Shown in pieces: positions 1-64,000 of a stretch of DNA of 64,000 nucleotides (position 1 is the first letter of the stretch; each line of letters opens with the position of its first letter). Origin of the DNA: Actinomycetes bacterium (GTDB lineage: Bacteria; Actinomycetota; Acidimicrobiia; Acidimicrobiales; Ilumatobacteraceae); the NCBI GenBank assembly GCA_029782355.1, contig JAKOUY010000016.1:124001-188000 (forward strand), given 5' to 3'. Made by a program: the position numbers and the translations under genes. The notes below the pieces were generated by a model, which was not told the origin of the DNA, searched no databases, and saw only the letters and a list, made by a program, of their open reading frames with translations.

Positions 1-1946
1 GCCGTGCGAGTGTCGGCGTTCTTGATCGCCTGGGCTTCGTCGAAGACCACGGTGGACCATGGTTGGGCGGCGAGGTGGGCGATGTCCCGCGTCGCCACCT
101 GGTAGGTGGTGACCACCAGGTCGTGCAGGCCGACGGCGTCGGGCAAGGTCTCGGCGTCGTGTCGGGCCCCGCCGTGGTGGACCAGGACGCGCAGCTCGGG
201 GGCGAAGCGGGCCGCCTCGGCCTGCCAGTTGCGGACCACGCTGAGCGGACAGACCACCAGGTGCGGCCCGGCCCGACCAGCGAGGTGAGCCAGGGTGGTG
301 GGGGTCTTGCCGAGTCCCATGTCGTCGGCCAGGCAGCCGCCGAGTCCGAGTTGGGCGAGGAACTGCAGCCACCCCAGACCGCGGCGTTGGTAGGGGCGCA
401 GCACCGCCCGGAAGCCATCCGGTTCGACGCCCTCGGCAATGGTCTCGTCGGGGAGTCCGGCCAGCAGGTCGCCCACCCAACCGCCGGCCTCGATGGCATC
501 GGCTGGTGAGGACTCGCCGCCGGCCGACGGGTCGGTGTCGTGCTGGGCTCCGAGTTCGGCGGCGAGGGTCAGGAGTGCCAGGGGCGACAGCTCGGCGTGG
601 TCGGAGCGGTGGCGGTCGAGGCGCTCCAAGGCTCGGCGGGCGTCGGCCCGGTCGACCTGCACCCATCGCCCGCCGACTTGCAGCAGGTTCGCCGCGCCGG
701 CGGCGATGCGCGCCAGCGCCGACTCGTCCACCGCCTCGCCGTCGACGACCGCTTGCCAGTGCACGAGGGCGGTGGCGTTGAACCGCCCGGATCCCTGGCC
801 CTGCGGTTGAGCCGTGCCCCGGGCCGCCGGCCGGCGGCGGGCCAAGGCCTCGGGGACCACCAGGCGCACGCCGTGACGCTCCAGCGCCTCGGTGGCTTCG
901 AGAACGGCGGCGGCGGCGTCGAGGTCGACCATGGGGTCGCCGGACTGCAGCCAACCGGCCAACTGGCTCACGGCGCCGGTCACGACCTGCTCCGCCGCGT
1001 CGAGGTGCGCGGTGAGCACGTCGAGGAATCGCGGCTGGCGGGCGACGGCCAGGGCTGCGGCACCGCCCTCGCGCACGTCGGCCGCGGTGCACCACCTCCC
1101 GCGATCGTCGGCGTCGACGACCTCCAGTGTCAGCGGCCAACGCGGCGCGGCCTCGGCCTGATCGGGGTCGGGGGGATCGGCGTCGACCGCGCCGTCGACC
1201 GTGCCGTCGACCGTGCGGGCGTCGACATCCGCGGCGGTGTCCGGCAGGGCCAGGCGCAGGCGGGTCTCCAGCACGGGGATCCCCTCGGCCCGCTGGTGGG
1301 CGTGGTGCAGGGCCTGGGCGATGTCGGCCAGCTCGGCGTCGAGGTGGCCGGGGGCGACGAACGACGCCGACGGTTGAGCGAGCGCACCGGACACCAACCG
1401 CAGCGCCCGCTGCCGGCCATGGCCGAGGTGGGTCGGTCGGTAGTGCAGGGTGGTCAGGGCGGTGCGCGCCACGGCGTCGACCACGGTGGCCAGGACCTCG
1501 CCCGGGACCACGGGCCCCAGCGCGGCGACCACCGGGGGCATGGCGGCGAACAGCTCGGCCGCGGCCTCGAGGTCGGCGCCGAGCGGCAACCAGCGCGCCG
1601 CCCACACCGTCGGGCGGGTGTTGGCCAGCAGCGGCACGATCCGCCCGGTGCGCACCAGCGAGGCGGCATAGCGATGCAGGGCGACGAACCAGGCCAGCGA
1701 CGGGCTGGGCTCCCCGGTGAAGCTGCGCTGCTGCCCGAGCACCGCCAGCGCCTCGGGTGCCAGGCGCTGGGCGACGACCTCCACCGTGCCGTGGGGCAGC
1801 GCGGCCTTCACCACCCGGAACCCGAGGCTGCTCATCCCGGAGGCGCCGGCCCGCAGCGACATCGCCAGGCGGCGGTCCGGTTGCCAGGCCAGGGCCTCGC
1901 CGTCCAGCCAGCTCAGCTGCAGACCGGGCGTCGACGAGGCGGACAC
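1..1946 (-). CDS. SNF2-family DNA helicase/ATPase, 3' part missing
   Basis: The gene reads leftward and runs off the left edge, so only about the first 648 residues are present. The visible end has a superfamily 2 ATPase core: motif I as DDMGLGKT (about 304-334) and motif II as FDEAQAIKN (about 20-50). DEAQ followed by AIKN is typical of Swi2/Snf2 ATPases that translocate on duplex DNA. The first ~500 residues lack obvious motifs and resemble in size the SNF2-associated N-terminal region of actinobacterial HelZ-like proteins (family knowledge). I chose the GTG at 1944-1946 because a TAGACT hexamer lies 7 bases upstream, which fits a leaderless transcript. The motor C-terminal half lies outside the window, so nothing can be said about completeness. 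Confidence 0.85.
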   Translation of the reverse strand, partial: MSASSTPGLQLSWLDGEALAWQPDRRLAMSLRAGASGMSSLGFRVVKAALPHGTVEVVAQRLAPEALAVLGQQRSFTGEPSPSLAWFVALHRYAASLVRTGRIVPLLANTRPTVWAARWLPLGADLEAAAELFAAMPPVVAALGPVVPGEVLATVVDAVARTALTTLHYRPTHLGHGRQRALRLVSGALAQPSASFVAPGHLDAELADIAQALHHAHQRAEGIPVLETRLRLALPDTAADVDARTVDGTVDGAVDADPPDPDQAEAAPRWPLTLEVVDADDRGRWCTAADVREGGAAALAVARQPRFLDVLTAHLDAAEQVVTGAVSQLAGWLQSGDPMVDLDAAAAVLEATEALERHGVRLVVPEALARRRPAARGTAQPQGQGSGRFNATALVHWQAVVDGEAVDESALARIAAGAANLLQVGGRWVQVDRADARRALERLDRHRSDHAELSPLALLTLAAELGAQHDTDPSAGGESSPADAIEAGGWVGDLLAGLPDETIAEGVEPDGFRAVLRPYQRRGLGWLQFLAQLGLGGCLADDMGLGKTPTTLAHLAGRAGPHLVVCPLSVVRNWQAEAARFAPELRVLVHHGGARHDAETLPDAVGLHDLVVTTYQVATRDIAHLAAQPWSTVVFDEAQAIKNADTRT

Positions 1947-1953
1947 CCCCGCC

Positions 1954-1959
1954 AGTCTA
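1954..1959 (-). promoter_or_regulatory. -10 hexamer TAGACT of the SNF2 gene
   Basis: TAGACT on the minus strand is followed by 7 bases and then the GTG start, the spacing expected for a leaderless transcript. No clear -35 box is visible. Confidence 0.45.
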
Positions 1960-1987
1960 CGGGCGGGGAGCGCGCCGGTTCCGGGGG

Positions 1988-2899
1988 TCAGTCGGCGGCC
2001 GGGGCTCCGAATGGGCCTTTGCCGAACTGCTCGCGGATCGGGACCATCGGTGGGTTGATCAGCGAGCGGCGCTGCCAGTTGGCCCCGTCGACCACCAGGG
2101 TGTGCCCGCTGATGAACGCTGCGTACGGCGAGGCCAGGAAGGTGGCCGCCCAGCCCAGTTCTCGTGGCCGCCCGGCGCGCATGGCCGGCTGGGCCCGCTC
2201 CTTGTCCGGCGACCGGCGGACGTTGGCCTGGATGTCGGCGGTCATGTCCTCGTGGGGGAACAGCCCGGGCACCAGACCGTTGACCCGGATCCCGTACGGC
2301 CCCCACTCCACGGCCAGCGTCTCGACCAGGTTCTTGACGCCCGCCTTGGCGGCCGCACTGTGGGCGAAGCCCGGACCGCCGGTCCAGGCGTAGGACGCCC
2401 CGACGTTGACGATCGAGCCCGGCGTTCCCGCCAGCAGGTGTCGGCGGCCGAACTCGCGGGCGCAGAAGAACGTGCCGTTGAGGGTGATGTCGACCACCGT
2501 CCGCCAGGCGTTGGGGCTCATCTCCTCGGCGGTGACCGGGAAGTTGGCGGCGGCGTTGTTGATCAACACGTCGGGCAGGCCGAAGCGGGCGTCGGCGGCG
2601 TCGAACGCTGCAGCGATCTGGTCCGGGTCACGGATGTCGCAGGCCACGGTGAGCAGCCCGCCGCCGCCCAGCGCGTCCTGCGCCGCAGCGAGGTGCTCGG
2701 CCTTGCGGCTGGCGATCACCAGGTTGGCCCCGAGCCGGGCGAACTCGGTGGCGATGGCCTTGCCCAGACCGGTGCCGCCGCCGGTGACCAGCACGGTCTG
2801 CCCGGCGAAGGTTCCGGCCGGCAGCGCGGCCGCCCCCAGTGCCGGCGGTTCGGGCAGACCTGGATAGGCGGGCGGCTCGGCGGCCGGCGTGTCGGGCAT
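1988..2899 (-). CDS. SDR-family oxidoreductase (2,4-dienoyl-CoA reductase-like)
   Basis: A 303-residue classical short-chain dehydrogenase. It has the NAD(P)-binding TGGGTGLG motif near residue 40, the structural NNAA motif (LINNAAANFP), and a C-terminal IRVNGLVPG segment. The active-site Tyr of the usual YxxxK is not in its standard form: the region reads HSAAAKAGVKN, with Lys present and the Tyr position occupied by Ser. That departure is also seen in the 2,4-dienoyl-CoA reductase branch of SDRs, which reduces unsaturated fatty acyl-CoA intermediates, so a beta-oxidation auxiliary role is likely. It starts 2 bases after the stop of the enoyl-CoA hydratase gene, so the two form an operon and probably act on related acyl-CoA substrates. 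Confidence 0.85.
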   Translation of the reverse strand: MPDTPAAEPPAYPGLPEPPALGAAALPAGTFAGQTVLVTGGGTGLGKAIATEFARLGANLVIASRKAEHLAAAQDALGGGGLLTVACDIRDPDQIAAAFDAADARFGLPDVLINNAAANFPVTAEEMSPNAWRTVVDITLNGTFFCAREFGRRHLLAGTPGSIVNVGASYAWTGGPGFAHSAAAKAGVKNLVETLAVEWGPYGIRVNGLVPGLFPHEDMTADIQANVRRSPDKERAQPAMRAGRPRELGWAATFLASPYAAFISGHTLVVDGANWQRRSLINPPMVPIREQFGKGPFGAPAAD

Positions 2900-2901
2900 C
2901 G

Positions 2902-3690
2902 TCAGCTCCCCGTGTAGGTGGCCGGCCGGCCCTCGGCGCGGGCCGCCTTGAACTCGGCGAAGTCGTCGCTCTTGTTGATGAACGTCTGGAAGACCAGCTC
3001 GTCGGCCATGCTGGTACGCACGTCGGACTCGCTCAGGTGACGGATCACCCGGCGGGCCATCTTCACCGTCACCGCCGGGGCGGCAGCGATCTTGGTGGCC
3101 ATGTCCATGGCGGTGTCGATCAGCTGGTCCGCCGGGACGATGCGGCTGACGATGCCGTGCGCCAGTGCCTCGTCGGCGCTGAGCGTTCGCCCGGTCAGCA
3201 CCATGTCGCTGACCACGCCGTGTCCGCACATCTGGTACAGGCGGGCCACACCGCCGGTGTCGGGGATGACGCCGTGGCCGACCTCGGGGAGCATGAACCG
3301 GGCGCCCTCGGCGGCGATGCGGATGTCACACAGCAGTGCCCGCTGGAAGCTGCCGCCGATGGCCCAACCGTGGACGGCGACGATGATCGGGGCGTCGAGG
3401 TCGAACACCGTGAGGATGCCGCGGTGGCCGCGGCGCATCAGCTCGTGGTGGCTGAGCGGCGTCTTGTTGGTCCCGATGGATCCGACGTCTCGTCCCGACG
3501 ACCACGACTTGCCCTCGCCACGCCACACCACGGCGCGGATGTCGGGCCGGGCCGACAGGTGGGTGAGGATGTCGAACAGTTCGACGTCCATCTCGTCGGT
3601 GAAGGCGTTGTGCTTGTCGACGTTGTCGTTGACGATCACGGCCACGTTGCCGTGCTCCTCGAGGCGCACCGTCCCCGCTGTTCCTGGCAT
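2902..3690 (-). CDS. enoyl-CoA hydratase/isomerase family protein
   Basis: A 262-residue crotonase-fold protein. The oxyanion-hole segments are recognisable as SSGRDVGSIG (near residue 65) and AVHGWAIGGSF (near residue 105), followed by LPEVGHGVIPDTGG. The family hydrates or isomerises acyl-CoA thioesters. The first catalytic Glu position, usually in a GGG.EL context, reads GGSFQ here, so hydratase activity itself is not assured. It is the first gene of a two-gene unit with the downstream SDR reductase. The ATG has no Shine-Dalgarno but sits 6 bases after a TAACGT hexamer, consistent with leaderless expression. Confidence 0.88.
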   Translation of the reverse strand: MPGTAGTVRLEEHGNVAVIVNDNVDKHNAFTDEMDVELFDILTHLSARPDIRAVVWRGEGKSWSSGRDVGSIGTNKTPLSHHELMRRGHRGILTVFDLDAPIIVAVHGWAIGGSFQRALLCDIRIAAEGARFMLPEVGHGVIPDTGGVARLYQMCGHGVVSDMVLTGRTLSADEALAHGIVSRIVPADQLIDTAMDMATKIAAAPAVTVKMARRVIRHLSESDVRTSMADELVFQTFINKSDDFAEFKAARAEGRPATYTGS

Positions 3691-3696
3691 GGCCGG

Positions 3697-3702
3697 ACGT
3701 TA
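3697..3702 (-). promoter_or_regulatory. -10 hexamer TAACGT of the enoyl-CoA hydratase operon
   Basis: TAACGT on the minus strand lies 6 bases before the ATG at 3690, a leaderless arrangement. The promoter abuts the 40-bp repeat array that begins about 60 bases further upstream. Confidence 0.45.
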
Positions 3703-3760
3703 CTGCTCGTCCCCCGCCCGCCCCCGCCCCGGAGCCCCGCACCCGCCCCGCCGCGCCGCC

Positions 3761-4110
3761 CCTCCCGTGAACCGGCACTCGGCGCGCCCATGGGCCCCAC
3801 CCCGCCCGAAACCGTCACTCCCCGCGCCCATGGGCCCCACCCCGCCCGGAACCGGCGCTTCGCGCCCATGGGCGCGTCCGGCCCGTGCACTAGCACTCCC
3901 TGCGCCCATGGGCCCCGCCTCGCCCGTGAACTGGCACTTCCCGCGCCCATGGGCCCCACCCCGTCCGGAACCGGCGCTCTCCGCGCCCATGGGCGCGTCC
4001 CACCCGTGAACGGCACTCTCCGCGCCATGGGCCCCCGCCCGTGAACCGGCACGTTCCGCGCCCATGGGCGCGCCAGCTTGCTGGAACGGGAGTTTCCGCG
4101 CCCATGGGTC
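3761..4110. repeat. tandem array of a ~40-bp palindrome-centred repeat (about 9 units)
   Basis: CCCATGGG or a one-base variant occurs at 3787, 3827, 3865, 3905, 3946, 3986, 4025, 4061 and 4101, a period of 36-41 bases. Most cores are embedded in the longer palindrome GCGCCCATGGGCGC or GCGCCCATGGGCCC. The intervening ~30 bases are not unique: they share CCCG-GAACCGGCACT-CCGCG-like consensus. The array fills most of the 498-base gap between two divergent genes. It contains no convincing gene, as 40 is not a multiple of 3 and open frames through it are by-products of GC content. The same unit recurs at 17572-17772. Confidence 0.9.
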
Positions 4111-4175
4111 CGTGGGAGGGCGTTGGCCGGCGGGGGATGGGCTGGCGCGGACGGCTGACTGCGGGGGCCATCGGG

Positions 4176-4181
4176 TACGGT
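4176..4181 (+). promoter_or_regulatory. -10 hexamer TACGGT of the membrane protein/amidohydrolase unit
   Basis: TACGGT is followed by 7 bases and the GTG at 4189, the leaderless pattern seen at several other genes in this window. A CTGACT hexamer 15 bases upstream is only a weak -35 candidate. Confidence 0.4.
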
Positions 4182-4188
4182 CGAGCCG

Positions 4189-4479
4189 GTGGGATGCCGC
4201 AACGAGAGCCTGGCACCGTGGCGCGCCACGGACGCCCCGGCCAGCCCGATGTCCTTCGTCGCCGGGCTGGTCATCGTGGCCATCGGGGTGGCCGGCGTCG
4301 CGATCGGCACGAAGCCGGTGGTGGCGGCCTGGATCCTCGTCGGCCTCGCCGTGGCCGTGGTGATCATCGCCGGTGTCCTCGTCGCTCACGGCCACCGAGT
4401 GGCCTGTGCCGTTCCTCGCGCCCTGTGGTACGCGGTCTGCGTCCCCGGTCTGCCGATCCGCCTGTTGGCCTTCGTCTGA
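4189..4479 (+). CDS. small two-helix membrane protein, unknown function
   Basis: About 96 residues. Two adjacent hydrophobic segments (FVAGLVIVAIGVAGVAIG and, after TKPVV, an AWILVGLAVAVVIIAGVLVA stretch) form a likely helical hairpin in the cytoplasmic membrane, followed by a short basic tail. I do not recognise a family. The GTG at 4189 fits the TACGGT hexamer 7 bases upstream; an internal ATG at 4249 immediately before the first hydrophobic segment is an alternative start. Its stop lies 4 bases before the amidohydrolase start, so the two are probably co-transcribed, but no functional link can be read from the sequence. Confidence 0.6.
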   Translation: MGCRNESLAPWRATDAPASPMSFVAGLVIVAIGVAGVAIGTKPVVAAWILVGLAVAVVIIAGVLVAHGHRVACAVPRALWYAVCVPGLPIRLLAFV

Positions 4480-4483
4480 CTCG

Positions 4484-5302
4484 GTGATCGACACCCACGT
4501 CCACGTCGCCTGTCCGAACCGTTCGGCGTACCCGCGCGCCGGGTCGGGGGTCGGGAGCGACTGGCACGAGCTCGGCGGCGATCCGGCGGAGGTGCTGTCC
4601 GAGGTGTGGGCCGGTGGCGTCGACGCAGCCGTCGTCGTCCAGGCCGTCGGCGTCTACCGCGACGATTGGCGCTGCGCCGCCGACACGGTCGCCGCCGACC
4701 CGGCGAGGCTGGCATTCGTCCCGGCCGTCGTGCTGCCCGGCCGGGGTGCTGCGGGTCGCATCCGGGCGATGTCGTCGGCACCGGTTCGACCGGTCGGGCT
4801 GCGCCTGTTCGCCATCGGCGCCGACGTCGAGGCGTTCGACTCGGCCGAGGCCGACGGGTGGATCGATGCGTGCGTGTCGGTCGGCGCCGTGCCGGTCGTG
4901 ACCGCCTTCCCGCACCACCTCGCCGGCCTTGCCCGTCTGGCCCGCCGGCACCGTGAGGTGACCATGGTGCTCGACCACGCCGGCTTCCCCGAACGTGGTC
5001 CTGGGCTCGACCACGTCCTGGACAGCGACAACGTGGTGCTGAAGATCACGACCCACGTCCTCGACCACCAGCCCGACCCGGCTGGGTGGCTGGCGCGGCT
5101 CCGTGACCACGTCGGCACCGGACGACTCTGCTGGGGTTCCGACCACCCCCAGCATCCGGGTTCCTACCGCGCCAAGCTGGCCACGCTCGACCGAGCCATC
5201 GCCCGCTGGTCCACCATCGATCGGGCCGAGTTCACCGACCACACGGCACGCACGACGTTCGGGTTGGCTGATGCATTCGGGGAGGGACAGAACGCGACGT
5301 GA
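4484..5302 (+). CDS. amidohydrolase-2 family metal-dependent hydrolase
   Basis: A 272-residue TIM-barrel hydrolase of the amidohydrolase 2 family. The N-terminal metal-binding motif is DTHVHVACPN, an HxH one residue after DT. A central VLDHAGFPE segment supplies the strand-5/6 histidine, and WGSDHPQHPG near residue 225 is the C-terminal catalytic Asp region typical of the family. Members hydrolyse or decarboxylate small organic acids, lactones and amides; the substrate cannot be deduced. The GTG at 4484 was chosen because it sits directly before the VIDTHVH motif and 4 bases after the upstream stop. The stop codon lies in the loop of a strong hairpin that probably ends transcription. Confidence 0.82.
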   Translation: MIDTHVHVACPNRSAYPRAGSGVGSDWHELGGDPAEVLSEVWAGGVDAAVVVQAVGVYRDDWRCAADTVAADPARLAFVPAVVLPGRGAAGRIRAMSSAPVRPVGLRLFAIGADVEAFDSAEADGWIDACVSVGAVPVVTAFPHHLAGLARLARRHREVTMVLDHAGFPERGPGLDHVLDSDNVVLKITTHVLDHQPDPAGWLARLRDHVGTGRLCWGSDHPQHPGSYRAKLATLDRAIARWSTIDRAEFTDHTARTTFGLADAFGEGQNAT

Positions 5303-5321
5303 GGTTCTGTTCCTCCCCGAA
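5276..5321 (+). terminator. 18-bp hairpin overlapping the amidohydrolase stop
   Basis: Arms 5276-5293 and 5304-5321 are complementary over 18 pairs with a single G-U pair, around a 10-base loop that contains the TGA stop at 5300-5302. No T-run follows, so it would be an actinobacterial-type terminator or an mRNA-stabilising stem. It lies just before the clpB promoter. Confidence 0.6.
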
Positions 5322-5352
5322 ACGGGCGGGGGAGGGACTCCCCGGCGACGAA

Positions 5353-5373
5353 GTTGATATACTTCCACTCAGC
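5353..5373 (+). promoter_or_regulatory. clpB promoter with a degenerate HAIR-like (HspR) operator
   Basis: TATACT at 5358-5363 is a near-perfect -10 box 31 bases before the clpB ATG. It overlaps GTTGATA-N7-ACTCAGC (5353-5373), which keeps the TTGA and ACTCA cores and the 7-base spacer of the HspR element CTTGAGT-N7-ACTCAAG. HspR represses clpB and dnaK in other actinobacteria, so heat-shock control is plausible; 9 of 14 arm positions match. A Shine-Dalgarno AGAAGGG is at 5384-5390. Confidence 0.4.
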
Positions 5374-5394
5374 ATTTCTGACTAGAAGGGCACC

Positions 5395-7877
<2,483 letters not shown>

Positions 7878-7881
<4 letters not shown>

Positions 7882-9209
7882 CGCCGGATCGTTGCCGCTG
7901 CGCCGTGGGCGTGGAAGCCCTCGTGACGGCTCATCGCCAGGATCGTCGGCGTCATCCGGGCTCGCGCCACCGCGGTGGCTCGGGCCACGGCGGTGCGCTT
8001 CAGGAACGCCTCGACGGTGATCCCGCTGGAGACGTGGGCGTACCCGCCGGTGGGCAGGCTGGCCGGGCAGCCGATGACGAAGTTGCCGGCACTGAACAGC
8101 GTGTCCTGACCGACCAGGATCTCGCCGGCGTTGACCAACCGGTCGAGCAGGGCGGTCTCGGCGTCGGCGGCCACGGCGACCTGGAGGTGCTCGGGTGCCC
8201 AACGGTTGGCCACGTCGGCCGCGGCCTCGAGGTCGTCGACCAGCACGCATCCGCCGTTGACGCCCAGCGCGGCGCGAGCGTTGTCCGCCCAGCGCCGGGG
8301 GAAGCTCGCCAGCTGCTGGGCCAGGGCGGCGTCGACGGCGTCGGCCAGGGTGGTGGAGGGGGTGACCAGCAGGGTGACCGAGTCGGTGCCGTGCTCGGCC
8401 TCGTTCAGCAGGTCGGCGGCCACCAGCTCGGGGTCGGCCGAGTCGTCGGCGATCACCAGGCTCTCGGTCGGCCCGAGGATCATCATCGTCGCCAGCCCGT
8501 GGCGTTGCATCTCCACCTGGGCGCACGCCACCGGCGGTGAACCGGGGCCGACCACCTTGCGCACGGCCGGGATGGTCTCGGTGCCGAACCCGAGGGCGGC
8601 GATGCCGGCCGGCCCGTTGGCCCGCACGACCCGCTCGATGCCCAGCTTGCGGCACACGACGAGCACGGCCGGGTCGATCCGCCCGCTGCCGTCGGGCAGC
8701 GGCGGCACGACCATCACGAGAAGGGGAACCTCGGCCACCACGGCCGGCACGCCGAGCTGGTAGGCGACGCTCGGGTAGCTGGCCTTGCCGCTGGGCACGA
8801 ACAGCCCGGCCGAGCTGATCGGGGTGACCCGCTCGCCGACCGTGAGGCCCGGTTCGGACTCGAACGACCAGTCGCCGATCCGCTGGTGGAGCCGTTCGTT
8901 GAACGCCCGCAGGTGGGCGATGGCGTCGTCGATGGCCGCGTCGACGTCGTCGTCGACCCGGGCCGAGGCCAGCTCGTCGGCCGTCGCCGCCAGCTGGTCG
9001 GGTGTCAGCGTGACCCCGTCGAAGCGCGCCAGCGCCCGGCACAGGGCCTCGTCGCCGTGCTCCCGAACGTCGTCGATCAGCTCGCCGATCGAGCGGCGCA
9101 GCGCCGGGTCGAAGATGGCGTCGAGGCCGCGGCGGCACAGCGCCGTGCGGGCCGACTCGTCCATGGTCGCCCAGGTCAGGCGACGCATCTGCGGGTCGTC
9201 GGCGGCCAT
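7878..9209 (-). CDS. hisD: histidinol dehydrogenase family protein
   Basis: A 443-residue homologue of HisD, the NAD- and zinc-dependent enzyme that makes histidine from histidinol in the last two steps of the pathway. The catalytic Glu-His pair is present in RWAPEHLQ, and the family segments [31 protein letters not shown] and [20 protein letters not shown] are all visible. In the zinc-ligand region E. coli has SQAEHG where this protein has NEAEHG, so the Gln ligand is Glu. No other his genes are nearby. It is therefore either the sole HisD at a detached locus or a paralogue acting on another amino-alcohol or diol. The ATG lies 6 bases after a TAGCGT hexamer. Confidence 0.85.
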
Positions 9210-9215
9210 CCGGTC

Positions 9216-9221
9216 ACGCTA
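9216..9221 (-). promoter_or_regulatory. -10 hexamer TAGCGT of the hisD-like gene
   Basis: TAGCGT on the minus strand is 6 bases before the ATG at 9209, consistent with leaderless transcription. Confidence 0.45.
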
Positions 9222-9299
9222 TCCGGGGCGTCGATGGCCACCGGGGTGCTCACGTCACGTGGTCGGCGCCGCCTGTGCGTGCCCGCCGTCGGGAACCGC

Positions 9300-9305
9300 T
9301 ACACT
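9300..9305 (+). promoter_or_regulatory. -10 hexamer TACACT before the GGDEF-EAL gene
   Basis: TACACT is followed by 6 bases and an in-frame ATT codon at 9312. It lies downstream of the ATG (9234) and GTG (9279) candidates, which would therefore not be on the transcript. Confidence 0.4.
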
Positions 9306-9311
9306 GCCTGC

Positions 9312-12300
9312 ATTCGGAGACGGGCCGAGTCCACACGTCGTTCAGACGACGGACCTCGCGACCGTCCCGGCCTGGTCTGGCTGCTACTCAGTGCGGTCAC
9401 CGTGCCACTGGTGGTCCTGTTCGCCGTGACTGGCCTGAACTTCAGCCGCGCCTTGGCCGAGCGCCGCGCCGCCCAGCAGGTCAGCCGCAACATCGAGCTG
9501 CTCACCGCCGCGGCCCATGTCTACCTGCCCGAGACGCTCGACCGGGTCGACACGGTCGGCTTCGCCCGTCTCGACGAACTGCACATGAACCGGACCGTCG
9601 TGCGGGCCCTGACGGGCATCGATCCGGCGTCGCTCAGCGCGCCGAACCGGGTCGCCCTCGACGCCGGGCTCGACCGCCTGCAACGGCTGCTCACCGGTGA
9701 CGGCGCCGATGCCGCGGACCGGGAGGCGGCGCAGCGGCTGGTGGCGATCCGGGCCCGCCTGCACGACCTGCGGGTCCGCTTCGACGAGGGCCAGACGACC
9801 TCGGCCGATCAACTCGGCGCCCACCGCGACCTGGTCAGTCTGGTCGACTCGATCGTCGACGAGACCCTGCTCGAACTGACACCGGGTCGCGCCGCCCCGG
9901 CGTCGCTGGTCCAGGGCGCGGCCACGGTGAAGGCGCTGGTCACCGTGGCGCGCACGGCGAACGTCGAAGCCAACGCCGCCTTCGGCCGGATCGTCCACCT
10001 CGGTGACCCGGCCACCCAGCCGGACCTGGCGATCATGGTCGACCGCCATCACCAGGCGCTGATCGATGCCACCCGGGCCGCCGGGCCAGAGCAGCGCGCC
10101 CTGATCACCAAGGTCGCCCGCTCGGCGCACGAGGCGGCGTGGGAGGCCTCGATCCGCACGCTGGTCACCCAGATGCCCGGCGGCAGCTTCGACGGGTCGT
10201 CCTACTCCGCCGGCCAGATCCAGGTCATCGCCCGGGCGCTGTCCTCACACCTCGACTACTTCAACGATCTCGACGACGCCACCGGCCAGGTCATGGACAT
10301 CGAGGCCGACCGTGCCGGCGCCGTCGCCGACCGCGCCCGCCAGTCGGCCGTGCAAGCCGTGGTCCTGCTGGCCGTCACCGCCCTGTGCACGGTGGCCGGG
10401 GCCTACCTCGTCGGCCGGCGGGTCATCGGTCCGCTGCGCCGCCTGTCCTCGGCTGCCGAATCGATCTCCGAGGGTCACCTGCCCACGGCTCCCTTGCCCG
10501 AGCGCGGACCCAGTGAGGTGCGCTCCACGACCCGGGCGTTCAACGATCTGGCCGGCAGTCTGACGGTGGTCGAGGCCGCGGTGCACACCCTGGCTCATGG
10601 TGACGTCGAGCACCCGGCCGAGGTCCACGGCGTGCCGGGTCCGCTCGGCGAGTCGCTGCGCGCCTCGCTGGCCCGCCTGCGGCACGTCACCGGCCGGCTC
10701 CGCCAGAGCGACGCGGTGGCCTCGGCCATCGTCGGCACCGCGGCTGACGCGATCTGGACCCTCGATGCCAACGGCGTGATCCTGACGGCCAACGAGGCCG
10801 CGGTCGCCATGCTCGGTCGCCCCGGCACCGACCAGATCGGCCACCCGCTGACCGACTTCCTGGAGGACAACGCCGGCCAGCCGTACGTGATCAGCGCGTC
10901 CGGTCGGACCGTGCCGGTGCTGGTCAGCGTCAGCCGGGGGACGGTGCACGAGGCCGGGATCACCGCCGTGTTCGCCCGGGACATCACCGAGCGCCGCGAG
11001 CTCGAACTGCAGCTGGCCCACCAGGCGACGCACGACTCGCTCACCGGTCTGCCCAATCGCACGGCCGTCCTGCAGCGCATCGCCGCCCAGCTGTCGGCAT
11101 CCGTCACCGCTCCGACCGCCGCCTCGCGGCCGGCCGGCGAGCCCGGCGGCCTTGCTGTGCTCTTCGTCGATCTCGACGGGTTCAAGGCGGTCAACGACAC
11201 CCACGGCCACGGTGTCGGCGACCAGGTGCTCTGTGCGGTGGCCTCCCGCATGGCGCTGCTGGCCGGCACCGGCCATCTCGCCGCCCGGCTCGGTGGCGAC
11301 GAGTTCCTCGTCGTGTCGCTGGCGCCCACCACCGAGCGCGATGCCGCCCGCCTCGGCCAGCAGCTGATCACCGAGTTGGAGCGACCGATCGACGTCGGCG
11401 AGGCCACCTTCAGCCTGTCGGCCAGCGTCGGCGTGGCCAGGTCCCGGCCGAGCGACACCGACCCGCTGGAGCTGATCCGGCGCGCCGACGAGGCTGCCCA
11501 CCTGGCCAAGTCTCGCGGCCGGGCGCGCGTCGAGGTCTACCGGGCCGACATGCAGGCCCGCGTCGAGCAGCAGTCGGCCATCCTCCTGGCGTTGCGCCGG
11601 GCGGTGCGCGACGGCGAGCTGGAACTGTTCCTGCAACCGATCATGGACCTGCGCGTCGGCCGGTTCCCCACCGCCGAAGCGCTGGTGCGCTGGCGCCGTG
11701 ACGGCGTGCTGGTCACCGCCGCCGACTTCATCCCCGTCGCCGAGCAGTCCTCGCTGATCAACGAGATCAGCCGGTGGATGATCGCCGAATCGTGCCGGGT
11801 GCTGTCCCGTTGGAACCGCATCGCCGGGCTCGAGGGCCGGCGCATCGCCGTCAACGTCAGCAGCCGGCACCTGATGGACGACCGCTTCCTGAGCGACCTC
11901 GACCAGGCCATCGCCGCGGCCGACACCCCGCCCGGGCAGATCGAGCTGGAACTGACCGAGACCCGCCTGTTGACCGACATGCCCAAGGTCAACCGCACGC
12001 TGCGCAGCATCAGCGCCCGGGGGATCACCCTGGCCGTCGATGACTTCGGCGCCGGCTACGCCTCGATGGCCTACCTGCGTGACCTGCAGGTCGACGTGGT
12101 CAAGCTCGACCGCCAGTTCGTCGGCCGGGTCGGCAAGGATCCCGTCGACCAGGCCATCGTCACCGCCCTGCTGGCACTGAGCGCTGCGCTGGGCTTCGAG
12201 GTCGTCGCCGAGGGGGTCGAGTCCGGCGAGCAGATGGCGTTCCTCGCCGCCCACGGGTGCACCCGGGTCCAGGGCCACCACATCGCCCAGCCGATGCCGG

Positions 12301-12449
12301 TGGCCGAGTGCGAGCAGTGGCTGCTGGCCCACCTGGCACCGACCACGGCCGAGATCGACCCCGCCAGTAGCATCTCGACCGACCCCTCGAGCACAGGAGC
12401 GTTGCCGCATGCCCGTCACCGTCGTCGTCGGCGCCCAGTGGGGCGATGA
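9312..12449 (+). CDS. membrane-bound PAS-GGDEF-EAL cyclic-di-GMP protein
   Basis: About 1045 residues. Order: basic N-terminus, transmembrane helix (WLLLSAVTVPLVVLFAVTG), a long helical extracytoplasmic sensor region, second transmembrane helix (VVLLAVTALCTVAGAYLVG), HAMP linker, PAS domain ending in FARDITERRELE, GGDEF domain and EAL domain. The diguanylate cyclase signature is intact (RLGGDEFLVV). The phosphodiesterase domain keeps EALVRW, AVDDFGAGYASM and VVAEGVES, so both halves could be active. It would couple an envelope signal to cyclic-di-GMP levels. The start is uncertain: ATG 9234 and GTG 9279 are in frame, but a TACACT -10 box at 9300-9305 favours initiation at or after the ATT at 9312. 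The 3' end overlaps purA by 41 bases. Confidence 0.85.
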   Translation: MRRRAESTRRSDDGPRDRPGLVWLLLSAVTVPLVVLFAVTGLNFSRALAERRAAQQVSRNIELLTAAAHVYLPETLDRVDTVGFARLDELHMNRTVVRALTGIDPASLSAPNRVALDAGLDRLQRLLTGDGADAADREAAQRLVAIRARLHDLRVRFDEGQTTSADQLGAHRDLVSLVDSIVDETLLELTPGRAAPASLVQGAATVKALVTVARTANVEANAAFGRIVHLGDPATQPDLAIMVDRHHQALIDATRAAGPEQRALITKVARSAHEAAWEASIRTLVTQMPGGSFDGSSYSAGQIQVIARALSSHLDYFNDLDDATGQVMDIEADRAGAVADRARQSAVQAVVLLAVTALCTVAGAYLVGRRVIGPLRRLSSAAESISEGHLPTAPLPERGPSEVRSTTRAFNDLAGSLTVVEAAVHTLAHGDVEHPAEVHGVPGPLGESLRASLARLRHVTGRLRQSDAVASAIVGTAADAIWTLDANGVILTANEAAVAMLGRPGTDQIGHPLTDFLEDNAGQPYVISASGRTVPVLVSVSRGTVHEAGITAVFARDITERRELELQLAHQATHDSLTGLPNRTAVLQRIAAQLSASVTAPTAASRPAGEPGGLAVLFVDLDGFKAVNDTHGHGVGDQVLCAVASRMALLAGTGHLAARLGGDEFLVVSLAPTTERDAARLGQQLITELERPIDVGEATFSLSASVGVARSRPSDTDPLELIRRADEAAHLAKSRGRARVEVYRADMQARVEQQSAILLALRRAVRDGELELFLQPIMDLRVGRFPTAEALVRWRRDGVLVTAADFIPVAEQSSLINEISRWMIAESCRVLSRWNRIAGLEGRRIAVNVSSRHLMDDRFLSDLDQAIAAADTPPGQIELELTETRLLTDMPKVNRTLRSISARGITLAVDDFGAGYASMAYLRDLQVDVVKLDRQFVGRVGKDPVDQAIVTALLALSAALGFEVVAEGVESGEQMAFLAAHGCTRVQGHHIAQPMPVAECEQWLLAHLAPTTAEIDPASSISTDPSSTGALPHARHRRRRRPVGR

Positions 12450-13665
12450 GGGCAAGGCCAAGGTCATCGACCTGCTCGCCGCCGACCACGCCTACGTGGT
12501 GCGCTACCAGGGCGGGCACAACGCCGGACACACGGTGGTCGTCGACGACCAGCGCTACGCCCTGCAACTGGTGCCCAGCGGGGTGTTGTACCCGCACGTG
12601 GTGCCGGTGATCGGCAACGGGGTGGTGGTCGACCTGCCCACGCTGTTCCAGGAGATCGACACCCTCCAGTCGCGGGGCATCGACTGCTCGCGCCTGCGGG
12701 TGTCCGATCGGGCCCACCTGATCTTCCCCTGGCACCAAGCGCTCGACGCCCTGCACGAGGCGTCCCGTGGCGACGAGCGGATCGGCACGACGCTGAAGGG
12801 CATCGGTCCGGCCTACGCCGACAAGGCTCGCCGCGACGGGATCCGCGCCGGCGAGGTCCGCTCCGGTTCCGGTGATGCGGAGCACGGCAGCGGCGGGATG
12901 GAGTCCTTCGCCGCCGAGGTCCGCCGTCAGGGCGAGATCCACAACCGGGAGATCACCGCGCTCGGCGGGACCGCCCTCGATGTCGACGAGATCGTCGAAC
13001 GGTTCACCGCCCTCGGCTGGCGGGTGGCGCCGATGGTGGTCGACACCGTCGAACTGCTGCACGACGCCCTTGACCGGGGCGAGTCGATCCTGCTCGAGGG
13101 CGCCCAGGCGACGTTCCTCGATCTCGACCACGGCACGTATCCATACGTCACCTCCTCGAACCCCACGGCCGGCGGGGCGTGCGTGGGCAGCGGCATCGGA
13201 CCGCGCCACCTCGACCGCATCGTCGGCATCACCAAGGCCTACTGCACCCGCGTCGGCGGCGGCCCGTTCCCCACCGAAGCGCTCGACGAGTGGGGCGACA
13301 AGCTGGTGGAGATCGGCCACGAGTACGGCACGGTCACGGGTCGGCGCCGGCGCACCGGATGGCTCGACCTGGTGATGCTGCGCAAGGCGGTGCGGCTCAA
13401 CTCGCTCACCGAGCTGGCCCTGACCAAGCTCGACGTCCTCGACACGTTCCCGGAGATCCTGGTGTGCACCGAGTACGACGCCGAAGGCCGTCCGGTCTAC
13501 GAGCGGCTGCCCGGCTGGCAGACCGACATCTCCGCGGCGCGCACCGTCGACGACCTGCCGGCCAACGCCCGGGCCCTGGTCACCCTGGTGGCAGCCGAGG
13601 TGCGGGTCCCGGTGACCATCGTGGGCACCGGGCCGGCGCGCGACGCGGTGGTGGCCTGGACGTGA
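12409..13665 (+). CDS. purA: adenylosuccinate synthetase
   Basis: A 418-residue PurA, which condenses IMP and aspartate with GTP to adenylosuccinate in AMP synthesis. The N-terminal P-loop GAQWGDEGKAK and the YQGGHNAGHT segment are present, with IGTTLKGIGPAY near residue 125, SSNPTAGG near 245, and the C-terminal VGTGPARD. The ATG has an AGGAG Shine-Dalgarno at 12395-12399 and lies within the last codons of the GGDEF-EAL gene. Its stop overlaps the purB start in a GTGA, so consecutive steps of AMP synthesis are translated together. Confidence 0.97.
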   Translation: MPVTVVVGAQWGDEGKAKVIDLLAADHAYVVRYQGGHNAGHTVVVDDQRYALQLVPSGVLYPHVVPVIGNGVVVDLPTLFQEIDTLQSRGIDCSRLRVSDRAHLIFPWHQALDALHEASRGDERIGTTLKGIGPAYADKARRDGIRAGEVRSGSGDAEHGSGGMESFAAEVRRQGEIHNREITALGGTALDVDEIVERFTALGWRVAPMVVDTVELLHDALDRGESILLEGAQATFLDLDHGTYPYVTSSNPTAGGACVGSGIGPRHLDRIVGITKAYCTRVGGGPFPTEALDEWGDKLVEIGHEYGTVTGRRRRTGWLDLVMLRKAVRLNSLTELALTKLDVLDTFPEILVCTEYDAEGRPVYERLPGWQTDISAARTVDDLPANARALVTLVAAEVRVPVTIVGTGPARDAVVAWT

Positions 13666-14984
13666 TCGGCCGCTATGCCCTGGCGCCGATGGCGGACCTG
13701 TTCACCGACGAGGCTCGCTTCGGTCGCTACCTGGAGATCGAGCTCCTGGCCACCGAGGCCCACGCCGTGATCGGCGCCGTGCCGGTGGCCGATGCGTCCA
13801 CCTGCCGGGCGCGCGCCCCGCACGTCGACGCGGCCTTCGTCGAGGCCGTCGCCGAACGGGAGCGGGTCACCGACCACGACGTCGCCGCCTTCGTCGACGT
13901 GGTCCAGGCGGCCATCGGCCAACCCGCCGGGGCGTGGATCCACTACGGCTTGACCAGCAGCGACGTGGTCGACACCGCATGGTGCTGGATGCTCCGCGAC
14001 GCGTGCGATCTGCTCATCCAGGCCGCCACGCAGCTCCACCGCACGCTGGTCACCCTGGCCCGCCGGCATCGCGACACCGTCATGATCGGGCGGACCCACG
14101 GCATCCATGCCGAACCGACCACCTTCGGGGCCAAGGTTGCCCTGTGGGCCCTGCAGGTCGAACGTGATCTGCTCCGGCTGGACGCCGCCCGCGGTGCCGT
14201 GGCGGTGTGCAAGCTGTCCGGAGCCGTCGGGACCTACAGCAACATCGACCCGGCGATCGAGGCCCACGTCGGGGCGGCCCTCGGCCTGACACCCGTGCCG
14301 GCGACCCAGGTCATCGCTCGCGACCGTCACGCCGAGTACCTGTGGGCGTGCGCCGCCGTCGGCACCACCATGGAGCTGATGGCCGTCGAGCTCCGCCACC
14401 TCCAGCGCACCGAGGTCAGCGAGGTCCAGGAGGGGTTCAAGGCGGGGCAGAAGGGCTCCAGCGCGATGCCCCACAAGCGCAACCCGATCAGCGCCGAGAC
14501 CATCAGCGGGCTGGCCCGGGTGCTGCGCGGCAATCTCCAGGCCGGCATACAGGACGTCGCCCTGTGGCACGAGCGGGACATCTCACACAGCTCCGTGGAG
14601 CGCATCGTCCTGCCGGACTCGTCGATGCTCGCCTACTACGTCCTGGTCCGGATGACCCGGTTGCTCGATGGCCTGGTGGTGGTCCCGGAGCGGATGCGCG
14701 CCAACCTCGACGCCAGCCACGGCGTGGTCTTCAGCCAGCCGGTCCTGCTGGCGCTGGTGCAGGCCGGGCTGTCGCGGGATGTGGCCTATCGCATCGTTCA
14801 GGAGGGCGCGGCGACGGCGTGGTCGCAGGGGCGCCCACTGCGCGCCGTGATCGACGAGCGGCTGAGCGGGCCAGACGGCGTGCGAGTCGATCCGGCGGTC
14901 CTCGATGCGGCCTTCGACCTCGGCCGGGCGACCCGCCACGCCGGGCGCGCCGTCGATCAGCTGGCCGGCCCGCCGGGTCGCTGA
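13662..14984 (+). CDS. purB: adenylosuccinate lyase
   Basis: A 440-residue PurB of the fumarase/aspartase superfamily. It cleaves adenylosuccinate to AMP and SAICAR to AICAR, releasing fumarate. The superfamily signature loop is GSSAMPHKRNP (near residue 270) and the conserved catalytic-His segment is GRTHGIHAEPTTFG (near 145). The GTG start overlaps the purA stop as GTGA, which fixes the start. The 3' end overlaps the convergent DinB-like gene by 28 bases. Confidence 0.96.
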   Translation: MIGRYALAPMADLFTDEARFGRYLEIELLATEAHAVIGAVPVADASTCRARAPHVDAAFVEAVAERERVTDHDVAAFVDVVQAAIGQPAGAWIHYGLTSSDVVDTAWCWMLRDACDLLIQAATQLHRTLVTLARRHRDTVMIGRTHGIHAEPTTFGAKVALWALQVERDLLRLDAARGAVAVCKLSGAVGTYSNIDPAIEAHVGAALGLTPVPATQVIARDRHAEYLWACAAVGTTMELMAVELRHLQRTEVSEVQEGFKAGQKGSSAMPHKRNPISAETISGLARVLRGNLQAGIQDVALWHERDISHSSVERIVLPDSSMLAYYVLVRMTRLLDGLVVVPERMRANLDASHGVVFSQPVLLALVQAGLSRDVAYRIVQEGAATAWSQGRPLRAVIDERLSGPDGVRVDPAVLDAAFDLGRATRHAGRAVDQLAGPPGR

Positions 14985-15592
14985 GTGCCCGTGTCGGGCG
15001 CGGCCTGCGCGGCTGCGCCGACTCGCTCGACGTAGGCCGCCCACCACTCGGCGTCCGCGTCGGGCAGGTTGGCGTTGCCGGCGTGGTAGCCGGCCCCGCC
15101 GTCGATCAGCTCGCGAACGATGTCGGCGTGTCCGGCGTGACGGTTGGTCTCGGCGATCATCCGGACCAGGAGCTGTCCGAGCGTCGGGTGCCGACGCTCC
15201 TCGGGCCACCATGGCACCTCGCCCACGGCGTCGAGATCGAGGGCCTCGATCGAGGCATCCGAGCAGGCCCACACGTGGCGGTACAGCTCGACGATGTCGG
15301 CGCGGGACTCGTCAGCGGTAGCCCACATGTCGGCATTCGGCTCGGCGTCGGCCGCCAACCACGGCAGCGGCCGGTCGAAGGGGCGACCGACGCAGTCGTT
15401 CAAGTAGCCGGCCTCGACACTGGCGACGTGCTTGACGAGGCCCAACAGATTGGTTCCGGTCGGGGTCAGCGGCCGGCGAATGTCGTACTCGGACGCCCCC
15501 TCCAGCTTCCACACCAGCGCCTGGCGGGCGTCGCGCAGGGAGCGGTGCAGCACCGCTCGCAGACCGGCATCGTCGCCGGCCGCCGAGGTCAC
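14957..15592 (-). CDS. DinB-superfamily (DUF664-like) protein
   Basis: A 211-residue four-helix-bundle protein of the DinB/YfiT type. The recognisable features are an N-terminal W-K-LEGASEYD segment, TNLLGLVKHVASVEAGYL with a conserved His, and a C-terminal ETNRHAGHADIVRELIDG with further His residues; three spaced histidines form the metal site in the superfamily. Members include mycothiol- or bacillithiol-dependent transferases and many uncharacterised proteins. The GTG start was chosen because it overlaps the stop of the upstream gene as GTGA. Confidence 0.78.
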   Translation of the reverse strand: MTSAAGDDAGLRAVLHRSLRDARQALVWKLEGASEYDIRRPLTPTGTNLLGLVKHVASVEAGYLNDCVGRPFDRPLPWLAADAEPNADMWATADESRADIVELYRHVWACSDASIEALDLDAVGEVPWWPEERRHPTLGQLLVRMIAETNRHAGHADIVRELIDGGAGYHAGNANLPDADAEWWAAYVERVGAAAQAAPDTGTQRPGGPAS

Positions 15593-15999
15593 GCCGAGCG
15601 ACCGATTCCGGCAGCCGACAGCACGGAGGCCGGAACGCCCACCTCGCGCCACGCCGCGTAGGTGATGTGGTTGCGCTCGCCATACCGCTTGGCCACCTTG
15701 ACGAACTCGGCCTGCAGGTCGGTGATGTCCACGCCGGTCCCCATGTTGGCCAGCTCGGTCTCCAGGTGCATGCGCTCGCTGATCAGGCGCAGCTCGCTCA
15801 CGGCATCGGCCTCGGCCAGCTTCGCCGCGATGGCGTCGATCTGGCGGCGGATGCTGTCCGGCGTGCGCTTCCGGCCGCGCTTGGGCTTGTTGGCCCGGAG
15901 CGCCTCGAGATAGTCACGCACCGCCTTGCCTTCGACTCGTCCAGCAGCCATCGCTGCCTTGTGTTCGGCGGTCACTTCTTTCGGTCCACGCTTTGCCAT
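15589..15999 (-). CDS. small basic protein of unknown function
   Basis: A 136-residue soluble protein with a strongly basic N-terminal half (MAKRGPKEVT, NKPKRGRKRT) followed by long predicted helices (DSIRRQIDAIAAKLAEAD, ERMHLETELANMG) and a C-terminal YAAWREVGVP segment. The layout resembles small actinobacterial nucleic-acid-binding proteins, but I do not recognise a family and DNA binding is inference from charge. It is first in a two-gene unit with the DinB-like gene (GTGA overlap) and has its own strong promoter just upstream. Confidence 0.75.
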   Translation of the reverse strand: MAKRGPKEVTAEHKAAMAAGRVEGKAVRDYLEALRANKPKRGRKRTPDSIRRQIDAIAAKLAEADAVSELRLISERMHLETELANMGTGVDITDLQAEFVKVAKRYGERNHITYAAWREVGVPASVLSAAGIGRSA

Positions 16000-16008
16000 A
16001 GGCCGACC

Positions 16009-16036
16009 ATCATAGATAGGAATTCGCCCGAGGCAA
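16009..16036 (-). promoter_or_regulatory. sigma70-type promoter of the basic-protein/DinB unit
   Basis: On the minus strand TTGCCT (16031-16036) and TATGAT (16009-16014) are separated by 16 bases and lie 9 bases before the ATG at 15999. This is the best canonical -35/-10 pair in the first 20 kb. It sits back-to-back with the thioesterase promoter. Confidence 0.65.
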
Positions 16037-16040
16037 CAGC

Positions 16041-16046
16041 TAGCGT
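16041..16046 (+). promoter_or_regulatory. -10 hexamer TAGCGT of the acyl-CoA thioesterase
   Basis: TAGCGT is followed by 7 bases and the GTG at 16054, a leaderless arrangement divergent from the promoter at 16009-16036. Confidence 0.45.
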
Positions 16047-16053
16047 CGATCTG

Positions 16054-16884
16054 GTGGACGTTCGCCGATTGTTTGATCTCCAGGCGCACGGCCCGGACAC
16101 CCTTGTCGGCATCGGACCGCAGTATCCGTGGGGTGGCTTGTACGGTGGGCAGATCGTCGCCCAGGCCCTGCGGGCCGCGGCGTCGACGGTCGACGACGCG
16201 CTCGCGGCGCACTCGTTGCGCGCATATTTCATCCGTCGAGGCGATCACCACGAGCCGATCCGCTACGAGGTCGACCGGATCCGCAATGGCCGGAGCTTCG
16301 TGACCAGGCGAGTGGTCGCCCGCCAGGCGATCGGCGCAATTCTGAACTGTGACGCCTCCTTCCAAGCTCCCGAGCACACTCGTGACGTGCAGGCCGTGCA
16401 CATGCCGGCTGGATTGCCGAGCCCGGCCGACCTCCCGGATTCGAGCTGGTCATCGGCGTTCGCCCGTCGCACCATTCCCCGCCCGGTCGACCTCGGGCGG
16501 GTGCCGGGCAGCGGGCACGTGGCCGCGTGGATGCGGGTCGCCGACGACCTCGGCGACGATGCCCTGGCCCATCGGTGCTGGCTGGCCTATCTGTCCGATG
16601 ACCTGCCCACCGAGGCGCTGCAATGGGCCATTGCCGAGTCGGTGGGCAGCGCCGCCCGGCACGAGCCGGCGTTCACCGCCAGCCTCGACCATTCGATCTG
16701 GTTCCACCGCCAGCCACGGGTCGATCGCTGGCACCTGCACACCTGCACCTGCCTCGGCTACGTCGGCGGCCGCGGTCTGACGATCGGTCACGTGTTCAGC
16801 CCGGAGGGAGATCACGTCGCCACCGTGGCTCAGGAGGTGCTGCTGCGCGATCGCCCGGCCGGCACCGACGCACCACCCGGTTGA
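16054..16884 (+). CDS. acyl-CoA thioesterase II (TesB-like)
   Basis: A 276-residue double-hotdog thioesterase that hydrolyses acyl-CoA to free acid and CoA. The N-terminal hotdog has YGGQIVAQAL and the LRAYFIRRGD strand. The C-terminal hotdog has the catalytic-type LDHSIWFHR (family D-H-S region) and ends with GRGLTIGHVFSPEGDHVATVAQE, typical of TesB. Length matches the family (about 280). The GTG at 16054 follows a TAGCGT hexamer by 7 bases. It lies 32 bases upstream of pyrE on the same strand, so co-transcription is possible. Confidence 0.9.
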   Translation: MDVRRLFDLQAHGPDTLVGIGPQYPWGGLYGGQIVAQALRAAASTVDDALAAHSLRAYFIRRGDHHEPIRYEVDRIRNGRSFVTRRVVARQAIGAILNCDASFQAPEHTRDVQAVHMPAGLPSPADLPDSSWSSAFARRTIPRPVDLGRVPGSGHVAAWMRVADDLGDDALAHRCWLAYLSDDLPTEALQWAIAESVGSAARHEPAFTASLDHSIWFHRQPRVDRWHLHTCTCLGYVGGRGLTIGHVFSPEGDHVATVAQEVLLRDRPAGTDAPPG

Positions 16885-16916
16885 ACCGGCGCATCACCAC
16901 CGGGGAGACTGTCGCG

Positions 16917-17477
16917 ATGACCGCTGCGTCGATCGCCGATCTGGCCCGCCGCGTCGACCGCATCGCCCGGTTGACCGGCACGTTCACGCTTCGTTCGGGC
17001 AGGATCGCCGGCGAGTACTTCGACAAGTACCGCTTCGAGGCCGATCCGGTGCTGCTGGCCGATCTCGCCGCAGCGCTCGAACCGTTGATCCCGCCGGGCA
17101 CCGAAGTCCTCGCCGGGCTGGAGCTCGGCGGCGTGCCCATCGCCACCGCCCTCTCGTTGCGCACCGGCCTCCCGGCCGCCTTCGTCCGCAAGGAGGCCAA
17201 GACCTACGGCACCGCTCAGCTCGCCGAGGGTGCGGCAGTCGCCGGCCGCCGGGTGCTCGTGGTCGAGGACGTCGTGACCACGGGTGGCCAGGTGGTCATC
17301 TCGACCGCTCAGCTCCGTGACCTCGGGGCCCAGATCGACACCGTGCTGTGCGTGATCGATCGCAGCGACCCCACCGTCGACGGGTCCACCTCCGGTGCGG
17401 CGGCCCTGCTCACCCACGGCCTGACCCTGCGCGCCGCGCTCACCAAGTCCGACCTGGACGCCGCCCACACCACCTGA
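16917..17477 (+). CDS. pyrE: orotate phosphoribosyltransferase
   Basis: A 186-residue type I phosphoribosyltransferase. It transfers phosphoribose from PRPP to orotate, giving OMP in pyrimidine synthesis. The PRPP-binding signature is VLVVEDVVTTGGQV (near residue 110), and FVRKEAKTYGTAQLAEG is the flexible loop with the catalytic Lys. The N-terminal FTLRSGRIAGEYFDKY segment is typical of PyrE. The ATG has a GGGGAG Shine-Dalgarno at 16902-16907. No other pyrimidine gene is nearby. The repeat-rich region 17572-17849 follows. Confidence 0.95.
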   Translation: MTAASIADLARRVDRIARLTGTFTLRSGRIAGEYFDKYRFEADPVLLADLAAALEPLIPPGTEVLAGLELGGVPIATALSLRTGLPAAFVRKEAKTYGTAQLAEGAAVAGRRVLVVEDVVTTGGQVVISTAQLRDLGAQIDTVLCVIDRSDPTVDGSTSGAAALLTHGLTLRAALTKSDLDAAHTT

Positions 17478-17571
17478 CCAACCCCTGGCCAGCGGCCCGC
17501 CCCGGCGAGCCCCCCCGGCCCTGGCGCCGGCCCCGCCCCCGCCGCCCCCACGGATCTCGCCACCCCCCGGC

Positions 17572-17772
17572 CCCATGGGCGCGCAGACGTGCAGAAACGC
17601 ATGATTCCGCGCCCATGGGCGTCGGCGTGGTGCGGTGAGGTGAGCGCAGGGGCCGCGGACACATCGCCCACCGCGTGACGCCGACCGGCCGCCGGCCAGC
17701 ACCCGGCGCGGTCTCCCCCGGCCCCATGGGTGCGCCAACGTGCAGAAACGCATGATTCCGCGCCCATGGGCG
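17572..17772. repeat. two pairs of the 40-bp CCCATGGG repeat
   Basis: CCCATGGG occurs at 17572 and 17612 (40 bases apart) and again at 17723 and 17763 (40 apart). The stretch 17587-17621 is repeated without a mismatch at 17738-17772 (35 bases), each ending in TTCCGCGCCCATGGGCG. The last unit of the array at 3761-4110 has the same design (CCCATGGGCGCG, then TTTCCGCG). Together with the flanking C-rich sequence and the G-rich repeat at 17802-17849, this accounts for the 378-base space between convergent pyrE and the FAD oxidase gene; I see no gene in it. Confidence 0.88.
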
Positions 17773-17801
17773 CGGAAACGTTCACCGGGGCCCGGCCGGT
17801 G

Positions 17802-17849
17802 GGGGCGAGGGCGGGGTGGGGCGAGGGCGGGGTGGGGCGAGGGCGGGGT
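17802..17849. repeat. three perfect copies of a 16-bp G-rich tandem repeat
   Basis: The unit GGGGCGAGGGCGGGGT is present three times without mismatch (17802-17817, 17818-17833, 17834-17849). Runs of three to five G make a G-quadruplex on the plus strand possible. It ends 6 bases before the stop of the FAD oxidase gene. Confidence 0.9.
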
Positions 17850-17855
17850 GGGGTG

Positions 17856-19202
17856 TCAGGGGAGGAGGACGCCGGGGTTCAGCAGGCCGGCCGGGTCGAG
17901 GGCTCGCTTCACGGCGCGCAGGGCGTCGATGGCCGCCGGGCCCCGTGCCCGCTCGATCCATGCGGTTTTGGCCTGGCCGATGCCGTGCTCGGCGCTGATC
18001 GCCCCGCCAGCGGCGACGACCCAGGACAGGACCGCATCCGTGACTCGCCCAGCGTGGTCGGTGGTCCCGACGTAGTTGAGGTGAAGGTTGCCTTCGGCGA
18101 GGTGGCCGAAGGCATACAGCGCGGCGTCGACGTCATGAGCGGCGCGCTGGGCCACGTCGACCAGACCGGCCAGGCGGTCGACGGGGACGGCGACGTCGAG
18201 CTTCAGCGGGACGCCGCGGCGGTTGATGGCCAGCGAGACGTGGTCGCGGATGGCCAGCAGGTGGTCGCGTTGCGGGCCGGTGGCCAGCGCCCCGCGGTGC
18301 TCGCTCAACACGCCGGCCAGCTCCTCAGCCGGGTCGTTGGCCGCAGCGCAGTCGACCAGCACGGCGACGGGTGCGTCGAGGCCGGCCGGCGGCGCCAGGC
18401 CGAACTCGTCGGCCACCACGCCGACGGCGTCGGCCAGCAGGACCTCGGCGCCGTCGAGTGAGGGCAGGCCGCGCAGCTGCGACAGCAGGCTGACGGCATC
18501 GCCCACCGAGTCGAGTGCCACCCAGGCGGCGGCGCGCCGGGCCAGGGCGGGCACCAGCCTCAGGCGGGCCGCCGTGACCACTGCCAGGGTGCCCTCGGAG
18601 CCGGACAGCAGGCTCGGGAGGTGCAGGCCCATCGTCGCCTTGGGCAAGCCGGACAGATCGTCGACGACCGACCCGTCGGCCAGCACCGCCTGGACCCCCA
18701 TGACCTGCTGGCGCATCGTGCCGAAGCGCACCACGCGCGACCCGCCGGCGTTGGTGGCGATGGCCCCGCCGACGGTGGCCGAGTCGCGGGCGCCCCAGTC
18801 GACGGGGAACTCCAGCGCGGCAGCGGCCGCGGCGCCCTGCACGGCGGCGATCGTGGCCCCGGCGCCGGCCGTGACCTGGGCGGCGGCGAGGTCGACCGGG
18901 CTGAGGGCGTCGAGGCGCCGCAGGTTGACCAGCACCTCTCCACCCCGGGGCGTGGCCCCGCCGACCAGCCCGGTGTTCCCGCCCTGGGGGACGACGGCCG
19001 CTCCCGCGGCGGCGCAGGCCCGCACGACGCCGGCCACCTCGGCGGTGTCGGCGGGGCGGACCACGCAACGGGCCCGGCCGTGATAGCGACCGGTCCAATC
19101 GGTCTCGTAGCCGGCGCGGACGTCGGCCTCGGTCAGCACATGTCGGGCACCGACGATCGCCGCCAGTCGCTCGGGCAGGTCATCGGGGTGCTGCTGGCCC
19201 AC
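17856..19202 (-). CDS. FAD-linked oxidase (GlcD/D-lactate dehydrogenase family)
   Basis: A 448-residue flavoprotein of the VAO/PCMH fold. The FAD pyrophosphate-binding region reads PQGGNTGLVGGATP (near residue 72), then VDWGARDSATVGGAIATNAGGS (conserved GARDSATVGG core), and the C-terminal half ends with FGHLAEGNLHLNYVG and AEHGIGQAKTAWI, the substrate-His motif of GlcD/Dld-type 2-hydroxyacid dehydrogenases. Substrates in the family are D-lactate, glycolate and D-2-hydroxyglutarate. It follows a LarA-like gene by 6 bases in the same operon, which favours lactate or a related 2-hydroxyacid. Confidence 0.88.
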   Translation of the reverse strand: MGQQHPDDLPERLAAIVGARHVLTEADVRAGYETDWTGRYHGRARCVVRPADTAEVAGVVRACAAAGAAVVPQGGNTGLVGGATPRGGEVLVNLRRLDALSPVDLAAAQVTAGAGATIAAVQGAAAAAALEFPVDWGARDSATVGGAIATNAGGSRVVRFGTMRQQVMGVQAVLADGSVVDDLSGLPKATMGLHLPSLLSGSEGTLAVVTAARLRLVPALARRAAAWVALDSVGDAVSLLSQLRGLPSLDGAEVLLADAVGVVADEFGLAPPAGLDAPVAVLVDCAAANDPAEELAGVLSEHRGALATGPQRDHLLAIRDHVSLAINRRGVPLKLDVAVPVDRLAGLVDVAQRAAHDVDAALYAFGHLAEGNLHLNYVGTTDHAGRVTDAVLSWVVAAGGAISAEHGIGQAKTAWIERARGPAAIDALRAVKRALDPAGLLNPGVLLP

Positions 19203-19208
19203 GACCGT

Positions 19209-20495
19209 TCAACCCACCAAGCGGGCGCCCGGCGGCAGGTGGTCCACCAGGGCCTCGCTGACCCAGCAGCGGGTCAGGTGCAGGGTGCTGCGGATGCGGA
19301 CGACCCGCTTCGGCTCGTCGAAGCCCCGCCCGCTCATGCACAGGGCGGCCTTGATGCAGTCCTCCTCGGTGGGCAGGACCATCGGCATCCGGCTGCGTCG
19401 GAGGCCGGCCGGCCCGGCGGTGAAGCAGTTGATGTAGGTCTTGGTGAAGTCGAGCTGGGCGGCCAACGACGCCGGGATGAAGTCGGCGAACCCGATGCCG
19501 AGGGCGTTGCCGCCGGACACGGGGGTCAGTGCCAGCAGGACGATGTTGGTGACCCGCGGCCGCTCGCCGTCGGCAAGCCCGGGGACCCAGAAGCGGCCGG
19601 TGACGTTGGGGTCCATCGTCGTCCCGCTGATGTCCTTGCCACCCAGCTCGATGATCAGGGTGTCGATCTCGTCGAACGGCAGACCGGGGATCAGCGAGCG
19701 GGCGACCTCGGTCAGCCGGCGCTCGGCGTCGCCACCGACCTCGTCGGCGGTGAGCGCCTCGACCTGAGCGACCTGGCCGGCCGCCGACTCGATCGAGGTC
19801 ACCCCGCCCAGCAGGCGTCCCGTGCCGCGCAGGGCGGTGATGCCGGCCAGCAGGCGGTCACGCATCTGCGATGGTCCGCACGAATGGATCTGCGCCGCGC
19901 CCGGTTGCTTGCCCATGCCGACGACGGCCATCTTCGTGCAGCCGCTCTCGATCGGACCCTTGAAGCAGGTGTGCGCCTTGGTCCGGTTGACCGGCAGGAT
20001 CCGATCCGCCGCGGCGGCGTGGCGGTCGAGATAGAGCGGCATGGTGTGACCGTCGGCGAGGGGTGGGGTGCGGGCGACCTCGACGGTCTCCATGGTTGCC
20101 CGGATCTCACAGCCGAGCGCGTCCTCTGTCATCCCCAGCGAGGCCAGCATGGCCCGCTGACCCTCCGCCGTCGCCCCGCCGTGGCTGCCCATCGCCGGGA
20201 TGACGAACGGCTCGGCGCCCAGCTCGCGCAGGCCGGCGATGGTGCCGCGCAGCAGGGCGACCCGCTCGGTGAGGCCGCGCGAGCCGCCACCGACGGCGAC
20301 GGTCATGCCCGGCGTGACGCTGCCGGCGAGACGGGCGATCACCGCAGAACGTGCCGCGTCCTGCACGTCGGCGATCGGCGGTGGATCCGGCACCTCGAGG
20401 GCCACCTCGTGCAGGTCGGGGATGGTGATCTCCGGAGGGAACGGCAGGCGCACCCCGGCCATCAACGCATCCCAACCGGTGGCGTGCTCCGACAT
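19209..20495 (-). CDS. LarA-like (DUF2088, lactate racemase domain) protein
   Basis: About 428 residues. The N-terminal half has VAVGGGSRGLTERVALLRG and VIPAMGSHGGATAEGQ, recognisable as the lactate racemase N-terminal (DUF2088) type. A central segment reads GHTMPLYLDRHAA and NRTKAHTCFKGPIESGCTKM, providing His and Lys residues where LarA holds its nickel-pincer cofactor; I cannot align them residue by residue. The family may racemise or otherwise act on 2-hydroxyacids. No larB, larC or larE cofactor gene is in the window. The ATG at 20495 lies 7 bases after a TACCGT hexamer; the FAD oxidase gene follows directly. Confidence 0.68.
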   Translation of the reverse strand: MSEHATGWDALMAGVRLPFPPEITIPDLHEVALEVPDPPPIADVQDAARSAVIARLAGSVTPGMTVAVGGGSRGLTERVALLRGTIAGLRELGAEPFVIPAMGSHGGATAEGQRAMLASLGMTEDALGCEIRATMETVEVARTPPLADGHTMPLYLDRHAAAADRILPVNRTKAHTCFKGPIESGCTKMAVVGMGKQPGAAQIHSCGPSQMRDRLLAGITALRGTGRLLGGVTSIESAAGQVAQVEALTADEVGGDAERRLTEVARSLIPGLPFDEIDTLIIELGGKDISGTTMDPNVTGRFWVPGLADGERPRVTNIVLLALTPVSGGNALGIGFADFIPASLAAQLDFTKTYINCFTAGPAGLRRSRMPMVLPTEEDCIKAALCMSGRGFDEPKRVVRIRSTLHLTRCWVSEALVDHLPPGARLVG

Positions 20496-20502
20496 GTCGG
20501 GC

Positions 20503-20508
20503 ACGGTA
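20503..20508 (-). promoter_or_regulatory. -10 hexamer TACCGT of the LarA-like/FAD oxidase operon
   Basis: TACCGT on the minus strand is 7 bases before the ATG at 20495. A divergent TACCCT hexamer at 20553-20558 serves the GNAT gene. Confidence 0.4.
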
Positions 20509-20552
20509 TCGGTTGGCGGCACGGTTGGCCGCGACGTGCGGCGGCGCTGGTC

Positions 20553-20558
20553 TACCCT
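20553..20558 (+). promoter_or_regulatory. -10 hexamer TACCCT of the tandem-GNAT gene
   Basis: TACCCT is followed by 6 bases and the ATG at 20565, consistent with leaderless transcription. Confidence 0.4.
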
Positions 20559-20564
20559 GCGCCG

Positions 20565-21536
20565 ATGCCGTGGCACCTGCGCCCCACCACGCCCGGCGAC
20601 CTGCCGGCGGCGTGCGACGTGCTCAACCGGTCACAACATGCCGACGGGATCCCCGAGGTGCGTGCCCAGGACGAGTTCGCCGAGGGCCTCGCCGATGACG
20701 GAGTCGACCTGGACGCCGACATGCGCGTCGCCGTCGACGACGAGACCGGTGCTGTGCTCGGCTACGTGCACACGGCCTACCTGGCGAGCGAGACGCACAC
20801 CGAGCGCTGCTACCTGTTCGGCGACGTCGACCCGCCGGCACGGCGCCAGGGCATCGGCACGGCGCTGATGGCGTTCGCCCTCGAGCGGGCCGCTGAGCAG
20901 CACGAGGCCTCGGATTCGCCCACCGCCAAGGTGACCCGGGTGCAGGCCGGCGAGCACGCCGTCGGTGCCCAGCGCCTGTTCGAGCAGTGCGGCCTGCGCC
21001 GGGTGCGGTATCACGAGACGCTGGTGCGCCCGCTGGACGACATGCGCGCGCCGCGTACCCCGACCGGCGTCGAGATCATCGCCTGGCCGGCGGATCGCGA
21101 CGAGGAGATCCGCCAGGCCAAGATCGCCGCCTTCGCCCAGCATTGGGGGTCCAGCCCGGATTCACCGGCCACGTGGCGCAGTCGGGTCGACGGGTTCGGC
21201 TCGCGCCTCGACCTCAGCTTCGTGGCCATCGACACGGCCAGTGGCGTGATCGTCGGCCATTGCCTGACCCGCCGGTTCGAGGCCGACGACGACGTGATCG
21301 GACGACGCGAGGGGTGGATCGACAATCTCGGCACCCGTCCCGACCATCGCGGGCGAGGAGTGGCTTCGGCACTGATCGCCACGGCCCTGGACGCCTATGC
21401 CACCGCCGGGTTGACCCATGCCGCGCTGAACGTCGACAGCGAGAACCCGTCGGGCGCGGCCCGGCTGTACCGTGCCCTCGGCTTCGCCCACGAGCGCGGC
21501 GAGTGGACCTACGAGGCCGCCCACCCGCATCGCTGA
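20565..21536 (+). CDS. tandem GNAT N-acetyltransferase (mycothiol-synthase-like architecture)
   Basis: A 323-residue protein with two GNAT folds. The first (about 1-155) has DVDPPARRQGIGTALMAFAL, the acetyl-CoA pyrophosphate loop R-Q-G-I-G. The second (about 165-323) has LGTRPDHRGRGVASALIATAL and ends in NPSGAARLYRALGF. Two full domains and about 320 residues match the architecture of MshD, which acetylates Cys-GlcN-Ins in mycothiol synthesis, but many actinobacterial double-GNAT proteins have unknown substrates and no mycothiol genes are adjacent. The start follows a TACCCT hexamer by 6 bases. Confidence 0.8.
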   Translation: MPWHLRPTTPGDLPAACDVLNRSQHADGIPEVRAQDEFAEGLADDGVDLDADMRVAVDDETGAVLGYVHTAYLASETHTERCYLFGDVDPPARRQGIGTALMAFALERAAEQHEASDSPTAKVTRVQAGEHAVGAQRLFEQCGLRRVRYHETLVRPLDDMRAPRTPTGVEIIAWPADRDEEIRQAKIAAFAQHWGSSPDSPATWRSRVDGFGSRLDLSFVAIDTASGVIVGHCLTRRFEADDDVIGRREGWIDNLGTRPDHRGRGVASALIATALDAYATAGLTHAALNVDSENPSGAARLYRALGFAHERGEWTYEAAHPHR

Positions 21537-21547
21537 TCGGCGCCGAC

Positions 21548-22675
21548 TCACCCCGCTGCAGCCGTCGATGGGGTGATCGTCTGCTCGGCTCGCAGCTGCT
21601 CGCAGTCCTGGCTCACCGGGACCGGCCTGTTCAGGCCGTTGTTGCGTGACGTGCCGTCGCCCTGGAGCGCATCGGCCAGTTCCCACATGTGATCCGACCA
21701 GCCACCCATCGGAGCCATCTCGCGCAGGATCGGCCAGTTGCGAGCCGTCGCCGTCGCCTGAGTGGCCTGCTGCTGGGCCGCCGCGTCGCCCGCAGCCCGG
21801 GCGGTGAACCACTGGTCGACCCAGGCGCAGACGACGGCACCCGTGACCCGGACGCCGAGCTGGTACCGATCGGCGATGTCCGAGGTGGCGATCACCGTTG
21901 GGTCGAACGCCGCCGGGAGCGGCACCCCGGTCAGCATGTCGCGGATGACGCCGGGCTGCCCGTCGGTCTGGGTGGTCGACGCCGGCATGGCGCGCAGCCA
22001 GGTCTCGACATCGACCAGCCTGACGTGGTCCAGCGCCGACGTGAACTGCTCGAGCGTCCCGTGGTCGAGTCGCAGCTGAATGGCGTGGGCGATGTCGTTC
22101 CACTGGGCGACGAAGGTCTCCGAGCCGGCATCGAACAGGGTGGCGCGGCCGCCGGGAACGGGATGCTGACCGATCGACCGGGAGCTGCGATCGGCGGGTA
22201 CTTGGGCAGCTGGTGACCACGTCAGCGCCAGGACGGCAGCGCCGACCGGCGCCGACGTCGGGGTGGCCTCGACGGCCGGGACGTAGTCGAGCTCGCCGAA
22301 GCCCTTGCTCTCGTCCGCGTAGCTGAGCTTCCAGGCCGGATCGTCGACGAGCAGGAGTGGCGAGCGCTGGGCCATGGCCACCAGCGGCGCAGCCCACGCG
22401 GTGTGATCCGTGCGATCCGGTCTGGCGATGTCGACGATCATCAGTGCCGCCGTGGCTGCCGCGGCGGCGCCGGCCAGCAACGCAGCGCGTCGCCAGCGGG
22501 TGGGCATCGGCCGATGCCGTCGCGGCGACGTGCTCGACGAGGCGCAGTCGTCCATGAGCTCGGTGCCGAGGCGGTCGAGTGCGTCGCGCGCCGAGGTTGC
22601 CAGCCGGTCGAGCTGCGCCGGATCGGCCTCGGCCAGCAGCCGGTCGAGGTCGCCGAGATGGATGTTGCGAGTCAT
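21548..22675 (-). CDS. single-pass membrane protein, probable anti-sigma partner
   Basis: A 375-residue protein. The first ~75 residues are cytoplasmic and acidic/basic mixed (LGDLDRLLAEADPAQLDRLA), followed by one transmembrane helix (ALLAGAAAAATAALMIV) and a large extracytoplasmic domain with no family I recognise. The ATG overlaps the stop of the ECF sigma gene (ATGA at 22672-22675), the usual layout for a sigma factor and its membrane anti-sigma factor. No zinc-binding HXXXCXXC motif is visible in the N-terminus, so it is not a standard ZAS anti-sigma. The role is therefore inferred from context only. Confidence 0.72.
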   Translation of the reverse strand: MTRNIHLGDLDRLLAEADPAQLDRLATSARDALDRLGTELMDDCASSSTSPRRHRPMPTRWRRAALLAGAAAAATAALMIVDIARPDRTDHTAWAAPLVAMAQRSPLLLVDDPAWKLSYADESKGFGELDYVPAVEATPTSAPVGAAVLALTWSPAAQVPADRSSRSIGQHPVPGGRATLFDAGSETFVAQWNDIAHAIQLRLDHGTLEQFTSALDHVRLVDVETWLRAMPASTTQTDGQPGVIRDMLTGVPLPAAFDPTVIATSDIADRYQLGVRVTGAVVCAWVDQWFTARAAGDAAAQQQATQATATARNWPILREMAPMGGWSDHMWELADALQGDGTSRNNGLNRPVPVSQDCEQLRAEQTITPSTAAAG

Positions 22676-23226
22676 GGTCGTTCCTCGTGCAGGGTGATGA
22701 GCGATGAAGCGGTGCGGCGTTCCCGTCCAGCGATCAGGGAGGCGGCCAGTCGCTGCCGGGCGCGGTGCAGGCGAACCCGGACCGCGCCGTTGCTCAGGCC
22801 GGTGGCCGCGGCGATCTCCGCCGGCGTGAGCCCCTCCCAGCTGGTCAGGGTCAGCAGCTCGCGGTCGGCAGCGTCCAGTTCGGCCAGCGCGGCATGGACG
22901 TCGACATGTGGCGCCGGCCGGGGTCCGTCGACGGCAAGCTCGGCGCGCAGTCGGTCGGCCAGGCGATTGGCTCGCAGCACGCCACGTCGGTGATTGGCCA
23001 GCACCAGGCGGGCCACGCCGAACAGCCACGGCCGGGCTCCGTCGCCGGCGGGCACGTCGTCGAGGCGGCGCCAGGCCACCGTGAACACCTCGGCGACGAC
23101 GTCGGCGGCCTGCTCGCGAGGCTCGACCCGACGCAGGGCATAGCCCAGCACGGCGAGCGCGTGGGCTCGATACAACGCGGCGAATCGCTGCTCGGCGGGC
23201 GGCGACGGGGAACGCATCACCCTCAC
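22672..23226 (-). CDS. ECF-type RNA polymerase sigma factor
   Basis: A 184-residue sigma70-family factor with region 2 (FAALYRAHALAVLGYALRR through DVVAEVFTVAWRRLDDVP and PWLFGVARLVLANHRR) and region 4 (LDAADRELLTLTSWEGLTPAEIAAATGLSNGAVRVRLHRAR, a helix-turn-helix). It should direct polymerase to a small regulon in response to an envelope signal. The downstream membrane protein, translationally coupled by ATGA, is its likely regulator. Confidence 0.9.
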   Translation of the reverse strand: MRVMRSPSPPAEQRFAALYRAHALAVLGYALRRVEPREQAADVVAEVFTVAWRRLDDVPAGDGARPWLFGVARLVLANHRRGVLRANRLADRLRAELAVDGPRPAPHVDVHAALAELDAADRELLTLTSWEGLTPAEIAAATGLSNGAVRVRLHRARQRLAASLIAGRERRTASSLITLHEERP

Positions 23227-23253
23227 CTGTCCGGACGCGCCCCGTTCGTTACG

Positions 23254-23667
23254 TCAGACGGCGCGCATCCGGTTGTTGCGCGGCTGGTGCTCGACCTCGG
23301 CCAGGCCGAGGCGCTCCATGAGCGGGGGGATGTACATGCCGAAGCGGCCGCGCAGGCCCTTCTTCAAGCCGTACCAGCCACCCACGGGGTTGTCCGCGGA
23401 ACGAGCCCAGGCCTCGACGGTGCCCGGCCTGGTCGGCTTCTGCTCGTCGGCGGAACCGAGTTCCATCCAGTCGCCGTGGGCTCGCAGCATCGCCTCGAGA
23501 TCGACCAAGCAGCGAGCGTCGTACAGCAACACGGTCTTGCCCACGGCGCAGACCAACACGTCGCGGCCGTCGCGCTGCTCGCGGTGCATCTGGAACTCGG
23601 AGGTCAACGGCGGCGTCTGGAGCAGCCACGGATCGGCCGCGGTCCCGGTGCCCTTGTGGTTGCTCAT
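23254..23667 (-). CDS. conserved actinobacterial protein of unknown function (DUF6855-like)
   Basis: A 137-residue soluble protein. It has the memorable features of a small conserved actinobacterial family: GTAADPWLLQTPPLTSEF near the start, AVGKTVLLYDARCLVDLEAML in the middle, and a C-terminal NPVGGWYGLKKGLRGRFGMYIPP block ending RNNRMRAV. I believe this is DUF6855, but the number is from memory. No catalytic motif is evident. A GGGGAG Shine-Dalgarno precedes the ATG at 23667. It stands alone, 27 bases from the sigma gene upstream on the same strand's other side. Confidence 0.72.
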   Translation of the reverse strand: MSNHKGTGTAADPWLLQTPPLTSEFQMHREQRDGRDVLVCAVGKTVLLYDARCLVDLEAMLRAHGDWMELGSADEQKPTRPGTVEAWARSADNPVGGWYGLKKGLRGRFGMYIPPLMERLGLAEVEHQPRNNRMRAV

Positions 23668-23766
23668 CTGTGGTGCTGACTCCCCATCCAGCCGCTCGCC
23701 GGCACACAGTGTGGCAGACCGGTGACCGGTGGTGTGGGCGCTGGCGGCGGCGCACCGGTGCGGTCC

Positions 23767-23772
23767 TATCCT
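23767..23772 (+). promoter_or_regulatory. -10 hexamer TATCCT of the aldehyde dehydrogenase gene
   Basis: TATCCT is followed by 6 bases and the ATG at 23779, consistent with leaderless transcription. Confidence 0.45.
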
Positions 23773-23778
23773 CGGTTC

Positions 23779-25224
23779 ATGAGCCTGACGACGACGCCCA
23801 TCGAGCAGATCCCGACCGTGGTGGCCGGTGCCCGGGCGGCCGTTGCCCAGGGGCGGACCACCCCGTTGGCCTGGCGGGTCGACACGCTGCGCCGGCTGCG
23901 CGCCCTGCTCGTCGCGCACGAGGACGCCCTGCTGGACGCGCTGGCCGCCGACTTCGCCAAGCCTCGACCCGAAGCGTGGCTGAGCGAACTGGGCTTCACC
24001 CTCTCCGACATCGACCACACCCTGGCTCACGTGGCGCTGTGGGCCGCCCCGGAGAAGGTGGCCACCCCGCTGACCTTCAAGCCCGGCCGCAGCGAGATCC
24101 ATCACGAGCCGCTCGGGGTGGTCTGCGTCATCGCCCCCTGGAACTATCCGGTGCAGCTCCTCCTGGTGCCGATGGTGGCGGCCATCGCCGCGGGCAACGC
24201 AGTGGTCGCCAAGCCCAGCGAGTTGGCCCCGGCCACCTCGGACGCGTTGGCTGCGTTGATCACCGCGCTCGGCGATCCCGCCGTTGCACTCGTGCAGGGC
24301 GGCGTCGCCGAGACCACTGCGCTGTTGACCGAGCGCTTCGATCACATCCTCTACACCGGCAACGGGCGGGTGGCCCGGGTGGTCATGCGCGCCGCCGCCG
24401 ACCACCTCACGCCCGTCACCCTGGAGCTGGGCGGCAAGAGCCCGGCCATCGTCACCGCCTCCGCCAACATCGACGTGGCGGCGCGGCGCATCGCCTGGGG
24501 CAAGTTCCTCAACTGCGGGCAGACCTGCATCGCTCCCGACTACGTGCTCGTCGAGCGATCCGTCCACGACCAGCTGGTGACGGCCATCGGGAACCAGATC
24601 ACCGAGTTCTACGGGCCCGACCCGCAGGCCAGCGCGGACTACGCCCGGATCGTCAACGACGTCCACTTCCAGCGGTTGGAGAAGCTGCTGCACGCCGGCA
24701 CCGTGGCCGTCGGGGGGCAGACCGATCCGGACAGCCGCTACATCGCTCCGACCGTGGTCACCGGTGTGACGCGTGCCGACCCGGTCATGCAGGAGGAGAT
24801 CTTCGGACCGATCCTGCCGGTGATCGCCGTCGACTCGGTGGACGAGGCGCTCGGCGTGGTCAACGCCGACGACAAGCCGCTGGCGCTGTACGTGTTCACC
24901 GAGGACGACGCCGAGGCCGAGCGCGTCCTGGCCGGCGCCACCAGCGGCGGGGCGTGCGTCAACGGCACGCTGATGCACATCAGCAACCCGAACCTTCCCT
25001 TCGGCGGGGTCGGCGAGAGCGGCATGGGCGCCTATCACGGCAAGTTCGGCTTCGACACCTTCACCCACCATCGCTCGGTCATGACCCGGACCACCAAGCT
25101 CGATCCGCCGATGACCTACCCGCCCTACACGGCGAAGAAGGAGCGGATGATCCGCCGGGGGCTGACGCTGCCCGACCCGCGGGATCTGTGGGCCAGGGTT
25201 CGCTCCGCCCGCCACCGCCGCTGA
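23779..25224 (+). CDS. aldehyde dehydrogenase family protein (class 3-like)
   Basis: A 481-residue NAD(P)-dependent aldehyde dehydrogenase. Visible motifs in order: cofactor-binding APWNYPVQLLLVP (near residue 118), Lys-bearing VVAKPSELAP, YTGNGRVAR, the general-base Glu in LELGGKSP (near 215), and the nucleophile Cys in GKFLNCGQTCIAPDY (near 250). The EEIFGPILPV and PFGGVGESGMGAYHG segments follow. The short form lacking the N-terminal extension and the C-terminal basic tail suggest the ALDH3/fatty aldehyde dehydrogenase branch. Physiological substrate unknown. Confidence 0.92.
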   Translation: MSLTTTPIEQIPTVVAGARAAVAQGRTTPLAWRVDTLRRLRALLVAHEDALLDALAADFAKPRPEAWLSELGFTLSDIDHTLAHVALWAAPEKVATPLTFKPGRSEIHHEPLGVVCVIAPWNYPVQLLLVPMVAAIAAGNAVVAKPSELAPATSDALAALITALGDPAVALVQGGVAETTALLTERFDHILYTGNGRVARVVMRAAADHLTPVTLELGGKSPAIVTASANIDVAARRIAWGKFLNCGQTCIAPDYVLVERSVHDQLVTAIGNQITEFYGPDPQASADYARIVNDVHFQRLEKLLHAGTVAVGGQTDPDSRYIAPTVVTGVTRADPVMQEEIFGPILPVIAVDSVDEALGVVNADDKPLALYVFTEDDAEAERVLAGATSGGACVNGTLMHISNPNLPFGGVGESGMGAYHGKFGFDTFTHHRSVMTRTTKLDPPMTYPPYTAKKERMIRRGLTLPDPRDLWARVRSARHRR

Positions 25225-25254
25225 TCCCGGCGAGGCCGGTTGACGGGCCGGAGG

Positions 25255-25283
25255 TTGGTGGCGTCACACCCCCTCGATAAGGT
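25255..25283 (+). promoter_or_regulatory. promoter of the Tad pilus operon
   Basis: TTGGTG (25255-25260) and TAAGGT (25278-25283) are 17 bases apart, a good sigma70-type pair about 70 bases before the first pilus gene. The leader contains an ATGCCGGC...GCCGGCAT inverted repeat (25310-25317 with 25332-25339) that could fold just before the Shine-Dalgarno. Confidence 0.55.
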
Positions 25284-25352
25284 CCGACGCACTTCCCCCA
25301 ATCTGCACGATGCCGGCGCCTGGTGGTGCCGGCCGGCATGTCGGAGGACGTG

Positions 25353-25979
25353 ATGATCGTCTGCTGGTCGGTCAAGGGTGGCAGTGGAACCACGGTGGTG
25401 GCCGCGGCGCTGGCCCGGGCCCGGTCGAACGAGGCGCCCACCCTGCTGGTCGATCTCCAGGGTGACGCCCCGCTGCTGTTCGGCGCCGGTGGCACGAGCG
25501 GTGAGCCCGGCGTGGGCGAGTGGTTGCGTTCGGCGGTGGCCACCGAGGACTCGCTGCGTCGCCTGGCGGTGCCCGTGTCGGCCGGCCTCGGCGTCGTGCC
25601 GCGCGGCGCGGAACTGGACGCCACCGCCGACTGGACCCGTCTCGCCGGCGTCCTCGGCAGCGTCCGCAGCGTGGTCGATGCCGGTCTGGGCCCGCCACCG
25701 GCGGCGCTCCACGATGTCGCCGAACAGTCGCTCCTCGTCGTTCGCCCGTGCTTCCTGTCGATCCGCCAGGCGGCCCGGTGCCCGGTGCAGCCGTCGGGCA
25801 TCGTCGTCGTTGGGGTTCCCGGTCGGGCGCTGGCCGCCGGCGACATCGAGCGTGCGGTCGGGGTGCCCGTGATCGCCACGGTGGGCTGGGACCCGGCGAT
25901 CGCCCGGGCGGTCGACGCCGGAACCTTCGCCGCCGCGGCGTGGCGGGGCGTGGACCGCGTGCTGCGTGGTGCCGCATGA
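25353..25979 (+). CDS. TadZ/CpaE-like P-loop ATPase
   Basis: A 208-residue MinD/ParA-type protein with a deviant Walker A motif KGGSGTT at residues 8-14 and a LLVDLQGD segment. In Tad systems TadZ/CpaE localises the pilus assembly machine. The receiver-like N-terminal domain found in longer TadZ proteins is absent. The ATG at 25353 is chosen because GGAGG (25343-25347) lies 5 bases upstream; an ATG at 25338 is also in frame. It begins a run of four genes joined by ATGA overlaps. Confidence 0.8.
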   Translation: MIVCWSVKGGSGTTVVAAALARARSNEAPTLLVDLQGDAPLLFGAGGTSGEPGVGEWLRSAVATEDSLRRLAVPVSAGLGVVPRGAELDATADWTRLAGVLGSVRSVVDAGLGPPPAALHDVAEQSLLVVRPCFLSIRQAARCPVQPSGIVVVGVPGRALAAGDIERAVGVPVIATVGWDPAIARAVDAGTFAAAAWRGVDRVLRGAA

Positions 25980-26983
25980 GCTCGAGGGCGACGGCGCCCG
26001 GCCGGCCGGTGGCGGCCGATGCGGTGGCCGAGCGCACGGCGTACGCCGGGCTGCTCCGCTTCCTCGACGACCCGCAGGTCACCGAGGTCATGGTCAACGC
26101 CGGCACCCAGATCTGGGTCGAGCGGGGCGACGTCATGGTGCGCGCCGGGGCGATCAGCACCGGCGCGCTGCTGGCCGCCGTCGAGCAGATGCTGGCACCG
26201 CTCGGCCGGCGGCTCGACCGGCTCAGTCCCGTGGTCGACGCTCGGCTGGCCGACGGGTCGCGGGTGTGCGCCGCCATCCCACCCATCGCCGTGGACGGCC
26301 CGTGCCTGTCGATCCGTCGGTTCGCCGACCGTGCCGTGGGAGTCGCCGACTTCGGCGCCCCCGACGTGCAGCGCCTGCTCGCCGATCTGGTCGAGCGGCG
26401 CTGCAACGTAGTGGTCAGCGGGGCCACCTCGACCGGCAAGACGTCGTTGCTCAACGCGCTGTGCGGCATGGTCCCGCCCACCCAGCGGCTGATCACCATG
26501 GAGGACACCGCCGAACTGCGCGTCGATCACCCGCATGTCGTCCGGCTGGAGTGCCGACCGGCCACGGCGGAGGGGGTCGGGGCCACCTCGCTGGCCGACC
26601 TGCTGCGCCTGGCGCTCCGGCTGCGTCCGGACCGCCTGGTGGTGGGCGAGATCCGTGGCGACGAAGTGCTGTCGCTGCTCCAGGCGATGAACACCGGGCA
26701 CGACGGCTCGCTGTCCACCGTGCACGCCAACTCCGCCGTGGACGCCGTCCGCCGGGTGTGTTCGCTGACCATGGCTGCAGCGCCGGCCTGGTCGCCGTCG
26801 GTGGTGCGCGAGCTGGCCGGCTCGGCGATCGACGTCGTCGTCCACCTCCATCGCCCCGCCAGCGGGAACCGGCAGGTCTGGGAGGTGCTGGAGCTGGGCG
26901 TCGACGACTCGGCCAACCGAGTGCTCGCGACCACCGGTCGGGTGCTCGATCGGGTGCGGGCCGGGCGGGCGGGTGGTCGATGA
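25976..26983 (+). CDS. Tad pilus secretion ATPase TadA/CpaF
   Basis: A 335-residue secretion ATPase of the type II/IV family that powers Flp pilus assembly at the inner face of the membrane. Walker A is GATSTGKTS (near residue 145), followed by the Asp box TMEDTAELR, Walker B region RPDRLVVGEIRGDEVL, and the His box TGHDGSLSTVHANS. It is shorter than many CpaF proteins because the N-terminal extension is reduced. The ATG overlaps the TadZ stop. Confidence 0.93.
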   Translation: MSSRATAPGRPVAADAVAERTAYAGLLRFLDDPQVTEVMVNAGTQIWVERGDVMVRAGAISTGALLAAVEQMLAPLGRRLDRLSPVVDARLADGSRVCAAIPPIAVDGPCLSIRRFADRAVGVADFGAPDVQRLLADLVERRCNVVVSGATSTGKTSLLNALCGMVPPTQRLITMEDTAELRVDHPHVVRLECRPATAEGVGATSLADLLRLALRLRPDRLVVGEIRGDEVLSLLQAMNTGHDGSLSTVHANSAVDAVRRVCSLTMAAAPAWSPSVVRELAGSAIDVVVHLHRPASGNRQVWEVLELGVDDSANRVLATTGRVLDRVRAGRAGGR

Positions 26984-27654
26984 CCGGCGCACCGTCCAAC
27001 GTGTCGCCTGCCGTGCTCGTCGCCGGTGCGGCCGCGGCGCTCGCCGTGGGTGTGGCGGCGCTGGCGATGGTCGGGCGGATCGGCCGGTCCGCCGGCCACC
27101 GACCACCGGACGCCGGCGGATCACCCGGACCTTCTGCCGCTGGCCGTGGCCGGCGTCGAGGGGACGGCACGCAGGCGCTGATCGACGTGCTCGACGGCCT
27201 GGCCCAGCAGGTCCGGGCCGGCGAGGCGCCGGTGCTCGCCCTCCCCGAGGCGGCCGGTGGCCCCCGTGGGGCGAACCGCTCCGGCATCGCGCGCCGGACG
27301 GCGCGCCGCCAGGGTGCCGCCGACCTCGCCGACACCGCCGTGGCGCAGCACGGCTTGGCACTGGCCCGTGAGGTGGGTGGGCAGGTGGCCGCCGTCCTCG
27401 ACGCCGCGGCGGCCACGCTGCGCTCCCGCCAGGCGATGCGCGCCGAGGTCGCCGCCCACAGCGCCCAGGCTCGGCTCAGCGTGCGGGTTCTCACCGCCCT
27501 GCCGGTCGCCGTGGTGGCGCTGGTGGCCACGTCGGCCAGCGGTCGGCGCTCCCTCACGTCACCGGCCGGTGCGGTGTGCCTGGCGGTTGGCGGGCTGCTG
27601 GGGGCCGTGGGCTGGTGGTGGATGCAACGTCTGATCCGATCGGCCGGGCGATGA
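26980..27654 (+). CDS. TadB-like pilus platform protein
   Basis: A 224-residue membrane protein. An N-terminal hydrophobic helix (VLVAGAAAALAVGVAALAMVG), a cytoplasmic middle section, and two C-terminal helices (VLTALPVAVVALVATSA and AVCLAVGGLLGAVGWWWM) match the T2SSF-type layout of actinobacterial TadB. Its identification rests mainly on position between CpaF and TadC in an ATGA-coupled series, as sequence conservation in the middle part is weak. It would form the inner-membrane platform with the next gene product. Confidence 0.75.
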   Translation: MTGAPSNVSPAVLVAGAAAALAVGVAALAMVGRIGRSAGHRPPDAGGSPGPSAAGRGRRRGDGTQALIDVLDGLAQQVRAGEAPVLALPEAAGGPRGANRSGIARRTARRQGAADLADTAVAQHGLALAREVGGQVAAVLDAAAATLRSRQAMRAEVAAHSAQARLSVRVLTALPVAVVALVATSASGRRSLTSPAGAVCLAVGGLLGAVGWWWMQRLIRSAGR

Positions 27655-28247
27655 GCGCCGTTGCCGGGGTCCTGGCGGCCGTCGCCGTCCTGCTGGGGTT
27701 GGTGGCCGCCGTCCAGCGCGGCCGGTCGACGGTGATCGGCCGGGATCGGATGACGGCGTGCCGTGCGCCGGACCGACCGGTGGGTCGCCGCCTGCGACGG
27801 CGGCTGATCGACACGGGCTGGCCCGACGCCCTCGATCTCGTCGTGCTGACCATCACCGCCGGATACCTGCCGGTGCAGGCACTCGACGCCGTCGAGGCGC
27901 ATGTCGTCGAACCCATCGCCGAGGCCTTCGCCACGGTGGTGGGTCGGTGCCGGTCCGGCGCCCGCTTCGCCGATGCCGTGCACGAGGTGTCCGTGGCGCT
28001 CGGTCCGCTGGCCAGCTCGTTCGTCGACAGCCTGGCTGCGGCCGACCGGTACGGGTTACCACTCGCCCCCGTCCTCGCCCGGCTCGCCGACGAGGCTCGT
28101 GACCATCGCCGTCGGACCGGCGAGGCCCGCGCCCGTCAGTTGCCGGTTCGCCTCTCGATCCCGCTGGTGCTGTGCACCCTTCCGGCGTTCGTGCTGGTCG
28201 CCATCGCGCCGTTGCTCATCGGCGCCCTCTCGTCGCTGCGTCGATGA
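27651..28247 (+). CDS. TadC-like pilus platform protein
   Basis: A 198-residue membrane protein with an N-terminal helix (GVLAAVAVLLGLVAAVQ), a DALDLVVLTITAGYLPVQALDAV segment typical of the T2SSF domain, and a C-terminal VRLSIPLVLCTLPAFVLVAIAPLLIGAL membrane region. The SFVDSLAAADRYGLPLAPVLARLADEARDHRR stretch (residues about 122-152) is the conserved helical signature of TadC-like proteins. The ATG overlaps the TadB stop as ATGA. Confidence 0.82.
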   Translation: MSAVAGVLAAVAVLLGLVAAVQRGRSTVIGRDRMTACRAPDRPVGRRLRRRLIDTGWPDALDLVVLTITAGYLPVQALDAVEAHVVEPIAEAFATVVGRCRSGARFADAVHEVSVALGPLASSFVDSLAAADRYGLPLAPVLARLADEARDHRRRTGEARARQLPVRLSIPLVLCTLPAFVLVAIAPLLIGALSSLRR

Positions 28248-28287
28248 CGCGCGACCTCGTCGAACCCCGAGCGGATCGGAGCCCACC

Positions 28288-28521
28288 ATGATCGACCACC
28301 TTCGTGCCCGGTACCTGCAAGCGGTGCTGTGGATCCTCTCCCCGCCGCCCTCGCACCGTCCCGCCGATCGGGGCCAGGCCACCACGGAGTACGCGCTGGT
28401 GCTGCTCGGCGCGGCACTCGTCGCCTTGCTGCTGGTCGCCTGGGCCACCGCTGGCGGGGGTGCCGGCAAGATCGGCCGGTTGTTCGACCGGGTGATCGAT
28501 GCGGTCATCAGCAAGCTCTGA
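28288..28521 (+). CDS. DUF4244-type Flp pilin-like protein
   Basis: A 77-residue protein. After a 30-residue N-terminus comes GQATTEYALVLLGAALVALLL, with the Gly-x-x-x-x-Glu-Tyr arrangement of class III prepilin cleavage sites and the hydrophobic pilin helix. The short tail KIGRLFDRVIDAVISKL is typical of DUF4244 proteins found in actinobacterial Tad loci. It is probably the major pilus subunit. A GGAG lies about 8 bases before the ATG. Confidence 0.82.
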   Translation: MIDHLRARYLQAVLWILSPPPSHRPADRGQATTEYALVLLGAALVALLLVAWATAGGGAGKIGRLFDRVIDAVISKL

Positions 28522-28906
28522 TGCGCCGCAGGACCGCCAGGCGCGGCACCCCGGCGACCGCGGCCAGGCGACCGTCGAGCTGGCGGTGGCCACGCCCGTG
28601 GTGGTGGTCCTGCTCGTCGCCCTGGTGCAGGTGGCGGTCGTGGTGGCCGACGCACTGGAGGTCCAGTTGGCGGCGCGCGAGGGGGCTCGGGCGGCCAGCG
28701 TGGCGGCCGCAGGCGCCGGGTCGGGGCCAGCCGCGGCCCGGCGCGTCCTCGGGGCGACCGGCTCGGTGCTCCTGCGCGATGACGGCCGCACGGTCACCGT
28801 GACGGTGCGGCGGGTCAACCACACCGACGTGCCGCTCATCGGAGCGCTGCTACCCGACGTCACGCTGGTCGCCGAGGTCACCATGGCCGTCGAACCGCCG
28901 CCGTAG
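28499..28906 (+). CDS. TadE-like minor pilin
   Basis: A 135-residue protein with a DRGQATVELAVATPVVVVLLVALVQ segment: the G-Q-A-T-V-E prepilin-like motif followed by the single membrane helix of TadE-family pseudopilins, and an extracytoplasmic domain. The ATG at 28499 makes the gene overlap the Flp pilin by 23 bases in another frame. No TadG or prepilin peptidase follows, so those functions must be encoded elsewhere. Confidence 0.8.
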   Translation: MRSSASSDAPQDRQARHPGDRGQATVELAVATPVVVVLLVALVQVAVVVADALEVQLAAREGARAASVAAAGAGSGPAAARRVLGATGSVLLRDDGRTVTVTVRRVNHTDVPLIGALLPDVTLVAEVTMAVEPPP

Positions 28907-28928
28907 CGGTGGATAGCCTGCCGGGCGG

Positions 28929-29267
28929 ATGGATCTGCACTGCTCGGTCAGCGAGGTCGCCGGTGCCACGGTCCTGGTCGTGCGGGGCGATCTCGACCTG
29001 TCGACCGTGCCGACGTTGGGCGATCAGCTCAGCCGGGTGATCCAGCGCCACGCCGGTGCCATCGTCACCATCGATCTCGACGAGGTGACCTCGATCGACG
29101 ATGCGGCGATCGGTGTCTTGCTCGGCGCAGCGGCCGGGGCACGGCGCACCGGTGGCGACCTCCGCGTGGTGGCCGGGCGCCGCTCGATCCGCCAACGGCT
29201 GGAAGCGGTCCGCCTCGACCGGCTGATCGACCTCGGTGCGGCGATCCACGACGACCCCTCGGCCTGA
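28929..29267 (+). CDS. STAS-domain protein (anti-sigma antagonist type)
   Basis: A 112-residue STAS fold like SpoIIAA/RsbV: GDLDLSTVPTLGDQL near residue 20 and a conserved helix-2 region at TSIDDAAIGVLLGAA. In SpoIIAA this segment is D-S-S-G-L with the second Ser phosphorylated by the anti-sigma kinase; here it is D57-D58-A59-A60-I61, so the phosphorylatable residue is Ala. The protein may bind a partner constitutively. TAGCCT lies 9 bases before the ATG. No anti-sigma kinase gene is adjacent. Confidence 0.85.
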   Translation: MDLHCSVSEVAGATVLVVRGDLDLSTVPTLGDQLSRVIQRHAGAIVTIDLDEVTSIDDAAIGVLLGAAAGARRTGGDLRVVAGRRSIRQRLEAVRLDRLIDLGAAIHDDPSA

Positions 29268-29321
29268 GCGAGATCCGTGGGTGACGCCGGTTCGGTACAG
29301 TCCGTGCCGGAGGGCGCGCAC

Positions 29322-31196
29322 ATGAACGAGGTCAGGCCACTGCGGTCGGGTCGGGCGGCGCGACTGCTGCCGCGCCGGGCTCTGGGGGTGGTCGCCGCGC
29401 TGGTGGGCAGCCTGGTGGTCGTCAGCCCGATCGGCCCCGTGCCAGCCGTTCTCGCCGACGACGACGGACTGGCCGTCACCGACGAGGCGACGTTCCGGGT
29501 CGACCCGACCACCGGAGCGATCCACGTCGAAGAGATCCTCCACCTGACCAACACCAAGTCGAACGTCCGCCACGGCAACATGATCGAGAAGCCGTACTTC
29601 ACCGGGATGGCCGTGCCGGTGGTGGCCGCCAACTTCGGCGTCAGCGCCGACCAGAACGGCAAGCCGTTGCGGGTCGAGGTCGATCCATCGGACGGCACGG
29701 CGTACACCCGGGCGATGGTCCATCTGGCCAACAACCTGTTCGCCAAGAAGTCGACCACGGTCACGGTTCGCTACGACGTGATCGGCGCCCTGCCGCGCAG
29801 CGAGGATCCGGTTCGGGCCACCCCGGCATTCGTGTTCTTCCCGGCCTTCGCCCGCGGCGACGCCAACCGGGCGACCGTGCGCGTCGTGGTCCCCGGTGAC
29901 TGGACGGTCGACCTCGACCGCCTCCCCGCAGGAATGACCCATGCGGAGGCGTTCGGCAACACCATCCTGACCGCCGAGAACATCGCCGACCCCCTGCACT
30001 TCACGGCCTACATCATCGCCAGCAAGCCCGAGCAGTTCCGGGTGATCGACACCACCGACCGCGAGGGCAATCGCTACCGCCTCCGTTCCTGGCCGGTCGA
30101 CGGCGAGTGGATGGACTTCGCCAAGCGGCAGGTCGACGCGGTTCCGGAGATCGCCACGTTGATCGGCCAGCCCTGGCCCGTCCCCGGCATCCTCACCGTC
30201 GACGAGACGGTCACCCAGTACTTCGAGGGCTACTCCGGCGTGTTCCGACCGGAGACCAGCTCGGTCGACATCGGCGAGGACCTCGATCAGACCACGATGT
30301 TGCACGAGCTGACCCACGCCTGGTTCAACGACCGGTGGTTCGCCGATCGGTGGGTCAACGAGGGCCTGGCAGAGACGTACGCCGGTCTGATGCTCACCCA
30401 ACTCGGCGGCACGCCGCGCCAGCCCGAGGCCGTCGGCACCTCCGATCCGGGCGCCTTCGCCCTCAACGACTGGGTGCCGGTGTTCCAGGGCACCGATGCC
30501 CAGGAGACGTTCGGCTACAACGCCTCGTACCTGGTGATGAAGTCGATCACCGACGAGGTCGGACCCGAGCGGATGCGGGCCGTGTTCGACGCCGTCGCCC
30601 ACGGCACCCCGGTGTACCGCTGGCCGCGTCAGGGCGGGAACGACTCGATCGACGAGGTCGCCGTCCGGTCCGACTGGCGACGGCTGCTGGACTTGCTCGA
30701 GACCGTCGGAGGCTCGAAGCAGGCCGCCACCCTGTTCGCCAATCGGGTGGTGTCGGCCGGCGAGCGCGACCTGTTGCAGACGCGAGCCAAGGTGCGCGCC
30801 GGGTACGACACGCTGCTCGGGGCGCTGACGGACTGGGCGCCGCCCCGCGAGTTGCGCCGCGCCATGGAGCAGTGGCGGTGGAACGACGCAACCCAGTTGC
30901 TGAACGACGCCCTCGCCACCATCGCCCTGCGCGATCAACTCGTCGCCCGTGCCGCAGCGGCCGGCTCCACGGTGCCGTCGAACCTCGCCAATCAGTTCGA
31001 GGTGGCCGTGCATGCCACCTTCCCGGCGCTGCAGCAGCAGATCCGTGACCTGCTGGCCACCGTGCCGAGCCCACGACCGAGCGTGCCGGCGACGACGACC
31101 ACGCAGCCGCCCACCACGACGACTCGTCTGCCGACCACGACGACCACGCCGCGCCCGACCACGACGACGTCGAATCCGCTGACCGTCTCCGGCTGA
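29322..31196 (+). CDS. secreted gluzincin metallopeptidase (M1-like) with Thr/Pro tail
   Basis: A 624-residue secreted protein. A signal peptide (ALGVVAALVGSLVVVSPIGP) is followed by a beta-rich N-terminal domain and a catalytic domain with H328-E-L-T-H332 and WVNEGLAETYAG. In M1 aminopeptidases the Glu of W-x-NEG is the third zinc ligand, 18 residues after HEXXH; here the NEG Glu (E347) is only 14 residues on, so the connecting helix is shortened. The C-terminus (last ~45 residues) is a TTTT/PP low-complexity region, a probable wall-spanning linker. GGAGG at 29309-29313 supports the ATG. Confidence 0.82.
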   Translation: MNEVRPLRSGRAARLLPRRALGVVAALVGSLVVVSPIGPVPAVLADDDGLAVTDEATFRVDPTTGAIHVEEILHLTNTKSNVRHGNMIEKPYFTGMAVPVVAANFGVSADQNGKPLRVEVDPSDGTAYTRAMVHLANNLFAKKSTTVTVRYDVIGALPRSEDPVRATPAFVFFPAFARGDANRATVRVVVPGDWTVDLDRLPAGMTHAEAFGNTILTAENIADPLHFTAYIIASKPEQFRVIDTTDREGNRYRLRSWPVDGEWMDFAKRQVDAVPEIATLIGQPWPVPGILTVDETVTQYFEGYSGVFRPETSSVDIGEDLDQTTMLHELTHAWFNDRWFADRWVNEGLAETYAGLMLTQLGGTPRQPEAVGTSDPGAFALNDWVPVFQGTDAQETFGYNASYLVMKSITDEVGPERMRAVFDAVAHGTPVYRWPRQGGNDSIDEVAVRSDWRRLLDLLETVGGSKQAATLFANRVVSAGERDLLQTRAKVRAGYDTLLGALTDWAPPRELRRAMEQWRWNDATQLLNDALATIALRDQLVARAAAAGSTVPSNLANQFEVAVHATFPALQQQIRDLLATVPSPRPSVPATTTTQPPTTTTRLPTTTTTPRPTTTTSNPLTVSG

Positions 31197-31235
31197 ATCA
31201 CCCGGGTCGTCGGCTGGGCGCCCGGCCGGCGACCC

Positions 31236-33095
31236 TCAGCCGTGGTGATAGGCGGCAGCCTGGATCCGGTACAGCTCGGCGTACGGGCCGTTGCGGGCCA
31301 TCAGCTCGTCGTGGCCGCCCACTTCGGCGAGGTGGGCACCGTCGAGGACCACGATCAGATCGGCCATGCGGACCGTGGAGAAGCGGTGCGACACCAGCAC
31401 GGTGACCCGCCCGCGACCGCTGTCGCCGCGGGCTGCGTCGGCGAACTGCTCGAACAGGGCGTGCTCGGTCTCGGCGTCGAGTGCCGCAGTCGGTTCGTCC
31501 AGGATCAGCAGCAGCGGCGCGTCGCGCATGAAGCCGCGGGCCAGCGCCAGCTTCTGCCACTGACCGAAGCTGACCTCGGCCCCCTCCGGCCAGGTCGGGC
31601 CGAGCTGGGTGTCCAAGCCGTGGGCCAGGCGGTGGATGACGTCTTCGGCCCCCGCACGGCGCACCGCCGTCTCCGCGGCCGGCCGGTGATCGAGGCGCGG
31701 CAACTCGCCCAATCCGATGCTCTGCTGGGCGGGGAGCTCGAACCGGGCGAAGTCCTGGAAGGCGCCGGCCAACCGCTGGCGCCACTGGGCCACGTCGATG
31801 CCGGCCAGATCGTGGCCGTCGACCAGGATCCGTCCCCCGGTCGGGGCGTACATGCCGGACAGCAGCTTGACCATCGTCGACTTGCCGGCGCCGTTCTCGC
31901 CGACCAGGGCGACCACCGCGCCGGCGGGGAGGTGCAGGCTGACGTCGTCGAGCACCAGCCGCTGGGTTCCGGGGTAACGGAAGGAGACGTGCTCGAGGTC
32001 GATGCCGCGGGTGAGATGATCGGGTGCCGGCCCGGTGGCTCCGGCCGAGCGGGACGCGGCGTAGTCCTCCAGCCAGGTGAGGCGGCGCGAGGCATCGAGC
32101 CAGAAGCCGCGCAGGAAGCCCAGTTCGCCGGCGGTGGCCCCGATGTAGTGGGCCAGGCGCAGCCCGGCTGCCAGCACCAGGGCGACGTCGCCGGCGGTTC
32201 CGGTGTGGAGGTGCGCGGTGGTCACCACGGCCACCACGTACCCGGCGGCGAACACGGCCCAGGCAGCGCACTGCCACAGGGCGGTGGCCACCCGAGTCCG
32301 GGCGATCGGGCGGTACCACGCGTCGAACTCGGCGTCATGGGCCTCGACCAGCCATTGCTGGGTTCCGGTGACCCGGATCTCCTTCCCCGGTGGCGCCGTG
32401 GTGCCCAGGGTGAACAGGTGCCGGGCCAGCCGGGAGTGATGGATCGCCCGTTCCTCGACGACTCGTTCCACCCCGGGCCGCCAGGTGCTGACGGCGAAGG
32501 CCGGCGCCGCGCCGAGCAGCAGCAGTGCCAGCGCCGGATGGACGCTGGCCAGCAGGATCCCGGTGACCACCAGGCGCAGGATCCAGCCGAGCGTGCTGAA
32601 CAGCGACATGAACATGTGGTCCAGGGTGAACACCTGGTTGCGCAGCATGGCCAAGCGGTCGAGGTAGTCGGGCCGCTCGTGATGCTCGATGGTGGGCACG
32701 CTGGCCTGGAGCTCGGCCACATGGCCTTCCATGACCATGGCGATGCGGTCACGGAACTTGCGCTGGACGCGCTGGGACGCCACCGACAGGTACCACGTGA
32801 GGGTCACCGACGCAGCTGTGGCCCCGGCGGCAACGCCGATCTTGGCGCCGTCATGGGCGACGATGCCGTCGACGAACACCTTCAGCCACACGGCCAGCAG
32901 GGCGTCGGGCACCATCATCAGCAGGGCGAGGAACAGCGACCAGGCCAGTAGACCCGGTTCGGCGTGGGCCCCGAGCCGGAAGGTCCGCCACAGGCTGCGC
33001 AGCCGCCCGGGGAGGTCGACCTCGGCGGCGTGCTCCGCCTCCGCCGTGGAGGCGGCCGTGGACGGGTCGGCCGGCGTGTCAGTCGAGGACGTCAT
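31236..33095 (-). CDS. ABC exporter, fused membrane and ATPase domains (second of pair)
   Basis: A 619-residue half-transporter: an N-terminal membrane domain with about six helices (residues 45-330) and an ATPase domain with Walker A GENGAGKST (near 405) and Walker B LLLILDEPTAALD. The ABC signature is VSFGQWQK instead of the usual LSGGQ, a degenerate form that often marks the weaker ATP site of a heterodimeric exporter. The ATG at 33095 has a GAGGAGG Shine-Dalgarno and overlaps the end of the upstream transporter gene by 17 bases. The two products probably form a heterodimer; the substrate is unknown. Confidence 0.88.
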   Translation of the reverse strand: MTSSTDTPADPSTAASTAEAEHAAEVDLPGRLRSLWRTFRLGAHAEPGLLAWSLFLALLMMVPDALLAVWLKVFVDGIVAHDGAKIGVAAGATAASVTLTWYLSVASQRVQRKFRDRIAMVMEGHVAELQASVPTIEHHERPDYLDRLAMLRNQVFTLDHMFMSLFSTLGWILRLVVTGILLASVHPALALLLLGAAPAFAVSTWRPGVERVVEERAIHHSRLARHLFTLGTTAPPGKEIRVTGTQQWLVEAHDAEFDAWYRPIARTRVATALWQCAAWAVFAAGYVVAVVTTAHLHTGTAGDVALVLAAGLRLAHYIGATAGELGFLRGFWLDASRRLTWLEDYAASRSAGATGPAPDHLTRGIDLEHVSFRYPGTQRLVLDDVSLHLPAGAVVALVGENGAGKSTMVKLLSGMYAPTGGRILVDGHDLAGIDVAQWRQRLAGAFQDFARFELPAQQSIGLGELPRLDHRPAAETAVRRAGAEDVIHRLAHGLDTQLGPTWPEGAEVSFGQWQKLALARGFMRDAPLLLILDEPTAALDAETEHALFEQFADAARGDSGRGRVTVLVSHRFSTVRMADLIVVLDGAHLAEVGGHDELMARNGPYAELYRIQAAAYHHG

Positions 33096-34944
33096 AGCGA
33101 ACCTCCTCGCCATCGTCGTATTCCGGCTCGGCATGGGCGGCGAACCGGCTGGCCTGCAGCTCGAACATCGTGTGGTACCTGCCGTGGCGAGCCATCAGCT
33201 CGTCGTGTGTTCCCGACTCCACGACCGTGCCCCCTTCGACCACGGCGATGCGATCGGCCCGCCGGACCGTGGAGAACCGGTGGGAGATGAGCACCACGGT
33301 TCGGCCGCGCGTCGCCTCCAACACCCGCTCGAAGATCTCCGCCTCCCCGCGCACGTCGAGCTGAGCGGTCGGCTCGTCGAGCAGCACGACGCCCGCTCCT
33401 CGGCGCACGGCGAACAGGGCCCGGGCCAGGGCGATGCGCTGCCACTGCCCACCGGACAGGTCGGTCCCGGCCGGGTAGGCCTTGGACAGGATCGTGTCCA
33501 GGTTGCCGCCGGCGAGGTGCTGGGCCCCGGCATCACGCAGGGCGGCGCGGATCTCGGTGTCGTCGGTGATGTCGTGGGAGCCCGGGGCGACGTTGCGCCG
33601 CACGCTGAGCTCGAAGCGGACGAAGTCCTGGAACACGGCAGTCACCCGGCGCCGCCAGTCGTCGATCCTCCATCGCTTCAGGTCTGTGCCGTCGGCCTCG
33701 ACCGTGCCGGAGGTGGGGTCGTACAGCCGGCAGATCAGCTTGGCCAGGGTGGTCTTGCCGGCCCCGTTCTGGCCGACGATCGCCAGGCTGGTGCCGGCCG
33801 GGATGACCAGGTCGACCCCCGACAGCACCGGATGGTCCGGCTCCTGCGGGTAGGCGAAGTGCACGTCGGTCAGGCGCAGCACGGGGGCCGGAGCCGGAGT
33901 CGGGGATGCGGGCAGCGACGCGTCGAGCGGGGGCGCCGCCAAGGCGCCGGCGTCGACGACCTCGTGCTCGAGGCGGTGCAAGGCGGCCACGGGGGCTGCG
34001 GCACCGTCCAGGGCCCAGTTCAACCCACCGAAGGCGATGGCCGACACGCCCATGGCCGCCTGCACCACCACCACGGCACGGGCCAGGGAGAGCTGGCCAT
34101 CGCTGGCCTGGTGGGCGATGAGCCAGAACAGCCCGGCGTTGGTGGCCGCCACGATCAGCAGGCACAGGGCGACGGATCGCTCGCGCAGCCGGGTGGCCTC
34201 GTACTGCAGGTCGTACAGCGTCCGGCGCATGGCCACGAAGCGCTCGGTCACCCATCCGGCCAACCCGAAGTAGCGCAACTCCTTGGCCGGCCCGGGGTCG
34301 ACGGCGAGGCGGTAGGTGTAGTCGGCGTGGCGCTGGGCGAGGCGGACCCGATCGGTGTTGCGGTCCTTCCACACGCCGCTCTCGCGCAGCAGCCAGTGGG
34401 TGCTCAGCCAGGCGGCAGCCAGCGCCGGCCCGGCCCACCAGTGGAAGGTCATCAGCACCACGGCTGCCGCGGCACCGATGACCAGGTTCATCAGCCCGCC
34501 GGCGATGAAGTCCATCGACACGCTGAGCGGTGGGCCGAGGATGCCCTGGTCGAAATCGCGGGCCATCGTCAGGTCGTTGGTCAGGTCGGCCCGCTCGAGA
34601 TGGCCGATGCCCGGCGGGGTGGTGGTGGCTCGGAGCAGGCGCCGATACAGATGCCCGGACAGGCGCGTCCCGAGGTTGGCGGACAGCATCTGCTGCACCG
34701 GCTGCAGCACCAGGGTGAGGGCGAAGCTGACGGCCACTGCGGTGAGCGGCGGACCCAGCCCATGACCGCGCTGGTGGGCGTCGATCAGCCAGCCGAACAG
34801 GATGGTCGTGACGGCCGGGAGCACGCCGTTGAGCACCAGGACCGTCCACCACGCCACGGCGTAGCCCGGTGCGGCGCGGTACAGCGCGGCGAAGAACTGC
34901 CACTCCGGTCGCCCGGTCAGCCGGCGAATGGGCCGCTCGTCCAT
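33079..34944 (-). CDS. ABC exporter, fused membrane and ATPase domains (first of pair)
   Basis: A 621-residue half-transporter with about six membrane helices (residues 30-320) and an ATPase domain with Walker A GQNGAGKTT (near 395), canonical signature DLSGGQWQR, Walker B VVLLDEPTAQLD and a switch His in LISHRFSTV. It is the first gene of a translationally coupled pair. With its own canonical signature and its partner's degenerate one, the pair fits heterodimeric type IV exporters that move peptides, lipids or drugs. Confidence 0.9.
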   Translation of the reverse strand: MDERPIRRLTGRPEWQFFAALYRAAPGYAVAWWTVLVLNGVLPAVTTILFGWLIDAHQRGHGLGPPLTAVAVSFALTLVLQPVQQMLSANLGTRLSGHLYRRLLRATTTPPGIGHLERADLTNDLTMARDFDQGILGPPLSVSMDFIAGGLMNLVIGAAAAVVLMTFHWWAGPALAAAWLSTHWLLRESGVWKDRNTDRVRLAQRHADYTYRLAVDPGPAKELRYFGLAGWVTERFVAMRRTLYDLQYEATRLRERSVALCLLIVAATNAGLFWLIAHQASDGQLSLARAVVVVQAAMGVSAIAFGGLNWALDGAAAPVAALHRLEHEVVDAGALAAPPLDASLPASPTPAPAPVLRLTDVHFAYPQEPDHPVLSGVDLVIPAGTSLAIVGQNGAGKTTLAKLICRLYDPTSGTVEADGTDLKRWRIDDWRRRVTAVFQDFVRFELSVRRNVAPGSHDITDDTEIRAALRDAGAQHLAGGNLDTILSKAYPAGTDLSGGQWQRIALARALFAVRRGAGVVLLDEPTAQLDVRGEAEIFERVLEATRGRTVVLISHRFSTVRRADRIAVVEGGTVVESGTHDELMARHGRYHTMFELQASRFAAHAEPEYDDGEEVRYDVLD

Positions 34945-35089
34945 GCACCCAGCGTGGCACAGGGGTGTCGCTCGGTTCGCCGGCTTGCGCGACCGGGACG
35001 CGGTCGGCGGTGGGTGACGTAGTGTCGGCGCCGGGGTCGCGCCGATTCGCTGGTCGGTGGATGGGGCGTTGAGGACGAGGGGGACCGAG

Positions 35090-36751
35090 ATGCGACAGGC
35101 TGGGCGGCTGCTCGGGGCAGCGCTGGCAATGGGTGCGCTGGTGATCGCCGGAGCCGTGGACGCACGTGCCGGGACGGCCCCGCCGGGCCCGACCCCGCCG
35201 GCCACCAGCCCGCAGCTGCCGTTCGACGTCACGGTCAACGGGTTCTCGTTCCCCAACTACGGCAACGACGACGGCGTGACCAATCTGACCTCGGCCGACG
35301 TGGTCGCCCTGTTCGGCGACTCGGCATGCGCGATGGGCAGCGGCGAGGGGTGCACGCTGTCGCCGCCGGCGGCGCGATGGATGCAGGAGTCCAACGCGCG
35401 CGTGAACGGCGGGCACTGCGAGGGGATGGCCGCCCTGGCGCTGATGATGGACGAGGGTCTGATCGACCCGAACCAGTTCGGCGCGCCAACTGCCGGCCAG
35501 CTCACCCTGGCCGGCAACGTCCCCTTGCAGCGCGAGATCGCCAAGTGGTGGGTGACCCAGTCCCTCGACCCCACCTACCCCTCCACGCTCACCGGGCCGC
35601 CGGCGGGCATCGTCAACGCACTGCGCCAGTGGTTCGCCAACCCGTCGGGCAGCTCCGGCTACACGATCGGGTTCTACAAGCGCAACGGGACCGACGGGCA
35701 TGCGGTGACGGCGATCGGCCTGCGCGACCGCGGACCGGACGCCGTCGACATCGCCGTGTACGACAACAACTACCCAGGCGAGACCCGCTACCTGGCGGTC
35801 GACACGGCGAACAACACCTGGTCGTACAACGGCTCGCCGAACCCCGACCAGACCGAGGGGTTGTACGAGGGTGACGACTCGACGCGCACCTTGTTCATCA
35901 CGCCCACCGCCGCCCGACTGCAGCCGCAGCGCTGCCCGTTCTGCGACGCCGCGGCGCAGGCATCGGGCCTGCGGGCCGTGACCACCACACCGCCCAGTGA
36001 CTCGTTCGGCCTGGCGCCGGCAGCCCCGGCGGCGTCAGGTCCACGTCTCGCCGTGTACCTCGACGCGGCGGCGTTCGACGCGGGCGCACGCGTCGAGGTG
36101 CTCGACGCCAACGGCCAGCCGCTCGCCGGAGTCACCCGCGACGCGCCACGGGGCGGCGACGAGCTGAACACCAACGACGAGCCGCCGGTGTTCTTCGTGC
36201 CCACCGATGCGCCGTTCGACCTGGTGATCGACGCCACGGCGGCGACGGCCGAGGTGGCCGATGCCGGCCTGACGATCGTCGGCGCCGGCGTCGACGCGGG
36301 GGTGGAGGGGATCTCGCTGCAGCCCGGTCAGCGAGACACGCTGACCTTCGATCCGGCCACGACGGACCTCCGCTACACCACGACCAGCACCGAGTCGCCG
36401 ACGGTGTTCGTCGGCTTCGACGGTCATCCGGACAGCTTCGACTTCAGCTTCGCCGGCGTGGAGCTGGGAGCGTCGGGCGGGTCGCTCGACGTCCGCCTCG
36501 ATCGGAGCAAGCGGGTCGTCGCGGCGCGCACCAGCGGGTCCGCCGATGCCGCGGTGGCCCTCTCGCTGGAGCGGATCAACGATGCGGGCGACGAGGTGCT
36601 GACCCACGACAACCTGCCGCTGGCCCCGAACGAGACCTTCCTGCTCGACTACGGCAGCTGGACCGGCAACGGCAGTTCCGTCAAGGCCGGGATCGACCAG
36701 AACGGCGACGGGGTCATCGACGAGCCGTTGGAGATCACCGATCAGGCGTGA
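35090..36751 (+). CDS. secreted protein with a cysteine-peptidase-like domain
   Basis: A 553-residue exported protein with signal peptide (LLGAALAMGALVIAGAVDARA). The N-terminal ~270 residues contain NGGHCEGMAALALMM (Cys110), DGHAVTAIGL (His204) and VYDNNYPGETRYLAVD (near 224), the Cys-His-Asn/Asp order of papain-fold or C39-like peptidases. A disulphide-capable CPFC follows at about 283. The C-terminal half is beta-rich with Ig-like character. It ends with DQNGDGVIDEP, an EF-hand-type calcium loop. Protease activity is inference; such domains can also be transglutaminase-like or non-catalytic. A TAGTGT hexamer at 35020-35025 and G-rich Shine-Dalgarno precede the ATG. Confidence 0.75.
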   Translation: MRQAGRLLGAALAMGALVIAGAVDARAGTAPPGPTPPATSPQLPFDVTVNGFSFPNYGNDDGVTNLTSADVVALFGDSACAMGSGEGCTLSPPAARWMQESNARVNGGHCEGMAALALMMDEGLIDPNQFGAPTAGQLTLAGNVPLQREIAKWWVTQSLDPTYPSTLTGPPAGIVNALRQWFANPSGSSGYTIGFYKRNGTDGHAVTAIGLRDRGPDAVDIAVYDNNYPGETRYLAVDTANNTWSYNGSPNPDQTEGLYEGDDSTRTLFITPTAARLQPQRCPFCDAAAQASGLRAVTTTPPSDSFGLAPAAPAASGPRLAVYLDAAAFDAGARVEVLDANGQPLAGVTRDAPRGGDELNTNDEPPVFFVPTDAPFDLVIDATAATAEVADAGLTIVGAGVDAGVEGISLQPGQRDTLTFDPATTDLRYTTTSTESPTVFVGFDGHPDSFDFSFAGVELGASGGSLDVRLDRSKRVVAARTSGSADAAVALSLERINDAGDEVLTHDNLPLAPNETFLLDYGSWTGNGSSVKAGIDQNGDGVIDEPLEITDQA

Positions 36752-36776
36752 CCGCAGCCGGCCTGCGGACCGCCGA

Positions 36777-37535
36777 TCAGACGAGCACGTTGGCGAACAC
36801 CTGCCACGCCAGCAGGCTCTTGGCGATCAGGCTCAACCAGACGTACGTGCGCTCGCCGCGCAGGTAGTCCGCCCAGCGGCCCCGGGCCCGGTACTGCAGG
36901 AGCTGGACGACGGCGAAGCAGTTGAACATGACGAACAGCGACACGTAGATGCCGTAGACGAACCCGGGCATGCCCTCGTCGGCGCCGGCCAGATACACGC
37001 CGATGGCCACCCATGGGGCGATCCCGGCGATGCAGCCGAACACGTACGGGGTCCAGGTGCGTGCCGGGCGCTGCGGGTTGGCGGTCTCCATCAGCCAGCC
37101 GAACAGGATCATCGAGGCGTTGACGACGAACAAGGCGATCAGCGCGGCGACATCGGTGATCCCGGTGATGCCGGCGATGATGACGATCATCACCGACGCC
37201 GACAGCGAGTACTCGACCCACCGGAACCGGTTGCGGTGCTGGGCGAGTTCGGCGGTGTAGCGCTGCCACATCGGCCCGGCGACGAGGACGTGGAACAGCG
37301 CCGAGAGTACGCTGAACAGGGCGACCGCCCAACCGATGCGGTAGGTGAACAGCTGGTCCACCGCCGGGGGACGGCTGGGTTGGCCGGGAGGGCCGGAGGC
37401 GAACACGGCGGTCACCGGCAGCGAGCGCGAGTTGGACAGGGCGACCATGGCCACCGCCTGGGCGGCGTGGGCCACGGCCATCACCGTGTTGAGGGCGCGC
37501 AGCCGGCGGACGGAGGTGTCGGTGGGGGGCGTCAC
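36777..37535 (-). CDS. heliorhodopsin
   Basis: A 252-residue seven-helix retinal protein. The retinal Schiff-base Lys is K239 in SLIAKSLLAWQVF. The counter-ion Glu is E108 in RWVEYSLSASVM, and His23 and His82 match the cytoplasmic/internal His pair of heliorhodopsin 48C12. FGCIAGIAPWVAIG, VNASMILFGWLME and PGFVYGIYVSLFVMFN are signature stretches. Heliorhodopsins are inverted in the membrane, do not pump ions in most tests and have slow photocycles, so a sensory or regulatory role is suspected. Its GTG start overlaps the stop of an RskA-like anti-sigma gene (GTGA), with GGAG upstream. No retinal synthesis gene is in the window. Confidence 0.93.
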   Translation of the reverse strand: MTPPTDTSVRRLRALNTVMAVAHAAQAVAMVALSNSRSLPVTAVFASGPPGQPSRPPAVDQLFTYRIGWAVALFSVLSALFHVLVAGPMWQRYTAELAQHRNRFRWVEYSLSASVMIVIIAGITGITDVAALIALFVVNASMILFGWLMETANPQRPARTWTPYVFGCIAGIAPWVAIGVYLAGADEGMPGFVYGIYVSLFVMFNCFAVVQLLQYRARGRWADYLRGERTYVWLSLIAKSLLAWQVFANVLV

Positions 37536-38182
37536 GAGGAGCTCCTGGGAGGTGCCAGCACGCCGCGCAGCGCACTGATCGAGCTGTGCTTGGGCTGGCC
37601 GTCGGGGGGTTCGATGGAGATGTCGACGATGGGGAACTTGGCCGGGTCGTAGCCGGCGGGGATCGGGTAGGTCCCGTCGCCGTGGAAGGGCCCGAGTGAC
37701 ACCATCTTGTCGACGGCCGTGTCGATCATCCACACCTCGAGGTACGAGCCCGGAACCGACGGTGGCTTGTCGAGACGGATGTCGAGGTCCAGCTCGGATC
37801 CCTGGCGGCGGACCTCGGCCTGGCCGTGGGCTCCGACTGCCTGGGCGCTCAGCCCGTTGTTGGTCAGTTCGGTGGCCATCATCGGTGCCGACGCCGAGTC
37901 GCGCGAGGCGATCCACCATCCGCCCACGGCCAGGGCGGCGATGGAGGCGGCGACGGCCAACCACATCGGCGTGCGGGTACGCCGGCGGTCCGCCAGGTTG
38001 GTGATGGTGGCGCCCGGTGCCGTGTCGGCGACGGCGGCGTCGGTGAGGGACTGCTCGATCCCGGCCCACACCTCGGCCGGCGGGTCGTGGCGCAGGCCGT
38101 CGTCGGGCTGGCGGATGGCGAAGGCGTGGGCAACGAGGTCGAGGTCGTCCGAGCTTGGTTCGTCGGGGAAGGGATCAGCCAT
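37532..38182 (-). CDS. rskA: RskA-like anti-sigma factor
   Basis: A 216-residue single-pass membrane protein. The first ~75 residues are cytoplasmic (DDLDLVAHAFAIRQPDD, then PPAEVWAGIEQSL), followed by a helix MWLAVAASIAALAVGGWWIA and an extracytoplasmic domain with GSYLEVWMIDTAVDKMVSLGPF and PIVDISIEPPDGQPKHSS, the features of the RskA C-terminal domain. RskA holds SigK inactive at the membrane until regulated proteolysis releases it. The gene overlaps the sigma gene by 8 bases and the heliorhodopsin gene by 4, so all three should be made together. Confidence 0.87.
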   Translation of the reverse strand: MADPFPDEPSSDDLDLVAHAFAIRQPDDGLRHDPPAEVWAGIEQSLTDAAVADTAPGATITNLADRRRTRTPMWLAVAASIAALAVGGWWIASRDSASAPMMATELTNNGLSAQAVGAHGQAEVRRQGSELDLDIRLDKPPSVPGSYLEVWMIDTAVDKMVSLGPFHGDGTYPIPAGYDPAKFPIVDISIEPPDGQPKHSSISALRGVLAPPRSSS

Positions 38183-38729
38183 GGTTCACCACCTCGTGGG
38201 CGCTGCGCAGCGCCCTGGCAAGCCGGGGAATGGAGCGACGGAGGTCGCTCTTGACGGTACCGATCGGCAACCCGGTGCGATCGGCGATCTGTTCGTGGGT
38301 GAGGCCGTCGAGATGGGCCAACTCGACAACGGTCCGCTGGCGCTCGGGGAGCAGGCTCAGCGCGTCGTCGAGGACTAGGCGATCGGCGAGTTGTTCGAAC
38401 TCGTCGGGTCCCGCCGGTCCGTCGGCTTGGGGGTGATCTGCCACCGGCTGCTCGCGCCGTTTGCGCCAGTGATCGACGCAGCGGTACTTGGCGATGGCGA
38501 TCAGCCAACCGGCGAGGGTGCCGCGGGCTGCGTCGTAGCGGTGCTGGGCGCGCCACGCACTGACGAACACCTCTTGGGTGACATCGGCAGCGGAGGTGGC
38601 GCCGACGGAGCGGACGCAGTACGTGTGGACGAGGGATCCGTACAACCGGTATGCCTCGCCCAACGCACTGCGCCCTCCGGCGGCGAACGTGGCCTCGATC
38701 ATGGCGATGTCGCGTTCTGAGACAGCCAT
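38175..38729 (-). CDS. sigK: ECF sigma factor, SigK-like
   Basis: A 184-residue ECF sigma factor: region 2 (LGEAYRLYGSLVHTYCVRSVG, DVTQEVFVSAWRAQHRYD, GWLIAIAKYRCVDHWRKRR) and region 4 (LPERQRTVVELAHLDGLTHEQIADRTGLPIGTVKSDLRR). The SigK assignment rests on the adjoining RskA-type anti-sigma and on the fasciclin-domain gene upstream; in Mycobacterium SigK and RskA control the fasciclin proteins MPT70 and MPT83 (established knowledge). It sits 49 bases after that fasciclin gene on the same strand. Confidence 0.85.
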   Translation of the reverse strand: MAVSERDIAMIEATFAAGGRSALGEAYRLYGSLVHTYCVRSVGATSAADVTQEVFVSAWRAQHRYDAARGTLAGWLIAIAKYRCVDHWRKRREQPVADHPQADGPAGPDEFEQLADRLVLDDALSLLPERQRTVVELAHLDGLTHEQIADRTGLPIGTVKSDLRRSIPRLARALRSAHEVVNHG

Positions 38730-38778
38730 CAGGTCAAGGTAGTGGGGAAGTTCGCGACCAGCACCGTACGACGGGGGG

Positions 38779-39384
38779 TCAGCTGGGCGGCAGCACGACG
38801 GAGTCGATCAGGTGCACCGTGGCGTTGGCGACCGTCACGTCGGCGCACTGCACCGCAGCGGCACCACCGTTGATCACCACGGTGTCGTTGACCTTGGTGA
38901 ACTTGAGCTTGGCGCCGTTGACGGTGTCGACCTCACCGGCGGCCACGAGATCGGCGCTGCTCATCTGCTTGCCGATGACGTGGTAGGTGAGGACCTTGGT
39001 CAGCTTGTCCTTGTCGGCCAGCAGGCCGGTGAGGGTGGCCGGGTCGACCTTGTCGAACGCCGAGTTGACCGGGGCGATGATCGTGAACGGTCCGGGACCG
39101 TTCAGGGTGTCGACCAGGCCGGCGGCCGTGACCGCGGCGACGAGCGTGGACAGCAGCGGGTTGCTCGACGCTGCCGTGGCGGCCGGTGCCTTGGCCATCT
39201 CGGCGGCGCTGCCGGCGCCCTCGGCCGGAACCGCGGCGCACAGCGAGCCGGAGGGCCCGGACATGGCGGCCATCGTGCCGCCGGGTGGGGTGGTGGATGC
39301 TTGGGCGTGGACGCCGGTGGCGGTGCCGAGTCCCAGCGTGGCAAGTGCCACGCCGACGATCATCCGACGATGAGCTGCGTGCAT
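38779..39384 (-). CDS. secreted fasciclin (FAS1) domain protein, MPT70/MPT83-like
   Basis: A 201-residue exported protein: signal peptide (MIVGVALATLGLGTATGVHA) and one FAS1 domain with NPLLSTLVAAVTAAGLVDTL (H1-type) and the GPFTIIAPVNSAFDKV and LTYHVIGKQM boxes, ending TVHLIDSVVLPP. FAS1 proteins act in adhesion or as cell-surface antigens. It is the first gene of the fasciclin-sigma-anti-sigma-heliorhodopsin unit and the likely main target of the sigma factor, as in mycobacterial SigK regulons. A GGGAG Shine-Dalgarno supports the ATG. Confidence 0.9.
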   Translation of the reverse strand: MHAAHRRMIVGVALATLGLGTATGVHAQASTTPPGGTMAAMSGPSGSLCAAVPAEGAGSAAEMAKAPAATAASSNPLLSTLVAAVTAAGLVDTLNGPGPFTIIAPVNSAFDKVDPATLTGLLADKDKLTKVLTYHVIGKQMSSADLVAAGEVDTVNGAKLKFTKVNDTVVINGGAAAVQCADVTVANATVHLIDSVVLPPS

Positions 39385-39431
39385 GGTGGTGTCTCCCTGG
39401 TGTTGGGCCGGCACGGTGCCGACAGCCATCC

Positions 39432-39459
39432 CTTCGCACGAGCGGGCGTCCACGGATGC
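39432..39459 (-). promoter_or_regulatory. SigK-type promoter candidate upstream of the fasciclin gene
   Basis: On the minus strand GCATCC (39454-39459), 16 bases, GCGAAG (39432-39437). The mycobacterial SigK consensus as I recall it is CCATCC-N16/17-CCGAAT, giving 5/6 and 4/6 matches with correct spacing. It would start transcription about 45 bases before the fasciclin ATG and close an autoregulatory loop. Confidence 0.4.
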
Positions 39460-39534
39460 AGATTTCTCGACGAGTTCGCCGCCGGGTTCGGGACGCCCGC
39501 TCCGGCTACGCGGCCGACGGGTAGCCTGCGAGAC

Positions 39535-39617
39535 GGAACGGTGGCAGAGCGGACAAATGCGCGCGCCTTGAAAGCGTGAGGCCGCAAGGCCCGGGGGTTC
39601 GAATCCCTCCCGTTCCG
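39535..39617 (+). tRNA. tRNA-Ser (anticodon UGA)
   Basis: Class II cloverleaf: acceptor GGAACGG (39535-39541) pairs with CCGTTCC (39610-39616) plus discriminator G. The D arm is GCA...TGC. The anticodon loop CTTGAAA carries TGA, and a long variable arm built on GGCC-GCAA-GGCC identifies serine. The T arm is GGGGG-TTCGAAT-CCCTC. CCA is not encoded. Its 3' end is duplicated at 53200-53219, so this gene served as an integration site. Confidence 0.95.
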
Positions 39618-39618
39618 C
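39599..39618 (+). other. attachment site, left copy (3' end of tRNA-Ser)
   Basis: TCGAATCCCTCCCGTTCCGC, covering the T loop to the discriminator base, recurs exactly at 53200-53219. Bases immediately outside differ on both sides. The repeat keeps the tRNA gene whole after integration, as is usual for tRNA-targeting elements. Confidence 0.85.
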
Positions 39619-40018
39619 TGATGGGAGTATCGGCCCTGCGTGGTCTGTCACGAAGGGGCCATAGCCAGGGAACATGTGTCACCGACGTTCACCGTGGATC
39701 ACGGTCGGTCGTGGAGCGTTGCTACCGTCCCCGTCCTCGATCGCCGCCACCTGATCGGTGGCCACCTTCCCGAACAGATCTTCTACCTTCATCGCTGCGC
39801 CTCCTCGTGCCGGACTTCGTCCCCACGGGCGGCGTCGACGACGAGCGCCGGTCAACCCGAAGGGCTCGGCCCCGAGGAACGAGGGGCTTGACCGGCAAGC
39901 GAGCGGCGACGCACCACCGCACCCGCCCGAAGGGCGGCAACTTCGATCAACGCCCGGTCGTCCGGTTCGTCAGCACCTTGGCGCGATCAGGCCACCGTCG
40001 TTCTCACACGATTGACGT

Positions 40019-41395
40019 CTACCGAGACCGGTAGCCCGCGAGGTGCTCGAGCACGAGACTGTTCGCTTCCCAACCGTCAGGGAACTTCTCCGGCTCGTCG
40101 AGGAAGATCGGATCGGCGTCGGGGAACTCGGCGAGCAGCCGGTCGGCACCGGCGCGGCCGACGACGATGCACGCTTGCCGGTGGCGGGACAGCATCACGC
40201 ACATTCGTCCGGCTTCGAGGTGGAACGCAGTCGCGTCGCGGCGGCCGGCGAGCGGGTGCCACACCAGCACGACCTCGTACTCGCGGCCTTGGACCTTGTT
40301 CGCGGTCGACACCACGAGCGAGTCCGGGTCCACCCCGGCCTGGGCGAGGGCGTACCGCACGGCGTGGACTTGGTCGTTGTGAGCGGCGACGACGGCGACG
40401 TCACTCGCCGTGAGCGGTCGGCCTTTCGGTCGCAGTTCGTCGACGACGATTGCGCCGCGCTCGAGGAGGCGGCGAACAAGCTGGGCCATGCGCGAAGCGA
40501 TCGCTGTGTCGGTCCGAACGGTCAGCCGCTCGGGCAGCTCCACATAGGCCCAGCCCGCTGCGGCCGCGAGGTCGAGTACGTCGTCGTCCACATCCGAGCG
40601 CTTACCCGCGAGCTCCAGCGTTCGCTGCCCCGCAGCGGTTCCGGCGTCGAATCCTGCGAAGGGGTAGAAGGCCGCTGAGACGATCCCCGCTGCGCTCGCG
40701 GGCAGGCGCCATGAGGTGGGCAGCTGGTGTACGTCGATCTCCGGGTGGAACGCGCGGAGCGTGCCCATCGCGGTGCGAGACGGTGCATACTCGAGGCCCT
40801 TCCACAGCGAGTCGTCGATCGTGGTGAACGGGTCGAGCTGGCCGGGGTCGCCGACGCACATCAGCCGATCGAACAAGCCGGCGATGCCGAGCAGCGCATC
40901 TGACCGCATCTGGTACGCCTCGTCGATCAACGCGAGCCCGTACTTGCGAACGTTCCCGTTCTTCTGCTGGCCGGAGCGGACGAACTCCCACTTGCGGGCG
41001 GTTGCGACGACGACCTGGGCCTGCTGAACGTCGGAAGCGTCGTGGTCGCTGGACAGCACCAGCCCCGGCCCGCTGGCTGCGAGAGCGAGCATCGCGTGTG
41101 ATGGACCGGACGTCGATCCCGTCAGCCGGGCAACGGCGATCTCCGGGTGCTTCTTACGAAGCGATGCGACGATGTCGTCCGCTTGCTCGTTCGTCTGGGT
41201 GACGATCGGGAGGCGGAGGCGTCTGTCGTGGGCCGTCAACTCGTTCGTGACGGACACGGCGAGCGAACTCTTCCCGGCGCCTGGCGGCGCCTCGACGAGC
41301 ACCGCCTCGTCGGCGGCGAGACGGCCGATGTCGTCGACGACACGGCGGGTGTAGTCGGCGTTGATCGACACGAAGTCGTGGACAGCACCGGTCAC
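40019..41395 (-). CDS. SF1 helicase, Upf1/Dna2-like
   Basis: A 458-residue superfamily 1 ATPase. Walker A is EAPPGAGKSS (residues 35-44), an ISxT-type motif Ia follows, Walker B reads ALIDEAYQM, motif III region CVGDPGQLDPF, and the C-terminal motor half ends with VVSTANKVQGREYEVVLVW and CVMLSRHRQACIVVG, the V and VI motifs of the Upf1/Dna2 group. It is compact, without accessory domains. The GTG start overlaps the stop of the unknown-function gene (GTGA). In fused homologues elsewhere this type of motor is joined to a RecB-like nuclease; here the nuclease is two genes upstream in the same operon. Confidence 0.85.
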   Translation of the reverse strand: MTGAVHDFVSINADYTRRVVDDIGRLAADEAVLVEAPPGAGKSSLAVSVTNELTAHDRRLRLPIVTQTNEQADDIVASLRKKHPEIAVARLTGSTSGPSHAMLALAASGPGLVLSSDHDASDVQQAQVVVATARKWEFVRSGQQKNGNVRKYGLALIDEAYQMRSDALLGIAGLFDRLMCVGDPGQLDPFTTIDDSLWKGLEYAPSRTAMGTLRAFHPEIDVHQLPTSWRLPASAAGIVSAAFYPFAGFDAGTAAGQRTLELAGKRSDVDDDVLDLAAAAGWAYVELPERLTVRTDTAIASRMAQLVRRLLERGAIVVDELRPKGRPLTASDVAVVAAHNDQVHAVRYALAQAGVDPDSLVVSTANKVQGREYEVVLVWHPLAGRRDATAFHLEAGRMCVMLSRHRQACIVVGRAGADRLLAEFPDADPIFLDEPEKFPDGWEANSLVLEHLAGYRSR

Positions 41396-42957
41396 AGAAT
41401 CACCCCGGGCTCGTCTGCTGGGCTCACGGCACCGACGATCGGGATCGCAGCAAGTTCGGCAACGGTCATGTCGGGGCTGTCGTCGCTCGCACCGGCGGTC
41501 GGGTCGGTGGAGTCGTCCCCGGCGAGCTCGGACGTCGTGGGCCGGTGCGTCCACGGCACCTCGTCGGGAGCCCACGGGTTCTGGCCACCCCACGGGTCGA
41601 GCCCGACGAACACCATCTCGTCGCCTACTCCCACACTCGCTTCGCCGAGGGCCTTCACCCCGCCGGTGATCGCGATCGTGAGCGACTCAGGGTGCACGTC
41701 GCGCAGCTCTCCCTTCACGCGCTGTTCGCCGGCCCACCGGACGACCTCTCCGGCCAGCAGTTGGGTCGGGGCGGTCAGCGTCAACTTGATCAGCGGAACG
41801 GTCGTCCGGTTCTTGCCGCCCGGCTTGATCTCCTTGTGGTCGACGTCAAGCGACGTGACGTCACCAGTGACGCAGCGACCGGCCGCGTCCAAGCCGGCGA
41901 GGATCAACGGGTCGTCGAAAGCCTGGTCGGTCTCGAGCTCTTCCGCTGTTGAACTCCAACGCTGAAGCATGGCTGCGGCCCGCAGAGGGTCGTGGCGTCG
42001 AGCGAAACGCGGGATGCCGTTTGCCGATCGGCGGGCGTGAGCCCCCCACTCGTACACGTCGTTGTCCCAGCGCTTCGCGACGCTCGCCGCCGGCGAGATG
42101 CTGCGCATCACTGCGATCGCACGGTGAGTCGCCGCATACGCGACTGAGAGTGCGTCGCGGACCTCGCGTTCGACGTGCTCAAACGCCAGTCGCATCCTCT
42201 CTGGGTCATCCTCACGCAGGCCCTCCGTGTAGGCCCTCACGAACGGTTCAAGCCGGCGCTCCCAGTCCGGGTTGGGAACCGGACCGTACGCATGCTGCTC
42301 GAGCCGCTCGAGCTCGGGCAGCCGATCGCCCGGCAAGCCGTCGATCCACGCCAACAGTGTTGCCAGGTTCTCGTCCTCCAACGCCGACTGGCCGGTGACG
42401 AAGTGCTGCGACAGTGTCTCGGTCATCGCCAGGAACGTCGACTGACCGGGCAGGTTGGCGTGCTCGGCGAACCAGGACAGGTGTGCTCCTGTCCACTGTG
42501 TCGACTCCGGCACCTCGTGGGTGTCGCCGAGACCGAGGTAACGAAGCGAGCGACCGAGCCGTGCGCCTAGGTAAGCGCGTGTCGCCCGATTCGGTGTAAC
42601 GATCTGCGGAGCGCTCGATGTCACTTGCCGGAACGTCCCTGGCTTCCGGGGCACCGGCACGGCTCGGAGAATCAGATGCGGTCGAACGAACTCGACGAAG
42701 TCCGTCGCGAACGCGTTGATCGCGCCGAACCGGGAGTCGCGGTTGCGGGGCTCGGCAGCAACGACCAGGGACGCCTTGCCCGGATCGTTGTCGGTGCCGT
42801 ACATGATCCCGAGCGGTGCCGCGGCTTCGCCGGACAGGTTGTACGCGACGACCACGAGCGGTCGGTCGGACAGGTGCACGTGCCGGTACGCCGTTCGCCG
42901 CACGGCTGCGCCGGCCCGGGCGGCTTCCGCTGCCATCACCACGTCCAGCAGGGTCAC
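41392..42957 (-). CDS. protein of unknown family, middle gene of nuclease-helicase operon
   Basis: A 521-residue soluble protein that I cannot assign. No membrane segment, P-loop or nuclease motif is evident. The N-terminal ~150 residues (RPLVVVAYNLSGEAAAPLGI, FATDFVEFVRPHLI) may form an alpha/beta domain. The middle (residues 170-330) is helix-rich and contains a long EGLREDDPERMRLAFEHVEREVRDAL stretch. The C-terminal ~150 residues are beta-rich (VTSLDVDHKEIKPGG, LTLTAPTQLLAGEVVRW) and the tail is acidic and disordered. GTGA overlaps at both ends tie it tightly to the Cas4-like nuclease before it and the helicase after it, so it is most likely a structural or specificity subunit of the same complex. 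Confidence 0.7.
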   Translation of the reverse strand: MTLLDVVMAAEAARAGAAVRRTAYRHVHLSDRPLVVVAYNLSGEAAAPLGIMYGTDNDPGKASLVVAAEPRNRDSRFGAINAFATDFVEFVRPHLILRAVPVPRKPGTFRQVTSSAPQIVTPNRATRAYLGARLGRSLRYLGLGDTHEVPESTQWTGAHLSWFAEHANLPGQSTFLAMTETLSQHFVTGQSALEDENLATLLAWIDGLPGDRLPELERLEQHAYGPVPNPDWERRLEPFVRAYTEGLREDDPERMRLAFEHVEREVRDALSVAYAATHRAIAVMRSISPAASVAKRWDNDVYEWGAHARRSANGIPRFARRHDPLRAAAMLQRWSSTAEELETDQAFDDPLILAGLDAAGRCVTGDVTSLDVDHKEIKPGGKNRTTVPLIKLTLTAPTQLLAGEVVRWAGEQRVKGELRDVHPESLTIAITGGVKALGEASVGVGDEMVFVGLDPWGGQNPWAPDEVPWTHRPTTSELAGDDSTDPTAGASDDSPDMTVAELAAIPIVGAVSPADEPGVIL

Positions 42958-44165
42958 GGGGTGCTCGCTCTCGGCAGTGGCGGCGTCACACCGGCCGTCG
43001 GCACACGGGCGCGCGCCCGCTGAATCGCTGCGTACGTGTCGCCGAGCGCCTCGGCGACATCGGCTAGTTCCTCCTCACCCGCCGCTGGACCAGAAGTGGC
43101 GAGGCGCAGAGCGTCGGCGAGTGAGTGCACCCCGGCGAGGTTGTCGCGAACGGTTCGTCCCAGCCTCGCCGGGTCGTCGTGCTCCCACGCCTCCCATCGA
43201 CAGAACTTGGCCATGTCGCAGTTCTGCACGCACTCCGGTACGTACAACGCAGGCACGCTCTCGACAGCGTTTCGGAGCGCCCACCGCAACGCAACCCCGT
43301 CGAGCTTTGCGGCCGGGTCGACGTCGAACGTCAGCCCGTCCGGCAGGGTCGCCAGCACGTCGGGAGTCCGTGGCACCGCCTTGAGAACCCGGGCCAACGA
43401 CATCGACTTCTTCTTCAGCGGGATCCGGTGAGCCACCGGCTGGCGACCGAAGTTGCGCGGAGCCACCAAGATCACCGACCACACGAGCAACTCGGGGTCG
43501 AAACCGAGTCGTTCGAGCGTCGCCCGCAACGCCATGTGGTACACGGCCGACTGGCCGGCCGTCGACGCCAGCTTCCCAGGATCGGCCTGCCCGTCGATGA
43601 TCGGGTAGGCCTTGATCTCGACCAACTCGAGCTTCTCACCGACGCGGAACGCCAGGGCATCCGGCTCCAGGTTCACGGTCACGCCGGTGAGGTCGAACCG
43701 CAGCACCGGGTGATCGACGATGTGCGGCGCGTGCTCGTCGCCACGAGCGATTTGCGACAGCACGTCGTCGGTGCGAGCGACCCGAGCGTCCATCCATTCG
43801 GGCGTATACCGCCGCCCGCCGATGTCGTTGACGTCCTCGACGATGAGGTCCGGTGGCTTGGGCAGATCCACGTACCGCGCCAGGGCGTCGACCAACAGTT
43901 CGTAGCCACTCCGCCGCTTCAATCGGTCTTCGAATCGATTTCCGCCCTCGATCGCGAACGGCGATTGCCCTCGTGGGGTCGGGTGCCCCAGCTTCTCAGC
44001 CAACTCGTGGGCTGCGACGCCCGCAGCGTCGATCACCCGGCGGCGAGTACAACCAGGGTTCTCCGTCAGCGCCGCAACGGATCGGGCGTTCGCACGGGCA
44101 CCCGGCAGCGTGCCCCGGATCGCATCGAGACCTCCAACCGCATCGCCGCCCTCCCGCAGGCTCAT
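42954..44165 (-). CDS. Cas4/RecB-like PD-(D/E)XK nuclease with iron-sulphur cysteines
   Basis: A 403-residue nuclease. Active-site residues are readable: D169 in LEPDALAF, E183-I-K185 in LVEIKAYP and Q205-x-x-x-Y209 in GQSAVYH, the complete RecB-family set. Four cysteines are placed as in Cas4, AddB and Dna2: one N-terminal (C39 in NPGCTRRR) and three C-terminal (C312, C316, C322 in CVQNCDMAKFC), expected to hold a 4Fe-4S cluster. G-x-R-FED near residue 77 corresponds to the family's conserved helix. No cas1 or CRISPR array is present, so it is not CRISPR adaptation Cas4. It heads a three-gene operon; the start is leaderless after TAGGGT at 44172-44177. Confidence 0.85.
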   Translation of the reverse strand: MSLREGGDAVGGLDAIRGTLPGARANARSVAALTENPGCTRRRVIDAAGVAAHELAEKLGHPTPRGQSPFAIEGGNRFEDRLKRRSGYELLVDALARYVDLPKPPDLIVEDVNDIGGRRYTPEWMDARVARTDDVLSQIARGDEHAPHIVDHPVLRFDLTGVTVNLEPDALAFRVGEKLELVEIKAYPIIDGQADPGKLASTAGQSAVYHMALRATLERLGFDPELLVWSVILVAPRNFGRQPVAHRIPLKKKSMSLARVLKAVPRTPDVLATLPDGLTFDVDPAAKLDGVALRWALRNAVESVPALYVPECVQNCDMAKFCRWEAWEHDDPARLGRTVRDNLAGVHSLADALRLATSGPAAGEEELADVAEALGDTYAAIQRARARVPTAGVTPPLPRASTP

Positions 44166-44171
44166 GTGTGC

Positions 44172-44177
44172 ACCCTA
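44172..44177 (-). promoter_or_regulatory. -10 hexamer TAGGGT of the nuclease-helicase operon
   Basis: TAGGGT on the minus strand lies 6 bases before the ATG at 44165. The 93-base gap 44166-44258 also holds the divergent mod start, so the two operons share one control region. Confidence 0.45.
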
Positions 44178-44258
44178 TGTCTCCGGATCCGTATGAGTTC
44201 GCTCTGGGCGGACTCGGCAAGACGAGGCGCTTCCAAGTTGTCCAAAGGAGGACGGGTC

Positions 44259-46418
44259 CTGTCTCGCTTGAACGATCTGTTGCGACAGCTGCGGATGGAG
44301 AACGCCGCACTCGCCGACGACCTGCAGCGCGAGTACGACGCCCTCGCCGACCGGCGTTCCTTCGGACTCAACTTCGAACGACACGTCCCGGAGGCCGTCG
44401 AGCTCCCCGGCCGTATGGTTCGCAAAGGTGACAAAGTCCGCATCCTGCCGCCTCGCGGCGAGGTACGCACTGCCGATACCGACAGGCTCTGGCGGGTCAC
44501 CTCAGTCGAAACGGCCGACGGCCCCCGGCGGGCGACGCTGATCTCCCTCGACGACCTCGACGAGACAGCATCCAGTCCGGTCAGCGACCTCGTCGTCGTG
44601 GCAGAGTTCCGCGACCCGATCTACCCCGGCCTCGTGTCGACCGGCAAGGTAGAGCGCGGCGGTGACAAGCCGTTCCACACGGTCATCAACGCAGAGAACT
44701 ACCACGCCCTCCAGACGCTGCTGTTTACTCATCGCGACAGGATCGACTGCATCTACATCGACCCGCCGTACAACACCGGCGCCAAGGATTGGACCTACAA
44801 CAACGACTACGTCGACAGCGGTGATCTTTACCGTCACTCAAAGTGGCTCGCTTTCATGGAACGCCGCCTGGAGCTCGCAGCTGAGCTGCTGAAGTCGGAC
44901 GGCGTGCTGGTGGTCACCATCGACGAGCACGAAGTTCAGAACCTAGGGCTCCTGCTCCGACAGGTCCTCCCCGAGGCCAGGGTCCAGTTGGTCACCATCG
45001 TCACCAACACTGCGGGCTCAATGTCGCCCGGATTGTTCACGCGAGCTGACGAGTACGCCTACTTCTGCTTCTTCGGCGAGTCCAGCCCGAATCGGATGCC
45101 CACCGACTTGTTGTCCGAGTCAAGGGGTGCGCCTCAGTACTGGTTCCCTCTGGCCCGAGGGCGTGGGCTGAACGACCGCCCGTCGAGACGCCCGAACCTC
45201 GTCTACCCGATTGCTGTAGATCCCGACTCTCAGCAGATCGTTGCGGTCGGTCGATCACTCAAGGATCGCGTGGATGCTGGCGAGGTGTCGGGTGACCTTG
45301 ATGCATGGTTGCCCGACCCGGATGAAACCCTCGACGGCAAACCACTCGTCTGGCCTGTTCGGGACTCCGGCGACGTGTCGACTTGGCAAGTATCGGCTGC
45401 GGCCCTCCCCGGATTGATCGCAAAGGGCTACGTCCGCGTTCGCATACCGCGCAGCGACCCGAAGCCATTCCGACCGTTCACTCTCGCCTATATCAAGTCC
45501 GGGACCCAGCGGAAAGTTGAATCCGGCGAGATCGAGATCGCAGGGCGAGAGCCTGATGGGGCTTTGATTCTTGCCGGAGGCGACCAGTCAAGCATCCCCA
45601 AGACGACCTGGAAGGTAGCCTCCCACGACGCCCGACTTTACGGAACGACGATGCTTCGGGCACTGTTGGGCGCCACCACCTTTACGTACCCGAAGTCTCC
45701 GTACGCTGTTCGCGACACGCTTCAGGCGCTCGTCGGAGAAAATCCCAATGCAGTGATTCTGGACTTCTTCGCCGGATCCGGCACCACTCTGCAGGCGACC
45801 ACGATGCTGAATTCCCAGGACGATGGAGAGCGGCAGTGCATTCTGGTGACCAACAATGACGTGCCAGAAGATCTACGGCGCCAGTTGATCACCGAGACCC
45901 GGCGGCCCGGCGACCCAGAGTGGGAGTCCAGAGGGATCGCAACTGCGGTGACGTGGCCACGAGTGGTTGCCGCCCTCTCCGGACAGCGCATGAACGGCGA
46001 ACCGCTCGAGGGCGAGTACATCGACGGCACCGCCCTCTCTGAGGGGTTCGAGGAGAACGCTGAGTTCTTTACCTTGACCTACGAAGCGCCGCTGCGCGTC
46101 AGTTCAAACCGGGAGTTTGCCAAGATCGCGCCGCTGCTCTGGCTGAGGGCGGGCTCGCGAGGTCGGCGGATCGACAACATGTCGAACGGCTGGGACGTCG
46201 CTGACGTGTACGGGGTGATCACTGATCTCGACCAGTCCGAGCCTTTCTTGAAGGCGATCGCCGAGAACGATGACGTAGCGATGGTGTTCATCGTGACGGA
46301 TGAGGACAAGTTGTTCGAGGCGCTCGTTGCCGCTCTGCCGGACCACGTGGAGCCGGTACGCCTGTACGAGTCGTATCTGCGGAACTTCGAGATCGAGGCT
46401 GGAAGGGCGGCCCGGTGA
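44259..46418 (+). CDS. type III-like DNA adenine methyltransferase (Mod)
   Basis: A 719-residue N6-adenine methyltransferase of the beta class: catalytic DPPYNTG at residues 168-174 comes before the S-adenosylmethionine motif FFAGSGTT near 505, with a ~330-residue region between that should include target recognition. The N-terminal RSFGLNFERH stretch is typical of Mod proteins with a type III or related restriction partner. I place the start at CTG 44259, 7 bases after AAAGGAGG (44244-44251), giving the family's usual SRLNDLLRQL beginning; ATG 44193 is an in-frame alternative without a Shine-Dalgarno. The stop overlaps the res start as GTGA. Codon use around 45000-45750 is less GC-biased than the flanks. 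Confidence 0.9.
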   Translation: MSRLNDLLRQLRMENAALADDLQREYDALADRRSFGLNFERHVPEAVELPGRMVRKGDKVRILPPRGEVRTADTDRLWRVTSVETADGPRRATLISLDDLDETASSPVSDLVVVAEFRDPIYPGLVSTGKVERGGDKPFHTVINAENYHALQTLLFTHRDRIDCIYIDPPYNTGAKDWTYNNDYVDSGDLYRHSKWLAFMERRLELAAELLKSDGVLVVTIDEHEVQNLGLLLRQVLPEARVQLVTIVTNTAGSMSPGLFTRADEYAYFCFFGESSPNRMPTDLLSESRGAPQYWFPLARGRGLNDRPSRRPNLVYPIAVDPDSQQIVAVGRSLKDRVDAGEVSGDLDAWLPDPDETLDGKPLVWPVRDSGDVSTWQVSAAALPGLIAKGYVRVRIPRSDPKPFRPFTLAYIKSGTQRKVESGEIEIAGREPDGALILAGGDQSSIPKTTWKVASHDARLYGTTMLRALLGATTFTYPKSPYAVRDTLQALVGENPNAVILDFFAGSGTTLQATTMLNSQDDGERQCILVTNNDVPEDLRRQLITETRRPGDPEWESRGIATAVTWPRVVAALSGQRMNGEPLEGEYIDGTALSEGFEENAEFFTLTYEAPLRVSSNREFAKIAPLLWLRAGSRGRRIDNMSNGWDVADVYGVITDLDQSEPFLKAIAENDDVAMVFIVTDEDKLFEALVAALPDHVEPVRLYESYLRNFEIEAGRAAR

Positions 46419-49021
46419 AGTTCACCCTGAAGCCGTACCAGGCAGAGGCCGTTGACGACGTGCTGCGCGAGCTTGGAAAGGCGCGCCAGCTGTACCACGG
46501 CGAGGATCAGGTGACGTCGTCGGTGTCGCTGTCGGCGACCACCGGCGCCGGCAAGACCGTGATGGCGGCGGCGGTGATCGAGGCGCTGTTCTGGGGTAGC
46601 GAGCGGTTCGACGTCAGCCCCGACCCGGGCGCCGTGGTGATCTGGTTCTCGGACGACCCGAACCTCAACGAGCAGACCAAGGACCGGCTGCGCCAGGCCA
46701 GCGAGAAGTTCACCTACGACCAACTCGTGACGATCCAACACCCGTTCGCAAGGGCGAAGCTCGAGCCGCACAAGGTGTACTTTCTGAACACGGCCAAGCT
46801 GACGAAAACATCGCTGCTCACCCGCGGGTACGAAGGGGATGGCTTCAACGTCGAGATTGAGTCGTTCGATCGGGTGGCGCCGCCCGATCTGCAGGGCTGG
46901 ACAATCTGGGAAACGATCGCCAACACGATCAACGACGACGACTTGACTGTGTACATGATCCTCGACGAGGCACACCGCGGCTTCAACACGCGCACGACGT
47001 CGGACAAGAAGACGATCGTCAGCCGTCTCGTCAACGGGCACGCTGGTTACCCGGCGGTCCCGATCGTCTGGGGCATCTCCGCGACGATCGACCGCTTCAA
47101 GGAGGCGATGGCGGAGGCGGAGGTTGTCGCGAGCCGACGCGTCCTTCCACCGATCCAGGTCGAACCGGCCCGAGTGCAGGACTCCGGCTTGGTCAAGGAC
47201 ACGATCGCGCTCGACATCCCGACTGAGGCAGGCAACTTCGACACGGTCCTCGTCCGGCGAGCGGTCGAGAAGCTGCGGGAGGCGAGCGCTCGCTGGGAGC
47301 GCTACGCGAAGGCTCAAGACTCGCCCGACGTCGTTCGGCCGCTGCTCGTACTGCAGGCGCCAAACACTCCAGACCCGGACCAGATCGCACGCGCACTGGA
47401 CGAGATCCTGCGAGTGTTCCCGGAGCTGACGGGCGACTCGGTACGCCACGTCTTCGGCGACCACTCGACCCAGCAGTTCGGTAGCTGGGAGGTCAGCTGG
47501 ATCGAACCGCAGCGGGTCGAGACAACGACGAACGTGCGGGTTCTCGTGGCCAAGGATGCGATCTCCACCGGTTGGGACTGCCCCCGCGCAGAGGTTCTCG
47601 TGTCGTTTCGGCCTGCCAGGGACAAGACGCACATCACCCAGCTGCTCGGCCGCATGGTTCGCAACCCGCTGGCCCGGCGGGTGCCCGGCGACGAGCGGCT
47701 CAACGCCGTCGACTGCATCCTGCCGTTCTTCGATCGCACGACGGCCGGCGAGGTCGCGAAGTTCCTCAGCGGAGCAATCGACGAGTTGCCGGGCGGCGGC
47801 GGCAAGAAGGTGCTACTCGACGGGCGCGAGCTGAAGCCAAACCCGACGATCCCCGGCGAGGTGTGGTCGGTGTGGGACGCCCTGGCGACCGAGACGCTGC
47901 CACAACGTGGTGCCCGTCCGGTGAAGCGACTCGTGGCGCTCGCCCAGGCGCTGTCCGCGGACGGCGTGCGGCCAGGAGCTCTGGCCGAGGTGGAGCGGAC
48001 GATGCACAGGGTGCTCGACTCCCTGGCCGTCCGGTACAAGCCCGAGCTTGAGGCCGCGATGGAGGAGATTTGGGCCGTGCGCGGCATGACGATCTCCGGC
48101 CGTCGAAAGACCGGCAAGCTCACCTACACGGAGTTCGTGGAGCGCGCTGATGACCGCGCGATCCGGGTCGGGTTCGACGACGCCAAGAAGGCGTTTGGCG
48201 CCGACGTCGCCCAGTCGTATGTGAACCACCTCGCCGGTGATGATGACGAGGACGATGACGGCCTTCGCGAAGCCTTCGTGACCGTGTCGGCGCTCGCGAT
48301 CGTGAAGGACGTCCGAGAGCAGGTCGACCGTGAGGCGAAGCAACTTGCCGACAAGTGGTTCGATGAGCACCGGGTGGCGATCAAGGAGCTGTCCGATGAA
48401 CGCCAGCAGGCGTTCGAGGAGATCCGAGCCTCGGCCACCGAGCCCCAGCGCGGCGAGCTGAAGCGGCCTCGCACCCGCATGGAGGACTACCAGGTCATCG
48501 ACGAGGACGGCCGGATCGCCATTGCGGTTCAGGTGGGCGGCCACCTGATGTCAGACGACGACGGCATGTTTCCCTTGAGCTCCCTGAACGCCTGGGAGCA
48601 CGAAGTGGTGATGTGCGAGTTCGCGCGAGACTCGTTCCGCGCCTGGTATCGCAACCCGTCCCGGGCCGCGGTCGACTCGCTCGGTGTGACGTACAGAGAC
48701 GCCGTCGGAAACTGGCGGTCGATGCACCCAGACTTCGTCTTCTTCAACGAGGTCGGCGGCAAGATCGTGCCCTCCATCGTCGACCCCCACGGCCACCATC
48801 TCGAGGACTCACTCGTCAAGCTCCAGGCGCTCGCCCGGTTCGCCGGGGACTACGGCACGGAGTTCCATCGGATCGAAGCGCTCGCGAAGATCGGCAACCA
48901 GATGCGCGTCCTCGACCTGCAGGCGGAACGCGTCCGGGCCGGGATTCTGGCGTCCGACAAGGTCCCACTCGAGCTGTACTCCAGCGACCTAGCGTCGAAC
49001 TACGACAACGCTGGAGCGTGA
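46415..49021 (+). CDS. type III-like restriction helicase-nuclease (Res)
   Basis: An 868-residue superfamily 2 protein: Q-motif-like LKPYQAEAVDDVL, Walker A ATTGAGKT (41-48), Walker B LDEAHRGF (about 183-190), motif III GISAT, and motif VI THITQLLGRMVRNP. The C-terminus has the PD-(D/E)XK-like HPDFVFF (about 771), but the following strand, which should carry E-x-K, reads VPSIVDPHGHHLED, without the Lys in its usual place. It may use a displaced Lys (LVKLQAL) or have lost cleavage. GTG start overlapping the Mod stop. With Mod it should form an ATP-dependent restriction-modification complex. Confidence 0.87.
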   Translation: MKFTLKPYQAEAVDDVLRELGKARQLYHGEDQVTSSVSLSATTGAGKTVMAAAVIEALFWGSERFDVSPDPGAVVIWFSDDPNLNEQTKDRLRQASEKFTYDQLVTIQHPFARAKLEPHKVYFLNTAKLTKTSLLTRGYEGDGFNVEIESFDRVAPPDLQGWTIWETIANTINDDDLTVYMILDEAHRGFNTRTTSDKKTIVSRLVNGHAGYPAVPIVWGISATIDRFKEAMAEAEVVASRRVLPPIQVEPARVQDSGLVKDTIALDIPTEAGNFDTVLVRRAVEKLREASARWERYAKAQDSPDVVRPLLVLQAPNTPDPDQIARALDEILRVFPELTGDSVRHVFGDHSTQQFGSWEVSWIEPQRVETTTNVRVLVAKDAISTGWDCPRAEVLVSFRPARDKTHITQLLGRMVRNPLARRVPGDERLNAVDCILPFFDRTTAGEVAKFLSGAIDELPGGGGKKVLLDGRELKPNPTIPGEVWSVWDALATETLPQRGARPVKRLVALAQALSADGVRPGALAEVERTMHRVLDSLAVRYKPELEAAMEEIWAVRGMTISGRRKTGKLTYTEFVERADDRAIRVGFDDAKKAFGADVAQSYVNHLAGDDDEDDDGLREAFVTVSALAIVKDVREQVDREAKQLADKWFDEHRVAIKELSDERQQAFEEIRASATEPQRGELKRPRTRMEDYQVIDEDGRIAIAVQVGGHLMSDDDGMFPLSSLNAWEHEVVMCEFARDSFRAWYRNPSRAAVDSLGVTYRDAVGNWRSMHPDFVFFNEVGGKIVPSIVDPHGHHLEDSLVKLQALARFAGDYGTEFHRIEALAKIGNQMRVLDLQAERVRAGILASDKVPLELYSSDLASNYDNAGA

Positions 49022-49048
49022 CCACCGCGCACCGCAGCGCGCCGGTCG

Positions 49049-49369
49049 TCAGAGCGCGCAGGTGCGGCTCGCGCCGCGACCACTTTCGTCGTCGAGCACG
49101 GTGACGGCGTTCGCGTCGACGCTCCAGCACGTCGCCCTCGTTCCGTCACGTACGACCCAGTCGTCGCGTCGAAGCGTGGCGAGCACGGACACGAGGCAAC
49201 CGACGGCTGGGGTGTCGCCCGACGTGATCGTTCTCGCGGTGACCCGGACGATGACCTCGAGCCACGGCATGAGGTCGACGGCGAGCCGGAACTCGCACCA
49301 CTCGCCATCGGGCGGGCCGCAACGCACGGGACCGCCAATGATGCGGCCGGTGACGGCGAGAACGTTCAT
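49049..49369 (-). CDS. SSB-like OB-fold protein
   Basis: A 106-residue protein whose start (MNVLAVTGRIIGGPV), WCEFRLAVD core and WLEVIVRVTART strand resemble the OB fold of bacterial single-stranded DNA-binding proteins, but it is shorter and lacks the acidic partner-binding tail. GGAG lies 6 bases before the ATG at 49369; an upstream in-frame ATG at 49390 is less likely. It converges on res. An SSB on the island could protect or present single strands to the helicase and nuclease products; that is inference. Confidence 0.65.
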   Translation of the reverse strand: MNVLAVTGRIIGGPVRCGPPDGEWCEFRLAVDLMPWLEVIVRVTARTITSGDTPAVGCLVSVLATLRRDDWVVRDGTRATCWSVDANAVTVLDDESGRGASRTCAL

Positions 49370-49631
49370 GCGGGTCTCCATTCGCGTCAAGCGGAGGAAT
49401 GGAGAGCGTTGCGGTCGGCTCTCGAACCGGCTGGTCGTACTCTAGCGCTTGGCTGGCCGTTCCGCCCCGTTCGCTCAGCCACCTCGCTCGCGTCCCGCCA
49501 CCGTTCGCCCATCCGCGGTCGAACGCAAGGAACTAGGGGGCGTCGACTCGGGCTCTGTTACCAGGAGACCACAGTCAGAACCAGCAGAGCGAGAGATACG
49601 GCTCGAGCTGCGACAGCACGAACCCCGAAGT

Positions 49632-52007
49632 TCATGGTCGGCTGATGGTGGCGCGTGCGCCGGCGCGGGCGCGCAGCTTGGCCTGGACCAAGTCGTAGAG
49701 CGGCAGAGTGACCCGGCCCTCGTCCACAACCTCAACGGCGAGCCCGTACCGTTGGACCTCGTACTCGCGAAGGCCGGCCCATGAGGCCTTCGAGTGTGAG
49801 ACCGCAAGGAAGTACTCGTCGCCGTCATTGGGGTCGAGCAGCATTCCTGACCACTCGGTGCGAACCAGCGTCGTGCGTCCGACCGCACGCGTCGACGGTT
49901 CGAGGGGGAGTCGCTTGCGGTTCTGCGGGAGCGGTGAGTAAGGAAGCGAGAGATCGGCTTCCCGTTGCTGGCGTGTCGGCTGTCGTTGGAAGATCGCGAG
50001 CGCCTGTTGTTCGTCGATCGCGCGCAGGAGCGTGAGCGTCATTACACCAGCGGTGTAGTCCCGCCGCTGCCGTCGCACCGGCGGGTTATAGGCCAGGGCA
50101 ACCCGGATGCGTCTTCGCGAGCGGCCGGTAGCGAACTCCTCCGGGATTGCGATGCGGTGAATCTCGGTGGAGTCACACGGGAGTTCGGAATCGGCGATCA
50201 TCACTACCCGGTTGCCGCCGCTGACCGTTGCGCGATCGGCACTTGGTGTGCCGTGTCCGAGGAATCCGACAAGATCGTTCTCCGGGATCAAACCGGGATC
50301 GATTGGCTGTATCCGAGCAGAGAGCGCTAGCAGCGCCCGCGTGAGATTGGCTGAGGCATCCGGATAGACGGTCATGATGCGCGCTGCGACATGTGCGACG
50401 CGCGGCGCCGCAAAGCTTGTGCCGTTGTGACCTGGTTCGAGCTGTGGATCGCCTTGGGCGGACGCAACGATCGTTGTGATTGCAGAGTCTCCTCGGTGGA
50501 TGGTGCCCAGGTGGTCGTTCCACGCCCAGTTGCCGCCCCAGTGGGAGAGGTCAGGCTTGGCGAACTGCCGGCCCTGCGTCGCCACACCAGTTCGGCCGAA
50601 CGGTGAAGGGTGGCCGCCGGGGGCGATCGACACGTACCCGTTCGTCGCTGGCGTGTCGTGATGAGCGATGCTGGAAACGGCGACCACATTTGCCGCAGTC
50701 GCAGGGGCGGCCACCGCCGCATCGGCGAGACGCAGGTATGTCGGGTAGTCCGTCGCAGCATGATGCCCGAGGACGTTCGTTGCGTACATCTGGTCGTTCG
50801 CGAGGTTGCCGACAGAGACGACGATCAGCACGTCGAGTTCGGCGCAGAGTCGGTCAAGGACGACAGTGAGCGGGCTGGGAAGCGAGCCGGCTCGTGCGGC
50901 GTGACGCTCGCATATGCTGAGGTTCACGACGCGTGCACCCTGCTCGTGCAACCACCGGACAGCGTCTTCCACCGAGCGCTCGAACACGGTGCCGGCCGGG
51001 GGCCCCACCTCGGTCGGGTTGTTCGGCTTCGGCTCAACGACCCGAGCGATCAAGACCGGATGTGTGTCCCCAATCGCCTGCCCGCTCCGAACGACATCCT
51101 CGAAGTCCAAGTAGGCCGCAAGTGATGCGACCGCGAGCCCGTGGCCACTGGGTGGGTTCCACGAGTGACCGGCTGGGAACGACGCCGACGCTCGCACAAC
51201 GCGGTCAAAGATCGGGTTGCCAGTGATCGCCCCGTCATCGAGCACTCCAACCGGAGCGCCAGCGGGTGCCGACGCGTCGGCCGGCAGCGTCCATTCGGCC
51301 ACGTTGGAAGGCGTCACTGTGATCGAGAGCGGCGGTGCGATGCTCTCGACCACCGACGTTTGCGCGATCAAGTCGAGCGTCTCACGCGACACGCTGGCGA
51401 CGACGATGGTCGTCTCCGGGTCATCATCCGTAGCGCGCACTGAAGACCGCTGAGGATCGGCATCGATCACGCTACGCACCAGTGTGATACGGCCGCGGGC
51501 CTCGGCAGTGGTCGACGACGGCCATAGCCGGATGTTCACGTCGACCAGCTCTGTCGGGTCGGTGAGGAGTTCTGCGTCGAGGCGGTCCTCGGGACCGTAC
51601 GGCTCCACCGTGTCGATCGTACTGAGAGTGTCGTAAAGGCTCTTGGTGCCGGGAAACTGAGATCCGTCCTGGGTCGCCGCGTACTGGTCCAGGCTGGCGT
51701 CGAGGCGGTCTCGGCCCATATCGTCCATGAGCACGAAGTACACCCATTCAGAGTTCTCACCGAGCACCTCAAGCCCTTGTCCTCGCAGCGAAGCGTCCGC
51801 TAGCAGCCCGGCGCTACGAAACTTGAAGACCCGGTTGGGATCGATCCCAGTGAGCTCCGCTGGTCGGCCGTCAGGCTCCCGGATGCTTGCCTGAAGCTGT
51901 GCAGCGTGCGACCGGGCGACGCGTGTCGGAGGGGACGGTGCGCCGTTACCCCGAGCTCGCCTCGAGGGGTTCCGGAGAGGTGCGGGTAGGCGGAGGTGCT
52001 GCGGCAT
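49632..52007 (-). CDS. subtilisin-like serine protease (S8), ietS-like
   Basis: About 791 residues, no signal peptide, so probably cytoplasmic. The catalytic triad is readable: D257 in VGVLDDGAI, H289 in PPSGHGLAVAS and S531 in HNGTSFAAP, with the oxyanion Asn in VVSVGNL. A ~230-residue N-terminal domain precedes the protease and a beta-rich domain follows. Intracellular subtilases paired with a small AAA ATPase are known as the ietAS anti-phage system (family knowledge, recalled). The AAA gene lies divergently 93 bases away. The start is placed at the ATG 52007 because it clears the divergent promoter; longer reading is possible. Confidence 0.85.
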   Translation of the reverse strand: MPQHLRLPAPLRNPSRRARGNGAPSPPTRVARSHAAQLQASIREPDGRPAELTGIDPNRVFKFRSAGLLADASLRGQGLEVLGENSEWVYFVLMDDMGRDRLDASLDQYAATQDGSQFPGTKSLYDTLSTIDTVEPYGPEDRLDAELLTDPTELVDVNIRLWPSSTTAEARGRITLVRSVIDADPQRSSVRATDDDPETTIVVASVSRETLDLIAQTSVVESIAPPLSITVTPSNVAEWTLPADASAPAGAPVGVLDDGAITGNPIFDRVVRASASFPAGHSWNPPSGHGLAVASLAAYLDFEDVVRSGQAIGDTHPVLIARVVEPKPNNPTEVGPPAGTVFERSVEDAVRWLHEQGARVVNLSICERHAARAGSLPSPLTVVLDRLCAELDVLIVVSVGNLANDQMYATNVLGHHAATDYPTYLRLADAAVAAPATAANVVAVSSIAHHDTPATNGYVSIAPGGHPSPFGRTGVATQGRQFAKPDLSHWGGNWAWNDHLGTIHRGDSAITTIVASAQGDPQLEPGHNGTSFAAPRVAHVAARIMTVYPDASANLTRALLALSARIQPIDPGLIPENDLVGFLGHGTPSADRATVSGGNRVVMIADSELPCDSTEIHRIAIPEEFATGRSRRRIRVALAYNPPVRRQRRDYTAGVMTLTLLRAIDEQQALAIFQRQPTRQQREADLSLPYSPLPQNRKRLPLEPSTRAVGRTTLVRTEWSGMLLDPNDGDEYFLAVSHSKASWAGLREYEVQRYGLAVEVVDEGRVTLPLYDLVQAKLRARAGARATISRP

Positions 52008-52088
52008 GCATAGGTATGGTGGCACGGCTCGCCTGGCCCAGCGGCGACTCGGCGCCTGCCCGGCGCTGGTCAGCCGGCGGCGCGGACA

Positions 52089-52094
52089 TAGGAT
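52089..52094 (+). promoter_or_regulatory. -10 hexamer TAGGAT of the AAA ATPase gene
   Basis: TAGGAT is 6 bases before the ATG at 52101 (leaderless pattern). The 93-base gap 52008-52100 separates it from the divergent subtilase. Confidence 0.45.
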
Positions 52095-52100
52095 GCGGGC

Positions 52101-53072
52101 ATGTCGGGCCGGCACCTCAAGCTGTTGTTCAAGGCCCACCGTGAGGGCGATGACCTCACGTTTCGTCGCGTCGCGCTGGAAATCATCGCCGAGGAGGAGG
52201 CCAAACAGCACGTCCAGCTCGCACGGGAACTCCGCCGCTTGCTTGCGTCGGGGGGACCGGCCGTCGGCGACTGGGTGCCGCTGCCAGCCCCGCCGCGTGA
52301 CGGAGACAACAACTTCGACCTAATGACCGTGACCGTGCCGAAGCGATTGCTCGGTTCGTTGGTGTTGCCGTCTGAGACCCAAGAGCGTCTGCGCGGCCTC
52401 GTCGCGGAGGTCGCCAGGTGGCCCGACCTCGATCGTCACGCAATCCCCCGTCGTCAGCGGGTGCTTCTGTACGGCCCCCCGGGATGCGGCAAATCGACCA
52501 CTGCTGCGGCGCTGGCGGCAGAGCTCGGCTATCCGCTCGCGACGGTAAGGCTCGACGCGGTTGTTTCGTCGTTGCTGGGCGAGACGGCCTCTAACTTGCG
52601 GCGCGCCTTCGACTTCGCTCAATCAAACGCAGTTGTCCTGCTGCTTGACGAGTTTGACGTGTTCGGACGGGAGCGTGGCGATCCGAACGACCACGGCGAG
52701 CTTCGCCGCATCGTCAACGCCGTCCTTCAGATGATGGGCAGCTTTCAGGGGCCGTCCCTGATCGTTGCCGCGACGAACCACGCAGATGATCTGGACCCCG
52801 CATCCTGGCGGCGGTTCGATGAAGTGCTCGCACTGCCACCGCCTGATGTGGATCAGGTGGAGGCGATGCTTCGCCGAACACTTGGCAAGGCCGCGAATCC
52901 GCACCTCGATCTGACGCTCCGGGCCCGCAAGCTCGTCGGGCTGCCCCATGCTGCGGCGGAGAGCGTCGCGTGGGAGGCAAAGCGACAGTCGGTCCTCGCC
53001 GGAAGCAAGCACGTGACCGCACGTCAGCTCGACGAGGCCATTTCCGTCGCCACGGCGCGACGCTGGACGTAA
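52101..53072 (+). CDS. AAA ATPase, ietA-like
   Basis: A 323-residue AAA protein: helical N-terminal ~95 residues (LLFKAHREGDDLTFRRVALEI), then Walker A LYGPPGCGKST (about 124-134), Walker B VVLLLDEFDVFG (about 178-189), sensor 1 VAATNHADDLD, the arginine-finger-type SWRRFDEVL, and a C-terminal lid. One AAA module is followed by no protease. Its size and partner match IetA of ietAS, where ATPase and subtilase together block phage; in this locus the pair is divergent rather than co-directional. The last gene before the right att repeat. Confidence 0.87.
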   Translation: MSGRHLKLLFKAHREGDDLTFRRVALEIIAEEEAKQHVQLARELRRLLASGGPAVGDWVPLPAPPRDGDNNFDLMTVTVPKRLLGSLVLPSETQERLRGLVAEVARWPDLDRHAIPRRQRVLLYGPPGCGKSTTAAALAAELGYPLATVRLDAVVSSLLGETASNLRRAFDFAQSNAVVLLLDEFDVFGRERGDPNDHGELRRIVNAVLQMMGSFQGPSLIVAATNHADDLDPASWRRFDEVLALPPPDVDQVEAMLRRTLGKAANPHLDLTLRARKLVGLPHAAAESVAWEAKRQSVLAGSKHVTARQLDEAISVATARRWT

Positions 53073-53199
53073 GGGCGTGGCGCCAAGCGCGCTCCCCGCG
53101 ACTCGGAGGCGACCGCGCAAGCCCTCCGGAGGGTTGCTACCGCCGTCGCTACCATCTCCCCGTCCTCAACGCCTCTAACAGGACAAATGGCTCAGCGGG

Positions 53200-53219
53200 T
53201 CGAATCCCTCCCGTTCCGC
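53200..53219 (+). other. attachment site, right copy
   Basis: Exact 20-base copy of 39599-39618. Just upstream, GGACAAATG (53181-53189) also matches the tRNA-Ser D-arm (39551-39559), though only 10 bases separate it from the repeat instead of 39. The 341 bases from 53073 to 53413 contain this site and the next promoter but no gene I can support. Confidence 0.83.
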
Positions 53220-53400
53220 CAAGGGTGTTCGTGCACATTCGCAAACGTCCACGGACATGGACTCGTTGGTTCGCTGATGAGCGGGTGGTTCGTTGCCTGG
53301 ACGTTGTTGGGCGGTCGTTCGCTCCCGCGCCACCCTCGGATCGTCCGAGTCTCGACCTGGGCATGATCGGCAGGACCTCGATTTCTTATGAAATGAGAAT

Positions 53401-53406
53401 TAGTAT
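53401..53406 (+). promoter_or_regulatory. -10 hexamer TAGTAT of the HTH-nucleotidyltransferase gene
   Basis: TAGTAT in an AT-rich patch (53380-53410) is followed by 7 bases and GTG 53414, which favours that GTG over the ATG at 53393. Confidence 0.45.
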
Positions 53407-53413
53407 CCAGGTT

Positions 53414-54097
53414 GTGGATAGATCGCCGACACCGTCACTTCTGCCGATCTTCCGGTCCCAGCAGCAGGCCGAGCTGCTGGCGCTCATCCTCGGTGACCCG
53501 TCGATCGAGCACACCCTCGCTGAGCTCGCCGAGCGAACCGGGATCCCGTACGCCTCCGTCCACCGTGAAGTCGAACGCGCCGTGGCAGCGGGACTCGTGA
53601 CGAGTCGGCTCGTCGGGAGGACGCGCATGATCCGCGCCGACATGGCCAGCCCGTACTTCAGCGGGCTGTCCGACGTGCTCGTCAAGGCGTTCGGCGTTCC
53701 ATGGGTGCTCGGCGAGGCGCTCGCCGGCGTCAGCGGGATCGACGCCGCCTACGTCTACGGGTCCTGGGCGGCAAGGTTCTCCGGTGAGGAGGGCGATCGA
53801 CCGGTGGGCGACATCGACGTCCTCGTACTCGGAACACCGGATCGTGACGAGGTGTACGCCGCCGCCAGTTCTGCCGAGCGCCGGCTCGGGCGAGCGGTCC
53901 AGGTCACCATCCGGTCAACCGACTGGCTGACCGAGGGCAGCGGCACGTTCCACGACACCGTTGCTGGACGCCCGATGGTGCCGGTGCCGCTGACGACTAC
54001 TCGAACAGACCAGGAGGATCGGCTATCAGCAGTGTCCCGACCGCCTCGACGACGGTCCGCGCCGTCGACAGCGCCCAAGCCGAGTCGTCGGCGCTGA
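53414..54097 (+). CDS. winged-helix protein fused to an MNT-type nucleotidyltransferase
   Basis: About 227 residues. The N-terminal ~80 residues are an ArsR-like winged helix (ALILGDPSIEHTLAELAERTGIPYASVHREVERAVAAGLV, helix-turn-helix at its core). The C-terminal part is a minimal nucleotidyltransferase: YGSWAARF followed by the metal-binding GDIDVLVLG (D-x-D). Such proteins act as antitoxins or modifiers of HEPN ribonucleases. The last ~35 residues (after PMVPVPLTT) are antisense to the HEPN gene and are low-complexity basic, so the original stop may have been lost by frameshift. The two genes converge and overlap by 101 bases. Confidence 0.78.
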   Translation: MDRSPTPSLLPIFRSQQQAELLALILGDPSIEHTLAELAERTGIPYASVHREVERAVAAGLVTSRLVGRTRMIRADMASPYFSGLSDVLVKAFGVPWVLGEALAGVSGIDAAYVYGSWAARFSGEEGDRPVGDIDVLVLGTPDRDEVYAAASSAERRLGRAVQVTIRSTDWLTEGSGTFHDTVAGRPMVPVPLTTTRTDQEDRLSAVSRPPRRRSAPSTAPKPSRRR

Positions 54098-54497
54098 TCT
54101 CGGCACTGGACGGGTCGAAGTACTGCGCCGAATGGCGAGTGCGCCGAAGGCGCTCGAATGTCGGCTTGGCGAAGCCCGGGATCGGTTGCGCGTACTGCGC
54201 GCTGATGGCGTCCTCGACGGTCATGTGCGAACCGTCGCCGCCGGTCGCTCGCAGACCTTGGCGGGCGAGCAGGGCCTCGGCTGCCATCCGGTAGGCGTCG
54301 TAGGCGGCAGTGAATGCCCCTTCGATGTCGCCGGCCTGCAGCCCGCCATCGGCGGTGAGCAGGCGCCGTGCGGCCCGCCCGATGATCGCCGCGGCTGAGT
54401 CGACGGCCGCCTTGCCATCGAGCCGTTCGAGACGGCCGCGACCGAGCAAGTACTCGATCGTGCTTCGTCCGTCGGTTGGGGTGGCCACCGCCGTCAC
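53997..54497 (-). CDS. HEPN-domain protein, probable toxin partner
   Basis: A 166-residue all-helical protein. FERLRRTRHSAQYFDP near residue 125 supplies an R-x(4-6)-H catalytic motif of HEPN ribonucleases, followed by a C-terminal helix (DDSAWALSTARTVVEAVGTLL) typical of the fold. HEPN proteins with adjacent MNT nucleotidyltransferases form toxin-antitoxin pairs, the MNT enzyme neutralising HEPN by modification. Here the partner gene is convergent and overlapping instead of in the same operon. The GTG start overlaps the stop of a tiny upstream frame (54494-54556). Confidence 0.72.
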   Translation of the reverse strand: MTAVATPTDGRSTIEYLLGRGRLERLDGKAAVDSAAAIIGRAARRLLTADGGLQAGDIEGAFTAAYDAYRMAAEALLARQGLRATGGDGSHMTVEDAISAQYAQPIPGFAKPTFERLRRTRHSAQYFDPSSAEISADDSAWALSTARTVVEAVGTLLIADPPGLFE

Positions 54498-54556
54498 CGT
54501 ACTTGGAGGGTGTCGCGCTCGAACCGCTCCCGGACGAAGCGGCGTACCTCACCCAT
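54494..54556 (-). other. short coupled reading frame or gene remnant before the HEPN gene
   Basis: A 20-codon frame (MGEVRRFVRERF...) ends in a TGA that overlaps the HEPN GTG start as GTGA, the coupling signal used across this window. Upstream the sequence belongs to the unrelated histidine kinase end and junction. It may be the 3' remnant of a former upstream partner gene. Confidence 0.3.
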
Positions 54557-54654
54557 TGAATTCCGCGGGCGCCACCGATCTGCGCCGGTGGAAGTCGTCA
54601 GGCATCGTGTGTGAACGGCTTCGCGCGATGCCCGAGGCGGCTCGGGGTTCGCGC

Positions 54655-56007
54655 TCATCGGTGGTCGGCGGCCGAGGGAACGGTGGCGACGAACCGGGCA
54701 CCGCCCAAGGCGGAGTCGGTGATGGTGACGTCGCCGCCGTGGGCGCGAGCCGCAGCGCGGCACACGGCCAGACCCAGTCCCACGCCACCTTCGTCGCGGG
54801 CACGTCCGCCGTCCACACGGGCGAAGCGTTCGAAGACCTTGTCGCGCAGTGGGGCCGGCACGCCGGCGCCGTCGTCCTCGACGATCAGCTCGGCCAGTGC
54901 TTTGTCCTCGCGCACGCTCACCACGAGCTTCGATCGAGCGTGACGGACGCCGTTGTCGAGCAGGTTGCGGACCAAGCTCACCAGGCTGCGCTGATCGCCG
55001 ACCACTCGGGCCGGCAGCAGCGACGCCACGATGGTGACTGCACCTCGCTGGGTCACGGCGATCTGCTCGCGGACGAGGTCGTCGAGGTCGATGTCGACGT
55101 GTTCCAAGGCGTTCTCGTCGAGGCGTGACAGCAGCAGCAGGTCGCCGACCAGCGCGTCGAGCCGGTCGATCTCCGCGAGCATCACGACGCGTGCTGCTGC
55201 GGTCCCCGCTTCGTCGGTGGGGAGGAGTTCGGCCGTCGCCCGCAAGGTCGCAAGCGGGCTGCGCAGCTCGTGTGACGCCTCCGAGGTGAACCGTCGCTGC
55301 CCGTGCACCGCAGCTTCAACCCGGGCCAGGAGGTCGTTCAGGGTGTCGGCAAGCCCTGCGAGCTCGGGCGATCGCGCCGCAGGGCTGAGCCGATGGTGCA
55401 GCGTGCCATGGCGGATGGCGTCGGCTTCGAGGCGCATGTCGGCGACGGGACGGAGGGACCGGGCCGCCACCGACCAGGTGAGACCACCAAGGGCCAGGGC
55501 AAGCAGCGGGACGCCGATCACTGCCATCCACGTCATCACCGTCAGCGTCTCCTCGGTGGTGCGAAGCGACGCGGTGGCCGCAAGCCGATAGTTGCCACCC
55601 GGCCCGTTGTGCTCCGCGATGGCGAGGTAGACCGGCTCGCCGCCGACCACCCGCCGCACCACGGTGGTATCGCCCGTCGCAACGCTCGGGACGTTGTCGA
55701 GCACCACCCGGAGCGTCGCGTCACCGGAGCCGTCGTCGAGTCCTCGGAGCGGTTTGACGGGATCGTCGAACACGATGTGAACGTGGGAGTCGGACGTGAC
55801 CGGACCGAGTCCGGGGTTGGCAGTGTTGGCCATGGAGCGTTCGGCCGCCTGCAACGCGCGGATGGCCTCGGCGCGGACGCTCTGGCGCATCCGGTGACCG
55901 ATGAAGGTGATCAGGACCAGCGCGATCACCGTCGTGAGCGCCACGGTCGCGACCGCGACGACGAGCGCCAGCCGTTGCCGGAGCCCGAGCGCGTGCCCGC
56001 TACGCAT
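54655..56007 (-). CDS. sensor histidine kinase
   Basis: A 450-residue membrane kinase: N-terminal helix (LALVVAVATVALTTVIALVLITFI), ~110-residue extracytoplasmic sensor, second helix (VMTWMAVIGVPLLALALGGL), HAMP, phospho-acceptor SEASHELRSPLATLRA (His near 255), and ATPase domain with N box LVRNLLDNGVRHA, VEDDGAGVP and GGVGLGLAV. It autophosphorylates and passes the phosphate to the response regulator, whose gene overlaps it by 8 bases upstream. The divergent efflux operon is the probable target. Confidence 0.93.
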   Translation of the reverse strand: MRSGHALGLRQRLALVVAVATVALTTVIALVLITFIGHRMRQSVRAEAIRALQAAERSMANTANPGLGPVTSDSHVHIVFDDPVKPLRGLDDGSGDATLRVVLDNVPSVATGDTTVVRRVVGGEPVYLAIAEHNGPGGNYRLAATASLRTTEETLTVMTWMAVIGVPLLALALGGLTWSVAARSLRPVADMRLEADAIRHGTLHHRLSPAARSPELAGLADTLNDLLARVEAAVHGQRRFTSEASHELRSPLATLRATAELLPTDEAGTAAARVVMLAEIDRLDALVGDLLLLSRLDENALEHVDIDLDDLVREQIAVTQRGAVTIVASLLPARVVGDQRSLVSLVRNLLDNGVRHARSKLVVSVREDKALAELIVEDDGAGVPAPLRDKVFERFARVDGGRARDEGGVGLGLAVCRAAARAHGGDVTITDSALGGARFVATVPSAADHR

Positions 56008-56674
56008 GCGACGTCAACCGGAACCCGACACCGCGGACGTTCTCGATGACCGTGCTGGAGCCAGCGGCGTCCAGCTTCCGTCGAAGGTGGCGCAGGTAGA
56101 CATCCACGATGTTGTCGTCGACGCCGGCGTCGGTCCCCCACACCTCGTCGAGGATGTCGACCTTCGTCACGACCCCCGGATGCCGGCGCAGCAGGCACGC
56201 CAACACGGCGGCTTCTCGCGCCGTCAGCGCTACCTCTGCCGCACCCGCGCTGCTCCGCCGCGTGAACGGATCGAGCTGGATGTCGCCGACCTCCAACAGG
56301 GGAGGGCGAGGAACGTGGCCGCGCCGGATCAGCGCCCTCAAGCGTGCCGTGAGGACGACGAACGAGAACGGCTTGGACAGAAAGTCGTCGGCCCCGCACT
56401 CGAGCGCCTCGGCAAGGTCGTAGTCACCGTCCTTCGCCGTCAGGATGAGGACCGGCGTCCAGTTGCCCCACTCGCGGAGCCGGCGACAGACGGTGTACCC
56501 GTTCATCGACGGGAGCAGCAGGTCGAGCACCACCGCTGCGTAGGCGCCGTCGACCGTGCGGCGCAGCCCCTCCGCGCCGTCGTGCACCACCTCGCACTCG
56601 AAGCCGTCGGCGGCCAAGCCTCGGCACAGCGTCGTCGCCAAGCGAACCTCGTCCTCGACGATCAGCAGCCGCAT
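56000..56674 (-). CDS. OmpR/PhoB-family response regulator
   Basis: A 224-residue regulator: receiver domain with IVEDE at the start, phospho-acceptor Asp in VVLDLLLP (near residue 51) and Lys in FLSKPF (near 100), then a winged-helix DNA-binding domain (EVALTAREAAVLACLLRRHPGVVTKVDIL, VYLRHLRRKL, VRGVGFRL). It pairs with the downstream kinase. The half-sites at 56718-56743 lie 44 bases upstream of its start, between it and the efflux operon. Confidence 0.94.
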   Translation of the reverse strand: MRLLIVEDEVRLATTLCRGLAADGFECEVVHDGAEGLRRTVDGAYAAVVLDLLLPSMNGYTVCRRLREWGNWTPVLILTAKDGDYDLAEALECGADDFLSKPFSFVVLTARLRALIRRGHVPRPPLLEVGDIQLDPFTRRSSAGAAEVALTAREAAVLACLLRRHPGVVTKVDILDEVWGTDAGVDDNIVDVYLRHLRRKLDAAGSSTVIENVRGVGFRLTSHA

Positions 56675-56717
56675 CGAGCAAGTGTGCAGCAGATGTCATG
56701 GCAACGGAAGTCGCCGG

Positions 56718-56743
56718 CTGAACGTGCGTTCAGTCGCGTTCAG
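56718..56743. promoter_or_regulatory. operator candidate for the response regulator
   Basis: CTGAAC-GTGC-GTTCAG (56718-56733) is a palindrome with a 4-base centre, followed after TCGC by a third half-site GTTCAG (56738-56743). The direct half-sites are 10 bases apart, one helical turn, as expected for OmpR-type dimers. Position between divergent units suggests both autoregulation and control of the efflux operon. Confidence 0.5.
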
Positions 56744-56777
56744 CCTCCGTTCCGACTCGCCCGTTCACCGTGTCCGG

Positions 56778-57317
56778 ATGCGACTTCATCGACTGCTCAC
56801 CCCTCCGCTCCTCGCCACCGCACTGCTGCTCCCTGCATGTGGTGATGACCACGGGCCCTCCTCTGCCAGACCGGCCGCGGGCACGTCGTCAGCCGGCGGG
56901 TCGTCCCCCGGAGATGTGGCCGACGCCGTGCTCGCCTTCGGTCGCTGCATGCGAAATCACGGGGTCGAAGGCTTCGTCGATCCGGTCATCGACGCCAACG
57001 GGCGGATGGAGATGCAGGTGCCGCCGGACGACCCCGACCTCCCCGCCGCGCAGGCGGCGTGCTCGTCGCTGCTACCGAACGAGGAGTTCCGTCCGCCGGA
57101 TCAGTCGGAGATGGCGGAACTGCAGCAGCATGCACTCGACTTCGCCAGGTGCATGCGCAAGCACGGCATCGACTTCCCGGACCCCGTGCTCGACGGCAAC
57201 GGCATGGTCCGCATCGACCCGGGCCACAACGACATCAACGCTCCCGACTTCAAGGCCGCCGACCAGGCGTGCAACCACCTGCTCCAGACGGGCGGCTCGC
57301 CAGTAGGTGCACCGTGA
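56778..57317 (+). CDS. lipoprotein with duplicated CMRxHG motif
   Basis: A 179-residue lipoprotein: signal with lipobox LLPAC (Cys near 20), a Ser/Gly-rich linker, then two copies of a module: FGRCMRNHGVEGFVDPVIDANG and FARCMRKHGIDFPDPVLDGNG. Each has C-M-R-x-H-G and a D-P-V-x-D-x-N-G segment. Proteins with this motif commonly accompany MacB-type efflux genes in actinobacteria, but a function (metal or substrate binding) is not established to my knowledge. GTGA overlap with the next gene. Confidence 0.8.
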   Translation: MRLHRLLTPPLLATALLLPACGDDHGPSSARPAAGTSSAGGSSPGDVADAVLAFGRCMRNHGVEGFVDPVIDANGRMEMQVPPDDPDLPAAQAACSSLLPNEEFRPPDQSEMAELQQHALDFARCMRKHGIDFPDPVLDGNGMVRIDPGHNDINAPDFKAADQACNHLLQTGGSPVGAP

Positions 57318-58381
57318 GCGGCTCGATGACACGACGGAGCCTCCTCGGCGCAGGGCTGCTCGTCGCAGCGGGCTACCCCTTCGTTGCAGACCGTGGACGA
57401 TCGTCGGTGACAGCCGCCCCGTCCCCGGAGCCGACGACACCGACGGCGACCGCCAAGGTGACCAGGCGCGATTTGGTCGACACCGTCACCATCGACGGGC
57501 TCCTCGGCTTCGCCGCCCCACGAACCGTGGTCGGCAACGGTGCCGGCGTCGTCACGTTCCTCCCCGTGGTCGGTCAGGTGATCGACGTGGGGAAGAGCAT
57601 GTACCGCGTCGACGACCGGCCGGCTGCGATCGTGATGCGTGGATTCGTCCCGATGTGGCGCGACCTGTCGGTGGGCGTCGACCCTGGGGTCGACGTGCAG
57701 CAGCTTCGCGGCAACCTCCTCGAGCTCGGGTTCGGCGTCGGCAAGCTCGACGGCGATGAGCGGCGGTACACGACGGCGACCGCGGCCGCGGTGAGGGCAT
57801 GGCAGCGGAGCGTCGGCGCGGTCGAGAACGGCAAGGTGCGCCTCGGGGACGTCTGGTTCAGCGACGCCCGCGTTCGCGTCTCGTCCGCACCAGGGCAGGT
57901 CGGTGCCGCTGCGGCAGGCCCGGTGCTGGTGGTCACGTCGCTGCAGCAGCGGGTCACCGCGTCCCTCGACACCACCCACCTCGACCTCGCCGTGCTCGGC
58001 AGGGAGGTCGGACTCACGTGGCCCGACGGCTCGTCGACGTCGGCAACGCTGACGGGTGTGTCGGCGGCTGCCCGGCACGCCGCGGGCGATGGCGGCGATG
58101 CGTCGAAGGCGACCGTCGCCGTTGACGTGACTCCTGGCGCGCAGGTGCCATACCCGGACGGTACGCCGGTGAAGGTGATTCTGACCGCCAGCCGGGAGAC
58201 ATCGCTCGCCGTGCCGATCGATGCGATCGTCGCCGTCGCCGGCGGCGGGTTCGCCGTCGAGGTGGTCACCGACACGGGATCGAAGCGGCTCGTGCCGGTG
58301 ACGCTGGGGCACGCTGCCGACGGCTGGGTCGCCGTGACGGGCGAGGTCGGCGACGGCATGTCGGTGGTGGTGGCGAAATGA
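57314..58381 (+). CDS. periplasmic adaptor with peptidoglycan-binding domain
   Basis: A 355-residue exported protein. Tat-like/hydrophobic N-terminus (MTRRSLLGAGLLVAAGYPF), an HlyD-type hairpin start (VTRRDLVDTVTIDGLLGFA), a PG-binding-1-like domain in the middle (VDVQQLRGNLLELGFGVGKLDGDERRYTTATAAAVRAWQ) and adaptor barrel strands at the C-terminus. It would link the MacB-like transporter to the cell wall. GTG 57314 (GTGA overlap) or ATG 57326 may start it. The next gene overlaps by ATGA. Confidence 0.83.
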   Translation: MSGSMTRRSLLGAGLLVAAGYPFVADRGRSSVTAAPSPEPTTPTATAKVTRRDLVDTVTIDGLLGFAAPRTVVGNGAGVVTFLPVVGQVIDVGKSMYRVDDRPAAIVMRGFVPMWRDLSVGVDPGVDVQQLRGNLLELGFGVGKLDGDERRYTTATAAAVRAWQRSVGAVENGKVRLGDVWFSDARVRVSSAPGQVGAAAAGPVLVVTSLQQRVTASLDTTHLDLAVLGREVGLTWPDGSSTSATLTGVSAAARHAAGDGGDASKATVAVDVTPGAQVPYPDGTPVKVILTASRETSLAVPIDAIVAVAGGGFAVEVVTDTGSKRLVPVTLGHAADGWVAVTGEVGDGMSVVVAK

Positions 58382-59091
58382 CCGGATCGGATGTGCTCCG
58401 TCTGGATGCCGTCGGAAAGGAATACCCGGGACCACCCGTCACCCGCGCCCTCAGTGAGGTGACGTTCTCCGTTCGCACCGGCGAGTACGTGGGGGTCGTC
58501 GGTCCCTCCGGGTCCGGCAAGTCGACGCTGCTCAACCTCGTCGGCGCACTGGACCGGCCGTCCGAAGGCCGGATCGTCATCGACGGTCACGACACGTCGA
58601 CGGTGAGCGATCGCCAACTCTCCGCGGTGCGCTGCCGCAGCATCGGGTTCGTGTTCCAGTCGTTCAACCTCGTCGACGGGCTCGACGCCGTCGACAACGT
58701 CGCCCTCGGCCTGCTCTACGCAGGCGAATCGACGGCGTCTCGGCGACGCCGAGCGATGACGGCGCTCGAGCGGGTCGGCCTGTCGCACCGATCCGACCAC
58801 CGACCGAGCCGGCTCTCCGGGGGCGAACGGCAACGGGTGGCCATCGCCCGCGCCCTGGTGAGCGATCCGGCGCTGCTGCTCGCCGACGAGCCGACGGGAA
58901 ACCTCGACACTCAGAACGGCGACGCGGTGCTCGAGCTCTTCGATGAGCTCCACCGCGAGGGCGCGACGATCGTGCTCATCACTCATGATCCGCAGGTGGC
59001 CGGCCGGCTCCCCCGGACGGTGGCCATCCGCGATGGGCACGTGTGCAGCGACGTGACGGCCGCCCCGACCGCAGCGGAGGTGAGCGCATGA
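58378..59091 (+). CDS. ABC transporter ATPase, MacB/LolD type
   Basis: A 237-residue ATPase: Walker [10 protein letters not shown] (near 42), Q-loop [22 protein letters not shown] typical of the MacB/LolD branch, signature [16 protein letters not shown], Walker [13 protein letters not shown] and switch ITHDP. It drives the mechanotransmission-type permease encoded next (ATGA overlap). Confidence 0.95.
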
Positions 59092-60281
59092 CAGCGGTTG
59101 CAGCCAGCCGCCTTCGCCCCGCAGACCTGCCGGCGTTGGCGACGGTGGGGATCCGCACCCGTCGCATGCGGTCGGCGCTGACGGCACTCGGGATCGCCAT
59201 CGGCATCGGAGCGCTGGTCGCTGTCCTCGGCATCGCCAGCTCCACCAAGGCCGAGCTCGACGCGCGTCTCGCTGCACTTGGGACCAACCGGTTGGAGGTC
59301 GCACCCGGACAGTCGCTGGTCGGCGAGAACGTCACTCTGCCCCCGACGGCGGCGGCCCGGATCCGGCGGTTGCCGGCGGTCACCGGTGCTGCCGCGGCGA
59401 GCCGCGTCGAGGCCGTGGTGCGACGCAACCCCCTGGTACCCCGAACCAACACCAGCGGCATCAGTGTCAATGCCACCGACCTGCAACTCCTCGACACGGT
59501 AGGAGCAACCGTCGCCTCAGGTCGTTGGCTCGACCCGGCGACGGCACGGCTCCCGGCAGTCGTCCTGGGTTCGACAGCTGCCCGACGCCTCGGCATCGGG
59601 TCGCCCGCGGGTCGCCAGGTGCTGATCGACGATCAACCGTTCACCGTCATCGGGATCCTCGCTCCGGTGCCGCTGTACGCGAGCCTGGACAGCGGCGCGT
59701 TCATCGGGTTCCCCGTCGCCGCCGAGCGCTTCGCGGCCAACGGAAACCCGAACTCGGTGTTCATCACCGTGCAGCCCGCGTCGATCGATACCGTCCGCGG
59801 GCTGCTGGCCGCGACGGTCAACCCGATCCGTCCCGCCGACGTCAAGGTGTCACGGCCAAGCGATGCCGTCGCCGCCCAGCGCACGGTGAGCTCCACCCTG
59901 ACCGCCCTGCTGCTCGGGCTCGGCGGCGTGGCCCTCCTGGTCGGAGGGATCGGAGTCGCCAACGTCATGGTCATCGGCGTCATGGAGCGACGCACGGAGA
60001 TCGGCGTTCGCCGAGCTCTGGGCGCGACTCGGCGGCACATCCGCCTGCAGTTCCTGTCGGAGGCATCCCTGCTCGGACTCGGCGGAGGGCTGATGGGAGT
60101 CGCCCTCGGCGCAGCTGTCACCGGCGGATACACGGTAGTGCGCCACGTGACGTTCTCCTTGCCGCCCTCGGTCGTCCTTGCGGGCGGCGCCACGGCCCTG
60201 CTCATCGGTGCCGCCGCCGGGCTCTCGCCGGCGGCGCGTGCGGCGCGCTTGGCGCCGGCCGACGCGATCAGGCCTGTATGA
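59088..60281 (+). CDS. ABC transporter permease, MacB-like (FtsX fold)
   Basis: A 397-residue permease with the MacB layout: N-terminal helix after RTRRMRSALTALGIAIGIGALV, a large extracytoplasmic domain (residues 55-275), and three C-terminal helices including ERRTEIGVRRALGATRRHI, the conserved cytoplasmic signature. With the adaptor and ATPase it forms a tripartite-like exporter, perhaps for an antimicrobial or lipid sensed by the adjacent two-component system. Confidence 0.93.
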   Translation: MTAVAASRLRPADLPALATVGIRTRRMRSALTALGIAIGIGALVAVLGIASSTKAELDARLAALGTNRLEVAPGQSLVGENVTLPPTAAARIRRLPAVTGAAAASRVEAVVRRNPLVPRTNTSGISVNATDLQLLDTVGATVASGRWLDPATARLPAVVLGSTAARRLGIGSPAGRQVLIDDQPFTVIGILAPVPLYASLDSGAFIGFPVAAERFAANGNPNSVFITVQPASIDTVRGLLAATVNPIRPADVKVSRPSDAVAAQRTVSSTLTALLLGLGGVALLVGGIGVANVMVIGVMERRTEIGVRRALGATRRHIRLQFLSEASLLGLGGGLMGVALGAAVTGGYTVVRHVTFSLPPSVVLAGGATALLIGAAAGLSPAARAARLAPADAIRPV

Positions 60282-60540
60282 CACGGCACCTCGCCGCCGT
60301 GCCGAACGCGGCTCGCTCGGGCGCAACCTCGGACCGCAACTTCGTCCTAGCGCGCGAGCATGGCCAATCGCCAAGCTGCGCAGCGATGACCCCCGTCGCA
60401 TGGTTCGAGCTCGCCGCCGATGGTCGCCAAGCCGCTGCCCAGTGGCACCGGGACGTGTTCGCATCGACGACGGCAACGCTGCCATCCCGCGGCGGCCTGC
60501 CTCGATCCGCACGTTCCTCGTGGACGATGGGGTGGTGCTG

Positions 60541-61440
60541 ATGCTCGCCCGCCCGGCACGCCTGGGCCGGCGCGCCGCGCTGGCGGCCATCGGCGCCTTG
60601 GTGCCTGCGGCGGGTGTCGCTGCGGCCTGTCCCGATGGACCGCGGGCGAGCACGGACGAGCCGCGGCTGCTCGTCTTCGCCGCGATCGGGGCTGGCGAGC
60701 GCTTCGACCTGTTCGAGATCCGCGACGGTGGCGAGCGCGTGCCGCTGACCACCACGCCAGACGCCGACGAGTCGTTTCCGCGTCTGTCTGCCGACGGTCG
60801 GCGGCTCGCGTGGATCGAGGGGACCCGGCCCGGCCTCGGCCGCATCGTCGTGGCGAACAGCGACGGGTCGGGAGCGACGCCGATCCCCGGCGGGAGTGAG
60901 TATCGCTCGGTCGCCTGGGCGCCCGACGGACGGCACGTCGTGTCGTCGTCGTTCGCCGACGCCGGGCAGCTCGTCGTCATCGACATCGCGACCGGAGCGG
61001 TCACGCCGATTCCCGGCACCGACGGCGCTGACTCGCCGGACTACTCGACGGACGGCCGCTCGATCGTCTTCCGCAAGGAGCTACCCGGCAACGACGAGAT
61101 CTACCGTGTCGACCTCGAGGCCGGGAGCGTCGTGCGCCTGACCACGCGCGGCGACGTCAACGACCTCGGCCCGCGGTACTCGCCTGACGGTTCATCGATC
61201 GCCTGGTCGTCCGGCGAGTACCCCGCCGATGCCATCTGCACGATGCACCCTGATGGCAGCGAGCAGCGCTGCCTGCTGCCAGCTGTCGAGGAGGCGGAGA
61301 ACCCGTCCTGGACACACGACGGGCGACAGATCGTGTTCGACCGTCGTGGCGACCTCTGGGCGATCGACGCCGCTGGTGGCACGCCGCGCCGGGTGGTGTC
61401 GGATGCCTCGTTCGCCGACGCGAGTCACTGGACCCCGTGA
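60541..61440 (+). CDS. lipoprotein beta-propeller (TolB/WD40-like)
   Basis: About 299 residues. The start RRAALAAIGALVPAAGVAAAC is a twin-Arg-like signal ending in a lipobox-type Cys. The rest consists of PD40-type repeats: LSADGRRLAWIEG, WAPDGRHVVSS, YSTDGRSIVFRKE, YSPDGSSIAWSSGE and WTHDGRQIVFDR, about five or six blades. It probably binds rather than catalyses. The ATG 60541 is one choice; the frame is open to about 60400 without a good ribosome site. The gap 60282-60540 holds no separate gene I can support. Confidence 0.75.
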   Translation: MLARPARLGRRAALAAIGALVPAAGVAAACPDGPRASTDEPRLLVFAAIGAGERFDLFEIRDGGERVPLTTTPDADESFPRLSADGRRLAWIEGTRPGLGRIVVANSDGSGATPIPGGSEYRSVAWAPDGRHVVSSSFADAGQLVVIDIATGAVTPIPGTDGADSPDYSTDGRSIVFRKELPGNDEIYRVDLEAGSVVRLTTRGDVNDLGPRYSPDGSSIAWSSGEYPADAICTMHPDGSEQRCLLPAVEEAENPSWTHDGRQIVFDRRGDLWAIDAAGGTPRRVVSDASFADASHWTP

Positions 61441-61509
61441 CGCGCGGCCGCTGCCCGAGGTGTCACGGCGCACGGTCGAGCGCAGCCGCACCCGAACCGG
61501 CTGAGGTGC

Positions 61510-62529
61510 TCAGGCGCATGCCGCGGGCCGGTTCTGCTGCCACGCCGGGAAGCTGCCCTGCTCGATTCGAACCATGCCCCTCCCGTCGGGTCGGGCGATG
61601 ACCAGATCGCCATGGCGGGACCAGATCAGGTACTGCGAGTCGGGGGACCACGCGGCGAAGCTGTCCTCGACCGAGTCGGACGTGACACGAACCTGCGTCC
61701 GACCGTCGGGGCTGACGAGGTGGATTTCCATCTCGTTGCCCATCCCCCGTTCGGCCACGGTCGCTGCGTCGGATTGGGTGTGAAAGGCGATCCAACGTCC
61801 GTCCGGTGACCATGCCGGACCCATGTCGTAGCCCGGCGTGGTGAGGATCGGGTGGGGATCCGTGCCGTCGGCGTTGACGACGAAGATATCGTAGTCCCCG
61901 CCTGCGTAGGCGAGCTGCTTGCCGTCGGGAGACCATGTCGGATACTCGCCGTGCTGGTCGATCAACGGGCGTTGGTCGGAGCCGTCGGCCTTCATCGTCC
62001 AGATCGCGAGCGGACCGTCACGGTCGGAGCTGTAGGCGATGTGGCTGCCGTCCGGTGACCAAGCAGGTCCCCAGTCGGCATGGTCGGGGTCGTTGACCAG
62101 GTCGACGGTCGTGCCGTCATCGACGTCGACGGTCCAGATCTCGCCGTCGTCGGCGCCGGTCAGCCGCCGGTATGCGATCACTTTGCCATCGGCGGACCAC
62201 GTCGGATCGAAGCCACCGTCGCGAGTGAGTTGACGCGCGTGGCTTCCGTCAGCGGCGCTGACCCAGATCCCGTCGTCCTTCGAGAAGGCCAGGCAGCCAT
62301 GCAGCGCGGAGGTGTTGACCGGTTCGTTCGTCGGAGCGCTGAGGGAGGTGGCGACGATCGTCGTGCTCGGTGATGCCGAAGGCGGCGTTCGTGCTGAGGC
62401 GCTGGCGGCAAGACACCCGATGGGCACCACCATGGACATGGTCGTTCCTGCCCGGCGACGCCACGCCAGGGCCCGGTTGCGACGATGGCGCCGCACTGCA
62501 TGGAACGTCTGATTGGTCGGACCTGTCAC
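61510..62529 (-). CDS. secreted beta-propeller protein (TolB-like)
   Basis: A 339-residue protein convergent with the previous one and of similar build: basic N-terminus plus hydrophobic helix, then PD40 blades WSADGKVIAYRR, WSPDGSHIAYSSDRDG, WSPDGKQLAYAGGDYD, WSPDGRWIAFHTQ and WSPDSQYLIWSRHGD. GGAGGAGG upstream of GTG 62529 defines the start. The two propellers may have arisen by duplication and inversion. Ligand unknown. Confidence 0.82.
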   Translation of the reverse strand: MTGPTNQTFHAVRRHRRNRALAWRRRAGTTMSMVVPIGCLAASASARTPPSASPSTTIVATSLSAPTNEPVNTSALHGCLAFSKDDGIWVSAADGSHARQLTRDGGFDPTWSADGKVIAYRRLTGADDGEIWTVDVDDGTTVDLVNDPDHADWGPAWSPDGSHIAYSSDRDGPLAIWTMKADGSDQRPLIDQHGEYPTWSPDGKQLAYAGGDYDIFVVNADGTDPHPILTTPGYDMGPAWSPDGRWIAFHTQSDAATVAERGMGNEMEIHLVSPDGRTQVRVTSDSVEDSFAAWSPDSQYLIWSRHGDLVIARPDGRGMVRIEQGSFPAWQQNRPAACA

Positions 62530-62625
62530 GGTGCTGCCTCCTCCGATCGTGTCACTCTCGCAGGGGTCGGTCCGCTGACGTTTGGACATTCGTGCGGTCT
62601 TGCCGGTCGGGCGGAACTCGTGCGA

Positions 62626-63084
62626 TCAGTGTCGAGGCGGATCCAGGAGCTCGCAGGCGCGCGTCACGGTTCGTAGCTCGGTGGGGCTCAGCGTCGTCAG
62701 CATGGGGATGAGGTTCCGGAGCCGCTGCCGCCGGCCGCGGTCGAGGAGCTGTCGCCCCTTGGTGGTGGCGGCCACGGCGACCACTCGAGCGTCGCTCGTG
62801 CTGCGAACCTTGGTGACCAGGGCGAGGCGCTCGAGGGCAGTCACCGATCGACTGACGGCGGCCGCGCTGATCCCTTCGATCTCGGCAATCTGTCCCACCG
62901 GCAGCGGGCCGGCGTAGACGACCACCGACAGCAGGGACAGCCGCTCAGGGGTCAGCCCGAGGCGGCGATCATCGACCGCAGCGGTGCGCAGCGTGTGGAT
63001 CGCCATGCTGTGCACACGGTTCGCCGCCTCACTGACTGGTGAGCGGGCAACACCGGCGGGCAGCGTCGGTAGGTGTCCGGTCAT
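62626..63084 (-). CDS. MarR-family transcriptional regulator
   Basis: A 152-residue winged-helix regulator: recognition region LPVGQIAEIEGISAAAVSRSVTALERLALVTKV and the wing STSDARVVAVAATTKGRQLLD. The ATG overlaps the stop of the VOC gene (ATGA), so the regulator and VOC protein are made together; MarR proteins often respond to a phenolic ligand degraded or bound by the adjacent gene product. Confidence 0.9.
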   Translation of the reverse strand: MTGHLPTLPAGVARSPVSEAANRVHSMAIHTLRTAAVDDRRLGLTPERLSLLSVVVYAGPLPVGQIAEIEGISAAAVSRSVTALERLALVTKVRSTSDARVVAVAATTKGRQLLDRGRRQRLRNLIPMLTTLSPTELRTVTRACELLDPPRH

Positions 63085-63464
63085 CCCGCGACATCGGCCA
63101 TGATCGCCACGTGGTTGCCGTCGGGATCGCGGGTGAACGCCATCCACAGTTCACCGTCGGCCGTGGCGTGCACGCGGTGCGGCTCGTCGATGAACTCGAC
63201 GCCGCGACGGCACATCTCGGCGTAGGACGCCTGGATGTCGTCGACGGTGAGGTACAGCACCGGGCGTGATCGGAACTCGTCGCTCTCTGGTCTTCCGAGG
63301 TACAGCCGAGTGGCCCCGCACTGGAGGAACGCCATGTGCTGGCCCGGTACCTCGAACAGCAATGGCAGGCCGATGAGGTCTCGGTAGAAGCGGACGGAGG
63401 CATCGAGGTCGGTGACGGAGATGTGGATCTGGCCAAGCCCGGTCGGGTTCGCAGTTGGTTGCAT
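63081..63464 (-). CDS. VOC/glyoxalase superfamily protein
   Basis: A 127-residue vicinal-oxygen-chelate protein with paired beta-alpha-beta-beta-beta motifs: IHISVTDLDASVRFYRDLIGLPLLF and the C-terminal FTRDPDGNHVAIMAD. His in the first strand and Glu/His near the end could bind a metal. Substrate unknown; fosfomycin, bleomycin and lactoylglutathione enzymes belong here. The ATG at 63464 sits 6 bases after a TACTAT hexamer (63471-63476). Confidence 0.87.
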   Translation of the reverse strand: MQPTANPTGLGQIHISVTDLDASVRFYRDLIGLPLLFEVPGQHMAFLQCGATRLYLGRPESDEFRSRPVLYLTVDDIQASYAEMCRRGVEFIDEPHRVHATADGELWMAFTRDPDGNHVAIMADVAG

Positions 63465-63470
63465 ACATGA

Positions 63471-63476
63471 ATAGTA
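63471..63476 (-). promoter_or_regulatory. -10 hexamer TACTAT of the VOC/MarR unit
   Basis: TACTAT on the minus strand is 6 bases before the ATG. TGCATA (63461-63466) and TATGCA (about 63484-63489) flank it as an inverted repeat that could be the MarR operator. Confidence 0.4.
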
Positions 63477-63532
63477 AACACTGTTATGCATATCCGCACG
63501 ATGTTGGACGGTATTCGGCGGCTGCTCTCGCT

Positions 63533-64000
63533 TCAGGACGGGCGGCTGGTGGCTGCCGACGCGGCCTTCGGGATGGCACTCGTTCGTGAACGCCGCCGGG
63601 GTGTTCCGCCGAGCAGGTTGCGAAGGCTGGAAGGAGTCCTGCCCAGGTGCTGGGTGACGGTCCGTGTCATGTGGCCATGGTCGGCGAATCCGTGCTCTGC
63701 GGCCACTGCGGAGAGGTCATCCGTGCCGCCCTCCAGCTCATCGAGGACGCGCATGACACGCAGATGCTGCCGGAACTCCTTGAGGCCCATTCCCGTGGCC
63801 TCCTTGAACACCCGGCTGAGGTGGAACGGTGAGTATCCGACGCGTCGGGCGATCTCGGCGAGGTTGGGGTCGGTGCTGCGTTGCCGGAGGAGCTCGACCA
63901 CCTGGTCGATGAGTTCGCGGCGCCGCCGCTCGGTTCTGGACCCGGGTGTGTTGTGCAGCGCGGGCATGCAGATCGCGAGCACCTGAGCGACGCGCATGCC
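63533..64000 (-). CDS. AraC-family transcriptional regulator, 5' part missing
   Basis: The C-terminal part of an AraC/XylS regulator: two helix-turn-helix units, LAEIARRVGYSPFHLSRVFKEATGMGLKEFRQ and LSAVAAEHGFADHGHMTRTVTQHLGRTPSSLR, the second with the family's G-F-x-D-x-x-H pattern. The frame is open to the window end, so the N-terminal ligand-binding domain is outside; an internal ATG at 63997 is not necessarily the start. Confidence 0.88.
   Translation of the reverse strand, partial: GMRVAQVLAICMPALHNTPGSRTERRRRELIDQVVELLRQRSTDPNLAEIARRVGYSPFHLSRVFKEATGMGLKEFRQHLRVMRVLDELEGGTDDLSAVAAEHGFADHGHMTRTVTQHLGRTPSSLRNLLGGTPRRRSRTSAIPKAASAATSRPS

Follow-up and report, generated by a model that had tools for sequence, protein, structure and literature searches.

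What does a heliorhodopsin (HeR) do at the end of an operon that otherwise encodes a fasciclin protein, a sigma factor and a membrane anti-sigma factor? In the window, which is the whole stretch of 64,000 nucleotides analysed here, four genes follow one another on the minus strand in the order FAS1 (fasciclin) gene, ECF sigma factor, RskA_C-type membrane anti-sigma factor and HeR. The initial annotation had described this order, with overlapping ends between the last three genes, and had proposed that the rhodopsin may modulate the release of the sigma factor at the membrane, making fasciclin expression dependent on light. All four genes are confirmed by Pfam and NCBIfam matches in the order described, and the span from 36777 to 39459 also takes in a putative promoter at 39433-39458, as listed here:

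39433 to 39458, minus strand: putative operon promoter of the ECF type, with CATCCG (39453-39458), N16 and CGAA (39433-39436), 49 nt ahead of the start of fas
38779 to 39384, minus strand: fas, secreted FAS1-domain (fasciclin, MPT70-like) protein (PF02469, E=5e-33)
38175 to 38729, minus strand: sig, ECF sigma factor (Sigma70_r2 and r4_2, E about 2e-15)
37532 to 38182, minus strand: rsk, membrane anti-sigma factor with an RskA_C extracytoplasmic domain (PF10099, E=1e-12)
36777 to 37535, minus strand: heR, heliorhodopsin, terminal gene of the operon, with a GTG start (PF18761, E=3e-95)

The genes are tightly packed. A Shine-Dalgarno sequence GGGAG precedes the ATG of fas, sig and rsk overlap by 8 nt, and rsk and heR by 4 nt (GTGA), the GTG start of heR overlapping the stop of rsk and its own Shine-Dalgarno sequence AGGAG sitting within rsk. 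The overlaps are thus as first described; however, the translational coupling of anti-sigma factor and rhodopsin had also been taken to support an interaction between them, and since overlapping gene ends are common in actinobacterial operons they are no proof of one. Neither a promoter-like nor a terminator-like site was found in the 49-nt gap between fas and sig, and a sigma-70 promoter scan of the operon gave no match. An assembly artefact is unlikely, as the composition of heR is that of the adjoining genes (GC 0.69, GC3 0.96) and the operon is internal to an 851-kb contig. On the one side, convergent with HeR and with 25 nt between the genes, lies a secreted-looking protein (window 35057-36751) that has no Pfam, NCBIfam or PADLOC match. 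On the other, a defence-like island (40019-46418) comprises an SF1 helicase (AAA_11/AAA_12) with a weak MkoA/MkoC match, two genes without a Pfam match (41392-42957 and 42954-44165) and, on the opposite strand, a type III DNA methyltransferase.

As far as sequence can tell, the family assignment of HeR, as a type 3 rhodopsin, is unambiguous. Indeed, the match to PF18761 covers the full length of the protein (1-242/242), the NCBIfam HeR model NF038020 is matched with 308.9 bits (cut-off 100), and a phmmer comparison with the solved 48C12 structures gives E=5e-76; the retinal-binding lysine, the glutamate counterion and the conserved histidines are all present (K239, E108, H23 and H82), as had been noted. 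It is the single HeR of the window genome, which is 98% complete. In the same genome, no phytoene synthase was found and an RPE65-family carotenoid oxygenase is encoded at G000:C19:276828-278117, so that the supply of retinal would need an imported carotenoid or an outside source; a search for a retinal-cleaving BCD enzyme, run without a positive control, found none. The sigma factor, with regions 2 and 4, is above the cut-off of the generic NCBIfam sigma70-ECF model and is directly followed by an RskA_C anti-sigma factor with a single transmembrane segment (roughly residues 73-93), which is the arrangement of a sigma/anti-sigma pair. The label SigK turned out to be too specific, since the SigK model NF007228 is matched with 90.5 bits against a cut-off of 226. 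The cytoplasmic N-terminus of rsk (window 37967-38182) is unusually short, without a Pfam match and apparently without the usual long anti-sigma domain, and in an alignment the orthologues in genomes G011 and G029 are short there too; the second RskA of the window genome (L325) has a canonical cytoplasmic anti-sigma domain.

The exact fas-sig-rsk-heR operon was found only in the window genome, and in no other genome were rsk and heR found immediately next to each other. The nearest relative of this HeR (L025, 68% identical) has none of the fas, sig and rsk neighbours and no link through the promoter motif described below, and the commoner state in relatives is fas-sig-rsk without an adjoining HeR, which occurs in G007, G009, G011, G029 and G031. 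Among these genomes, G009 and G011 have a HeR far from the module, and in G007, G029 and G031 no HeR was found. Given these HeR-less modules and the unlinked relative, HeR probably joined a pre-existing fas-sig-rsk module in the lineage of the window.

The single occurrence of the order does not make the association a local accident, as it recurs beyond the window genome. HeR neighbourhoods at 123 Acidimicrobiia loci were searched for sigma, RskA and FAS1 genes by means of profiles, with gene starts from a custom caller and genomes that are mostly MAGs; for RskA the profile was built from PF10099 hits, because single-sequence phmmer overlooked divergent copies. FAS1, ECF sigma and/or RskA genes lie near HeR in several families and in several layouts. 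With the window excluded, and with a background set by the number of Pfam matches in each genome, a FAS1 gene lies no more than 5 kb from HeR in 5 genomes where chance predicts 0.6 (p=4e-4), and an RskA gene in 3 where chance predicts 0.3 (p=0.004). In particular, fas is upstream of HeR in L159, L203, L214 and L223, and together with sig in L225; sig and rsk lie on the strand opposite HeR in L198, L210 and L228, and in L181 they diverge from a molybdopterin oxidoreductase gene, fas and HeR. A nearby fas is always on the same strand as HeR and upstream of it. As for rsk, most linked relatives have it in divergent orientation to HeR, at a distance of kilobases, or elsewhere in the genome. It is possible that not all of the sigma genes near HeR are of one ECF subgroup. 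A weak and unreliable RskA match in L223 (E=0.007) was dropped, as were the sigma matches in L191 and L115, which are housekeeping or response-regulator matches. The comparison with related genomes called for by the initial annotation thus gives a divided answer, in that sigma and anti-sigma genes recur near HeR and the exact four-gene order does not.

Other genes also recur at these loci. The NmrA-DUF2867 family is found near HeR in 12 loci, and at L109 (5772-8173, G009) HeR directly follows an NmrA-DUF2867 gene, whose end it overlaps by 4 nt. B12-binding proteins, three of the six with an HTH_17-like N-terminus (LitR/CarH-like), are encoded at L203 (5871-6740), L225 (7406-8236), L223 (2372-3235), L210 (4184-5158), L228 (5903-6904) and L226 (7380-8366); the B12-binding genes beside Acidimicrobiia HeR accompany NmrA/DUF2867, SRPBCC and DUF427 genes.

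A further possible link between HeR and the sigma factor is provided by the putative promoter. Its motif, CATCCG-N15/16-CG[AT]A, stands before fas in the window and also in L159, L214, L225, L320 and L324, and at other loci lies upstream of HeR itself. It precedes HeR in 14 of 123 loci, whereas among 1017 other genes 10 have it (p=1.1e-8 in Fisher's test), and as the motif was first spotted by eye in some of the loci later used for testing, the enrichment was also computed without the five discovery loci (p=1.4e-6). If there is a bias in the control rate it is upwards, since several of the motif-bearing other genes are recurrent HeR neighbours (NmrA/SDR, SRPBCC, DUF427, DUF4397). At HeR genes, the motif on the reverse strand occurs in 3 of 123 loci, wrong spacings give 2 and 0, and permuted hexamers 0. 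An assumption-free dyad search of the HeR upstream regions, taken upstream of an aligned anchor residue and excluding the conserved HeR N-terminus, placed ATCCG-N15-CCGT and ATCCG-N16-CGTA at the top among 5+4 dyads. Among five newly added HeR loci the motif is present in one, from a close relative of L198, and it precedes none of 41 HeR genes outside Acidimicrobiia.

The regulon of the window genome was mapped by a pattern search, which returned 26 sites, of which 3 are intergenic and correctly oriented; they lie before the window operon, before another operon of the ECF sigma/RskA kind and before an Hsp70-like gene. As two of the three precede ECF sigma/RskA operons, the motif can be called a candidate autoregulatory ECF promoter, and it may well be the one recognised by the window sigma factor. 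The third site (G000:C19:40001-40026) reads CATCCG-N16-CGTA and lies 12 nt before the Hsp70-like gene.

The link is nonetheless not general to HeR, since the strict motif is present at only about 11% (roughly one in nine) of Acidimicrobiia HeR genes and about one fifth of the rows of the HeR tree show any link. In this tree of 143 rows, the linked states are scattered: 30 rows have the motif and/or the neighbours, and their distribution implies no fewer than 20 changes of state, with 13 for the motif alone and 14 for the neighbours alone, counts in which gain and loss are indistinguishable. Inheritance of one block within a single clade cannot account for the linked rows. Motif and neighbours tend to occur at the same loci (p=0.035), although most have only one of the two.

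Taken together, the gene content, order and overlaps, the recurrence and the motif enrichment are observed, and the explanation that we consider rather probable is that HeR is an output, i.e. a regulon member, of an autoregulated ECF sigma/RskA operon. The four genes would form a single autoregulated operon of an envelope-stress system, transcribed from the CATCCG-N16-CGAA promoter before fas. An envelope signal would inactivate the anti-sigma factor, the sigma factor would then raise the expression of its own operon, and more fasciclin protein and more HeR would be produced. In other Acidimicrobiia, HeR would often have a separate promoter of this type or, alternatively, would lie beside fas, sig and rsk in different layouts. 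By this route HeR could provide a light signal, or light-dependent protection, to a cell under stress. Membership in a regulon would explain why the neighbours vary while the promoter recurs, and it would move HeR from the partner of an adjacent gene to a component of a wider response. Indeed, in several lineages of Acidimicrobiia the promoter-like motif connects HeR with a defined kind of sigma response and with named companion genes, thus making its physiological context directly testable with regard to the signal of the sigma factor, the rise of HeR and the role of light.

The proposal of the initial annotation runs in the opposite direction, with a light-sensing HeR that touches RskA in the membrane, alters the release of the sigma factor and makes the regulon light-dependent. 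The immediate overlap of rsk and heR in the window is in its favour, as are the nature of both products, membrane proteins with predicted cytoplasmic N-termini, and the reports that HeRs bind the products of neighbouring genes, such as glutamine synthetase (PMC9529153) and an ABC transporter (PMC11109279). However, relatives lend it no support, since they do not keep rsk and HeR together: the linked ones mostly have HeR divergent from, kilobases from or unlinked to rsk, the module stands without an adjoining HeR in G007, G029 and G031 and with a distant one in G009 and G011, and the adjacent pair is confined to the window genome. Thus, of the original interpretation the association is supported and the direction from HeR to RskA is not; an action of HeR on RskA is possible but, as HeR is mostly separate from rskA in related loci, unsupported, and we regard this model as improbable. 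The chance is slimmer still that a change of HeR upon illumination acts through RskA in the membrane to set an envelope-stress regulon that is under ECF control and includes surface fasciclins, in which case the neighbours of Acidimicrobiia HeR would be traces of such a coupling. HeR as a target of the sigma factor is favoured over HeR as a partner of RskA because HeR in relatives usually lies apart from rskA, on a presumably separate transcript or at a great distance, and often behind a promoter of the fas type.

Another account is passive hitch-hiking, in which heR would have been inserted by chance behind rsk and would be transcribed by mere read-through, without regulatory meaning. The exact order in the window genome only, and the commoner HeR-less module in relatives, agree with such an event, and a chance order with the rhodopsin elsewhere in close relatives had been named in advance as a ground for rejecting the link. 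The order is indeed unique and the HeR of relatives does lie elsewhere, but many of these HeR genes carry a promoter of the same type, and linkage and motif recur independently in several families, which makes hitch-hiking an unlikely account. Less unlikely, though still doubtful, is a broader light regulon, in which HeR, the ECF sigma factor, FAS1, NmrA/DUF2867, SRPBCC and DUF427 would be switched on by B12-dependent LitR/CarH-like regulators. HeR would then be one light-response protein and the sigma factor would be light-induced without HeR acting on it, a possibility compatible with HeR as a regulon member. In its favour, the six loci given above have HTH_17 and B12-binding regulators or B12-binding proteins next to HeR, the CATCCG motif also precedes SRPBCC, NmrA/DUF2867 and DUF427 genes at those loci, and activation of the ECF factor LitS by LitR is described in Streptomyces (PMC12705666). 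On the gene map, however, no LitR/CarH-like regulator adjoins the window operon, and the linked gene sets vary among loci.

With regard to known systems, HeR at this locus is probably a co-transcribed neighbour gene as in published HeR operons (PMC11109279, PMC9529153, PMC8612252). Strict HeR operon partners were published in 2021 (PMC8612252) and ten HeR operon groups in 2024 (PMC11109279), and none of the ten, as far as the main texts of these two papers go, is a sigma/anti-sigma or fasciclin group; a literature search lying mostly outside subscription journals likewise found no paper on HeR with an anti-sigma factor or fasciclin. The Streptomyces LitR/LitS system (PMC12705666) also brings together a B12 photoreceptor and an ECF sigma factor, and B12-binding regulators occur near some HeR loci. 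Unlike in that system, no LitR-like gene adjoins the window operon and no carotenoid genes are visible as its target.

The promoter consensus of SigK is CCATCC...CGAATA, and the putative promoter of the window is of similar general look. As in a SigK-type regulon, FAS1 genes lie behind a CATCC...CG(A/T)A promoter-like motif in the window and in L159, L214, L225, L320 and L324. The likeness extends to the genes, as in Mycobacterium tuberculosis sigK-rskA, with the FAS1 proteins mpt70 and mpt83 as targets (PMC7509140, where cysteines 133/183 of SigK are also discussed), an ECF sigma factor is probably co-transcribed with an RskA-type anti-sigma factor. In contrast to that system, the window sigma factor is below the SigK cut-off, the cytoplasmic part of its anti-sigma factor is much shorter, and the operon includes a heliorhodopsin.
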